From an uncultured bacterium (GTDB lineage Bacteria > Nitrospirota > Thermodesulfovibrionia > Thermodesulfovibrionales > Dissulfurispiraceae), in NCBI GenBank assembly GCA_937960465.1, contig CALGPO010000005.1:1-41086 (forward strand): a stretch of DNA of 41,086 bases. Direction: 5' to 3'. Below are positions 1-41,086 of the stretch, in pieces. The notes under the pieces are model-generated. The model searched no databases. It saw only the letters and a list, made by a program, of their open reading frames with translations, and was not told the DNA's origin. The translations under genes were made by a program, and so were the position numbers. Each line of letters starts with the position of its first letter. Position 1 is the first letter of the stretch.

Positions 1-188
1 TCCTTATTACTATTGCGCTCATAGCCCTCAGCTATATTAGAAACTATAGAGACCGATGATCTATTCATCTGTTCTTTTAAGCCAGAATCTTTTAAAAATT
101 TTCCTTGAGCAGTTAATTTATAAATGTCGATAGCTAAAGCCTTTGCTTCTTGCCACACTTTTAATTCTTTGAAACTCTGATAACTCAC
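1..188 (-). CDS. Four-helix bundle protein (S23/IVS type), partial
   Basis: The reading frame enters from the left edge of the window, so only the first ~62 codons are present. The translation begins SYQSFKELKVWQEA and continues to NIAEGYERNS. The motifs FxxLxVWQxA, then MxRSSxSIxxNIAEG, are hallmarks of the small four-helix bundle family (about 120 residues), first described as proteins encoded in 23S rRNA intervening sequences and now common as free-standing genes. Function is unknown. The start is GTG at 188, and that GTG is contributed by the last unit of the 8-bp tandem repeat upstream. It lies on the same strand as, and 101 bp downstream of, the channel-like gene. Confidence 0.85.
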   Translation of the reverse strand, partial: MSYQSFKELKVWQEAKALAIDIYKLTAQGKFLKDSGLKEQMNRSSVSIVSNIAEGYERNSNK

Positions 189-285
189 CCCTTCACCCTT
201 TCACCTCTTCACCCCTTCACCCCTTCACCCCTTCACCCCTTCACCTCTTCACCTCTTCACCCCTTCACCCCTTCACCTCTTCACC
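185..285. repeat. 8-bp tandem repeat, 12 units
   Basis: Twelve uninterrupted octamers plus a partial one: seven TCACCCCT, four TCACCTCT, one TCACCCTT (AAGGGGTG-type on the minus strand). The array fills the entire space between the channel-like gene stop (290) and the four-helix-bundle start codon. Each unit carries a purine-rich AAGGGG or AAGAGG followed by GTG, resembling a ribosome binding site plus start. Copy-number change would alter the leader of the downstream gene. Confidence 0.95.
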
Positions 286-289
286 ATCT

Positions 290-988
290 TTAGATATGAC
301 TTATTTCATCCTTCTTTTCTTCACCTTTCACTTTCTTCTCAAGATATTCCTTTGCCATATCTCTTCCGCCGAGACCGAAGGCTATGGCAAGGGCTAAAAC
401 AATTCCGCCGAATACTATTGCAAAGGCAATGATTATCGTCTCCCTTCCTATTCCCAGTTGCTCAAGCGCCATTGTGGCTGCAAGAAGGAATATGGTCAGT
501 TTTACAAACCGCCCTATCAACCCTGATGCCTTTAATCCTGCATTCACAGAAGCTATAAGAGCAGCCCTTCCAAAGAAATTGCTCAGCAGATAACCTATCA
601 GGAGAATGATGATCGCAACAAACAGATTGGGCAGATAAAGGAAAAACCTTTCAAGGAGCCTTTCTATTGCCGGAACATTCAGACTGCTTAAGGATATTAT
701 GACGAAAATAAAAAATACGAGCCATCCGGCAAATCGTCCAATAACAGAGGATAAACTTTCCTTCATGCCTCCCTTTAATAGGATGTTATTGATCCCATGC
801 CTTTCGGAAAATTCATCGACCTTCAAAATCCTGAACAGCCGGCAGAGTACCTTTTTAGCCAGCCAGCCGGCAAATAACCCGGTTATCAGCAGTAATATTG
901 CTGAAATTAAATTAGGAAGAAACTGTATAAACCTCTCTAAAAACCCTTCTAAAGGCTCTGATATAAGCCTTTCAAATATATTCTTCAT
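290..988 (-). CDS. Small mechanosensitive-channel-like membrane protein (CmpX/TM-helix repeat type)
   Basis: A 232-residue protein with several hydrophobic helices arranged as two similar halves: FLPNLISAILLLITGLFAGW near the N-terminus and YLPNLFVAIIILLIGYLLSN near residue 120. This duplicated pattern is the conserved TM-helix repeat of MscS-related proteins such as CmpX. The C-terminus FGLGGRDMAKEYLEKK is also typical. The large cytoplasmic beta domain of full MscS is absent, so gating is not proven. ATG at 988 is preferred over an upstream ATG at 1036 because an AGGAGGTG site sits just before it. It starts one base after the end of the upstream glycosyltransferase gene, so the two are almost certainly co-expressed. 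A role in releasing solute on hypo-osmotic shock is inference. Confidence 0.8.
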   Translation of the reverse strand: MKNIFERLISEPLEGFLERFIQFLPNLISAILLLITGLFAGWLAKKVLCRLFRILKVDEFSERHGINNILLKGGMKESLSSVIGRFAGWLVFFIFVIISLSSLNVPAIERLLERFFLYLPNLFVAIIILLIGYLLSNFFGRAALIASVNAGLKASGLIGRFVKLTIFLLAATMALEQLGIGRETIIIAFAIVFGGIVLALAIAFGLGGRDMAKEYLEKKVKGEEKKDEISHI

Positions 989-989
989 T

Positions 990-2255
990 TCACACCTCCT
1001 GCCATTTGCCAATGAGCCAGCCTTTTTTATTTTCAAAGGCGATGCATAGATTTTCTATCTTTTCCTCCACTTCTTCTGCATCACTTTCCCATGTCTCAAG
1101 CACAAAAGAAGCGGTTCTTCCTATATAAAGCGGCGTCAGCGACTTGAGCAGATGCCCTTTGTTAATCAGCTTATTATGGGCCGCAAGAGCAAAACTGTAA
1201 ATAATCTCTACCCATATCTCATCAGGGATATGGAATTCCTCTTTTGGCAACCCCTCTGCCTTATTAAAGAAATCTATAATCCCTTCCGGCAGGAATTCCT
1301 TCCATATATCCATGAGTCCTTTTACACCAAGCCTGAATTTTTCAATCATCCTGTCCAGATTTACATTTATAGGCTCAAGCCCCACAGCATATTGAAAACC
1401 GCAGGTGAGTACCGGCTCTGAGCCTTTTATATTTTTCCAGACATCTGAATATGTTTCCATTAGGTCAAATGTCGCTCCGACCACCTGATAGAGCATTGCG
1501 CTCAAATCTGCGCCCGGGTCTTTAGGGTCGTGAATCTTAGCTCCAAGGAATGACTGGCATACCTTGAAATTATTTGCAATTGCAGTGGTTGTCATCCATA
1601 TATCTATTCCGTATCTTGCAACATCAGTCTCCCAGACATCTTTTGTTAAATAAAATTTCGCCAGATTCCCGGAAAAACCAAAGTCGCCGCCAATAGGCTG
1701 TCTTATCCTTTTGCCATACAATGCCCTCGTCAAAGGATAAACTATGCTGTTAGTTATCGTGCCATCGTATTTATGCCTGTGATAAAGTGGGGCAACATAA
1801 TCAAAACCTCCCTCAATTACAGGTTTAATGAGAAGCTCTATCCACTCCGGCGTAATACTCCTCAGATCGGAATCCACCACTGCGCATGCCTTCACATTTA
1901 GGGCATCCGCTATCTCGAATATTGTCCTGAAAGCGCTCCCCTTGCCGGGAATGCCGTGATATGGAGTTGTTATTTTAAAAGCCGGCCTTACCCTGTGATG
2001 AAGAAGAATCGCTTGGAAATCTTCAATGGTTGCATTCTGGACAGCATCCATCGTGCCGTCTGTTGAGCCACCATCAGAATTTACGAGCACGCATTTTCTG
2101 TCAGGGAAATATTTGGCAAACCCTGCCTGCACTGCCCTCACCACATGGTCTATTGTCCGGGCATTATTGTAACTCGGAATGCCAACAAGGATGTCAGCCT
2201 CCTTTATATCCTCCAGCTTTTCCCTTATCTCTTTTCTTTCAAGAATGCTGTTCAT
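990..2255 (-). CDS. GT-A glycosyltransferase resembling GT78 mannosylglycerate synthase
   Basis: 421 residues. The N-terminal GT-A fold starts VGIPSYNNARTI (about residue 24), with a GKG loop at about 104-106, a DSD metal/nucleotide motif at 128-130 followed by LRSITPEWIE, then QPIGGDFGFSG and YGIDIW. The order GKG, DxD+(S)ITPxWI, QPxGG and (W/Y)GID matches what I recall of mannosylglycerate synthase from Rhodothermus (GT78). The long helical C-terminal half is also consistent. GT78 enzymes transfer mannose from GDP-mannose to glycerate directly. Related enzymes act on glucosylglycerate. Donor and acceptor here are unproven. It lies 103 bp downstream of the GT81-like gene and directly upstream of the channel gene, all on one strand. 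Could also be a generic GT2. Confidence 0.72.
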   Translation of the reverse strand: MNSILERKEIREKLEDIKEADILVGIPSYNNARTIDHVVRAVQAGFAKYFPDRKCVLVNSDGGSTDGTMDAVQNATIEDFQAILLHHRVRPAFKITTPYHGIPGKGSAFRTIFEIADALNVKACAVVDSDLRSITPEWIELLIKPVIEGGFDYVAPLYHRHKYDGTITNSIVYPLTRALYGKRIRQPIGGDFGFSGNLAKFYLTKDVWETDVARYGIDIWMTTTAIANNFKVCQSFLGAKIHDPKDPGADLSAMLYQVVGATFDLMETYSDVWKNIKGSEPVLTCGFQYAVGLEPINVNLDRMIEKFRLGVKGLMDIWKEFLPEGIIDFFNKAEGLPKEEFHIPDEIWVEIIYSFALAAHNKLINKGHLLKSLTPLYIGRTASFVLETWESDAEEVEEKIENLCIAFENKKGWLIGKWQEV

Positions 2256-2358
2256 AGGCTTTTATCTTTAAAATCCTTTAAGTACTTTTTTCATTTGTCC
2301 AGCCCTTCGTATAACATCGCAAGAAAGTCCTTGAACTTTTTCAATTGTCTTCCATCCT

Positions 2359-3567
2359 CTACCTGTTATCCTCTTCCACCGCCTCTTTTATCCTCTGCAG
2401 TATATCAGGTATTGCAGCTGTTACCCTGTCCCAGCTTGAGATTAATGGCACACCGAGAGGGTCTTCTGTTATTATCTCCGCTGCCTTTTTGATCCCGTTT
2501 GTGAATGTCTCCACTGCAAGGCTCTCAGCATGTCTGTCGAATATAAGGCCGTTTATTGCAGCATCATCCTCGTATCTCTTAAGCATATCCTGTGCTGTTT
2601 TTGTATATGTTGCTACCAGCGTCTTAAAAAATCCGTCAGAAAAAACTATGCCCTCTGATGCCAGTGTCCTGAATAGAGATTTGCATATATCAACACACAT
2701 CTTGTGAAGCCCTTTTGTTGCATCCTCCGGAGATAGTTCCTGATGTTTATGCTCATAGTTTTCCGCAATATCGACCTGACAGACCCTTCTCAATGATGTA
2801 TTCCTGTAAACCTCTGCAAGCACACCAACCTCAAGCCCCCAGTCGCCGGGTATCCTGTTTACCCTTGCAAGGTCAACGTCCATGGAAAACTCTCCTGCGA
2901 GGGGATACCTGAAACTATCAAAAAATAAAAGTATTGGCAGATGTCCCAAAATCTTCTGAAGAGACCTCATAAGCGGAGTTACGAGGAGTCTCGTCATTCT
3001 CCCGTGTAGCCTGTCCGTTACCCTGCTGTAGAAACCCTTGCAAAAATCATAATCGAGGCTCGGGCTCGTAACAGGATAACACAGCCTTGCAAGCATATCC
3101 CTGCTGTATGTAAGGATGTCGCAGTCATGAAGCGCAATGGTCTGAAATCTCTGCTGCGAAAGAACATAGCCGTAAGCCATCCATGCAGATCTTCCCTTTC
3201 CATGCTCTCCAGTTGGCAGGTCTGCCCTCTCAATTGTCTTATATATCTCACTTATCCTCGGTCCCGTATTCCAGATAATACTTGTCTTCTGCGGAAGCAC
3301 TGAGAAAAATTCCTTTGCATTTCTGAATTCTTCTTCTGTTGCAGGTCCGAGAGTGACGACTATTTCGCTGATATATTTAACTTCCTTCAACTCCCTTACG
3401 ATTCCCTTCAATGCCTCTCCTTCGAGCTCGCTGTAAAGCGAGGGCAGCACAAGGGCAATCGGCCTTTCATTGGCATACCACGATAGTTCTGCCTCTATCT
3501 TTTCGAGATTAATCCTTCCAAGCCTGTGAAAGGTTGCAACAACGCCTGTCTGATAAAAGTCTGACAT
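2359..3567 (-). CDS. gpgS: Glucosyl-3-phosphoglycerate synthase-like GT81
   Basis: 402 residues, a usual GT81 length. The N-terminus GVVATFHRLG is followed by a GT-A fold (LVLPSLYSELE), a PTGEHGKGRSAWMAYGYV segment (about 118-135), and LHDCDILTYS with the DCD metal motif at about 148-150. AGEFSMD and WGLEVGVLAEVYRN are characteristic of archaeal and bacterial GpgS and related MpgS enzymes. The known reaction is NDP-glucose plus 3-phosphoglycerate to glucosyl-3-phosphoglycerate, the first step to glucosylglycerate. The start is fixed by a GGAGGTG site 6 bp ahead of the ATG. It heads the minus-strand group GpgS - GT78-like - channel. Its expected partner phosphatase lies 2 kb away on the opposite strand. 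NDP-sugar specificity (GDP versus UDP, glucose versus mannose) cannot be read from sequence. Confidence 0.82.
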   Translation of the reverse strand: MSDFYQTGVVATFHRLGRINLEKIEAELSWYANERPIALVLPSLYSELEGEALKGIVRELKEVKYISEIVVTLGPATEEEFRNAKEFFSVLPQKTSIIWNTGPRISEIYKTIERADLPTGEHGKGRSAWMAYGYVLSQQRFQTIALHDCDILTYSRDMLARLCYPVTSPSLDYDFCKGFYSRVTDRLHGRMTRLLVTPLMRSLQKILGHLPILLFFDSFRYPLAGEFSMDVDLARVNRIPGDWGLEVGVLAEVYRNTSLRRVCQVDIAENYEHKHQELSPEDATKGLHKMCVDICKSLFRTLASEGIVFSDGFFKTLVATYTKTAQDMLKRYEDDAAINGLIFDRHAESLAVETFTNGIKKAAEIITEDPLGVPLISSWDRVTAAIPDILQRIKEAVEEDNR

Positions 3568-3621
3568 CTCACACCTCCGTGAAAAATAATCGGGACAGTT
3601 ATTACGACTAACTCCCCCCCA

Positions 3622-3644
3622 CCCCCTCTTAATTTAAGAGGGGG
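3622..3644. repeat. Perfect 11-bp inverted repeat upstream of gpgS
   Basis: CCCCCTCTTAA, one base, then TTAAGAGGGGG. It sits between the small secreted protein gene and gpgS. No T-run follows on either strand within a few bases, so it is more likely an intergenic palindromic repeat than a simple terminator, though it could weaken read-through into gpgS. Confidence 0.7.
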
Positions 3645-3686
3645 CAAAGGGGGCGTTATTGGACAACTCGTAAAACCTATCACAAA

Positions 3687-4106
3687 TTAAACACGAGGCG
3701 GTGAAAGGCCAGAGAACGATGAATAAAAACCATGTTGTGGGTCAGCATCTGTAACCCAGGCAAAAAGGGTTCCAGATTCTATTCGTGGATAATACACATC
3801 GAAAAGGGGAGCCTCGGATTCCGATTGCGCTACATTTACGGTGTTATTTGAGCTTAATACAGCCCTGCCCTTCTTTATAAAGAACCGTACTCCAGAACTG
3901 TTATCCTCAGCATCTTCCTTTTGGGCGAGCTTTGAGAGGATTAGTTCCCATATAACGCGGATGTTTTTTATATCGTATTTTGCAGCATGCATGATTGTGC
4001 TGTCTTCGCTTAATCCGTCTTCGGCATAACAGAGTGGAGAGACAACATAAAGGAGGAAATAAATGAGGAATAAGAATGTAATAATATATCTCTTCCTGCA
4101 GCTCAT
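3687..4106 (-). CDS. Small exported protein of unknown function
   Basis: 139 residues. Residues 1-28 form a clear signal peptide: MSCRKR, a hydrophobic ITFLFLIYFLLYVVSPL core, then CYA|ED as a likely signal peptidase I site. The mature part (about 110 residues) has no motif I recognise. It contains NIRVIWELILSKLA, then FFIKKGRAVLSSNNTVNVAQS and ends GFYSSFSGLSPPRV. Codon use and the signal peptide suggest a real gene. It is divergent from the glycerate kinase and upstream of gpgS on the same strand, with a 119-bp spacer that holds a palindrome. The Shine-Dalgarno sequence is weak, so the exact start is uncertain. Confidence 0.5.
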   Translation of the reverse strand: MSCRKRYIITFLFLIYFLLYVVSPLCYAEDGLSEDSTIMHAAKYDIKNIRVIWELILSKLAQKEDAEDNSSGVRFFIKKGRAVLSSNNTVNVAQSESEAPLFDVYYPRIESGTLFAWVTDADPQHGFYSSFSGLSPPRV

Positions 4107-4184
4107 AGTCTATTTTTACCACAAAAAAAACATATAATGCAACCCTGAAAGAGTAAAAAATGGCTTAATTCCGCCTTCCAGAAG

Positions 4185-4190
4185 TATAAT
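4185..4190 (+). promoter_or_regulatory. TATAAT box 6 bp before glycerate kinase ATG
   Basis: A perfect TATAAT ends five bases before the ATG at 4196. No Shine-Dalgarno is visible and no good -35 hexamer occurs 16-18 bp upstream. If this is the -10 element, transcription would start at or next to the ATG, giving a leaderless mRNA. It may equally be chance in an A/T-rich gap. Confidence 0.3.
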
Positions 4191-4195
4191 AAAAT

Positions 4196-5572
4196 ATGGA
4201 ACAAAATATAAAAAAATTAGTTGCTGAAATATTTTATGCTGCATTGAAGGCTGTTGACCCTTATAATGCAGTAAGGCTTTATACAAATAAAATTCGTTCT
4301 GTTTATCAAGATGGTAACTTCAAAAGGCTCATTGTCGTAGGATTCGGTAAAGCAGCATGCACTATGGCAAAGGCAATAGAGGATAATCTTGGAGATTTGA
4401 TTGATACAGGGATATTGATTACAAAATTCGGACATGCCATAGAGCAACAGAACAGGACAGCAGAGCAACAGCTAAATATGGAAAATAAATTATTCCTTAA
4501 TAAAAACTACTGCTCTACTGCTCTTCTGCGCTTCTGCTCTATATTTGAGGCCGGTCATCCTGTGCCTGATGAAAACGGATTAAAGGGCACAGAAGAGATA
4601 ATAAAGATACTGAGAGATGCTGATGAAAATACCCTTATAGTATGCCTTGTTTCGGGCGGAGGTTCCGCACTCCTTGTATCTCCATACGAAGGCATATCAC
4701 TTAATGAAAAACAGGCAATTACAGAATTGCTTCTAAAGTCGGGTGCAGATATAAATGAACTCAATACTGTGAGAAAGCATATATCAAAAGTAAAAGGCGG
4801 AAGGCTTGCAGAGATTGCCTATCCCGCAAGATTAATCTCACTTATACTTTCGGATGTTATCGGTGATAGGCTTGATGTCATCGCATCGGGGCCTACAGCA
4901 CCTGATAAGACAACATATAATGATGCATTAAAAGTTTTAGAAAAATACAGGTTGATTGATAAAGCTCCAGGAAGAATAATTGGAGTTCTCCAAAAAGGAG
5001 CAGAAGGCTTTATAAATGAGACGCCAAAAGAGGGAAACACAATTTTTGATGATGTAGAAAACATTGTTATCGCCAGTAACAGAAAAGCATTGGAAGCTGC
5101 AAAAGAAAAGGCGGAATCTCTTGGTTTAAAAACAGAGATAATATCGTCTGAAGTTACAGGTGAGGCAAGAGAGGTTGGGAAATGGCTTGCAGATATTGCC
5201 CGATCAAAACGTTCAGATTCAAACCGTTTAAACTGTTTAATTTCCGGAGGTGAAACAACAGTGACTGTTAAAGGAAATGGTAAAGGAGGAAGGAATACGG
5301 AGCTTGCCCTATCATTTGCAATAGAGATAGAAGGTATTGACAGAATAACCCTTCTTTCAGCAGGGACAGACGGTACAGATGGGCCAACAGATGCAGCAGG
5401 GGCAATTGTGGACGGAGAAACGGTTAAGAAAGCAAGGGCAATCGGGTTAAATCCAGAAGAATATCTGAATGACAATGATTCTTATAATCTCTTCAAGAAA
5501 ATTAATGGACTATTCATCACAGGGCCTACAGGAACGAATGTCATGGATATTCAGATAATGGTGATAGAATGA
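4196..5572 (+). CDS. Glycerate 2-kinase (MOFRL/GK-II family)
   Basis: 458 residues. Conserved features: VGFGKAACTMAKAIED (about 42-60), EAGHPVPDENG (about 119-129), CLVSGGGSALL (about 151-161), NTVRKHISKVKGG, LSDVIGD, SGPTAPD, and the C-terminal MOFRL domain SGGETTVTVKG...GGRNTELAL...AGTDGTDGPTDAAGA. Family enzymes phosphorylate D-glycerate to 2-phosphoglycerate with ATP. Its stop overlaps the phosphatase start (ATGA), implying translational coupling. In this context it may recycle glycerate freed from glucosylglycerate. Oddity: residues ~82-117, just before EAGHP, are an extra segment not expected in the family, encoded by two inverted heptamer arrays (4441-4471 and 4510-4540). Confidence 0.88.
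   Translation: MEQNIKKLVAEIFYAALKAVDPYNAVRLYTNKIRSVYQDGNFKRLIVVGFGKAACTMAKAIEDNLGDLIDTGILITKFGHAIEQQNRTAEQQLNMENKLFLNKNYCSTALLRFCSIFEAGHPVPDENGLKGTEEIIKILRDADENTLIVCLVSGGGSALLVSPYEGISLNEKQAITELLLKSGADINELNTVRKHISKVKGGRLAEIAYPARLISLILSDVIGDRLDVIASGPTAPDKTTYNDALKVLEKYRLIDKAPGRIIGVLQKGAEGFINETPKEGNTIFDDVENIVIASNRKALEAAKEKAESLGLKTEIISSEVTGEAREVGKWLADIARSKRSDSNRLNCLISGGETTVTVKGNGKGGRNTELALSFAIEIEGIDRITLLSAGTDGTDGPTDAAGAIVDGETVKKARAIGLNPEEYLNDNDSYNLFKKINGLFITGPTGTNVMDIQIMVIE
4441..4540. repeat. Inverted pair of heptanucleotide arrays inside glycerate kinase
   Basis: The left arm (AGAGCAA CAGAACA GGACAGC AGAGCAA) and right arm (TGCTCTA CTGCTCT TCTGCGC TTCTGCT) are degenerate 7-mers in opposite orientation, separated by a 38-bp A/T-rich spacer. 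Translated in frame, the segment gives about 33 residues that interrupt the conserved region between ITKFGH and EAGHPVPDENG. Confidence 0.75.
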
Positions 5573-6384
5573 AAAAACTCATTATATTCACAGACCTCGA
5601 TGGTACACTCCTTGACCATTACACCTACTCTTTTGATAAAGCCATGCCTGCTCTTCAACTGCTGAAAGAAAAAAATATCCCTCTCATCATTTGCTCAAGC
5701 AAGACAAGAAAAGAGATAGAGTATTACAGGAGAAAACTGGATAATCGCCACCCATTCATATCAGAAAACGGTGGAGGGATATTCATACCCGAAGACTATT
5801 TTAAATCTCAAATTTTAAATCTCAAATCTGAAGAAAACGGCAAGTATCTAATAATCAGGCTCGGCGCAAGGTATTCCGATCTGCGAAAGGCGATAAGAGA
5901 GTTACAAAATGAGGGCTTTAATGTTAAAGGCTTCGGGGATATGACGGTAGAAAAACTTGCAGAAATAGCAAATATGAGCGTTGATGAGGCAGGGATGGCA
6001 AAGGAAAGGGATTTTGACGAGCCATTTGTCTTTGATGGCAGTGAAACAGATGAACAAAGACTCTTAGAAGCCATCATCTCAAAAGGATTCAATTATACTC
6101 AGGGAAGGTTTTTCCATATCCTCGGCAACAGCGATAAAGGAAAGGCTGTATCCGTTTTGATTGATATGTTCAAAAGAAAATTTGGTGAAATCATAACAAT
6201 CGCCATCGGCGACAGTTCAAATGATATACCAATGCTCGAAAAAGTCGATTATCCGATAATCGTTCAGAAGCCGGATGGAAGTTATAACCGCAAAATGGAC
6301 ATGCCCAATTTGATAAAAGCTGATGGAATCGGGCCGGATGGCTGGAATAAAGCGGTTACGGAAATCATGAAGTCATACGGTTAG
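5569..6384 (+). CDS. Mannosyl/glucosyl-3-phosphoglycerate phosphatase (HAD-IIB)
   Basis: 271 residues. HAD motif I is FTDLDGTLLD (D9, D11). Motif II is ICSSKTRKEIEYYRRKL, then HPFISENGGGIFIPEDYF, the signature of the MPGP subfamily. Motif III Lys is in GNSDKGKAVS and motif IV is AIGDSSNDIPML. Family members remove phosphate from mannosyl- or glucosyl-3-phosphoglycerate, giving the compatible solute. It is coupled to the glycerate kinase by a 4-bp ATGA overlap. GpgS lies on the divergent strand, so glucosylglycerate is the best guess. An extra KSQILNLKSE stretch after EDYF is encoded by a perfect 2 x 14-bp repeat (5798-5825). The 3' end overlaps the convergent HEAT gene by 4 bp. Confidence 0.87.
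   Translation: MKKLIIFTDLDGTLLDHYTYSFDKAMPALQLLKEKNIPLIICSSKTRKEIEYYRRKLDNRHPFISENGGGIFIPEDYFKSQILNLKSEENGKYLIIRLGARYSDLRKAIRELQNEGFNVKGFGDMTVEKLAEIANMSVDEAGMAKERDFDEPFVFDGSETDEQRLLEAIISKGFNYTQGRFFHILGNSDKGKAVSVLIDMFKRKFGEIITIAIGDSSNDIPMLEKVDYPIIVQKPDGSYNRKMDMPNLIKADGIGPDGWNKAVTEIMKSYG
5798..5830. repeat. 2 x 14-bp (4 x 7-bp) direct repeat inside the phosphatase gene
   Basis: Two perfect copies of ATTTTAAATCTCAA (5798-5811 and 5812-5825). Each reads as two heptamers, TTTTAAA and TCTCAAA, and a fifth degenerate unit TCTGAAG follows. The array lies in frame in a loop after the conserved substrate-cap segment. Confidence 0.8.
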
Positions 6385-7103
6385 CGTGATGTGCTGACGG
6401 ATAAGGACCTCAATGCCCTCGCAGCCTCATCCCTTATGTATGGATCGGCATCATTATCCAAAACCCGCTTTACAAAGGGGATCGCTGACTCATCCCCGAT
6501 TTTCCCAAGCGCCATTATCGCACTTATCCTGATTGCAAAGCTCTTAGCGTTTAATGCAGAAATCAAATATGGCACGGCCTTTCTATTGCCGATCTCGCCG
6601 AGGGACTGTATTGCTGCCTCCCGCACATACAATGTCTTATCTGTTAATGCATCTATCAATACATTCACTACCTTTGAATAGTGTTTGTAATTGCCAAGGG
6701 CAAGGGCGGCATTCCATTTCAATGCAGGACAGTCATAGGTAAAGAACGGGTCATCTAATACTTTTATTAATAAATCTACTGCCCTGGGATTTTTAATTTC
6801 AGCCAACAGCTTTACTACTCTAATCTGAATCTTCCAATCCTCACCTTGATTTTCGATGACGCTCATGAGTGCCCTCACAGAATCATCATCTCCAATCCTG
6901 CCCAATTCTTCAATTGCTGACAAACGGATTTTAGGGTCATCATGCCGGAGCTTTACCAGTAATTTATCGATATCGTCTGCATAGACGTTTCCTTTTGTGA
7001 TTAAAAACATACCGCATAAGGAAATCACAAATGCAACGACAACCATTGCTGACTTGAGCGAAACCGATATTTTTTGATAGCATCGTAAGCGAAAATTAGT
7101 CAT
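6381..7103 (-). CDS. Exported HEAT-repeat protein, paralogue 1
   Basis: 240 residues. A basic N-terminus and a hydrophobic core (AMVVVAFVISLCGMFLI) ending near VYA|DD form a signal peptide or anchor. The rest is about six HEAT/PBS-lyase-like repeats with the pattern DxxVRxxAAxxLGxIGxxxAVPxLIxAL. It is paralogous to the next gene: both share DPF(F/L)...DCPA(L/I)KWNA...ALGN in the middle repeat, with a single conserved Cys. The two are 31 bp apart in tandem. Likely a periplasmic scaffold, but the partner is unknown. The convergent phosphatase overlaps its stop by 4 bp. Confidence 0.8.
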   Translation of the reverse strand: MTNFRLRCYQKISVSLKSAMVVVAFVISLCGMFLITKGNVYADDIDKLLVKLRHDDPKIRLSAIEELGRIGDDDSVRALMSVIENQGEDWKIQIRVVKLLAEIKNPRAVDLLIKVLDDPFFTYDCPALKWNAALALGNYKHYSKVVNVLIDALTDKTLYVREAAIQSLGEIGNRKAVPYLISALNAKSFAIRISAIMALGKIGDESAIPFVKRVLDNDADPYIRDEAARALRSLSVSTSR

Positions 7104-7134
7104 GCTTGTTGCTTGTATCTCGATTTTGTTTTTA

Positions 7135-7821
7135 TTACTGCGAAAACCTTTTCAGCGCTAAGAGTGCTTCGTTCTTTATAAGCGGATCCTTGTCATTTTC
7201 TGCAATATCCCTCAAATAGGGGAATGCCTGCGAGTCTCCGATCTCTTCAAGGGACTTTATTGCACCGAACTTAATTGCAAAACTCCTATCGTTTAGGATA
7301 GAAATCAAAAATGGCACAGTCTTTGAACTACCAACCTTTCCCATGGTTTTGACAATGGCCTCTCTGACCACCGGGTTGTCCTCAAACTTCGATGCATCGA
7401 GGAGTATATCGGCTGCCTTCTGGTCTTTAGTAAAATTGCCGAGGGCGGTGACCGCATTCCACTTTATGGCAGGGCAGTCGTGGTTAAGGAACGGGTCGCT
7501 CAGTATCCGCTCGAGGAAGCTGAGTGCCTTCTCCTTTTTGCTCTCACCGAGAAGCTGGATTGCCCTTATCCTGTATCTCCAGTTCAACATTTTGTTTTCT
7601 ACCAGACCAATAAGGGCATCTGTCAGCCTGTCATCCTTTATGCCCTCTGCCCCGCCGTATAGCGGTAAACGATTCTGCCAGTCATCCTTCTGAATATCTG
7701 TTATCAAATTATCAATATTAATTTCGTATGCATATAGCCCTTTTACAGATGCAATAATTGTTGCAACAAAACACAATAAGGCAATTACCTGAATAAACTT
7801 TTTGCAAGTACTGAAAAGCAT
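7135..7821 (-). CDS. Exported HEAT-repeat protein, paralogue 2
   Basis: 228 residues. The signal peptide covers about residues 1-31 (FIQVIALLCFVATIIASVKG, cleavage near LYA). HEAT repeats then follow, such as NPVVREAIVKTMGKVGSSK and AIKFGAIKSLEEIGDSQA. The middle repeat carries DPFLNHDCPAIKWNAVTALG, nearly the same as in paralogue 1. The first repeat is degraded relative to paralogue 1. Translation order is paralogue 2 then paralogue 1, consistent with tandem duplication and divergence. Function unknown. Upstream (7843 onward) lies the repeat-bounded cassette, so its promoter may be in or next to that repeat. Confidence 0.8.
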   Translation of the reverse strand: MLFSTCKKFIQVIALLCFVATIIASVKGLYAYEINIDNLITDIQKDDWQNRLPLYGGAEGIKDDRLTDALIGLVENKMLNWRYRIRAIQLLGESKKEKALSFLERILSDPFLNHDCPAIKWNAVTALGNFTKDQKAADILLDASKFEDNPVVREAIVKTMGKVGSSKTVPFLISILNDRSFAIKFGAIKSLEEIGDSQAFPYLRDIAENDKDPLIKNEALLALKRFSQ

Positions 7822-7842
7822 GCCTTCTCTCCTAATTTAAAA

Positions 7843-7897
7843 TTTTTGATTCATCTCCCATTTAGTTGCAGTCCAAATTGAGCAATTCTAATCTATT
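7843..7897 (+). repeat. 55-bp direct repeat, copy A
   Basis: Matches copy B (8698-8752) at 53 of 55 positions in the same orientation. The core reads CTCCCATTTAGTTGCAG then CCAAATTGAGCAATTCTA. The two copies bracket 800 bp holding the DUF4160 and DUF2442 genes. Shorter relatives lie at 38205-38233 and 38517-38540, and part of the core also resembles the end of the 80-bp palindromic element. Confidence 0.9.
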
Positions 7898-7933
7898 GGT
7901 AGAGTAGAAAACAAGAGACCTAAAATAGAAAAA

Positions 7934-7993
7934 GCCCTCCATTTATGGTATAAATAGTTTTGACAAAAAAACAAAACCATAAAAAAGGAGGGC
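7934..7993. repeat. Imperfect inverted repeat, possible IS end
   Basis: Left arm GCCCTCCATTTATGGT, right arm ACCATAAAAAAGGAGGGC, separated by 26 bp of A/T-rich sequence that includes a TTGACA. The right arm supplies the ribosome site of the short frame at 7997. Origin from an insertion sequence is inference. Confidence 0.55.
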
Positions 7994-8126
7994 AATATGA
8001 ACGTTGGGGTCAGGTCTTGTTTCTTGCATAAACCAATAAGCTCAATCCTCTTTGCTACAGGCGGAGCATTTTGGGAGGAAGAGTATATTTAAGAAAGTAT
8101 AAACGTTATTATGGTAAAATAAACAT

Positions 8127-8370
8127 GTGAGTCCTTCAATTTTCAGGGAAAAGGGATATAGATTTTATTTCCTTTCAAACGAAGAGGATAGGATCCATAT
8201 TCATGTTACGTGTGAGGATGGAGAAGCAAAATTTTGGTTAGAACCAATTGTAGCATTAGCTGTAAATCATGGTTTGAATCCGAGAAAATTAAACGAAATT
8301 CAAAAAAATCGTTGAGGAGCATAAAAATGAAATCTTTAAAGCATGGCAAAGGCATTTCAGTAAGCGTTGA
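8127..8370 (+). pseudogene. DUF4160 protein, frameshifted at an A7 tract
   Basis: As read, the frame runs from GTG (8127) to TGA (8313-8315), 62 residues: PSIFREKGYRFYFLSNE, then DRIHIHVTCEDGEAKFWL, the typical DUF4160 core, ending EIQKNR. The normal family C-terminus lies in the next frame. If the A7 run at 8302-8308 were six As, translation would continue as IVEEHKNEIFKAWQRHFSKR to a stop at 8368-8370, giving a normal ~80-residue protein. The gene is therefore a frameshifted copy, a slippage-controlled gene or a sequencing error. DUF4160 genes commonly sit next to DUF2442 genes, as here, and the pair has been suggested to act as a toxin-antitoxin module. No clear ribosome site precedes the GTG. 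Confidence 0.75.
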
Positions 8371-8635
8371 AAATATAACACCTTTCGGTATATGGCTGTA
8401 CGTAAAAGAAAAAGAATATTTTCTCAGCTATAAGGACTATCCTTATTTTAAAGACCAGACATTAAGTTCCATACAAAATGTTCAATTGCTTCATGGCTAT
8501 CATTTATATTGGCCTGAGCTGGATGTTGACCTTGAAATTGACAACCTCGAGAATCCTGAAAAATATCCTCTGAAATTTGAATCAAAGAAGCATCTAAAGA
8601 GTCGTTCAACGGGACGGCGAGTAGCCGCCCGTTAA
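8327..8635 (+). CDS. DUF2442 protein
   Basis: The start is ATG at 8327, supported by GAGGAG 7 bp upstream. An earlier in-frame ATG would place unrelated residues ahead of the domain. About 102 residues: VSVENITPFGIWLYV, KEYFLSYKDYPYFK, HGYHLYWPELDVDLEI, then NLENPEKYPL, all standard for DUF2442 (short proteins thought to bind DNA or partner proteins). The gene overlaps the out-of-frame 3' end of the DUF4160 gene, so the pair is probably one transcript. The last ~12 residues (SRSTGRRVAAR) are encoded by a palindrome and are probably an accidental extension. Confidence 0.8.
   Translation: MKSLKHGKGISVSVENITPFGIWLYVKEKEYFLSYKDYPYFKDQTLSSIQNVQLLHGYHLYWPELDVDLEIDNLENPEKYPLKFESKKHLKSRSTGRRVAAR
8608..8633 (+). 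terminator. Hairpin at the end of the DUF2442 gene
   Basis: AACGGG-A-CGGC, loop GAGTA, GCCG-CCCGTT. Ten base pairs with one bulge, overlapping the stop codon at 8633-8635. Only a weak AATTCTAT follows, so a rho-independent terminator is possible but not typical. Confidence 0.4.
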
Positions 8636-8845
8636 TTCTATCGTTAGGCTAATAATAGAAACTTTGTATAAATCAATATGGATATCGGCCTACAAGATTT
8701 TTGGTTCATCTCCCATTTAGTTGCAGCCCAAATTGAGCAATTCTAATCTATTTATTATGTTAGGTGCGGCAAAAGAGGCTTCTTTGAGCCGTACCTGTCT
8801 GCGTGCAACGCACAGGCAGGCCCGACATATAAAATATAAATCATT
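8636..8845. other. Gap with repeat copy B and a palindrome fragment
   Basis: Holds the 55-bp repeat copy B (8698-8752) and CCTGTCTGCGTGC...GCACAGGCAGG (8795-8821), which is the central palindrome of the 80-bp element found at 18224 and 38567. No coding frame seen. Confidence 0.7.
8698..8752 (+). repeat. 55-bp direct repeat, copy B
   Basis: Same orientation as copy A (7843-7897), with two mismatches in 55. It marks the right border of the DUF4160/DUF2442 cassette. Confidence 0.9.
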
Positions 8846-9814
8846 TCAGAAAAACTGAATTATATATTTTGCAGCTATCATAACTATAAAGACTCCAAGC
8901 ATTAATTTTATAAATTTCTGCGGCACAAACTTCTGAAACCTTGCACCAAGATACATCCCGACGAATCCACCTATTCCGAATAGTATTCCCAAGGACCAAT
9001 CCGGCATTGCAGAAACTCCATTCACTGCAGGGATAATGCTGAAAAACAGTGCGCCTGCAACCGAAGTTATGAAAGTCCCCATCAATGCAGCGCCTGCAAT
9101 GGTATAGACAGGCAGGTGAAAAACAGCCACGCAGAATGGGGCAATTATCGAGCCGCCGCCGATCCCATAAGCACCGCCGATAATGCCCACAACAAGGGCA
9201 AGGATAAACATGCCGATAGTATTGAAAGAAAACCTTTCTCCCCAGAATTCGTATTCTACCTTTCTCAATGATACGGATACTGTCTTTACCACTGCCTCCT
9301 TAGGCAGACCTGATGCTATTTTTGCGCTCTGCAATCTCTTCGCCTCATCTATCCTTGCCTTGAACTTCTCTTCCAGAGTCTTTGCAGCAGAGGTCTTCTT
9401 CGACTTTACTATGATTTCCTTTAAAAGCCTGATGCCTATGTAAAACAGCACACACCCGACAAAGAATTTGAATGCCCTCGGGTCTGGTAGATAAAATACC
9501 CTCACATAGTATCCAAGAAAAACACCGGGCAATGTACCCGCAACCACTACACATGTCAATGGCCATGCCATGCGTCCTTCTTTAATATAACGGTAAACTC
9601 CGCTCGGAATTGCAACAACATTAAAGACATGATTTGTCCCGCTCACGGACGGAGCAGTGTAATTAAGTACGCTCATCTGAAAAGGAAGAAGGAGAAATGC
9701 ACCTGAAATTCCCCCCATCGACGTGAAAAAAGAGATGAACATTGCTACCAGAGGAGGAAAGAAAATATTGGTTTTAACGCCCGAAATCGGAAAAATTACA
9801 TTTAAAAAATCCAT
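8846..9814 (-). CDS. TSUP-family permease (TauE/SafE; sulfite/sulfonate exporter type)
   Basis: 322 residues with about eight hydrophobic segments in two halves. The first half contains FFTSMGGISGAFLLLPFQ and SGTNHVFNVVAIPSG. The second contains VVGIIGGAYGIGGGSIIAPF, a classic TSUP signature, and FGIGGFVGMYLGARFQKFVP. A charged loop of roughly 65 residues (about 130-195) joins the halves, longer than in short TSUP proteins. The substrate is probably an anion such as sulfite, thiosulfate or an organosulfonate, but cannot be assigned. It is a single gene, with tRNAs upstream on the same strand and repeats downstream. Confidence 0.87.
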   Translation of the reverse strand: MDFLNVIFPISGVKTNIFFPPLVAMFISFFTSMGGISGAFLLLPFQMSVLNYTAPSVSGTNHVFNVVAIPSGVYRYIKEGRMAWPLTCVVVAGTLPGVFLGYYVRVFYLPDPRAFKFFVGCVLFYIGIRLLKEIIVKSKKTSAAKTLEEKFKARIDEAKRLQSAKIASGLPKEAVVKTVSVSLRKVEYEFWGERFSFNTIGMFILALVVGIIGGAYGIGGGSIIAPFCVAVFHLPVYTIAGAALMGTFITSVAGALFFSIIPAVNGVSAMPDWSLGILFGIGGFVGMYLGARFQKFVPQKFIKLMLGVFIVMIAAKYIIQFF

Positions 9815-9911
9815 ATGCTAATTATAGCAAAAACAAGTGATATGGATAACGAGAATGTTTCAGGTGTAAAGGATATTTTAAGAGAGTGATCTTCTGAAGG
9901 GAAACAAATAC

Positions 9912-9943
9912 GGGCTTGCTTGCAGCAAGCCCTTTCTATTTTT
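9912..9943 (-). terminator. Probable terminator after the tRNA pair
   Basis: A perfect 9-bp stem, GGGCTTGCT and AGCAAGCCC, with a 3-base loop. On the minus strand GTATTTGTTT follows it, placing it correctly for ending the tRNA transcript 16 bp past tRNA-Glu. The plus strand has a stronger T-rich tail (TTTCTATTTTT), but no plus-strand gene precedes it. Confidence 0.55.
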
Positions 9944-9947
9944 CAAG

Positions 9948-10022
9948 CGTCCCCAATGGGATTCGAACCCATGTTACCGCCTTGAAAGGGCGATGTCCTA
10001 GGCCGGGCTAGACGATGGGGAC
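9948..10022 (-). tRNA. tRNA-Glu (anticodon TTC)
   Basis: Read on the minus strand the gene begins GTCCCCATCGTCTAG. The anticodon arm is CGCCC TTTC AAGGCG with loop CTTTCAA, and the T arm carries GGTTCGAATCC. The acceptor stem GTCCCCA pairs with TGGGGAC. 75 nt including discriminator G. CCA is not encoded. It starts one base after the tRNA-Lys discriminator. Confidence 0.95.
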
Positions 10023-10023
10023 A

Positions 10024-10096
10024 TGAGCCGCGTTGGATTCGAACCAACGACCCACGCCTTAAAAGGGCGTTGCTCTACCAACTGAGCTAGCGGCCC
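10024..10096 (-). tRNA. tRNA-Lys (anticodon TTT)
   Basis: Minus strand: GGGCCGCTAGCTCAGTTGG, anticodon arm with loop CTTTTAA, T arm GGTTCGAATCC. The acceptor GGGCCGC pairs with GCGGCTC (one G-T pair). 73 nt with discriminator A, no encoded CCA. First gene of a two-tRNA transcript. Confidence 0.95.
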
Positions 10097-10101
10097 GCAA
10101 T

Positions 10102-10126
10102 GCCAAAAAATCGAAGATTTTTTGGC
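10102..10126 (-). other. Hairpin in the tRNA leader
   Basis: A perfect 11-bp stem, GCCAAAAAATC and GATTTTTTGGC, with a 3-base loop, lying between the predicted promoter and tRNA-Lys. It could be a 5' leader structure or an aconitase terminator whose T-run lies in the stem. Confidence 0.6.
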
Positions 10127-10142
10127 GGAAATAAGAATAAAT

Positions 10143-10172
10143 AATATACAAATTACTCCTATTCTTTGTCAA
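10143..10172 (-). promoter_or_regulatory. Sigma-70 promoter for the tRNA pair
   Basis: Minus strand TTGACA (10172-10167), 18 bp, TATATT (10148-10143). The -35 is a perfect match and the -10 matches five of six. Transcription would begin near 10136, about 40 bp before tRNA-Lys. Confidence 0.75.
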
Positions 10173-10192
10173 TTGTTCTAATTGGGCGCTGC

Positions 10193-12127
10193 TCAGCGTC
10201 TTACATACGGCAGAAGCCCGCCCTTTAAGATTAGTTCCTTTTCTCTATCATTGAGATTTGATATAACCTCAAAGGCATACCCCTTTGTCAGATTTTCAAC
10301 CTTAAAGTTCTGGTCTCCTTTGATAGAGCCGATGACATCCCTTATTAAGAGTCTGTCTCCCTGTTCTATTTTCTCATAATCGCCCTCCAACTTGAATAAA
10401 AGCGGCAGAACCCCGAAGTTTATAAGATTAGCCCTGTGTATCCTTGCAAATGACTTTGCAATGACGGCCTGAAGCCCCAGGTACATGGGTGCAATGGCTG
10501 CATGTTCCCTCGATGAACCCTGTCCATAGTTCTCTCCGCCGATGATTATCCCGCCGCCGTTTTCCTTTGCCTCCACTGCACGCTTGCTGAATGTCCTGTC
10601 GATATTCTCAAAGGCAAATTCGGAAATTGCAGGTATATTTGACCTGAAAGGAAGGACTTTAGAGCCGGCAGGCATTATGTCGTCTGTTGTGATGTTATTT
10701 CCAAGCTTTAACAATACCTCTGCCTCTATGTTCTTCTTAAAAGGCTCTTTTACAGGCACCTCTTTTATGTTCGGGCCTTTTATTATCTTTATATCCTTTG
10801 TATCAGCCTTCGGAGGAATAATGAGATTGTCATTTATCAAAAACTTATCTGGCTCTTTTATTTCATCGATTTTAAGCCCTGCATCACGGGGATCTATAAT
10901 CTCCCCCTTTACAGCCATCACAGCACAGGCAATGGGATTTGCGAGGTAAACAAAGGCATCCTTTGTTCCTGACCTTCCATGGAAGTTCCTGTTGTATGAC
11001 CTTATAGATACATGACCTGATCCCGGAGCACCGCCCATTCCGATGCAAGGGCCGCATGATGCCTCAAGAATCCTTGCACCTGCAGAGATCATATCTGCTA
11101 TGAGTCCTTCCCTCGAAAGCATTTCGTAAACCTGTTTTGAGCCTGGATTTATCAAAAGATTCACCCATTCAGGGACAGTATTTCCTCTCAATATGGATGC
11201 AACAGCCTTCATTGCCTGATAGGATGAATTTGTGCAACTTCCTATGCACACCTGATTGACCTTTTTGCCTGCTATCTCTTTAATCGCCACAACATTGTCA
11301 GGGCTGTGGGGCTGTGCGATCATGGGCTCAACAGTGCTTAAATCAAGCTCTATAACCTCAGCGTATTCCGCGTCGCCATCAGCTTTTAATTCGATCCAAT
11401 CCTTTTCCCTTCCCTGCGCCTTTAGAAAAGAAAGGGTCTTTTCATCGCTTGGGAATATCGATGTTGTTGCTCCTAATTCTGCGCCCATGTTTGTTATGGT
11501 CGCCCTTTCTGTTACATTGAGGTCTTTTACGCCCTCGCCTCCGTATTCAAGTATTTTCCCCACGCCACCTTTTACTGTGAGCATCTTCAAAAGCGCAAGG
11601 ATAACATCCATTGCAGTAACCCATGGCCTCTGGAGCTTGCCTTTGAGATTGACCTTCACAACCTTCGGCATATTCGTCTCAAAGGGTGCACCTGCCATAA
11701 CTGTTGCAGCCTCAAGCCCTCCAACACCTATGGCTATCATGCCCATTCCTCCGCCTGTCGGGGTATGGCTGTCGGTGCCGAGTGCTATCTTACCGGGCGC
11801 TGCAAACCTCTCAAGATGTACCTGATGACATATTCCGTTCCCTGGCTTTGAAAAGTATGCGCCGAATTTTGCAGCAGCGGTCTGTAAAAACAGATGGTCA
11901 TCGGCATTCATAAAGTTTGACTGGAGCATATTGTGATCAACATAACTGACAGCAAGGGGAACCCTTACCCTGTCAATGCCTATTGCCTCGAACTCAAGCC
12001 AGGCCATCGTTCCCGTGGCATCCTGTGTATAGACCTGATCGACCTTTAATCCTATTAGGCTCCCTTCCTTTATCTCTCCGGAAGCCCTGTGAGCATCAAA
12101 TATTTTCTGTACAATGTTCCTTCCCAT
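10193..12127 (-). CDS. acn: Aconitate hydratase (short, Aquifex-type)
   Basis: 644 residues, shorter than AcnA (~890) and matching the compact aconitase subfamily. It interconverts citrate and isocitrate through a 4Fe-4S cluster. The cluster ligands are visible in VCIGSCTNSSYQA (about 293-305) and ASCGPCIGMGG (about 354-364). DSHTPTGGGMG and the C-terminal swivel-domain motifs ENYGQGSSREHAA and AKSFARIHRANLINFGVLPL are intact. It is a single gene, divergent from lysA, with tRNAs downstream. The start MGRNIVQKIF matches family N-termini, though the ribosome site is weak. Related homoaconitase or 3-isopropylmalate dehydratase large subunits lack the fused swivel domain, so aconitase is favoured. 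Confidence 0.93.
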   Translation of the reverse strand: MGRNIVQKIFDAHRASGEIKEGSLIGLKVDQVYTQDATGTMAWLEFEAIGIDRVRVPLAVSYVDHNMLQSNFMNADDHLFLQTAAAKFGAYFSKPGNGICHQVHLERFAAPGKIALGTDSHTPTGGGMGMIAIGVGGLEAATVMAGAPFETNMPKVVKVNLKGKLQRPWVTAMDVILALLKMLTVKGGVGKILEYGGEGVKDLNVTERATITNMGAELGATTSIFPSDEKTLSFLKAQGREKDWIELKADGDAEYAEVIELDLSTVEPMIAQPHSPDNVVAIKEIAGKKVNQVCIGSCTNSSYQAMKAVASILRGNTVPEWVNLLINPGSKQVYEMLSREGLIADMISAGARILEASCGPCIGMGGAPGSGHVSIRSYNRNFHGRSGTKDAFVYLANPIACAVMAVKGEIIDPRDAGLKIDEIKEPDKFLINDNLIIPPKADTKDIKIIKGPNIKEVPVKEPFKKNIEAEVLLKLGNNITTDDIMPAGSKVLPFRSNIPAISEFAFENIDRTFSKRAVEAKENGGGIIIGGENYGQGSSREHAAIAPMYLGLQAVIAKSFARIHRANLINFGVLPLLFKLEGDYEKIEQGDRLLIRDVIGSIKGDQNFKVENLTKGYAFEVISNLNDREKELILKGGLLPYVRR

Positions 12128-12189
12128 TTTTACCCCATTTTTGACTTTTTTCGCATATTATGTTAAAAAACATAAAAAAAATCAAACAC

Positions 12190-12267
12190 AAAGGGACTTC
12201 ATCCCTTTGAAATCAGAAGATAAATTTATTTTAAAAGAAAGGAGTTTGAGGGACTTTATCCCTCAAA
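12190..12267. repeat. Two related hairpins in the lysA leader
   Basis: AAAGGGACTTCATCCCTTT (12190-12208) and TTTGAGGGA-CTTTA-TCCCTCAAA (12245-12267) share a GGGACTT(C/T)ATCCC core. The second is followed by AAAAAA on the plus strand (a T-run on the minus strand) and ends 9 bp before the chosen lysA ATG. A third relative lies at 34007-34037. Confidence 0.7.
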
Positions 12268-12275
12268 AAAATTAC

Positions 12276-13529
12276 ATGCACCTCTTCCAGTATAAAAACG
12301 GCGAATTATACGCAGAGGACGTACCTGTAAGAAAAATCGCCAAAGAATTCGGAACACCTCTTTATATTTACAGCTACAACACGCTTCTGAATTACTTCAA
12401 GGCATATGAAACAGCATTTGACGGTTTTCCACACATTATTTGTTTTGCATTAAAGGCAAACTCCAATGCAGCCATAATAAAACTTTTTGCAAAAAACGGC
12501 AGCGGAGCCGATGTTGTCTCAGGAGGAGAACTCTTCAGGGCATTGAAGGCAGGCATACCGGCTAAAAAGATAGTCTATGCAGGGGTCGGGAAAACAGAGG
12601 AAGAAATAATATACGCATTAAAGAGCAAGATATTGATGTTCAATGTGGAGTCAGAGGATGAACTCAGGGAGATAGACAGGATTGCAGAAGAGATGAATAC
12701 AAAAGCGCCAATTGCCCTGAGAATAAACCCTGATATAGACCCTGAAACACATCCTTACATCTCGACAGGGTTAAAGAAGCACAAATTTGGCATACCTATC
12801 GAGGATGCATTGGAATATTACAGGCTCGCTAATAGCCTTAAAAACATTAAGATTGTTGGCATACATAAGCACATAGGCTCTCAGCTCACGAAGATCTCAC
12901 CATTTGTGGATGCATTAAAAAGGATACTGATACTCGTGGATGAACTTACAAAGCAGGGAATCGGTATCAACTATCTGGATATAGGAGGAGGGCTCGGAAT
13001 CACGTACAGGGATGAATTGCCTCCGAATCCGGCTCAACTCGCAAAGAACATATTGCCATTACTCAAAGACAGGAAAGTAACCGTTGTCCTTGAGCCCGGA
13101 AGGTCTCTTGTTGGGAATGCAGGGATACTCGTCACAAAGACACTTTATTTAAAGAAGGGACAGGAAAAGGAGTTTGTGATTGTTGATGCAGGTATGAACG
13201 ATTTAATGAGGCCAACCCTCTATGGCGCATACCACCATATCCAGCCGGTTATTAAAAATAAAAGAGACAAGATAATTGCCGATATTGTAGGACCAATTTG
13301 CGAATCAGGTGATTTTTTGGCAAAAGACAGGGAGATACAGAAGGTCAAAAACGGTGAATACCTTGCTGTAATGAGTGCAGGTGCTTACGGCTTTACAATG
13401 TCTTCCAATTATAACAGCAGGCCGAGGGCAGCAGAGGTCATGGTAAAAGGTAAGAAATATGAATTAATAAGGAAAAGAGAAACTTTTAGTGATATTATTA
13501 GAGGAGAGGCCGTACCGGAGTTTGTCTGA
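12276..13529 (+). CDS. lysA: Diaminopimelate decarboxylase
   Basis: 417 residues from ATG 12276. Last step of lysine synthesis: meso-diaminopimelate to L-lysine plus CO2, PLP-dependent. The PLP lysine lies in CFALKANSN (K60), with HKHIGSQ, GGGLGI, EPGRSLVGNAG, the catalytic-cysteine motif CESGDFLAKDRE, and YGFTMSSNYNSRPR near the end. Upstream in-frame ATG codons would add about 54 residues derived from two hairpin repeats, so they are rejected. No good ribosome site precedes 12276. One such site (AAAGGAG, 12238-12244) lies before the second hairpin. The stop overlaps dapF by one base. Confidence 0.93.
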   Translation: MHLFQYKNGELYAEDVPVRKIAKEFGTPLYIYSYNTLLNYFKAYETAFDGFPHIICFALKANSNAAIIKLFAKNGSGADVVSGGELFRALKAGIPAKKIVYAGVGKTEEEIIYALKSKILMFNVESEDELREIDRIAEEMNTKAPIALRINPDIDPETHPYISTGLKKHKFGIPIEDALEYYRLANSLKNIKIVGIHKHIGSQLTKISPFVDALKRILILVDELTKQGIGINYLDIGGGLGITYRDELPPNPAQLAKNILPLLKDRKVTVVLEPGRSLVGNAGILVTKTLYLKKGQEKEFVIVDAGMNDLMRPTLYGAYHHIQPVIKNKRDKIIADIVGPICESGDFLAKDREIQKVKNGEYLAVMSAGAYGFTMSSNYNSRPRAAEVMVKGKKYELIRKRETFSDIIRGEAVPEFV

Positions 13530-14383
13530 TGGAAATATCGTTCACAAAAATGCATGGACTTGGAAATGACTTCATCCTTATCAACTGCATAGAACAGCCA
13601 GAGGTTACCTGTCTGGAGTTTGAAGACTTGAGTAAGACCCTCTGCCACAGGAGATTCGGCATAGGCGCCGACCAGATACTGCTCCTCTGTCCTTCGGAAA
13701 TCGCTGACTTTAAGATGAAGATATACAATGCCGACGGCGGCGAGGTAGAGATGTGCGGTAATGGCATACGGTGCTTTGCCAGATATATATGGGACAGGGA
13801 ACTTTCAAGAAAAGACATCCTTGAAATAGAGACCCTCGCTGGAATAATAAAACCCGAGCGTGCTGGAGATATGGTAAAGGTGGATATGGGAGAACCAATT
13901 CTGGAACCGGAGAAGATTCCAGTAAATATTAAGTCCTCACCACCAATAATAGACTATCCGCTGCAAATTAAAGACAGGGGCTTTAAAATAACATGCGTTT
14001 CAATGGGCAATCCCCATGCAGTAATCTTTCTCAGCGAAAACATATCGGACTTTCCCGTATCAACGTATGGTCCTCTGATCGAAAAACATCCTATATTCCC
14101 AAAGAGGACAAATGTGGAGTTTGTTAATGTGCAAAGCAAGACCAAACTATTAATGAGGGTATGGGAAAGGGGATCTGGCGAGACAATGGCATGCGGGACA
14201 GGCGCATCGGCAACCGGTGTGGCTGCAATATTAAAGGGATTAACAGAAAGGAACGTATCAGTACATCTCCTCGGTGGAGATCTTTTAATAGAATGGCATA
14301 AAAATAACCATGTCTATATGACCGGCCCGGCAGCAGAGGTCTTTCAGGGCAAAATTAATGTTCATTTAACCAAAAGTTCGTAG
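13529..14383 (+). CDS. dapF: Diaminopimelate epimerase
   Basis: 284 residues. Interconverts LL- and meso-diaminopimelate. Both catalytic cysteines are present: ADGGEVEMCGNGIRC (C76) in the N-terminal half and GETMACGTGASATG in the C-terminal half. MHGLGNDF at the start and SMGNPHAVIF in the middle are diagnostic. It begins at the TGATG junction with lysA, so it is translationally coupled. Second gene of a lysine/peptidoglycan precursor operon. Confidence 0.95.
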   Translation: MEISFTKMHGLGNDFILINCIEQPEVTCLEFEDLSKTLCHRRFGIGADQILLLCPSEIADFKMKIYNADGGEVEMCGNGIRCFARYIWDRELSRKDILEIETLAGIIKPERAGDMVKVDMGEPILEPEKIPVNIKSSPPIIDYPLQIKDRGFKITCVSMGNPHAVIFLSENISDFPVSTYGPLIEKHPIFPKRTNVEFVNVQSKTKLLMRVWERGSGETMACGTGASATGVAAILKGLTERNVSVHLLGGDLLIEWHKNNHVYMTGPAAEVFQGKINVHLTKSS

Positions 14384-14404
14384 TAGAATAAAAGGAAGAG
14401 AGAT

Positions 14405-14686
14405 ATGCCTTTGACAGAAGATAAAAAGGAAAAAAGGAAGTACGAAAGGAAACCTTATGATGCCAAACTGGAATACTTCAGGGCCGGAAAGTCCGAGAAT
14501 ATGCTTCCGGCTGTATCCATCGATATAAGCGAAGGAGGCATCGGCCTTACCTCTGATTGCCCTTTAGAGCCCGGGCAGGTTATTATATTCAAAAGCAGGG
14601 AAAATCCATCTGTAATTAAGATAGCCATTATTCAATGGAGCATGAAGGTCGGCGAAAAATACAGAGCAGGTCTTATGTTTATTTAA
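14405..14686 (+). CDS. PilZ-domain protein
   Basis: 93 residues, essentially a lone PilZ domain. The c-di-GMP-binding RxxxR appears as RKYERKPY (about 11-18) and the D/NxSxxG motif as DISEGGIG (about 40-47). A GGAAGAG site precedes the ATG. The gene sits between dapF and dapA inside the lysine operon, with 21 bp on each side, so it is co-transcribed. A link between c-di-GMP and cell-wall precursor synthesis is speculation. Confidence 0.87.
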   Translation: MPLTEDKKEKRKYERKPYDAKLEYFRAGKSENMLPAVSIDISEGGIGLTSDCPLEPGQVIIFKSRENPSVIKIAIIQWSMKVGEKYRAGLMFI

Positions 14687-14706
14687 AAAATAGTAGGAGG
14701 AATAAA

Positions 14707-15582
14707 ATGTTTAAAGGCTCTATAGTTGCAATTGTAACACCCTTTAAAAACGGGAAGTTCGATGAAAAGACCTACGGTGATCTGATAGAGTGGCACATAC
14801 AGCAAGGCACTCACGGCATCGTTCCCTGCGGAACAACAGGCGAGGCATCGACCCTCGGATTCGAAGAGCATTACAGGGTCATCGAGGTCGCTGTTAAGGC
14901 TGCAAACAAAAGGATTCCGGTTATTGCAGGCACAGGTGCGAATTCCACTGACGAGGCAATCGAGATAACCAAAAAGGCAAAGAAATTAGGCGCTGATGGT
15001 GCTCTGCTCGTCACACCGTATTACAACAAGCCGACACAGGAAGGGCTTTACAGACACTACAAGGCAGTTGCAGATGCGGCGAAGATACCCATTATCCTTT
15101 ACAACGTGCCTGGAAGGACTGCTGTGAATATGCTTCCGTCAACAGTAGCACGCCTCACTGAATGCAAGAATATCGTTGGCATAAAAGAGGCCACCGGCGA
15201 TATGAAGCAGGCAAGCGAGCTCATAAGACTCTGCGGGGACAGACTTACAGTGCTTTCAGGAGATGACTTTACAACTCTGCCGATGCTTGCCCTCGGCGGG
15301 CATGGGGCCATATCGGTTACGGCAAATGTCGCTCCAAAAGATTCTGCCGAGATGTATAATGCGTGGGAAAATGGCGACATAGCAAAGGCCAGAGAACTGC
15401 ATTATAAACTCGAACCTATTAACTCAGCCATGTTCATAGAGACGAATCCAATACCAGTGAAAACAGCCCTTGCAATGATGGGAAAGATCAGGGAGGAATT
15501 CAGGCTGCCACTCTGCGAAATGTCCAAGTCAAACAAAGAAAAACTAAAGACCATATTGAAGAATGCAAAAATCATTGGATAA
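14707..15582 (+). CDS. dapA: 4-hydroxy-tetrahydrodipicolinate synthase
   Basis: 291 residues from ATG 14707, preceded by a strong AGGAGG. An in-frame earlier ATG inside the PilZ gene is rejected. Condenses pyruvate with aspartate semialdehyde. Schiff-base Lys160 lies in VGIKEATGD. Tyr132 in LYNVPGRT and Thr44 in CGTTGEAST complete the active site. Its 3' end overlaps the TlpA-like gene by 20 bp. Confidence 0.95.
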   Translation: MFKGSIVAIVTPFKNGKFDEKTYGDLIEWHIQQGTHGIVPCGTTGEASTLGFEEHYRVIEVAVKAANKRIPVIAGTGANSTDEAIEITKKAKKLGADGALLVTPYYNKPTQEGLYRHYKAVADAAKIPIILYNVPGRTAVNMLPSTVARLTECKNIVGIKEATGDMKQASELIRLCGDRLTVLSGDDFTTLPMLALGGHGAISVTANVAPKDSAEMYNAWENGDIAKARELHYKLEPINSAMFIETNPIPVKTALAMMGKIREEFRLPLCEMSKSNKEKLKTILKNAKIIG

Positions 15583-16144
15583 AAGCCAGAAGTCAGAAGC
15601 CAGAAGTCAGAAGCCAGACTTTAAAAAATTTTTCTTGTATATTGTCTGTTATCTGTCTTCTGTGCTCTGTCTTCTATCCTCTGCTTCCGCTCAGCCTCCT
15701 TCTCCTTATGCTGTCGAAAAGCTTTCGAGGCAGAAGGCGCCGGATTTTACCCTGAAGGATATTAACGGGAATCCTGTATCCCTTTCCTCATTCAAAGGCA
15801 AGGTAGTGCTCCTGAACTTCTGGGCAACGTGGTGTCCCCCGTGCAGAGCAGAGATCCCGTCAATGAATAAACTCCAGCAGATACTGAAGAACAAAGGGCT
15901 GGTAATACTCGCTGTATCAACAGACAGGGCAGTGATGGGTGTAAAGGATTTCCTCAAGAAGAATCCTGTCACTTTCACCGTAGTTGTGGACTACAACCTC
16001 TCTGTCTCGCGTTCTCTATATAAAGTATTTATGATGCCTACAACCTTTCTCATCGACAAAAAAGGGGTCATTGTTGAAAAGTACTTCGGAGAACAGGACT
16101 GGACAGACCCCGAGATAATAAAAGAGATAGAGGCCCTGCTGTAA
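15563..16144 (+). CDS. TlpA/ResA-like thiol-disulfide oxidoreductase
   Basis: 193 residues. A TlpA-like thioredoxin fold follows the signal peptide: APDFTLKDINGNPVSLSSFKG, then LNFWATWCPPCRAEIP with the CPPC active site, MMPTTFLIDKKG containing the cis-Pro, and YFGEQDW. It probably acts in the periplasm, reducing apocytochrome or other disulfides. ATG 15563 lies inside the dapA 3' end. A start further in, near TTG at FFLYIV, is possible. Oddity: both the polar N-terminus (DKSQKSEARSQKPD) and the hydrophobic signal core (IVCYLSSVLCLLSSASA) are translated heptamer repeats in opposite orientation. Confidence 0.87.
   Translation: MQKSLDKSQKSEARSQKPDFKKFFLYIVCYLSSVLCLLSSASAQPPSPYAVEKLSRQKAPDFTLKDINGNPVSLSSFKGKVVLLNFWATWCPPCRAEIPSMNKLQQILKNKGLVILAVSTDRAVMGVKDFLKKNPVTFTVVVDYNLSVSRSLYKVFMMPTTFLIDKKGVIVEKYFGEQDWTDPEIIKEIEALL
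15585..15688. repeat. Inverted heptamer arrays forming the TlpA-like signal peptide
   Basis: Left arm 15585-15619 is GCCAGAAGTCAGAA repeated about 2.5 times. Right arm 15644-15688 is TCTGTCT/TCTGTGC-type heptamers. The arms are roughly complementary, separated by about 25 bp, and could form a long hairpin across the dapA-tlpA junction. Confidence 0.8.
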
Positions 16145-16200
16145 GATATATTGATATATTAAACTGGATAATCAGAATATAAAAAATACCATCTCTGATA

Positions 16201-17202
16201 TTAATACAGATGACATGATACAAGCCTACCGTCTATATCCTTTAATTCAGGCCCTACTTTATCGCAGATGTCAAACCTCCTTGGACACCTCGGATGAAAC
16301 GGACAGCCGGTTGGAATATCGATAGGACTGGGGATGTCGGTTACGAGTTTAGAGCTAAGAGTTTTGAGTTTAGATCCTTTATCCATAACTCCAGACTCAT
16401 CACTCTGAACTCTAATTTTAGGTGCGGATAAAAGTAATAGCTCTGTATACGGATGTTTAGGAGACTCGAATAAGTCCTCTGTCTTTGCCTTTTCAACAAT
16501 CTTTCCCAAATACATAACCGCAACCTCATCGCTTAGATAGTGAACCACCTTAAGGTCGTGGCTAATGAAAATCAATGATATAGCCGACTCTCTTTTAATG
16601 TCCTGTAGCAGGTTGAGTATCTGTGCCTGAATCGATACATCCAGGGCTGACAGCGGTTCATCGGCAACTATGAGCTCAGGCGAAACAGTTAAAGCTCTTG
16701 CTATGCATATCCTCTGTCTCTGTCCTCCGCTGAATTCATGTGGATACCTGTTCGCTGCATCCGCATTCAGACCTACCTTCTCAAGAAGATTCAAAACCCT
16801 GTCTTTCATCTCATTCTTAGGCACTATCCTATGTATCTTAAATGGTTCTGATAACGTATCTATAATCCTCATCCTCGGATTCAACGACGCAAATGGGTCC
16901 TGGAATACTATCTGCACAGAGCGTCTGAACTTCTTGAGGGCATTGCCTGCAAGATAAGAAACATCTTCTCCCTTAAAATATATCTTTCCTTCTGTGAGCG
17001 GAAGCAGCTTCAACACAAGCCGTGCAATTGTTGATTTGCCGCATCCGCTCTCGCCAACAATAGCAAAGACGCTGTCTTTCTTTACCTCAAAACTGACGTT
17101 ATCGACAGCCTTTAGCCATTTATGAGGCTTGCTAAAGCCTCCGCCTTTTACCGGAAAATACTTCTTGATGGAATCAACTTTCAAAATAACATTATTTCCC
17201 AT
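16201..17202 (-). CDS. Dipeptide/oligopeptide ABC transporter ATPase, OppF/DppF type
   Basis: 333 residues. Walker A is GESGCGKST (about 53-61), the Q-loop region is IVFQDPFASLNPRM, the signature SGGQRQR, Walker B LIVADEP and the switch His ISHD. The C-terminal oligopeptide-transporter extension ends GCPFHPRCPRRFDIC. It drives uptake of peptides or nickel-like ligands with a partner ATPase (12 bp upstream). No permease or binding protein is present nearby. Residues ~261-286 carry an insertion encoded by 72 bp of heptamer repeats before the conserved DIPSPIDIPTGC. Confidence 0.9.
   Translation of the reverse strand: MGNNVILKVDSIKKYFPVKGGGFSKPHKWLKAVDNVSFEVKKDSVFAIVGESGCGKSTIARLVLKLLPLTEGKIYFKGEDVSYLAGNALKKFRRSVQIVFQDPFASLNPRMRIIDTLSEPFKIHRIVPKNEMKDRVLNLLEKVGLNADAANRYPHEFSGGQRQRICIARALTVSPELIVADEPLSALDVSIQAQILNLLQDIKRESAISLIFISHDLKVVHYLSDEVAVMYLGKIVEKAKTEDLFESPKHPYTELLLLSAPKIRVQSDESGVMDKGSKLKTLSSKLVTDIPSPIDIPTGCPFHPRCPRRFDICDKVGPELKDIDGRLVSCHLY
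16344..16415. repeat. 72-bp heptamer array inside oppF
   Basis: On the minus strand it reads TTAGAGT TCAGAGT GATGAGT CTGGAGT, then a short spacer, then CTAAACT CAAAACT CTTAGCT CTAAACT: forward then inverted heptamers. The length, a multiple of 21 plus 9, keeps frame (24 codons). Confidence 0.8.
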
Positions 17203-17214
17203 AATATCTATCGC

Positions 17215-18174
17215 CTATTGCCTGATTTTTATACACCTGACAAGATGATTTTCAGAAATTTTTAGCAGTTCTATCTCAGACCTCCTGCATTCATCAGATG
17301 AAAGATAGCATCGGTCCGAAAACTTGCATCCTGCCGGAAGATTTTCGGGATTAGGTACAAAACCTGTTATTGGTTTTAATGCAACTCCTTTAGCCACGGG
17401 CAGGGATTGCAATAGGCCATGCGTGTATGGATGGAGGGGGTTTCTGAAAAGTTCATCCACATCAGCAAGCTCCATAATCCTTCCTGCATACATTATGGCA
17501 ACCCTGTCTGCCTGCTCCGAGATAATGCTCAGGTCATGGGTTATTAAAAGGATAGCCATATCTCTTTCTTTTCTCAATCCCTGAAGCAGTTCCAGTATCT
17601 GCGCCTGTATTGTGACATCCAGTGCGGTTGTGGGCTCATCTGCAATTAAGAGAGACGGATTGCATGCAATTGCCATTGCTATCATCACCCTCTGTCTCAT
17701 TCCCCCTGACATCTGATGGGGATAATCCTTTATCCTTAATTCAGGAGATGGTATTTTAACAGCATTCAGCAATTCCACAGCCCTGTCCATGGCTTCTTTC
17801 TTTGATATTGCAAAATGTGTAACCAATGCCTCTGCTATCTGATAGCCTATTGTAAGAACAGGATTCAGGGATGTCATGGGCTCCTGAAAGATCATTGATA
17901 TATCTTTGCCCCTTATCCGGCGCATTTCATTTTCATCGAGAGTCAAAAGGTTTTTATTATCAAAAATAATCTCTCCCTCTGCTGATGCATTGTTCGGAAG
18001 GATTCCCAAAATAGACAGGGCAGTAAGGCTCTTACCACATCCGCTTTCTCCAACAAGGCCGAAGACCTCTGCCTTTTTAATGTCAAAAAAAAGGTTGGAC
18101 ACAACCTTGATGGGGCCTTTGTCTGTCTTAAATGATACAGAGAGGTTGTTTATATTAAGAAGCGAAACGGACAT
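17215..18174 (-). CDS. Dipeptide/oligopeptide ABC transporter ATPase, OppD/DppD type
   Basis: 319 residues. Walker A is [13 protein letters not shown] (about 37-49), then [17 protein letters not shown], signature SGGMRQRV, Walker [13 protein letters not shown] and ITHDLS. The C-terminal Cys cluster [15 protein letters not shown] is of the kind that binds an iron-sulfur cluster in DppD. Pairs with the OppF-type gene immediately downstream. Upstream there is only a 288-bp repeat-bearing gap and then an unrelated operon, so the transport channel must be encoded elsewhere or lost. Confidence 0.9.
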
Positions 18175-18223
18175 ACAGTGGATGATAAGGGTTTGTCAGA
18201 GCGGTTGTCAATATATCTACTAC

Positions 18224-18303
18224 CTAAATTGAGCGATTCTATATTCAGACCTGTCTGCGTGCAACGCACAGGCAGGACTGCCTTACAAAATCGCTTAACT
18301 TAG
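18224..18303. repeat. 80-bp palindromic element, copy 1
   Basis: Terminal inverted repeats CTAAATTGAGCGATT and AAATCGCTTAACTTAG, with a central palindrome CCTGTCTGCGTGC-AACGCACAGGCAGG. Copy 2 at 38567-38646 has the same length with four differences in 80. No coding capacity. Resembles a short MITE or REP-type unit. The rest of the 18175-18462 gap holds no recognisable gene. Confidence 0.9.
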
Positions 18304-18462
18304 ATACTATATAATCTTTCCTCTGATTATCGTTAAAAAGCTTTTCGCCCAAGATGTCGTCTCTCCTGCCTGCAATATGAGCACTTGCACTTGAATACGA
18401 TTTTAATGTCAAGAAATATGGGATGTGTCCCTAATAAAATGACTATTTACCCTTATACCCAT

Positions 18463-18750
18463 TTACTCATTAACTGAATTGAGTGCATTATGGAACGGCT
18501 TGCCGACCTTGAAGTGCATCACCCGCTTGGCAGGCACCTGAACCTTTTCTCCGGTCCTCGGGTTACGTGCTGTCTTTGCATTCCTCTGTTTAAGCCTGAA
18601 GTTCCCAAAACCCCTTATCTCTATCTTTTCTCCCCGTGCAAGTGCATCCTTCATCCCGTCAAAGATTGTATTAATAATTGTCTCCACCTGTTTCTTGGTC
18701 AGCCCTTCCAGCTTTTCCGTCACCTTCTCTATTAAAACCGATCTCGTCAT
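18463..18750 (-). CDS. HU/IHF-family DNA-bending protein
   Basis: 95 residues. MTRSVLIEKVTEKLEGLTKKQ starts like IHF-beta, followed by GEKIEIRGFGNF (about 40-51) and the beta-arm RNPRTGEKVQVPAKRVMHFKVGK with its intercalating Pro (NPRTGE). It binds the DNA minor groove and bends or compacts DNA. Following rpsA and sppA recalls the rpsA-ihfB order of proteobacteria, but whether it acts as a homodimer or with an IHF-alpha cannot be told. Last gene of the long minus-strand run. Confidence 0.93.
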   Translation of the reverse strand: MTRSVLIEKVTEKLEGLTKKQVETIINTIFDGMKDALARGEKIEIRGFGNFRLKQRNAKTARNPRTGEKVQVPAKRVMHFKVGKPFHNALNSVNE

Positions 18751-18760
18751 AAAATACCTC

Positions 18761-19615
18761 CTATGGCATATACATATATTTCAGTTCTATTTTAGGAACA
18801 ATCTTCGAAACACTTTCAGAAATTTTTCCATTAAGCAGTTCTAAAAGAGGAGACTTTTCCTTCTTTGTTACCACATCAGGCTCGCCCTTTATGCCGGCCA
18901 TTTTTGCTGCTGTCTTGATTGCATATTCAAGGTCTCCAATCTCATCCACAAGGCCGATCTTTGCTGCCTGATTCCCTGAGAATATCCTTCCATCTGCTAT
19001 CTTTCTTACATCATCAATGGGAATTCTCCTTCCATCGGATACAGCCTTGATAAACTGTTCATGGACGTCATTCATTACGCCCTGTATTATCTCCCTCTCT
19101 TCGCTCCCTATCCCCCTGAATACAGAAGCTATATCCTTATGTTTTCCGCTCTTTATGACCTCGGTCTTTACTCCGATCTTATCCATAAGACCCTTAATGT
19201 TCGGAACCTCCATGATTACACCTATAGAGCCTGTTATAGTGCCTGGATTTGCGATAATCCTGCTCGCAGGGGCCGATATGTAGTAGCCTCCCGAGGCTGC
19301 AACAGAGCCCATGGATACAATGACCTTTTTCTGGGCAGCAGCCTTCCTGACCTCTTCGTATATCTCCTGAGAAGGGACAACGCCTCCCCCGGGGCTGTCA
19401 ACCCTCAGTACTATGGCCTTTATGGATTTGTCTTTTACATAGTCCTTGATTTCATCCACAGTGTGCTTTGCCTGGAGTATAGGACCCTCAACATTAATCA
19501 GCGCCACTTTTTCTTTCAGCGGGATCTCCTTCTGGAAAAACGTAAAGAGGGCGCTGATGGCTATGAGAATCACCAGAAATAGTATTATGAATGTGCAGGT
19601 CTTCTTAACCTTCAT
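18761..19615 (-). CDS. sppA: Signal peptide peptidase SppA, short type
   Basis: 284 residues. One N-terminal membrane anchor (about 8-27), then a ClpP-like serine/lysine protease domain: VDSPGGGV, MGSVAASGGYY with nucleophile Ser108, and SGKHKD with general-base Lys160, the 52-residue spacing known for Bacillus SppA. It degrades leftover signal peptides in the membrane. It lies 10 bp before the IHF/HU gene and 3 bp after rpsA, so co-transcribed. Confidence 0.93.
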   Translation of the reverse strand: MKVKKTCTFIILFLVILIAISALFTFFQKEIPLKEKVALINVEGPILQAKHTVDEIKDYVKDKSIKAIVLRVDSPGGGVVPSQEIYEEVRKAAAQKKVIVSMGSVAASGGYYISAPASRIIANPGTITGSIGVIMEVPNIKGLMDKIGVKTEVIKSGKHKDIASVFRGIGSEEREIIQGVMNDVHEQFIKAVSDGRRIPIDDVRKIADGRIFSGNQAAKIGLVDEIGDLEYAIKTAAKMAGIKGEPDVVTKKEKSPLLELLNGKISESVSKIVPKIELKYMYMP

Positions 19616-19618
19616 TAT

Positions 19619-21232
19619 TCATCGCTCCACTGCCGCATTTTTCAGGTTCTTCATGCTGAGACCTATTTTTCTTTCCTCCACATTCACCTTTATAATCCTC
19701 ACCCATATTTCATCGCCCTCTTTAATTTCCATGGAGGCATCAACTTCTGACGAATAAACGAGTCCTTCCACTCCTCCTTCAAGCTCTACAAAAATCCCGA
19801 AGTCAGTAATCCTTAATACCCTTCCCTTGAACTCATCCCCAAGCCTGAATTTTGCCGGAATTTCGCTTTGCCATGGGTCAGGAGTCATCTGTTTTACTCC
19901 AAGGGCCATCCTTTCCTTATCAGGTTCAAGGCTAAGGATGACAGCATCGATCTTCTGGCCCTTTTTCAATACCTCTGACGGGTGCTTTATGTGCTTTATC
20001 CATGAAAGGTCCGAAATATGTATAAGCCCGTCAACACCCTCCGGGAGCCTCACAAAGGCACCGAAATCGGTGACAGTCTTTACCTTTCCTGTTATTTTCT
20101 GTCCGACCTTGTAATTCTGGCCTACGAGATCCCACGGCCTGGGCTTCAATTGCTTGATGGTAAGGGATAATTTTCTCTCGTCCTTATTGACATTGATAAC
20201 TGCTGCCTCTACCTCATCTCCGACAGAGACATATTTTGAAGGGTGCTTTGGCCTGGGTGTCCAATCCAGTTCCGATACATGGATAAGGCCTTCGAGTCCT
20301 TCCTCTATCTCAACAAAAACACCGTAATCCGTTATGCTTACAACCTTCCCTTTGAGCTTCATCCCGGCTTTATACTTATCTTCCACAGAAATCCACGGAT
20401 CAGGCTTTTTCTGCTTGTACCCGAGTGTAACCTTCTCCGTATCCTCATCGTATTTAAGCACGATGAATTCCTTCTCGTCGCCTACAGAGAAGAATTCCGA
20501 AGGGTGATTAACCCTTCTCCATGATATATCCGATATATGAAGAAGGCCGTCTATACCACCGAGGTCGACAAATACGCCGTAATCGGTAATATTTTTCACA
20601 ATGCCTTTCAGTAGAGCACCATCTTTCAACAGTTTGAGCGTCTCTTCCTTTCTTGCATGCCTCTCTTCCTCCATCACAGCCCTCCTGGATACAATCACCG
20701 ATGCCTGATTACATAGAACATTGGCATACCCCCTCGGCGGCGTTATCTTGAGTATTCTCACGGCCATAGTTTGTCCTATATAAGAATCCATGTCCTTAAC
20801 CGCCTTGATATCTATCTGAGAAGACGGAAGAAATGCCTTTATGCCCTTTATATCAACAAATAACCCCCCTTTTGTCTTTCCAATCACTCTTCCTTCCACC
20901 CTGACATTGCTGCTGTGCGCCTCGGTCAACATTTCCCATGTCCTTATCTTTGATGCCCTGTCCCTGGAAAGAATTACAACACCTTCCTGGTCGTTTATCC
21001 TTTCTACAAATACCTCTACGTTATCTCCCTCTTTTAAGTTCAAAATCTCATCTTCGGTAAACTCTGCAACAGGAATTATCCCCTCTGACTTGTACCCCAC
21101 ATCCACCACCACGACATCGCTCTTCACCGCAATGATTTTGCCCTTTGTGATACCTCCTCTCTCTACTCTATGCAGCGTTTCGGCATAGAGCTTCTCAAGG
21201 TCTTTTGTTTCTTCCTTTGTTTGTGTTTCCAT
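19619..21232 (-). CDS. rpsA: Ribosomal protein S1, six S1 domains
   Basis: 537 residues with six S1/OB-fold repeats: GKIIAVKSDVVVVDVG, GRVIGKTKGGLFVDI, GIVKNITDYGVFVDL, GKVVSITDYGVFVEI, GKVKTVTDFGAFVRL and GRVLRITDFGIFVEL. The first two are divergent, as in classical S1, and the later ones carry GLIHxSDxSW. It binds mRNA on the 30S subunit. It starts one base into the ispH stop (TAATG), so the two are coupled. In some Firmicutes ispH and the S1 protein are fused. Here they are separate adjacent genes. Confidence 0.95.
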   Translation of the reverse strand: METQTKEETKDLEKLYAETLHRVERGGITKGKIIAVKSDVVVVDVGYKSEGIIPVAEFTEDEILNLKEGDNVEVFVERINDQEGVVILSRDRASKIRTWEMLTEAHSSNVRVEGRVIGKTKGGLFVDIKGIKAFLPSSQIDIKAVKDMDSYIGQTMAVRILKITPPRGYANVLCNQASVIVSRRAVMEEERHARKEETLKLLKDGALLKGIVKNITDYGVFVDLGGIDGLLHISDISWRRVNHPSEFFSVGDEKEFIVLKYDEDTEKVTLGYKQKKPDPWISVEDKYKAGMKLKGKVVSITDYGVFVEIEEGLEGLIHVSELDWTPRPKHPSKYVSVGDEVEAAVINVNKDERKLSLTIKQLKPRPWDLVGQNYKVGQKITGKVKTVTDFGAFVRLPEGVDGLIHISDLSWIKHIKHPSEVLKKGQKIDAVILSLEPDKERMALGVKQMTPDPWQSEIPAKFRLGDEFKGRVLRITDFGIFVELEGGVEGLVYSSEVDASMEIKEGDEIWVRIIKVNVEERKIGLSMKNLKNAAVER

Positions 21233-22107
21233 TACGATCCCTCTCCTCCTATATCCCTAATTCTTTTTTCCACACCTTTTATGATCCAATCAGGAGTCGA
21301 TGCCCCTGCAGTTATTCCGACTTTATCTGCATTTAAAAACCATTCGCCCTTTATCTCCGAAGCAGTCTCTATATGGTATGTTGGAATAGACATGGAATTA
21401 CATAACTGCGCAAGCTGGGTTGTGTTGGCGCTGTTTTTGCCACCCACAACGATCATCACATCCACATTCCCTGCCATCTCCTTGGTCTCTTTAAGCCTCA
21501 GGGCAGTAGAATTGCAAATGGTATTGAACACCTTCAACTCCTTTACCTGTTCTACTGCCTCGGATATAAATTTCTTCAGGACGCTCAGAGGCTGCGTTGT
21601 CTGAACGACAAACCCAACCCTGCTTTTAAGATGGGGCAAGCCGTCGTCTTTATTAACAACAACCACATCTTCACCTGCATAGCTCATCAAGCCCTTGACC
21701 TCCGGATGTTCCTTATCTCCAATGATAATGACCTGATAGCCGTCTTCCTTTAGAAGTTTAGCATATTGCTGCGCCTTTTTAACAAAGGGACATGTGGCAT
21801 CCACCACCTTATATCCCTTTTTGGACAGTTTGTCCGATACTTCTTGCTGAACGCCGTGAGTTCTTATTATAATGGTTTTTATCTTTGGGTTGTCTATATC
21901 ATCTGTGGGCTGTACGCCTTCTGATTTCAGTTTCTCTATCACTTGGGGGTTGTGGATGATGGGGCCGAGGGTATATACATCGCAGCATTCTTTATCGCCT
22001 TTTTGGCCGTTTTTATTGGCAGCATCAAAGGCCATGTCAACAGCCCTTTTTACACCAAAGCAGAAGCCTGCCCGTTTCGCGGTAATTATTTTAAGACCGG
22101 TACCCAT
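21232..22107 (-). CDS. ispH: 4-hydroxy-3-methylbut-2-enyl diphosphate reductase
   Basis: About 291 residues from ATG 22107. A TTG start at 22119 is also possible. Last step of the MEP isoprenoid pathway, using a 4Fe-4S cluster. The three cluster cysteines lie in AKRAGFCFGVKRAV, VVDATCPFVKKAQ and FNTICNSTALR. The substrate-binding THGV, GDKEHPEVKG, VVGGKNSANT and TAGASTPDWII motifs are intact. It lies between plsC and rpsA in the long minus-strand run, separated from plsC by an inverted heptamer array. Confidence 0.94.
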   Translation of the reverse strand: MGTGLKIITAKRAGFCFGVKRAVDMAFDAANKNGQKGDKECCDVYTLGPIIHNPQVIEKLKSEGVQPTDDIDNPKIKTIIIRTHGVQQEVSDKLSKKGYKVVDATCPFVKKAQQYAKLLKEDGYQVIIIGDKEHPEVKGLMSYAGEDVVVVNKDDGLPHLKSRVGFVVQTTQPLSVLKKFISEAVEQVKELKVFNTICNSTALRLKETKEMAGNVDVMIVVGGKNSANTTQLAQLCNSMSIPTYHIETASEIKGEWFLNADKVGITAGASTPDWIIKGVEKRIRDIGGEGS

Positions 22108-22141
22108 AATACAATTCAAATATAGGATACAGGATTGAACA

Positions 22142-22212
22142 GGCTATAGGCAATAGGCAATGGGTAACAGGCAGATTTTTCCCTATGGCCTATAACCTAT
22201 CACCTATTGCCC
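22142..22212. repeat. Inverted heptamer arrays between plsC and ispH
   Basis: Left CTATAGG CAATAGG CAATGGG TAACAGG (22142-22174), right CCTATGG CCTATAA CCTATCA CCTATTG (22181-22212), with a 6-bp A/T spacer. The plsC stop codon and last codons (22200 onward) lie in the right arm. Confidence 0.85.
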
Positions 22213-22733
22213 AACATTGTAATTTTGCCCATTATATCCCTGCATATCCTTTCCTCAAACTCCTTTGCATCTTCGTTTTCTTTTAATTTTAAAGGATGCC
22301 CGAAATGCAACTCTATTTTCGCTGGCCGCAAAAACTTCGAACCAACAGGCAATGCCCTCTGCGTACCGTCAATAAAGGCGGGGACTATGGGGACACCGCT
22401 CATAGCAGCAATCAGTCCTATCCCCCTCTTTGCATCTATGAAACTTCCATTCAGGTTTATCCCCCCTTCAGGAAATATAACGACCAATTCTCCCATCTTA
22501 AGCCTCTTCACCGCCTCCTTTATAGTTGAAGGCCGAGTCCTGCCAGCATCAACAGGAATGGAATAAAGTTTCACTATATTCCCTATGATTGGCACAGAAA
22601 AGAGATACCTTTTTGCGATAAAGGTCGCCCTTCTCTTTAAAGCTATCCAAAGGAGAGGAGGATCAAGGAAGCTTACATGATTGGCAGCGATTATCACACC
22701 GCCCTTTTCAGGAATAAATCCCAGGCCGTACAC
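22200..22733 (-). CDS. plsC: 1-acylglycerol-3-phosphate O-acyltransferase
   Basis: 177 residues from GTG 22733. Converts lysophosphatidic to phosphatidic acid at the membrane. AANHVSFLDPPLL holds the catalytic HxxxxD; VIFPEGGI (motif III) and VPIVPAFIDG (motif IV) follow. Family members usually have about 20 more N-terminal residues. In frame upstream, ILHLLIRPVAYLLFKGFFRLK fits that part, but the only starts there are ATT (22802) and ATC codons. GGAGG lies 9 bp before the ATT, which overlaps the cmk stop. The true start may be 22802, giving 200 residues. Confidence 0.88.
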   Translation of the reverse strand: MYGLGFIPEKGGVIIAANHVSFLDPPLLWIALKRRATFIAKRYLFSVPIIGNIVKLYSIPVDAGRTRPSTIKEAVKRLKMGELVVIFPEGGINLNGSFIDAKRGIGLIAAMSGVPIVPAFIDGTQRALPVGSKFLRPAKIELHFGHPLKLKENEDAKEFEERICRDIMGKITMLGNR

Positions 22734-22797
22734 CTTGAGCCTGAAAAATCCCTTGAATAAGAGATAGGCTACAGGCCTGATAAGAAGATGAAGGATT

Positions 22798-23448
22798 TTA
22801 ATTGCCTATCGCCTCCAACACCCTTTTTAGAACCTCTTCGAGATTCAAATCCGTGGTATCTATATAAATGGCGTCATTAGCTCTTTTAAGCGGAGCAATA
22901 TCCCTGCTGCTGTCCCTTTTGTCCCTCTCCTGCACGTCCCTCAATGCCTCGTCCATTGTTATCTCCATGCCTTTTTCCTTTAGCTGAAGATAACGCCTTC
23001 TTGCCCTTCCTTCCTCGGAGGCATCGAGGAAAAACTTTTTCCATGCAGTGGGAAATACAACAGTTGTCATATCCCTGCCTTCTGCGACAATATTATTGTT
23101 TATTGCCGCATCTCTCTGCGTCTGCAAAAGGAAGTCTCTCACAGCCTTTTTTGCAGAAAACACAGATGCATAATGGCCTGCCTCGGTTGTCCTTATCTCT
23201 TCTGAGACATCCTCTCCTTTTAAAAAAACCTTCCCATCTATAAACACTATTTCCACGCCTTTCAGTGCATTTGCAATTTCCTCATCAGAGCTATCCTCTT
23301 TTAGACCCTTTCTCCTTAAATGCAGGCCTGTAGCACGATACAATGCGCCTGTGTCGAGAAATTGAAAGCCCAGCCTTTCTGCTACAAGCCTCGATATTGT
23401 GCTCTTTCCTGCGCCTGATGGCCCGTCTATAGCTATTACCTTACCCAT
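22798..23448 (-). CDS. cmk: Cytidylate kinase
   Basis: About 216 residues from ATG 23448; a TTG two codons earlier is also open. Phosphorylates CMP and dCMP. The P-loop is IDGPSGAGKST, followed by LDTGALYRA, AEGRDMTTVVFP for CMP recognition, and RDKRDSSRDIAPLKRANDA in the LID region. Lies between aroA and plsC, a gene order widely conserved (aroA-cmk). No clear ribosome site. Confidence 0.95.
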   Translation of the reverse strand: MGKVIAIDGPSGAGKSTISRLVAERLGFQFLDTGALYRATGLHLRRKGLKEDSSDEEIANALKGVEIVFIDGKVFLKGEDVSEEIRTTEAGHYASVFSAKKAVRDFLLQTQRDAAINNNIVAEGRDMTTVVFPTAWKKFFLDASEEGRARRRYLQLKEKGMEITMDEALRDVQERDKRDSSRDIAPLKRANDAIYIDTTDLNLEEVLKRVLEAIGN

Positions 23449-23495
23449 AATCAATAAAGTATTTTTAATCTAAATTGAATTCTATCTTCAAAACT

Positions 23496-24848
23496 TCAGC
23501 CTGTTATCCTCTTCAATTCCTCAAAAAATCCAGGGAATGATATGTCAACGCAGGATGCATTATTTATTGTCATTGTGCCTTCTGCTACAAGTGCAGCTAT
23601 GGCAAGGGACATGGCTATTCTGTGATCATGGTAACTCTCTACTGTAGCGCCTTTTAAAGATGCCTTGCCTTTAATTGCAATACCGTCAGGATATTCCTCA
23701 AGCTCAACGCCCAATTTCTTCAGTTCCGTTGTCATTGCCTTAATTCTATCCGACTCCTTGACTCTTAGCTCCCCTGCACCTCTTATCTCGGTAACTCCAT
23801 CTGCCTGTGTAGCGAGAACACAGAGTATAGGGAATTCATCTATAAGAGAAGGCATAATATCTCCGCTTATTTTAACTGCCTTTAAACTGCCTGCACTTTT
23901 GCAATATATATCAGCAACATGTTCTCCGGAGACATCCCTCATATTTTCGACCCTTACATCTCCGCCCATATTCTTAATCACATCGAGCAAACCTGTCCTT
24001 GTTGGATTTATACAAACGTTTCTGATTAATATTTCTGAATTGGGGATAATCAATGCACCTGCAATAAAAAACGCAGCAGATGAGAAATCAGATGGAATTG
24101 TTATATCAATTGGCTGCAGCCCCTTGCTCCTTGACCCTTGACCCTTCACCTTTATTGTAAGACCTTCAACTTCGATCTCCGCACCCATTGCCATGAGCAT
24201 CCTCTCTGTATGATCCCTGGATTTCTGCGGCTCCGTGATAATGGTCGTACCGTCTGCATATAGCCCTGCCAGTATCAGACATGACTTAACCTGAGCCGAT
24301 GCCACCGGCATATTGTAATTTATTGCCCTAAGCACTTTGCCTTTAATCGCCATTGGGAGGTATTTATCGCCGCTCCTTGCAGAGATATCCGCTCCCATCT
24401 CTTTTAAAGGATTTATCACCCTTGCCATAGGCCTCTGCTTTAAAGAATCATCCCCTGTAAGAACAGAGAAGAATGGATTTCCCGAGAGTATCCCTGATAT
24501 AAGTCTCACAGTCGTTCCTGAATTGCCGCAGTCTAAGACATCAAACGGCTCTTTAAGACCATATAGTCCTTTACCGTGAATTATGAGTTCAGAGTTTTGA
24601 GTTTTGAGTCTTGAGTCTTCATTTCTGACTTCTGACTTCTGAGTTCTGGCTTCTGTTATCTCGATTCCCATAATCCTGAAGGCGTTCATGGTGCTTATAG
24701 GATCTTCTGCCCTGAGAAAATTTTTGACAATGCTTTTGCCATATGCAATGGAGGCAAACATCACTGCCCTGTGGGAAATGGATTTGTCAGGTGGAGGGAT
24801 TATCTCACCTTTTAAAGATTTTGCCTTTGTTAGTTCTGCGATTTTCAT
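23496..24848 (-). CDS. aroA: 3-phosphoshikimate 1-carboxyvinyltransferase (EPSP synthase)
   Basis: 450 residues, about 20-25 longer than usual. DKSISHRAVM (substrate Lys), DCGNSGTTVRL, LTGDDSLKQRPM, SAQVKSCLILAGL, the acidic DEFPIL motif and ELRVKESDRI are present. Makes EPSP from shikimate-3-phosphate and PEP. Residues ~65-88 (ARTQKSEVRNEDSRLKTQNS) are an insertion encoded by 72 bp of heptamers (24584-24655), placed in the loop before LIIHGKG. A second short insertion (GQGSRSKG, about 233-242) has the same origin. It lies 3 bp after tyrA. The catalytic residues are untouched, so the enzyme is probably active. Confidence 0.95.
   Translation of the reverse strand: MKIAELTKAKSLKGEIIPPPDKSISHRAVMFASIAYGKSIVKNFLRAEDPISTMNAFRIMGIEITEARTQKSEVRNEDSRLKTQNSELIIHGKGLYGLKEPFDVLDCGNSGTTVRLISGILSGNPFFSVLTGDDSLKQRPMARVINPLKEMGADISARSGDKYLPMAIKGKVLRAINYNMPVASAQVKSCLILAGLYADGTTIITEPQKSRDHTERMLMAMGAEIEVEGLTIKVKGQGSRSKGLQPIDITIPSDFSSAAFFIAGALIIPNSEILIRNVCINPTRTGLLDVIKNMGGDVRVENMRDVSGEHVADIYCKSAGSLKAVKISGDIMPSLIDEFPILCVLATQADGVTEIRGAGELRVKESDRIKAMTTELKKLGVELEEYPDGIAIKGKASLKGATVESYHDHRIAMSLAIAALVAEGTMTINNASCVDISFPGFFEELKRITG
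24121..24150. repeat. Short heptamer array inside aroA
   Basis: On the minus strand AAGGGTC AAGGGTC AAGGAGC AAGGGGC, translating as GQGSRSKG in a loop of EPSP synthase. Confidence 0.8.
24584..24655. repeat. 72-bp heptamer array inside aroA
   Basis: Minus strand: CAGAAGC CAGAACT CAGAAGT CAGAAGT CAGAAAT GAAGACT CAAGACT CAAAACT CAAAACT CTGAACT. Ten consecutive degenerate 7-mers, in frame, replacing the usual short loop after MGIEI. Confidence 0.9.
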
Positions 24849-24851
24849 TCA

Positions 24852-25718
24852 CTATTTCAGCTTTTTCCTTAATGTCTGTGCCCTTAAAAACTCATCTTCG
24901 ATACATGAGGCATTATTTTCCATGAGGCATTTCGTTATCTTATCAAGGTTTTCCCTGAACGCATCTATCATCTTTATGAGATTCTCTTTATTAAATATGG
25001 ATATATCCCTCCACATCTCTGGAGAACTGAGGGCAATCCTTGTTGCGTCTTTAAAACCCTTTCCTGCATATCCTATATACTTTGAATCGACATCTCCGAC
25101 TGTATTCACAATAGAGTAGGCAATAATATGCGGGAAGTGGCTTACTGCAGCATATATCTCATCATGTGCAAATGGGTCAATCACCTCTACCTTTGCGCCG
25201 ACTGCCTCCCATGTCAATATGATCTTTCCCTTAGCCAGTTCGTCGGATTTTTCTGTAGGCGTAATAATACACCTTGCATTGTTGAATAGATCAGCCCTTG
25301 CATCATCAATGCCCGATTTGTCGCTGCCTGCTATGGGGTGCGAGCCGATATAATGAACCCCGTCCGGCATTAATGACTCTAATTCATGGACGAGTCTGCC
25401 TTTTACGCTTCCCACATCTGTTATAAGGACGCCATGCTTTAAAGCATCTTTTATCCTTTCAGCAATATCTCTGAATGCACCAACAGGTGTCGAAAGGAGT
25501 ATAAGATCGGAATCTTCGCAAGCCTTTCTTACATCAAGGCTGTAATCATCTATTATCCCCCTTTCCTTCGCCCTTTTTAGATTATCCTCACTCCTGCCAA
25601 AGCCAATTATAGTCTTGCATAAACCTTTTTCTCTTAATGCAAGGGCAAAAGATGCACCGAGGAGTCCAACGCCGATGATGGATACTTTATTGAAAAATAT
25701 ATTTTCCCTGCTCTCCAC
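24852..25718 (-). CDS. tyrA: Prephenate dehydrogenase
   Basis: 288 residues. A Rossmann NAD-binding start (VSIIGVGLLGASFALAL, about 12-28), then DVGSVKG, GSHPIAGSDKSGID with the catalytic His region, TPTEKS, and HFPHIIAYSIVN. Oxidatively decarboxylates prephenate to 4-hydroxyphenylpyruvate, or arogenate to tyrosine. The start is GTG inside a heptamer array (GTGGATA units), with no ribosome site, so initiation may rely on coupling to aroF 26 bp upstream. A later start would still keep the Rossmann fold. No ACT domain. Confidence 0.93.
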   Translation of the reverse strand: MESRENIFFNKVSIIGVGLLGASFALALREKGLCKTIIGFGRSEDNLKRAKERGIIDDYSLDVRKACEDSDLILLSTPVGAFRDIAERIKDALKHGVLITDVGSVKGRLVHELESLMPDGVHYIGSHPIAGSDKSGIDDARADLFNNARCIITPTEKSDELAKGKIILTWEAVGAKVEVIDPFAHDEIYAAVSHFPHIIAYSIVNTVGDVDSKYIGYAGKGFKDATRIALSSPEMWRDISIFNKENLIKMIDAFRENLDKITKCLMENNASCIEDEFLRAQTLRKKLK

Positions 25719-25740
25719 TATCCACTATCCACTTTTCACT
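25712..25740. repeat. Heptamer array at the tyrA start
   Basis: Minus strand AGTGAAA AGTGGAT AGTGGAT AGTGGAG. It fills the aroF-tyrA spacer, and the annotated GTG start is part of a unit. Confidence 0.85.
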
Positions 25741-25744
25741 GCCT

Positions 25745-26770
25745 TTACATTTCCCTTCCGACTGCCAGTGCTATAGGCTTGAGTTCCTTCATAAGCTGCG
25801 CAAACATATCAGGCTTTAATGACTGTTCGCCATCTGAAAGCGCCTCTTCAGGATTTGAATGAACCTCTATAATAAGCGCATCAGCGCCTGCTGCAACTGC
25901 TGCCTTTGCCATCGGCGCAACCAGATCCCATTTCCCGACGCCATGGCTCGGATCAACAACTACAGGGAGGTGGGTCAGCTTCTTAAGCACAGGTACTGCG
26001 CTGAGGTCAAGGGTATTCCTTGTTGCTGTCTCGAATGTCCTTATCCCCCTTTCGCACAGCATGACATTCTGGTTTCCCCTGGACATTATGTATTCTGCAG
26101 ACATAAGCCATTCCTTTATGGTTGCAGAAAGCCCGCGCTTCAGCAGTACGGGCTTGTCAACAGAACCCACCTCAAGGAGGAGTCTGAAGTTCTGCATGTT
26201 CCTAGCGCCTATCTGGATGATGTCCGCATACTCAACGATTACATCCATATCCCTGGGATCCATTATTTCTGTAATGATGGGGAGACCTGTCCTTTCCCTT
26301 GCCTCTGCGAGGTATTTGAGTCCTTCCTCGCCGAGTCCCTGGAATGCGTATGGAGATGTCCTCGGCTTATAAGCACCGCCTCTGAGAAATGCTGCCCCAC
26401 CATCTTTCACCTTCTCTGCTATGTTCATGAGTATGGTCTTATTCTCCACTGCGCAAGGACCTGCCATCACAAGAATTTTTTTGCCTCCGATAATATTTCC
26501 CCTCACATTTATCTCTGAATTTTCCTTCTTGAACTCACGGCTTGCAAGCTTGTAAGGCTTAAGAATCCTTACCACATTCTCAACGCCGGTCATTGCACGG
26601 ATGGCGTCTTCTTCCTCTTCCGTAACCTTTGATGTATCCCCAATTACGCCGATAATAGTCCTCTCTGTCCCCTGGGATACGGTTGCCTTCAGTCCTTTGC
26701 TTTCAAGTTTTTTCAAGACATGCTTTACATTTTCTTCCGGTGCATCCGGGCTCAGTACTATAATATCCAT
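25745..26770 (-). CDS. aroF: 3-deoxy-7-phosphoheptulonate synthase (type I-beta)
   Basis: 341 residues: an N-terminal ferredoxin/ACT-like regulatory domain (about 1-75, [20 protein letters not shown]), then the KDPG-type barrel with [63 protein letters not shown] and VVDPSHGVG. It condenses PEP and erythrose-4-phosphate, the first step to aromatics. The regulatory domain implies feedback inhibition by an aromatic amino acid, as in Thermotoga-type enzymes. A strong AGGAGG lies before the ATG. Followed by tyrA and preceded by a HisC-type aminotransferase. Confidence 0.95.
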
Positions 26771-26791
26771 AAATTCCTCCTACTGTATTAT

Positions 26792-27937
26792 TTAATTGCT
26801 CAACGATTTTATGACTATTTTTAATGCTTCAATGAAGCGCTTGTTTTCCTCTGGCAGTCCTATAGTAACCCTTATTTCCCTCGGCCCCACAGGTCTTACA
26901 ATCACGCCCATTCTCAAAAGGGCGTCATACATGAGCTTTGATTCCACATGCAAAGGCATGTATATAAAATTTGCCTCTGTAGGAATATATGCAATTCCCA
27001 GAAAATCAAGCTCTCTATAGAGAAATTCCTTTCCATGTTCATTAACTTCAATAGTTTTTTTCAGGTGCTCATCATCCGTTAATGCATTCATTGCAGCCAG
27101 TTGTGCCAGTGTATTTGTATTAAATGGCTCTCTTATCTTGTTCATCTCTGCTATTATATCCTTTCTGGCTATGCCGTAGCCTATTCTCAGCCCTGCAAGT
27201 CCATAAGCCTTTGAGAATGTTCTGAGGATCAATACATCTCTTCCGTCCCTGAAAAATTTTAAAGTATCAGGATATTCCGGGTCTCTCACATATTCATAGT
27301 ATGCCTCATCAACAATAATGAGGATACCATCTGGAACCTTCTCCATGAATTTTTCAAATTCATTCCTTTTGTTTATTGTGCCTGTTGGATTATTCGGATT
27401 TGCGATAAAGACAATCTTTGTCTTCTCTGTAATCGCATCAGCCATTGCCGCCAGATCGTGTCTGTAATCTGTAAGAGGTATCTCTAACGATTTAGCCCCA
27501 ACAGAACTTGCCGCCATAGAATAAACAACAAACGACGGCGCTGCCATAATAGCCTTATCGCCAGGCCCCATAAATGTCCTGACAGCTATATCTATCAGCT
27601 CATTGGAGCCATTGCCAAGAATTATCTCGTCCGCCCCTGCACTTAGTTTTTCGGAAATTGCACTTTTCAAGTAATAACCTTCTCCTTCAGGATAACGGCT
27701 CAACTCGCTGCCGTTGTGAAGGAAGTCACGCAATGCCTTTAGTGCCTTTTGAGACGGGCCGAGTGGATTCTCGTTGGATGCCAGTTTTATGCTTCCCTTT
27801 ATGCCCAGTTCACGCTCAAGCTCCTTAACAGGCTTTCCAGGCACATACGGCTTTATCCTGGATACATACTCCAGAGGAGTTATCTTATTCTTTGGCTTAT
27901 TTTTAGGCACAGTGCTATTCCCTTTCAGTTCTTTCAT
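26792..27937 (-). CDS. hisC: HisC-family aminotransferase, probably aromatic
   Basis: About 381 residues. PLP fold I: LASNENPLGPS, LGNGSNELIDIA, ANPNNPTGT, VDEAYYEYV, and LRTFSKAYGLAGLRIGYG with the PLP lysine in SKAYG. Members annotated as histidinol-phosphate aminotransferase also transaminate phenylpyruvate and 4-hydroxyphenylpyruvate. Its position between pheA and aroF favours that role. The 5' end overlaps pheA. ATG 27937 is used here, but GTG 27910, with AAAGG 10 bp upstream, is a good alternative that removes most of the overlap. Confidence 0.9.
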   Translation of the reverse strand: MKELKGNSTVPKNKPKNKITPLEYVSRIKPYVPGKPVKELERELGIKGSIKLASNENPLGPSQKALKALRDFLHNGSELSRYPEGEGYYLKSAISEKLSAGADEIILGNGSNELIDIAVRTFMGPGDKAIMAAPSFVVYSMAASSVGAKSLEIPLTDYRHDLAAMADAITEKTKIVFIANPNNPTGTINKRNEFEKFMEKVPDGILIIVDEAYYEYVRDPEYPDTLKFFRDGRDVLILRTFSKAYGLAGLRIGYGIARKDIIAEMNKIREPFNTNTLAQLAAMNALTDDEHLKKTIEVNEHGKEFLYRELDFLGIAYIPTEANFIYMPLHVESKLMYDALLRMGVIVRPVGPREIRVTIGLPEENKRFIEALKIVIKSLSN

Positions 27938-29018
27938 CGATAGGATATGAGCCAAGATGTTTTAAATAGAGGCATGTCTCTTTTATTCCTTCTACTGCCT
28001 TTCTAACCTTTTTGTCTTCTATATGACCTTCCATGTCAACAAAGAAAATGTACTCCCATGCCCTCCTCTTTGAAGGCCTCGATTCTATTTTTGTGAGGTT
28101 TATCTTCGATTTTCTGAATGGAAGCAGCACATCATAAAGTGCCCCGGGCCTGTCCTTCACAGAAAACAGTATGGATGTCTTATCCTTACCCGATCTTGAC
28201 GGGGAATCCTTTGATATCACCAGAAACCTTGTATAGTTGTTTTTATTGTCCTCTATATGCCTCTCCACAAACTGCAGGTCATAGACCCTCGCAGCAAGCT
28301 CGCTCGCAATAGCAGCGGACTCTGCGTCCTGCGAAGCAATCTCTGCTGCCCTCGCAGTGCTCGTGGATTCGAGTATCGGAATGTTTGGCATATTTGCCTC
28401 AAGCCAGATTCTGCACTGGGCAGTTGCCTGTGGATGTGAATATATCTTTTTCACCTTTTCTCTTTTCCCGCTTTTTGACAGGAGGTTGTGCGAAATCTCC
28501 AGAAGAACTTCTGCTGATATTTTCAGATCGTAATCCATAAACATGTCGAGGGTGTAGCTGACAACACCTTCATTGGAATTTTCTATGGGCACAACTCCAT
28601 AATTCACCCTTCCGCTTTCTGTTTCATCAAACACAGCCTTTATACTGTCAACAGGGATATACCTGGCGGAAGAACCAAAATGCCTCATTGCAGCGAGGTT
28701 GGTAAATGTCCCTTCGGGCCCGAGATATGCCACTTTGAGGGGTTCTTCGAGGGAAAGGGATGCTGACATTATTTCCCTGAAAATGACCTTCAATGCATCA
28801 TTGGGGAACGGCCCCTTATTTAATTCAGTGATGCGCTCAAGGATTGCCCTCTCGCGTTCAGGGGAATAAAATTTGAGGTTTGCCTTTCTCTTTATATTGG
28901 CTATATCTATGGCTATATTAGCCCTTTTATTTAAAAGCTCGATTATCCCCGCATCGATTCCGTCTATCTCTTCCCTGAGTTTTTCAAGGCTCGCGTTTAT
29001 CTCTTTGTTTTCAGACAT
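27915..29018 (-). CDS. pheA: Bifunctional chorismate mutase/prephenate dehydratase
   Basis: 367 residues in three parts: AroQ-type chorismate mutase (about 8-90: REEIDGIDAGIIELLNKRA, KFYSPERERAIL), prephenate dehydratase (about 95-270: AYLGPEGTFTNLAA, PIENSNEGVV, YTRFLVIS) and a C-terminal ACT domain (DRPGALYDVL, IESRPSKRRAWEY) for phenylalanine feedback. It takes chorismate to phenylpyruvate. Its 3' end overlaps the aminotransferase gene that would finish phenylalanine. Confidence 0.95.
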   Translation of the reverse strand: MSENKEINASLEKLREEIDGIDAGIIELLNKRANIAIDIANIKRKANLKFYSPERERAILERITELNKGPFPNDALKVIFREIMSASLSLEEPLKVAYLGPEGTFTNLAAMRHFGSSARYIPVDSIKAVFDETESGRVNYGVVPIENSNEGVVSYTLDMFMDYDLKISAEVLLEISHNLLSKSGKREKVKKIYSHPQATAQCRIWLEANMPNIPILESTSTARAAEIASQDAESAAIASELAARVYDLQFVERHIEDNKNNYTRFLVISKDSPSRSGKDKTSILFSVKDRPGALYDVLLPFRKSKINLTKIESRPSKRRAWEYIFFVDMEGHIEDKKVRKAVEGIKETCLYLKHLGSYPIDERTERE

Positions 29019-29059
29019 GGTTTTTAATGATACAAGAATATTCCTTATTTTTTCAATGG

Positions 29060-30469
29060 TTAGAGCCTGTGCAGCCTGATGATATTCGGCTTGCCTAAAA
29101 ACGGAGAGCTTGCGACGAATACAATGCTGTCGCCTTTTTTGACCAATCTTTCTTTTACAAGGGATTTTTCTATCTCTGACATAAACTTCGCATCGAGGAT
29201 TTCCATATCGCTGCGCCTTATCAATCTCGCGGATGCCCCCCAGTAAAGCGGAATTCTCCTCAAAACCGTTTCATCCGGAGTAAAGGCTATTACAGGCACA
29301 TCCGGCCTGAGTTTTGAGATTAATTTTGCGGTAAATCCGGAACCGGTAAAAACAACAATCGCCTTTGCACCGATATCGTGCGCAGCCTTGCATGCACCGT
29401 CAGCAACGGCCTCTGAAAATGTATTTCCCATCATATATGAAGACACAGCCCTGCGGATGAAACTTGCCTCCGTGTATCTTATTATCATATCCATCATCCT
29501 CACAGACTCAACCGGATATTTACCGACCGTTGTTTCTGCAGAAAGCATCAATGCATCCGTACCATCCAGAACGGCATTTGCAACATCCGTTGCCTCAGCC
29601 CTTGTGGGCCGTGTATGCTGCGTCATTGACTCAAGCATTTGCGTGGCTGTTATGACAAGCTTGCCTTTTTTGTTTGCGAGGTCAATGAGCATCTTCTGGA
29701 TCATGGGAACCTTCTCTGTAGGCATTTCCACGCCGAGGTCACCTCTCGCAACCATGATACCATCGACCATGTCCATAATCTCATTGATATTATCCAGCGC
29801 CTCCGGTTTTTCTATCTTGGCTATCATGGGAGGCAGTTTTACGCCCTTCCTTTTTGCCCAATCCATTATAAGCTTTATATCCTCTGCCGTTCTCACAAAC
29901 GATATTGCAACATAATCAATACCCATCTTAAGTCCGAATTCGAGGTCCCTCCTGTCCTTTTCTGTAAATGTAGGCAGTGTTGTCTTTGAAGTCGGCAGGT
30001 TAACGCCCTTCCTCGATTTTACTTCCCCTCCCTCCAAAACCTTTGCGGTTAAGGCATCCTTTGTCCTGTCTGTAACGCCGAGCTTTATGAGTCCATCATC
30101 TATGAGTATCTTGTCGCCGGCTTTCACATCCTTTAACAGGGCTGGATAGGTAATGAACAAATTCTTTTTATCACTTGTCTCCTTTCCCGGACGGAGAAAG
30201 ACCTCATCTCCTGTTTTCAGAGTCATACTCCCGCCCTCTATATCGCCCAATCTTATCTTTATGCCCTGCAGGTCCTGAAGGATAGATATTATTCTGCCCT
30301 GTTTTGATGATTCCTCACGAACAATGGATGCAACTTTTTGATGGGTTTCATGATCTCCGTGGGAAAAGTTCAATCGAGCAACATCCATGCCGCTTTTAAT
30401 CAATTCGCTGATTACCTTCCTACTGCCGGATGCAGGGCCTATCGTGCAGACTATCTTTGCTTTACGCAT
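29060..30469 (-). CDS. pyk: Pyruvate kinase
   Basis: 469 residues. MRKAKIVCTIGPAS at the N-terminus, ARLNFSHGDHETH, MIAKIEKPEALDNI, GIMVARGDLGVEMP, the VITATQMLESM motif and TRAEATDVANAVLDGTDA are all present, with a C-terminal allosteric domain (VVFTGSGFTAKLIS). Makes pyruvate and ATP from PEP. Placed between nadB and pheA, one base after the nadB stop. As PEP consumer next to PEP-using aromatic genes, its co-transcription is metabolically notable. Confidence 0.96.
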   Translation of the reverse strand: MRKAKIVCTIGPASGSRKVISELIKSGMDVARLNFSHGDHETHQKVASIVREESSKQGRIISILQDLQGIKIRLGDIEGGSMTLKTGDEVFLRPGKETSDKKNLFITYPALLKDVKAGDKILIDDGLIKLGVTDRTKDALTAKVLEGGEVKSRKGVNLPTSKTTLPTFTEKDRRDLEFGLKMGIDYVAISFVRTAEDIKLIMDWAKRKGVKLPPMIAKIEKPEALDNINEIMDMVDGIMVARGDLGVEMPTEKVPMIQKMLIDLANKKGKLVITATQMLESMTQHTRPTRAEATDVANAVLDGTDALMLSAETTVGKYPVESVRMMDMIIRYTEASFIRRAVSSYMMGNTFSEAVADGACKAAHDIGAKAIVVFTGSGFTAKLISKLRPDVPVIAFTPDETVLRRIPLYWGASARLIRRSDMEILDAKFMSEIEKSLVKERLVKKGDSIVFVASSPFLGKPNIIRLHRL

Positions 30470-30470
30470 T

Positions 30471-32030
30471 CTATAACACCGTCATCCCTTTCGCTAATTT
30501 TACCACCTTTATATGCCTCTGCCAGTTTTCGCCTCTTTCTTTAAAGTCAGTTCTGTAATGTGCTCCCACGCTGCCTTTTCTCTCCAATGCTGCTCTGGTT
30601 ATCAAAAATCCCACGGTAAGCATGTTCTTTAATTCAAGCCCGCGCCTCGTATTGAAATCCGTTTCGAATATATGCTTCCATTCCGATAATTTCTCCATTG
30701 CTTCATTAAGAGAAACGCCGCACCTTATTATACCGACCTTTTCCCACATGAGTCTTCTGAGTGATGTCCTCACCTCTTCCAGAACAAAATCAGGTACGGA
30801 TATATCAGGGGTTTTTCTTTCTTGGCAATTGACCTTTGACCCTTGACCTCCTTGCTGTGCAGCAGCAACTCCTGCCCTGTATCCATACACAAGCCCTTCA
30901 AGGAGGCTGTTGCTTGCAAGCCTGTTTGCGCCGTGAACGCCTGTGCATGCGACCTCTCCTGCTGCATACAATCCCACGATACTTGTTGCACCATTGAGGT
31001 CTGTTTTCACACCACCCATCATGTAATGGGCTGCAGGAGAAACAGGTATCAAATCCTTTGTTATATTCAGGTCATACTGGAGACATGTCGAATAAATCCT
31101 TGGAAATCTTTTTTTAAGGAATTCTGCTTCACGATGCGTAAGATCAAGGTATACATTGCTGCTGTTTGTCCTCACCATCTCCGATATAATCGCCCTTGAC
31201 ACCACATCCCTCGGTGCAAGCTCTGCATCAGGGTGGTAGTTCTTCATAAACGGTTCTTTAAATATATTTCTCAGAATTGCTCCTTCCCCTCTCATTGCCT
31301 CGCTCAATAGAAACTGCGGGGCAGCCGGCGCAAAAAGCACGGTGGGATGAAATTGTACAAACTCCATATCCTCAAGAATAGCTCCTGCTCTGTACGCAAT
31401 AGCCATGCCGTCTCCTGTAGCAACAGCAGGATTTGTTGTCCTCGAAAACACCTGCCCTACGCCTCCTGTTGCCAGCAATGTTGTCTTCGCATGAACAGCA
31501 ATAATATCGCCGTCCTTTAACGCATATGCCCCGAGACATCTTCCATCTTCAACAATAAGGTCAATTGCCATACAAAATTGAAGTCTCTGTATATTTTTGA
31601 ATGTTCTGACCTTATTTATAAGCACTCTTTCCAGTTCTTTGCCTGTGGAGTCTCCGTGGGCATGGAGTATCCTCCTCCTTGAATGAGCTGCCTCTATGGT
31701 AAAGGAAAGCCTTGTCCCTTCCTTGTCAAACTCCGCACCCCACTCTATAAGCTCAAGGATCCTTGCAGGCCCTTCTTCCACAAGCACCCTTACTGCATCT
31801 TCCTTGCAGAGGCCGTCGCCTGCCTTTATGGTGTCTTCAAAATGGATGCCTACTTCGTCTTCATCGCTTAATGCAACTGCTACCCCTCCCTGAGCATACT
31901 CTGTGCTGCTTTCTGTGGGGATGTCTTTAGTGACAATAGCAACCCTGCCATGCTGGGCAAGCTCTATAGCTGCCCTAAGCCCTGCAACGCCGCTGCCGAT
32001 GACAAGGAAATCTGTATCGATGATTTGCAT
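30471..32030 (-). CDS. nadB: L-aspartate oxidase
   Basis: 519 residues from ATG 32030. An upstream in-frame start would add 11 residues. FAD-binding VIGSGVAGLRAAIELA, then STEYAQGGVAVAL, EAAHSRRRILHAHGDSTG, EFVQFHPTVL, SEAMRGEGA, and VHGANRLASNSLLEGLVYG. It oxidises L-aspartate to iminoaspartate for NAD synthesis. nadA and nadC are not in this window. Residues ~393-402 (QGGQGSKVNC) are an extra segment encoded by heptamers (30824-30851), in the linker before the helical C-terminal domain. First gene of the 13-gene minus-strand run. Confidence 0.94.
   Translation of the reverse strand: MQIIDTDFLVIGSGVAGLRAAIELAQHGRVAIVTKDIPTESSTEYAQGGVAVALSDEDEVGIHFEDTIKAGDGLCKEDAVRVLVEEGPARILELIEWGAEFDKEGTRLSFTIEAAHSRRRILHAHGDSTGKELERVLINKVRTFKNIQRLQFCMAIDLIVEDGRCLGAYALKDGDIIAVHAKTTLLATGGVGQVFSRTTNPAVATGDGMAIAYRAGAILEDMEFVQFHPTVLFAPAAPQFLLSEAMRGEGAILRNIFKEPFMKNYHPDAELAPRDVVSRAIISEMVRTNSSNVYLDLTHREAEFLKKRFPRIYSTCLQYDLNITKDLIPVSPAAHYMMGGVKTDLNGATSIVGLYAAGEVACTGVHGANRLASNSLLEGLVYGYRAGVAAAQQGGQGSKVNCQERKTPDISVPDFVLEEVRTSLRRLMWEKVGIIRCGVSLNEAMEKLSEWKHIFETDFNTRRGLELKNMLTVGFLITRAALERKGSVGAHYRTDFKERGENWQRHIKVVKLAKGMTVL
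30824..30851. repeat. Short heptamer array inside nadB
   Basis: Minus strand GGAGGTC AAGGGTC AAAGGTC AATTGCC, encoding GGQGSKVNC between the flavoprotein and C-terminal domains. Closely related in sequence to the array at 24121-24150 in aroA. Confidence 0.8.
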
Positions 32031-32070
32031 ATGATAGTTTACCTTACAGTTGCATAAAATCAAAGGTTAC

Positions 32071-32239
32071 AGCAAGGACTAACATGCGTAAAAGACTTTG
32101 CCTGCGACACCTTATAAGATTTTCAATACCACCATATCGTATTCAGCATTGGATTCAAGTCTCTGTTAAAACATTTATATTCTGCATGAATACGGTTTCC
32201 TATCGCTTGTAAAGGCTTTGAAGCATGTTAGTCCTTGCT
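32071..32239. repeat. 169-bp imperfect palindrome, MITE-like
   Basis: The ends are a perfect 17-bp inverted repeat, AGCAAGGACTAACATGC (32071-32087 and 32223-32239). Further in, the arms continue to match with mismatches, including CGTATTCA against TGAATACG. Outside, GTTGCATA is also mirrored. The element fills the gap between the TPR gene stop (32259) and nadB, so it is in the leader of the nadB run. No coding frame. It could be a miniature transposon, or a long hairpin RNA in the transcript. Confidence 0.85.
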
Positions 32240-32258
32240 GTCTATGCAACATTAAGGT

Positions 32259-32825
32259 TTAGTTTAGTTTTGAAGGAGCAAAATGTATTTTTATAGCATT
32301 CAAAAAATCGTTCAGACGATTCACAACAGCACCTTTATCTTTATTTGCTGAAGCAGCATATGCAAATCGGATTTTTATTTTTTCCAAGAATCTATTTAAT
32401 CGGTCTACAATCGCTTCTCTGTCTACAGAAGACAGACTTTCGGAGCGTAAACTGTGACTTCTGATTTCTGTTTCCTGCCCTCTGTCCTCCGATCTCTGGC
32501 TTCTGTCTTCTGTCGTAATTCCGAGCCTTTTATTTATCTCATCAAGCCCCTTGCGGGCAAAAATATTGTCAGGAGACTGTTTAATGACTTTTGTGTACTC
32601 CTTTTTCGCCTCTGAAAGCATATTGCTAAGAAGATACCATCTACCAAGGGTAAGCCTTGCAGCAATGAAATCAGGATGTCTCTTTATTCCATCAATAAGC
32701 ACAGCTATTGCCTCATCCATCCTGTCCTGTTTCCTCAATTCCTCGGCAAGGGATAAGAAAACCTTTGAATCACGATTCTGCCTCAATCGCTCTTTAAGCC
32801 TTTTTATGTAGATGCTATCTTCCAT
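32259..32825 (-). CDS. TPR protein with a duplicated C-terminal motif
   Basis: 188 residues. Two to three TPR-like helix pairs (about 5-98: RDSKVFLSLAEELRKQDRMDEA, DFIAARLTLGRWYLL, DNIFARKGLDEINKRLG). Then residues ~103-126 of low-complexity polar sequence (EDRSQRSEDRGQETEIRS) made by heptamer repeats (32455-32514). The C-terminus carries a tandem duplication, DRLNRFLEKIKIRFA and NRLNDFLNAIKIHFA. No signal peptide. Probably a cytosolic scaffold; partner unknown. The start overlaps the coaBC stop by 11 bp. Confidence 0.75.
   Translation of the reverse strand: MEDSIYIKRLKERLRQNRDSKVFLSLAEELRKQDRMDEAIAVLIDGIKRHPDFIAARLTLGRWYLLSNMLSEAKKEYTKVIKQSPDNIFARKGLDEINKRLGITTEDRSQRSEDRGQETEIRSHSLRSESLSSVDREAIVDRLNRFLEKIKIRFAYAASANKDKGAVVNRLNDFLNAIKIHFAPSKLN
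32455..32514. repeat. Heptamer array inside the TPR gene
   Basis: Plus strand CTTCTGA TTTCTGT TTCCTGC CCTCTGT CCTCCGA TCTCTGG CTTCTGT CTTCTGT. On the coding strand this yields a seven-residue pattern of R-S-Q-R-S-E-D type. Confidence 0.85.
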
Positions 32826-33996
32826 TATCTTTTAATTCCTTTATCCTATCAAATAGGACCATAGCAACATCATCCTTGTACATCAGGGGAAGTCTTCTGT
32901 CGACCTTCCTGTCGATAATGACAACCTCGTTTGTATCCACATCAAATCCAGATCCAGCCTTTGACACATCGTTAAAGACAATCATGTCTATATCCTTATC
33001 AACAAGCTTTCTTCTTGCCCTGTCAAGCCTCTGCCCTGTTTCTGCTGCAAACCCAACAATAAAGGGCTTGTTCTTAAACCGGCCTGCTTCTTCGAGTATA
33101 TCTACAGTCTTCACAAGATTCAATGAAAGCCTTTCCTTTTTATCGATTTTGCTTCCCTTCGTCTCTGAAGGCATAAAATCGGCAACAGCAGCAGCCATGA
33201 TGAATATGGAAGACATGGACACATTGTCCATTACAGCAGCATGCATCTCGCCGGCTGTCTCGATATTTATAACCTCAATGCCTTCTGGAGGCTTTATTGA
33301 TACAGGGCCGCTTATAAGCGTGACATCCGCCCCCCTCCGTTTGGCAATTTTTGCAATGGCATATCCCATTTTGCCCGATGATCTGTTGGATATATATCTT
33401 ATGGGATCGATGTACTCCCTTGTTGGACCTGCTGTGACAAGGATATTTTCTCCTGCCAGATCCTGTTTTGAAAAGGCTGTTCGCACTGCCTCCATTATCT
33501 TCTCTATATCAGCCATTCTGCCGATTCCTTCCTCTCCACAGGCAAGGCTTCCCCTTTCAGGCCCCACGGTCTTGATGCCCAGCGAAACAAGATACTGGAG
33601 GTTTTTCTGGAAGACCGGATTTTCATACATCCTCCAGTTCATAGCAGGCGCCATGATTATCGTGCCTTTAAAAGCCAGCAGTGCAGTGCTGAGAAGGTCA
33701 TCTGCAATGCCGTTTGCATATTTGCCGATTATATTTGCTGTTGCAGGTGCAACAACAAACAGATCAGCATCTGCAGAAAGGCTCACATGGGACAACGGCG
33801 AATCGAACATGTCGTTATAGACGCTATTGCCAGATGCCAATTCTATAGATAATGGCGTGATAAAACGTTTTGAGGCCTCTGTCATGATAACCTTAATAGA
33901 GGCCCCTTCCTGTCTCAAACCCTTAATTAGCTCAATCGCCTTGTATGCGGCTACACTTCCCGTAATGCCTAAAAGTATAGACCTGTCCTTTAACAC
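32815..33996 (-). CDS. coaBC: Phosphopantothenoylcysteine decarboxylase/synthetase
   Basis: 393 residues from GTG 33996. The N-terminal flavin-dependent CoaC domain (GITGSVAAYKAIELI, SHVSLSADADLFVVAPATANIIGKYA, APAMNWRMYENP, ACGEEGIGRM) is followed by CoaB (about 185 onward: GPTREYIDPIRYISNRSSGKMG, AAVADFMP, FAAETG). Makes 4'-phosphopantetheine from phosphopantothenate and cysteine. Lies after rpoZ in the conserved gmk-rpoZ-coaBC order, with a strong hairpin (34007-34037) in between. Confidence 0.95.
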   Translation of the reverse strand: MLKDRSILLGITGSVAAYKAIELIKGLRQEGASIKVIMTEASKRFITPLSIELASGNSVYNDMFDSPLSHVSLSADADLFVVAPATANIIGKYANGIADDLLSTALLAFKGTIIMAPAMNWRMYENPVFQKNLQYLVSLGIKTVGPERGSLACGEEGIGRMADIEKIMEAVRTAFSKQDLAGENILVTAGPTREYIDPIRYISNRSSGKMGYAIAKIAKRRGADVTLISGPVSIKPPEGIEVINIETAGEMHAAVMDNVSMSSIFIMAAAVADFMPSETKGSKIDKKERLSLNLVKTVDILEEAGRFKNKPFIVGFAAETGQRLDRARRKLVDKDIDMIVFNDVSKAGSGFDVDTNEVVIIDRKVDRRLPLMYKDDVAMVLFDRIKELKDNGR

Positions 33997-34006
33997 ATTG
34001 CTCTAA

Positions 34007-34037
34007 TTCATAAGGGGGACTTTGTCCCCCTTATGAA
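34007..34037. repeat. Perfect 14-bp hairpin between rpoZ and coaBC
   Basis: TTCATAAGGGGGAC, TTT, GTCCCCCTTATGAA. No T-run follows on the minus strand, so it is not a classical terminator. It could stabilise mRNA or partly uncouple coaBC from rpoZ. The GGGAC-loop-GTCCC core resembles the two hairpins before lysA. Confidence 0.85.
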
Positions 34038-34075
34038 ATCTCCCTTTTAAACACGGTATATTCACTACTCCTGTT

Positions 34076-34477
34076 CTACTCTCCAGATTCTTCTGTTTCC
34101 TCGCCCTCTTCGGCCTCGGCAAAAAGCTCTTCCAGCGCCTTCTCGGTTGCTCCCTTTTCATGGAGATAAACCTTGAGGTCCTTTTCAAGCTCTGAGAGAT
34201 CCTCTATGGGCTTTCTCTTCCCTTCGATGAGCTTCTTGTAATCGATCTTCTCTGCCTTTTCACGTGCGATAACCGCCTCTTCGCCTGTAATGAACTCTAT
34301 GTTGCCTGAAATGGCTTCAAGAAGGGCGGTTGTGGTCACCTTTTTTGCCTTTGTCTGAACCTTCGGTGCTGCTCCAAGCGAAAGCTCCCTTGCCCTCTGT
34401 GCTGCTATTACAACAAGCCTGTATCTGCTTTCTATCTTTTTTTTGTCATACTCAACTGGAAGGGATATTATATCCAT
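34076..34477 (-). CDS. rpoZ: RNA polymerase omega subunit
   Basis: 133 residues, longer than the ~70-90 usual. The omega core is clear: YDKKKIESRYRLVVIAAQRARELS (about 10-33), then TTTALLEAISGNI. The extra C-terminal part is acidic (ELFAEAEEGEETEESGE) and probably disordered. Omega assists RNA polymerase assembly and can bind ppGpp. Sits 3 bp after gmk in the usual gmk-rpoZ-coaBC order. A good AGGAGG lies before the ATG. Confidence 0.9.
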   Translation of the reverse strand: MDIISLPVEYDKKKIESRYRLVVIAAQRARELSLGAAPKVQTKAKKVTTTALLEAISGNIEFITGEEAVIAREKAEKIDYKKLIEGKRKPIEDLSELEKDLKVYLHEKGATEKALEELFAEAEEGEETEESGE

Positions 34478-34480
34478 GTA

Positions 34481-35104
34481 CTACTCCTCCTCTTTTATAA
34501 AGTTTTCTTTTACCCAATTTTTATCTATCTTTGATGTCCTGACCCTCTCAGCAATAATTATTGCAACAATCTCCTCAAGGGCATCATCAAAGACATCATT
34601 TATGATAACATAATCGTAATTTTTATACTCCTTGATCTCGTCTATTGCATTCTTAAGCCTCTTGTTAATCACATCTTCAGCATCGCTCATCCTGCCTGTA
34701 AGCCTCTTTCTAAGCTCATCCATTGACGGAGGCAGCACAAAAATCAGGACACTGTCGAGGAAATGCTCTCTTATCTGCCGTCCTCCCTGAACATCTATGT
34801 CCAGCACCACATCAAAACCCTCATTTATCATATCCTCAATTCTTCTCTTTGATGTACCGTAAAAATTGCCGTGCACCTGAGCCCATTCCACAAATTCTCC
34901 CTCTGCTATCATTGCACGGAATTCATCCTCATCCACAAAGGAATAATGAACGCCGTCCACCTCCCCTGCACGCGGTTTGCGAGTAGTGAATGATACAGAA
35001 AACTTTACATCAGGAACAATTTCCTTCAGCTTCTGACACAATGTCGTTTTCCCCGCACCTGACGGGGCGGATATTACAAAAAGGCTACCTTTTTTTTGTC
35101 TCAT
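34481..35104 (-). CDS. gmk: Guanylate kinase
   Basis: 207 residues. P-loop [12 protein letters not shown] (about 12-23), [19 protein letters not shown] for GMP binding, [19 protein letters not shown] and RLKNA. Phosphorylates GMP to GDP. Its ATG overlaps the remA stop (ATGA). Nothing unusual. Confidence 0.96.
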
Positions 35105-35364
35105 ATACCCTCCGCAGAGGTTTTCTGGCCCGAAATCCGCTGAACTATTGTCTCCACCTGAATTGCAGAAAGTATTATATGGTCGCTGTCGGTGATTATT
35201 ATAGAGCGTATTTTCTTGCCCTCGGTGGCATCTATCAGCTTGCCCCTCTCCCTCGCATCTTCCCTCAGTTTCTTGATAGGAGACGAGCCCGGGTTTACAA
35301 CAGCCACCACCCTGCCTGCTGACACCACATTGCCGAAACCTATATTTACAAGAAAATTCTTCAT
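35101..35364 (-). CDS. remA: RemA-family regulator (DUF370)
   Basis: 87 residues: [29 protein letters not shown] then [25 protein letters not shown], the whole of DUF370. In Bacillus RemA is a DNA-binding activator of biofilm matrix and osmoprotection genes. In other phyla its targets are unknown, but the yicC-remA-gmk-rpoZ order is conserved. It follows yicC by 4 bp and overlaps gmk by 4 bp. Confidence 0.92.
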
Positions 35365-35368
35365 TGCC

Positions 35369-36214
35369 CTACTGAATATTCTGAACCTGCTCTCTGAGCT
35401 TTTCTATTTCTGTCTTTATCTCTATGGACAGATTTATAATCCTCACATCGTCCATCTTTGATGCAATAGTGTTCGTCTCCCTGTTCATCTCCTGCAAAAG
35501 AAAGTCGAGCTTCCTGCCAATAACATCTCCATTGGACAGGGCAGACTGAAACTGCTGTACATGGCTTCTGAATCTCGCCATCTCTTCTGTAATATCGCTT
35601 TTCTGGGCTATTATGGCGACCTCCTGTGCAAGCCTCGTCTCGTCTATTGATAAGTTTGAAACGAGTTCTGCTATCCTTTTCGAAAGAGTCTCTCTGTAGT
35701 GTGCTACCAGTCCGTGCGAAAGCCCTTCTATCTCATTGCGCATGTCTGCAAGCCTTTTCAGGCTGGATTCCATCTCTTTCTTTAAAGTCTCTCCCTCTGT
35801 CCTCCTCATCTGTTCTACTTTTGATACAGCATCGTTGAGGGCATTATACAGGGCATCTGCATCGCATTCCGGCTCTTCTGTCATCAGGAGTTCTCTATAG
35901 CCTGAAAAGAAGTCTATAGTCAGAGAGCCTGGCAGGGTCAACTCCTTCTGTAAATCAGAAAAGGCATCGTAAATACCCCTTGCAAGCTCTCTATTAATCC
36001 CCATTTTCATCTGCCTTTTGTCTGCAAATGATATATTAACATCAAATTTACCCCTCGCAAACCTTCCTTTAATAATATTTCTGACAGGTATCTCATGCTC
36101 CATCAAAACAGAAGGCATCCTGACAGAAATCTCGATATACCTGTGATTTAAGGAGCGCACCTCCACCTTGAATCCGTCCCTTTCTGCTGCACCAAAGCCT
36201 GTCATGCTCTGCAT
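35369..36214 (-). CDS. yicC: YicC-family endoribonuclease
   Basis: 281 residues. N-terminal [29 protein letters not shown] (domain 1) and the C-terminal DUF1732 part with [41 protein letters not shown] and [23 protein letters not shown]. coli YicC is a ribonuclease reported to act on small RNAs. First gene of the yicC-remA-gmk-rpoZ block. It overlaps the DUF167 stop by one base. Confidence 0.93.
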
Positions 36215-36477
36215 TACAGATTGACTCCTTTTATTTCCACGGTCTTATATCTGGAAGAACCACCCTTCACTATCTCGATATTGCCCTTTTTAATACTCAA
36301 TGCCTCTGACAGAAGCTCTATAAGCTGCTCATTGGCAGTGCCTTCCACAGGCGGCGCCGTGAGTTTAATCTTTATAGTATTACCATCAACTCCGGCAATC
36401 TCTTTCTTTGATGAACGCGGGATAACCTTCACCTGAATAATTATGCTGTCTTTGACCTTAGTGTGCGGTAAATCCAT
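36214..36477 (-). CDS. DUF167/YggU-family protein
   Basis: About 87 residues from ATG 36477; TTG 36510 would add 11. IIQVKVIPRSSKKEIAGVDGNTIKIKLTAPPVEGTANEQLIELLSEAL is the full YggU signature, ending in VEIVKGGSSRYKTVEIKG-like sequence. Function unknown; small alpha/beta fold found next to yicC- or proC-type genes. The start overlaps the PAP2 gene end. Confidence 0.85.
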   Translation of the reverse strand: MDLPHTKVKDSIIIQVKVIPRSSKKEIAGVDGNTIKIKLTAPPVEGTANEQLIELLSEALSIKKGNIEIVKGGSSRYKTVEIKGVNL

Positions 36478-37330
36478 ATCTTTTGTAGAATTTATAGTAT
36501 ACTTCACCAATGGCTATCGTGACAATAGTCAACAGTATGCCTCCAATCACATCCACCGCATAGTGGTACCTTAGATACACTGTCGCAAAAATCAGAAGAG
36601 CAACAGGGGACAGCATTATCCAGAAGAGTCCTCTTGCGTATCTGTATGCCAGAAGCAAAACTGTAAGGGCAATTCCAGTATGTCCGCTTGGAAATGCATC
36701 CCTCTTAACCCCTTCAAGGAGATTCAATATATCCTGAATAGGTTTGGATACAAGGAAGCCGCTTATCTGTCTTTCTTGAAGATGCTCCATCGCATACCTC
36801 GGGCCGAGGGCTGGAAAGAGTATATAGCCCACATATGATAGATAAAAGCAGAGGAGTATTAAAAACAATGATTTTTCAAACTCCTCATTTTTCTTTTTTA
36901 TCTTCAGCACAACGCCAAGTATTATAGGCAGAAAATAGTATGTGGAATAGGCGACCTGCAATACATCTGTCAATACAGAATTCATGATCCTTTCCATAAA
37001 AATGGTAGGATAGCCTCCAAAGATAATATAATCAAGCCTTATGAGAAGATAGTCAATATCCTGAGGATTGATGTTGTGGACAATCAGCCCGAGGCTGTCA
37101 AAGATTATGAGAACGCTTATGACAGGGAATATGATATCCCTCGTCAATACAAAAAATGGGTTAAGCCTGCTCAAATAAACAAGTATCAACTGAAAAAATA
37201 TTAATGATGCATATATGAGAATTAGATAAGGGGCAGGAGGGATTTTGTTATAAAAAAATACAGTCAGAACTAAAAGTAGAAAGCTGAATAAAGCGGTGAT
37301 TGTATCGGCAGGTCTAAGCTGTCTCAGCAT
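36458..37330 (-). CDS. PAP2-superfamily membrane phosphatase (Aur1/inositol-lipid type)
   Basis: About 290 residues from ATG 37330; an ATG-like start 14 codons earlier is less likely. Six or more hydrophobic helices. The catalytic motifs are LFPALGPRYAMEH (variant C1), FPSGHTGIALT (C2) and LRYHYAVDVIGG (C3), the Aur1/PAP2_3 type rather than classic PAP2. Such proteins act on phospholipid headgroups or inositol lipids. With Ino1 and a phosphatidylinositol-phosphate synthase 1.4 kb away, dephosphorylation of PI-phosphate is a reasonable but unproven guess. It overlaps the HepT-like gene by 17 bp. Confidence 0.8.
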   Translation of the reverse strand: MLRQLRPADTITALFSFLLLVLTVFFYNKIPPAPYLILIYASLIFFQLILVYLSRLNPFFVLTRDIIFPVISVLIIFDSLGLIVHNINPQDIDYLLIRLDYIIFGGYPTIFMERIMNSVLTDVLQVAYSTYYFLPIILGVVLKIKKKNEEFEKSLFLILLCFYLSYVGYILFPALGPRYAMEHLQERQISGFLVSKPIQDILNLLEGVKRDAFPSGHTGIALTVLLLAYRYARGLFWIMLSPVALLIFATVYLRYHYAVDVIGGILLTIVTIAIGEVYYKFYKRYGFTAH

Positions 37331-37769
37331 TATCTTGTTGCTCTTTTCTTGCAAGATACCTGTTTGTTGCATCTAAAAAACTCTCAAATAACGACCTTGA
37401 TTCTGATATAAATCTTTTTATTGAAGCCCACCTTATATCAAGGTATTCATGGGAAATAATATTTCTGAGCCTTACCCATCTCGAAAGCATTTCCATATTT
37501 TCTTTGTTAAAATCTGCCAATACTGCAAGTGAATTTACGACCTCTTTATAGGTATAAGGCAGAGGAAGTCCTTCAGCGGTTAATATTATTTTGGCAATGT
37601 CTATAGATGAATTTATGATATTTTCAATCCATCTCTCAACATTTCTTCTTTTGTTTCTATCTGCATTGTACTGTTCCCATGAAAGAAAATTGAAAGCATC
37701 ATAATCCTGCAACTCGCTTTCGAGAAAAGTTATGTGCCTAATAAGTCTGACCTTAAATTCCTTTTGCAA
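37314..37769 (-). CDS. hepT: HEPN toxin (HepT/DUF86-like)
   Basis: 151 residues, TTG start with AAGGG upstream. All-helical. The HEPN catalytic motif Rx4HxY is visible as RNIISHEY (about residue 108), preceded by LADFNKENMEMLSRWVRLR. HepT proteins are RNases, or are inactivated by AMPylation of the Tyr by their MntA partner. It overlaps the MNT gene by 17 bp, the standard pairing. The family member is longer at the N-terminus than minimal HepT (~115). Confidence 0.85.
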   Translation of the reverse strand: MQKEFKVRLIRHITFLESELQDYDAFNFLSWEQYNADRNKRRNVERWIENIINSSIDIAKIILTAEGLPLPYTYKEVVNSLAVLADFNKENMEMLSRWVRLRNIISHEYLDIRWASIKRFISESRSLFESFLDATNRYLARKEQQDNAETA

Positions 37770-38181
37770 GATATACCCTTTCTTTATAATTAGTTATAAC
37801 AAAGTCCATAAAATCATCAGCCTCTGCTGTAATAACCTCCATAAAGTCAAGATACAAACTCCAGTCATTTATTGCAAGAGTAACACCTCTTATTGCAGTA
37901 GCTGCAACAGTTGAAGAAACCCTATTTAAAACAATCAGTTCAACATCTTTTTTTACAATCTGCTCAATATCAGTCCATATCTCATCTTCTGCCTCATAGT
38001 ATTTTTCTTCTTCATATTCTACCGGATGCATTTTTTCAGGATAAAAATACACTGCTATATCCACATCAGACAATTTAGTAGCAGTTCCCCTTATCTGCGA
38101 ACCGAATAAAAAGGCAAAGGCAATATCAGAGCGGTTTTGGAAGTAATGCTGTAGTACTTCTATATGTAAGTCAGTAATCAT
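37753..38181 (-). CDS. mntA: MntA-type nucleotidyltransferase antitoxin
   Basis: 142 residues. The MNT catalytic signature GSQIRGTATKLSDVDIAVYF (about 27-46) has the GSxRG and DxD elements. It is expected to AMPylate the adjacent HEPN toxin. Antitoxin precedes toxin with overlapping frames. The 520-bp gap upstream is packed with repeats, suggesting a region that accepts insertions. Confidence 0.87.
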   Translation of the reverse strand: MITDLHIEVLQHYFQNRSDIAFAFLFGSQIRGTATKLSDVDIAVYFYPEKMHPVEYEEEKYYEAEDEIWTDIEQIVKKDVELIVLNRVSSTVAATAIRGVTLAINDWSLYLDFMEVITAEADDFMDFVITNYKERVYLAKGI

Positions 38182-38233
38182 TGCTATATTAATATATGGC
38201 TTATTCCCATTTAGTTACAGCCAAAATTGAGCA

Positions 38234-38263
38234 TGTAGGGGCAATTCATGAATTGCCCCTACA
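38234..38263. repeat. Perfect 30-bp palindrome
   Basis: TGTAGGGGCAATTCA followed directly by its complement TGAATTGCCCCTACA, with no loop. It belongs to the GTAGGGGC...GCCCCTAC type of intergenic repeats seen in many bacteria. Confidence 0.9.
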
Positions 38264-38416
38264 AACTACAAACTATACAGAACCTCTCCCCGCGCTGTCA
38301 CATTGCGGTTCTGCCGCTATATAGCACTGTCGTTCTGTTGCATCTGTCTATGTTACCATCCTTTCTTGGTGAGGATTTAGAGGGCATAATACCTTTCAAG
38401 ATGCAACAATTTCAAT

Positions 38417-38474
38417 AGTAGGGGCAACCCTTGCGGTTGCCCTCAAAAGGGCAGGGGCAAGCCCTGCCCCTACT
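38417..38474. repeat. 58-bp two-hairpin repeat with closing stem
   Basis: AGTAG and CTACT close a junction with two 8-bp hairpins: GGGCAACC/GGTTGCCC and GGGCAGGG/CCCTGCCC, separated by TCAAAA. Shares AGTAGGGGCA/TGCCCCTACT ends with the palindrome at 38234, suggesting one repeat family. Confidence 0.85.
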
Positions 38475-38566
38475 TGCACCATATTCCGTGAAGAGCCCAT
38501 TTAATTAATAGTTCATATCCCATTTAGTTACAATCTAAGATGAACCATAAATAATATATCCACGAC

Positions 38567-38646
38567 CTAAATTGAGCGATTCTATATTCAGGCCTGTCTG
38601 CGTGCATCGCACAGGCAGGCCTGCCTTACAAAATCGCTCAACTTAG
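38567..38646. repeat. 80-bp palindromic element, copy 2
   Basis: Same length and structure as 18224-18303, four substitutions. Begins CTAAATTGAGCGATT and ends with its near-complement. Two of the four changes restore pairing in the palindrome. Confidence 0.9.
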
Positions 38647-38701
38647 ATACGAATAATCTCACATGCAAAAATAAAAGAGAAAATTCTCTTTATTTCTCCA
38701 C

Positions 38702-39274
38702 TCACTCACTCATGCGTGTCATCTTATAGACATAGAGGATTCTCTGAATTGCGGTGGCATGGCTGAAGAAAAATAGCATGACAATTATTGGAAATAACCA
38801 TCCTGTTATGCATCCAAAGGCCAGAAGCACCACCCTTTCAGGCCTTTCCATGATCCCGATGGTGCATTCAACCCCAATTCCTTCGGCCCTTGCCCTCACA
38901 TAGCTTATAAGCAATGTCCCCACGAGGCTGCCCGCAGTGAATATAACGCCCGCAAGATCGTCTATATTGAAAAAATACCATGCAACAGCAATAAAGATAA
39001 GGGAATCAGAGTATCTATCGAGGGTTGAGTCTAAAAGCGCACCGAATTTAGTGATCTTTCCATTTGTGCGGGCAACGATACCGTCGAGCATGTCAAAAAG
39101 GCCTCCTAATAGGATTAAAATACCTCCGAGCATTAGGCTAAATGGGATAGTGACGGCAGCGGCTGATGTAATCAGAAAACCGAGTATGGTAAGGATATTT
39201 GGACTTATGGATATTTTCTTTGCTATAGGTGCAATGGGTTTATCGAGGAAATGCCCCAGTTTAGCACTTATCAC
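38702..39274 (-). CDS. CDP-alcohol phosphotransferase, probably phosphatidylinositol-phosphate synthase
   Basis: 190 residues, GTG start with GGGAGAG upstream. The CDP-AP motif Dx2DGx2ARx8Gx3Dx3D is complete: FDMLDGIVARTNGKITKFGALLDSTLDRYSD (about 60-90). The FGALLDSTLDRY and RARAEGIGVE/GIMERPER elements are typical of archaeal and actinobacterial inositol-phosphate transferases, which join CDP-diacylglycerol (or CDP-archaeol) with inositol-1-phosphate. One base after the Ino1 gene, which supplies that substrate. About six membrane helices. PgsA is the main alternative, less likely given the partner gene. Confidence 0.82.
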   Translation of the reverse strand: MISAKLGHFLDKPIAPIAKKISISPNILTILGFLITSAAAVTIPFSLMLGGILILLGGLFDMLDGIVARTNGKITKFGALLDSTLDRYSDSLIFIAVAWYFFNIDDLAGVIFTAGSLVGTLLISYVRARAEGIGVECTIGIMERPERVVLLAFGCITGWLFPIIVMLFFFSHATAIQRILYVYKMTRMSE

Positions 39275-39275
39275 G

Positions 39276-40421
39276 CTATCTCTCCCTCTTACCTGTTATA
39301 AATTCCTCCACCATTTCCCGGGCTTCTTCGTCAGAAAACTGGGTTCTCGGATGCTTCATAAAATAAGCAGAGGGGGAAATGAGGAGACCCCCTATACCCC
39401 TGTCCTTTGCAATCTTACAGCACCGTATGGCATCTATCACAACCCCCGCACTGTTGGGAGAGTCCTCAACTGATAATCTCAACTCCAAATGCATCGGGAT
39501 ACTGCCAAAACCTTGTCCCTCTATTCTCAAAAAACATACCTTATTGTCATTCATCCACGGCACATAATCCGAGGGGCCTATGTGTATATCGTCGTCAGTC
39601 AGTCGGTGCACAACCTGCGACTGTACTGCCTCTGTCTTTGATATCTTTTTTGACTTAAGCCTGCTGTGGTTGAGCATGTTGAGAAAATCCGTATTGCCTC
39701 CAACATTCAACTGATATGTATGGTTTATCTTTACCCCCCTGTCCATGAAGAGCTTTGTCAGGGTCCTGTGAATGATGGTTGCGCCTATCTGTGATTTTAC
39801 ATCATCTCCGATTATGGGTATGCCCCGTTCCTCAAAACGTTTTATCCATCCGTCTTGGGATGCCACAAAAACAGGGATGCAGTTAATAAAGGCAACACCA
39901 GCTTCAAGACAGGCATTTGCATAATATCTTGTAGCGTTTTCCGACCCTACTGGCAGGTAGTTGATGAGCATATCCGCGCCGCTGTCCTTCAAAACCTTCA
40001 CAACATCGCACGGAATTTCGTCAGACGCAATAAACCTCCTGTCATCAGGATAATCGTCCATATGAGGCGATATGCCATCGAGGACTTCAGCCATCTGAAC
40101 AGTTACATGGTAATCTGGAAGTGCAGGAAAAAAAACCTTTGTGCAATTGGGTTTTGCAAAAATAGCCTCCTTCAGAGGCTTATTTACCTTTCTGACATCC
40201 ACATCAAAGGCAGCCACCACCTCTATATCTCCCGGCAGGTATCCGCCGAGATCATAGTGCATTAGTCCATTTGATATTTCGGGGGACCTGTCAGTGCTGT
40301 CTTCTGTCAATGCCTTGTAATAGGCTATTCCTTGAATCAGAGAGCTTGCGCAATTACCTACGCCAGCAATCGCAATTCGTATCCTCCCTGCATTTCTTTG
40401 GCTTGTATTATCTTGTCCCAT
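39276..40421 (-). CDS. ino1: Inositol-3-phosphate synthase (Ino1, prokaryotic type)
   Basis: 381 residues. Rossmann start [19 protein letters not shown] (about 14-32), [56 protein letters not shown] and [11 protein letters not shown] are all diagnostic of the mycobacterial/archaeal Ino1 group. Converts glucose-6-phosphate to inositol phosphate with NAD. It feeds the phosphotransferase encoded one base downstream. 19 bp after hsp20, so the three share a promoter. Confidence 0.94.
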
Positions 40422-40440
40422 AGTATTGCAATCTCCTAAA

Positions 40441-40848
40441 TTATTTTATCTCTATATGCCTCGGCAGGTCATTAACCTTCTTGGGAAGGATTATCTTAAG
40501 AATGCCGTCATTAAGAACTGCTCTTATACTCTCATGATCTACATCCGAAGGCAGGTGGAATAACCTCGAAAATGTACCGTAAGCCCGCTCCACCTGATAA
40601 TAGGTCCTTCCCTCGCAATGAAATTTCCTCTCACCGCTTATTCTGAGGACATTTCCTTCAACCGTGATATTAAGGCTGGATTCGGAGACTTCAGGCAGTT
40701 CTGCCTTTACCACAAACCCTTCCGGTGTTTCATAAATATCAACAACCGGCACCCATGCGGGTGAATTGGTCAGCCCCCTGCCCGTCTGAGAAAACTCAAA
40801 GAGTTTGTTTATCCTTTCCCTTAGTGAAAAGGGATCCCATTTTTCCAT
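40441..40848 (-). CDS. Small heat-shock protein Hsp20
   Basis: 135 residues. The alpha-crystallin domain covers about 30-130: [61 protein letters not shown]-independent holdase. First gene of the Hsp20-Ino1-phosphotransferase operon, with a sigma-70 promoter at 40902-40931 and a GGAGG 10 bp before the ATG. No CIRCE-type inverted repeat is seen in the leader. The C-terminal IxI motif is replaced by IEIK. Confidence 0.93.
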
Positions 40849-40901
40849 CCCTGTCTAACCTCCCTATCCGGCCACACCGACCTGTCAACCATAAACAGAT
40901 T

Positions 40902-40931
40902 TTTATAAATTAACTCATGCCCTTATGTCAA
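40902..40931 (-). promoter_or_regulatory. Sigma-70 promoter for hsp20-ino1
   Basis: Minus strand TTGACA (40931-40926), 18 bp, TATAAA (40907-40902). Start of transcription expected near 40895, about 47 bp upstream of the hsp20 ATG. Confidence 0.7.
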
Positions 40932-40951
40932 GCCATACTCCGTAAATCTAT

Positions 40952-41080
40952 TTTGCCGATAGAACTTGAAAACCTTTATTCTATCAGTCATTGCGAGCAC
41001 CCGAAGGGTGCGTGGCAATCTCATTGCAAAAAGGCGAGATTGCTTCGCTTCGCTCGCAATGACGGCTTTCTATCGGCAAA
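40952..41080. repeat. Nested palindromic element
   Basis: The outer inverted repeat TTTGCCGATAGAA (40952-40964) pairs with TTCTATCGGCAAA (41068-41080). Inside is TCATTGCGAGC (40988-40998) with GCTCGCAATGA (41052-41062), and GGCAATCTC with GAGATTGC. The inner part is the widespread TCATTGCGAGC...GCTCGCAATGA dispersed repeat known from many proteobacterial and related genomes. No gene is seen from 40932 to the end of the window. Confidence 0.85.
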
Positions 41081-41086
41081 TCAGGG

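Follow-up and report, generated by a model that had tools for sequence, protein, structure and literature searches.

DhiTA of Dickeya dadantii was shown by experiment to be a type II toxin-antitoxin (TA) system (PMC8198452). On Thermus plasmids, a DUF4160/DUF2442 module acts as toxin and antitoxin (PMC12724237). In Vibrio superintegrons, which are chromosomal integrons, each TA cassette contains an entire TA operon and its own attC site (PMC2654758), and CALIN elements are defined by at least two clustered attC sites and no integron integrase, IntI (PMC9668308). For restriction-modification genes, insertion with long target duplication is described in passages of PMC3874152 and PMC1643837 that go back to Nobusato et al. 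2000.

The window analyzed here is a stretch of 41,086 nucleotides from a Thermodesulfovibrionales-like, MITE-rich genome (G000) without an integrase above the cut-off. The unit at about 8106–8643 is, with good probability, a solitary integron cassette, a DhiTA-type TA operon with its own attC that lies outside any integron. The original prediction had included neither this cassette reading nor the attC, the toxin frameshift or the larger dispersed element to which the repeats belong.

The DUF4160/DUF2442 pair and its predicted attC site

The TA pair that the original prediction had placed between two direct repeats was recovered as Pfam matches to DUF4160 (E = 8e-12) and DUF2442 (E = 1.5e-14). 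As in DhiTA and the Thermus module, the same two domains occur in toxin-first order (DUF4160, then DUF2442) in overlapping or adjacent genes. Unlike in those systems, the window toxin is frameshifted, with a match covering domain positions 1–51 of 65 only where that of the intact G012 protein spans 1–65, and the operon ends in a predicted attC. The frameshift may reflect decay or an assembly error. The toxin also lies far below the NCBIfam DhiT equivalog cut-off, even the intact G012 relative scoring 22.6 of 100 bits, and neither the DUF4160 nor the DUF2442 protein was matched by a PADLOC model. Close relatives of the cassette, in G012, G003 and G014, are at other loci.

Behind DUF2442 the sequence reads ATCTAAAGAGTCGTTCAACGGGACGGCGAGTAGCCGCCCGTTAATTCTATCGTTAGGC. 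Covariance models replaced a strict scan for attC patterns, by which most sites had been missed. A model of 21 sites, from which the window was excluded, recovered the window site at E = 4.5e-17 (E-values from these models are rough) and also matched sites on contigs with above-cut-off integron integrases (G012:C6 and G034:C77). For a second model (A6, 37 sites), 64 double-change cells were counted versus 31 ± 4 in shuffled and 13–25 in slid controls, a count made on an alignment that was fitted to its structure; a first count, on alignment A3, gave a weak signal, the stem registers not being the same in all groups. The R′′, L′′, L′ and R′ arms can be folded with the extra base in L′′, the R′′ box has one mutation from the expected ATCTAAC, and a G|TT boundary is present at the cassette 3′ end, with flanks that are unrelated between loci. 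In 80 DUF2442 relatives from many phyla (Nitrospirota, Thermodesulfobacteriota/'Deltaproteobacteria', Planctomycetes, Chloroflexi, Omnitrophota and others), conservation of the 3′ end, where present, extends to ...C GTT, and the loci diverge beyond it. A strong attC stands at the gene end in 30 of the 80 loci, some of them in arrays (e.g., L122, with five sites); a clear attC is absent from about half of the relatives. Taken together, these comparisons identify the window site as a predicted integron attC with its cassette boundary at 8643; the 5′ boundary is less clear than the 3′ boundary and was set by comparison.

It is most improbable that this site is a terminator or coding coincidence at the end of an ordinary chromosomal TA operon. 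A hairpin at an operon end can be a terminator, and antitoxin codons do extend into this hairpin, but no T-run follows it, and the boxes, the extra base in L′′, the covariation, the GTT boundary and the matches near IntI genes all fit an attC.

Antitoxin frames of different families were seen to read into their own attC (window 8584–8635; L254, L247, L248, L265 and L260), and the attC-encoded C-termini are alike, with tails LTKHSSGRAIARR, LTSHSTGRRVAAR and LTKHSTGR.... A short gene weakly like RusA resolvase is located 5′ of the TA pair at L106, L107, L108, L114, L116, L117 and L119 and is perhaps a second cassette that travels with it.

Features of the repeat-bracketed locus, in window coordinates
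Feature	Position	Strand	Remarks
Direct repeat copy 1	7839..7897	+	left half of dispersed MITE-like element, with about 10 bp of flanking DNA
Insertion sequence (IS) left end, 102 bp	7898..7999	+	begins exactly at the end of repeat copy 1; rest of IS absent
Unplaced DNA between IS end and cassette, about 106 bp	8000..8105	+	further genome matches at chance level only
Integron gene cassette (probable)	8106..8643	+	inferred boundaries G|TTATTATGG ... G|TTAGGC
DUF4160 (DhiT-type toxin) gene	8127..8315	+	frameshifted/truncated versus three relatives (G012, G003, G014); one extra base in an A-run near 8300
DUF2442 (DhiA-type antitoxin) gene	8327..8635	+	intact; last codons inside attC
Predicted attC recombination site	8592..8649	+	R′′ ATCTAAA, paired L′′/L′ arms, extra base in L′′, R′ GTTAGGC
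Spacer from attC to repeat copy 2, 44 bp	8650..8693	+	
Direct repeat copy 2	8694..8752	+	left half of MITE-like element
MITE-like element interior	8753..8835	+	contains dispersed palindrome CCTGTCTGCGTGCAACGCACAGGCAGG; right end missing

attC sites across the genome and cassette-free loci

Eleven attC sites were found in G000, a MAG: single sites on contigs C5, C64, C85, C97, C114 and C142, two on C56 and three on C154. Six of the 11 stand directly behind a Pfam-recognised TA pair, namely those on C5 (DUF4160/DUF2442), C114 (BrnT with a BrnA-like partner), C142 (HicA) and C97 (Unstab_antitox with a RelE-like partner), and those at C154:2313 (ParE with Phd/YefM) and C56:1100 (HicA). The gene upstream of the site at C154:1607 is DUF2283, presumably a TA partner as well. 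So the TA pairs of G000 would appear to be, in good part, dispersed integron cassettes. No complete integron was recognized, no IntI in G000 scoring above the TIGR02249 cut-off; nine of the 40 genomes searched have such an integrase. Since G000 is 98.67% complete and in 155 contigs, the integrase gene may be absent from the assembly only.

The bracketed unit has a HEAT-repeat gene on one side and a TauE gene on the other. This neighborhood is shared, without the unit, by three congeners and G034, in agreement with the proposed accessory insertion: in G003 a 79-bp gap is present, in G001, G002 and G034 other genes lie between, and in all four both cassette and MITE are lacking. The empty site with one repeat copy that had been suggested was not found among these loci, which have zero copies of the repeat, the MITE being absent from the relatives. 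Searches against phages gave zero matches, and those against plasmids gave matches all under 45% identical. Rfam models matched two tRNAs only over the window, adjacent to each other at 9948–10096 on the minus strand.

If the unit is a solitary cassette, an integrase that acted in trans or has since been lost would have recombined the bottom strand of attC, in folded form, with a short GTT-type (attG-like) target, and the other TA pairs of G000 would have been seeded singly by the same route. Addiction would keep the pair in place where it is intact; the window copy is probably decaying, since its toxin frame is broken.

Direct repeats at the window locus and in other genomes

The direct repeats, originally described as 55 bp long around 800 bp, are real and in fact 59 bp long (56/59 identical or 95%, both in the same orientation, with a spacing of 855); the 55-bp subset is 7843–7897 and 8698–8752, with exactly 800 bp between copies. 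A 29-nt repeat core matches the window twice, at the two copies, where 0.00 matches were expected by chance, and the pair cannot be attributed to chance. The suspected IS-end remnant also held up as a repeated IS-type end, 97–100% identical to four further genome sites, and all four run on into sequence absent from the window.

IS copies of the same family as the 102-bp end are located near contig ends in G000 (C145:1, C130:1, C111 end and C85 end; L070–L073), three of them cut by the assembly shortly inside the element.

In G000 itself (1.92 Mb) the repeat core has 22 copies; it was found in 0 of 39 relatives, the three congeners included. The copies are dispersed, short and non-coding and have terminal inverted repeats, and together they define a MITE-like element, an imperfect inverted repeat of roughly 125–200 bp (left GGTTCATCTCCCATTTAGTTGCAG..., right ...TTGGAGATGAACC) that often has the palindrome nested mid-element among flanked copies. 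A search for a parent transposase of this element found none. The window repeats are left halves of this species-specific element, not recombination sites of the cassette.

The palindrome occurs at window positions 8793–8835, 18249–18291 and 38592–38634, is dispersed in G000 and several other genera, and so ranges wider than the MITE that nests it. A further repeat with inverted arms, ACAGCAAGGACTAACATGCG ... CATGTTAGTCCTTGCTGT, at window 32069–32241 and at L011, L013 and L030, adjoins several MITE copies. At window 185–288, the 8-bp unit TTCACCCC and its variants are repeated in tandem.

Fragments of the repeat are present beside HepT/MntA, as had been claimed, at 38205–38233 (93% over 29 nt) and 38501–38559 (61%), adjoining HepT-like and nucleotidyltransferase genes. 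The general link between repeat and TA sites that these fragments had suggested failed when contigs were compared genome-wide. Core and attC share C5 only; the remaining core copies are spread over 17 further contigs, and no contig that bears one of the other ten attC sites has the core. With this many core copies in G000, none in the relatives and none on another attC contig, the link is unsupported, so there is no general connection between the MITE and the TA cassettes of G000. The repeat was ruled out as a signature of TA sites. The HepT-like/nucleotidyltransferase (MntA-type) pair, at window 37314–38181, is without attC, and a MITE core fragment begins just upstream of it, at 38205.

Flanks of the 80 loci and the G003 locus were scanned, and long direct repeats of differing, local sequence were seen. 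Using 250-bp flanks and gene-matched controls from the same contigs, a limit beyond which the window repeats fall and are uncounted, such repeats flanked the TA pair in 8 of 74 cases versus 5 of 321 control genes (p = 6e-4, about 7-fold more often), in a test devised after this first set had been seen and replicated only afterwards. With unchanged settings, 60 further Nitrospirota loci gave 6/57 versus 0/139 (p = 5e-4), and 4/55 versus 0/139 (p = 0.006) when the set was reduced by L335, a duplicated attC, and by one member of a related pair of hisB cases. The suspected role of direct repeats as marks of insertion of the TA pair was therefore borne out in other genomes; about 90% of its relatives have no such flanking repeat.

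In Nitrospira G247, hisB precedes the pair, and the hisB end recurs after the pair as a second copy of 88 bp, beyond which the DNA matches the native hisB downstream flank. In G215, G341 and G347 the two G247 flanks join at one copy, which makes these true one-copy empty sites, as expected of a long target duplication. At least five species-level Nitrospira genomes (G247, G291, G414, G299 and G419; L366, L403 and L405–L407) have DUF4160/DUF2442 immediately after hisB, with long hisB-end repeats at two of these loci; hisB looks like either a recurrent insertion point or a single old insertion. In G151 (L383) the first base of a perfect 26-bp repeat coincides with the start of the attC GTT; a search for an empty site for L383 found none. 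A general rule that repeat copy 2 begins at the GTT was abandoned, as it holds for L383 and not for the window or L067. The start of the L366 repeat at the GTT possibly stems from a later deletion, the L381 repeat being longer.

Three accounts of the window repeats were weighed. It is quite possible, if short of probable, that they arose by long target duplication as one MITE received the entire block of 796 bp (IS end, unplaced DNA and cassette): when the block and one repeat are removed, a single continuous MITE left part remains, and the excess of local repeats around the TA pair, the hisB empty sites, the G151 repeat and, from the passages cited above (PMC3874152), the restriction-modification precedent all agree with it. 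The repeated DNA is, however, a dispersed element of which two copies are unsurprising, copy 2 begins about 50 bp past the cassette boundary, no relative has the MITE at this site, and most relatives of the pair are without such a repeat. A comparable standing, plausible yet below even, is given to two MITEs that flank the cassette by chance within one intergenic region, inserted separately or as a pair, the IS having later truncated copy 1. In favor of this are the 22 core copies in 1.92 Mb and the end of copy 1 exactly at the IS end; both copies are nevertheless left halves in the same orientation with common flank bases, and neither has a right end. Identity between copies is ordinary, since 8 of 153 MITE pairs reach at least 46/48 and the window pair is no closer than those, while the about 10 bp shared beyond the MITE is less so, 8/10 upstream identity occurring in only 5 of 153 pairs; on these two counts, local duplication is mildly favored as the apparent source of the pair. 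Direct repeats of 59 bp can recombine, and the repeats might in that way be a mobility device by which the TA unit is excised or moved, either as a circle or as a composite element. This is very unlikely, because the other TA cassettes of G000 are never bracketed by this repeat and close cassette relatives in G012, G014 and other genomes are without it.

More broadly, and only tentatively, TA pairs might move as single integron cassettes over integrase-less genomes, some insertions leaving target duplications of 26–110 bp. Speculatively, the integrase would make a single precise junction, at the GTT of attC (the L383 case), and repair would seal the other elsewhere. With the excess of long target duplications around this TA family, a second class of genes joins a pattern described until now for restriction-modification genes, and its mechanism can be tested on natural insertions whose empty sites are known. 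Should lone integron cassettes account for many chromosomal TA operons, they would provide a concrete, testable route by which solitary TA pairs spread between phyla.

Comparison with known systems

As judged from the passages of PMC3874152 and PMC1643837, the insertions seen here resemble those of restriction-modification genes in being addiction-type units with one-copy empty sites and with variable direct repeats that reach about 100 bp; they differ in that the unit is a DUF4160/DUF2442 TA pair, often with an attC, and in that about 10% of loci are concerned.

Cassette integration at attG sites was reportedly described by Loot et al. in 2024, a study cited in PMC11023631. The present case is similar in having cassettes outside attI and attC at short GTT-like targets; here, such integration is deduced from natural genomes alone.

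The G000 attC sites resemble CALIN (PMC9668308) in lacking an IntI, and the clusters on C154 (three sites) and C56 (two sites) fit that class, whereas the window attC is a singleton and is left out by the cluster definition. Because single attC sites fall outside this definition, lone cassettes may be overlooked. Like the TA cassettes of Vibrio superintegrons (PMC2654758), the window cassette would combine an entire TA operon with its own attC; unlike them, it is single, with no array and no integrase above the cut-off.
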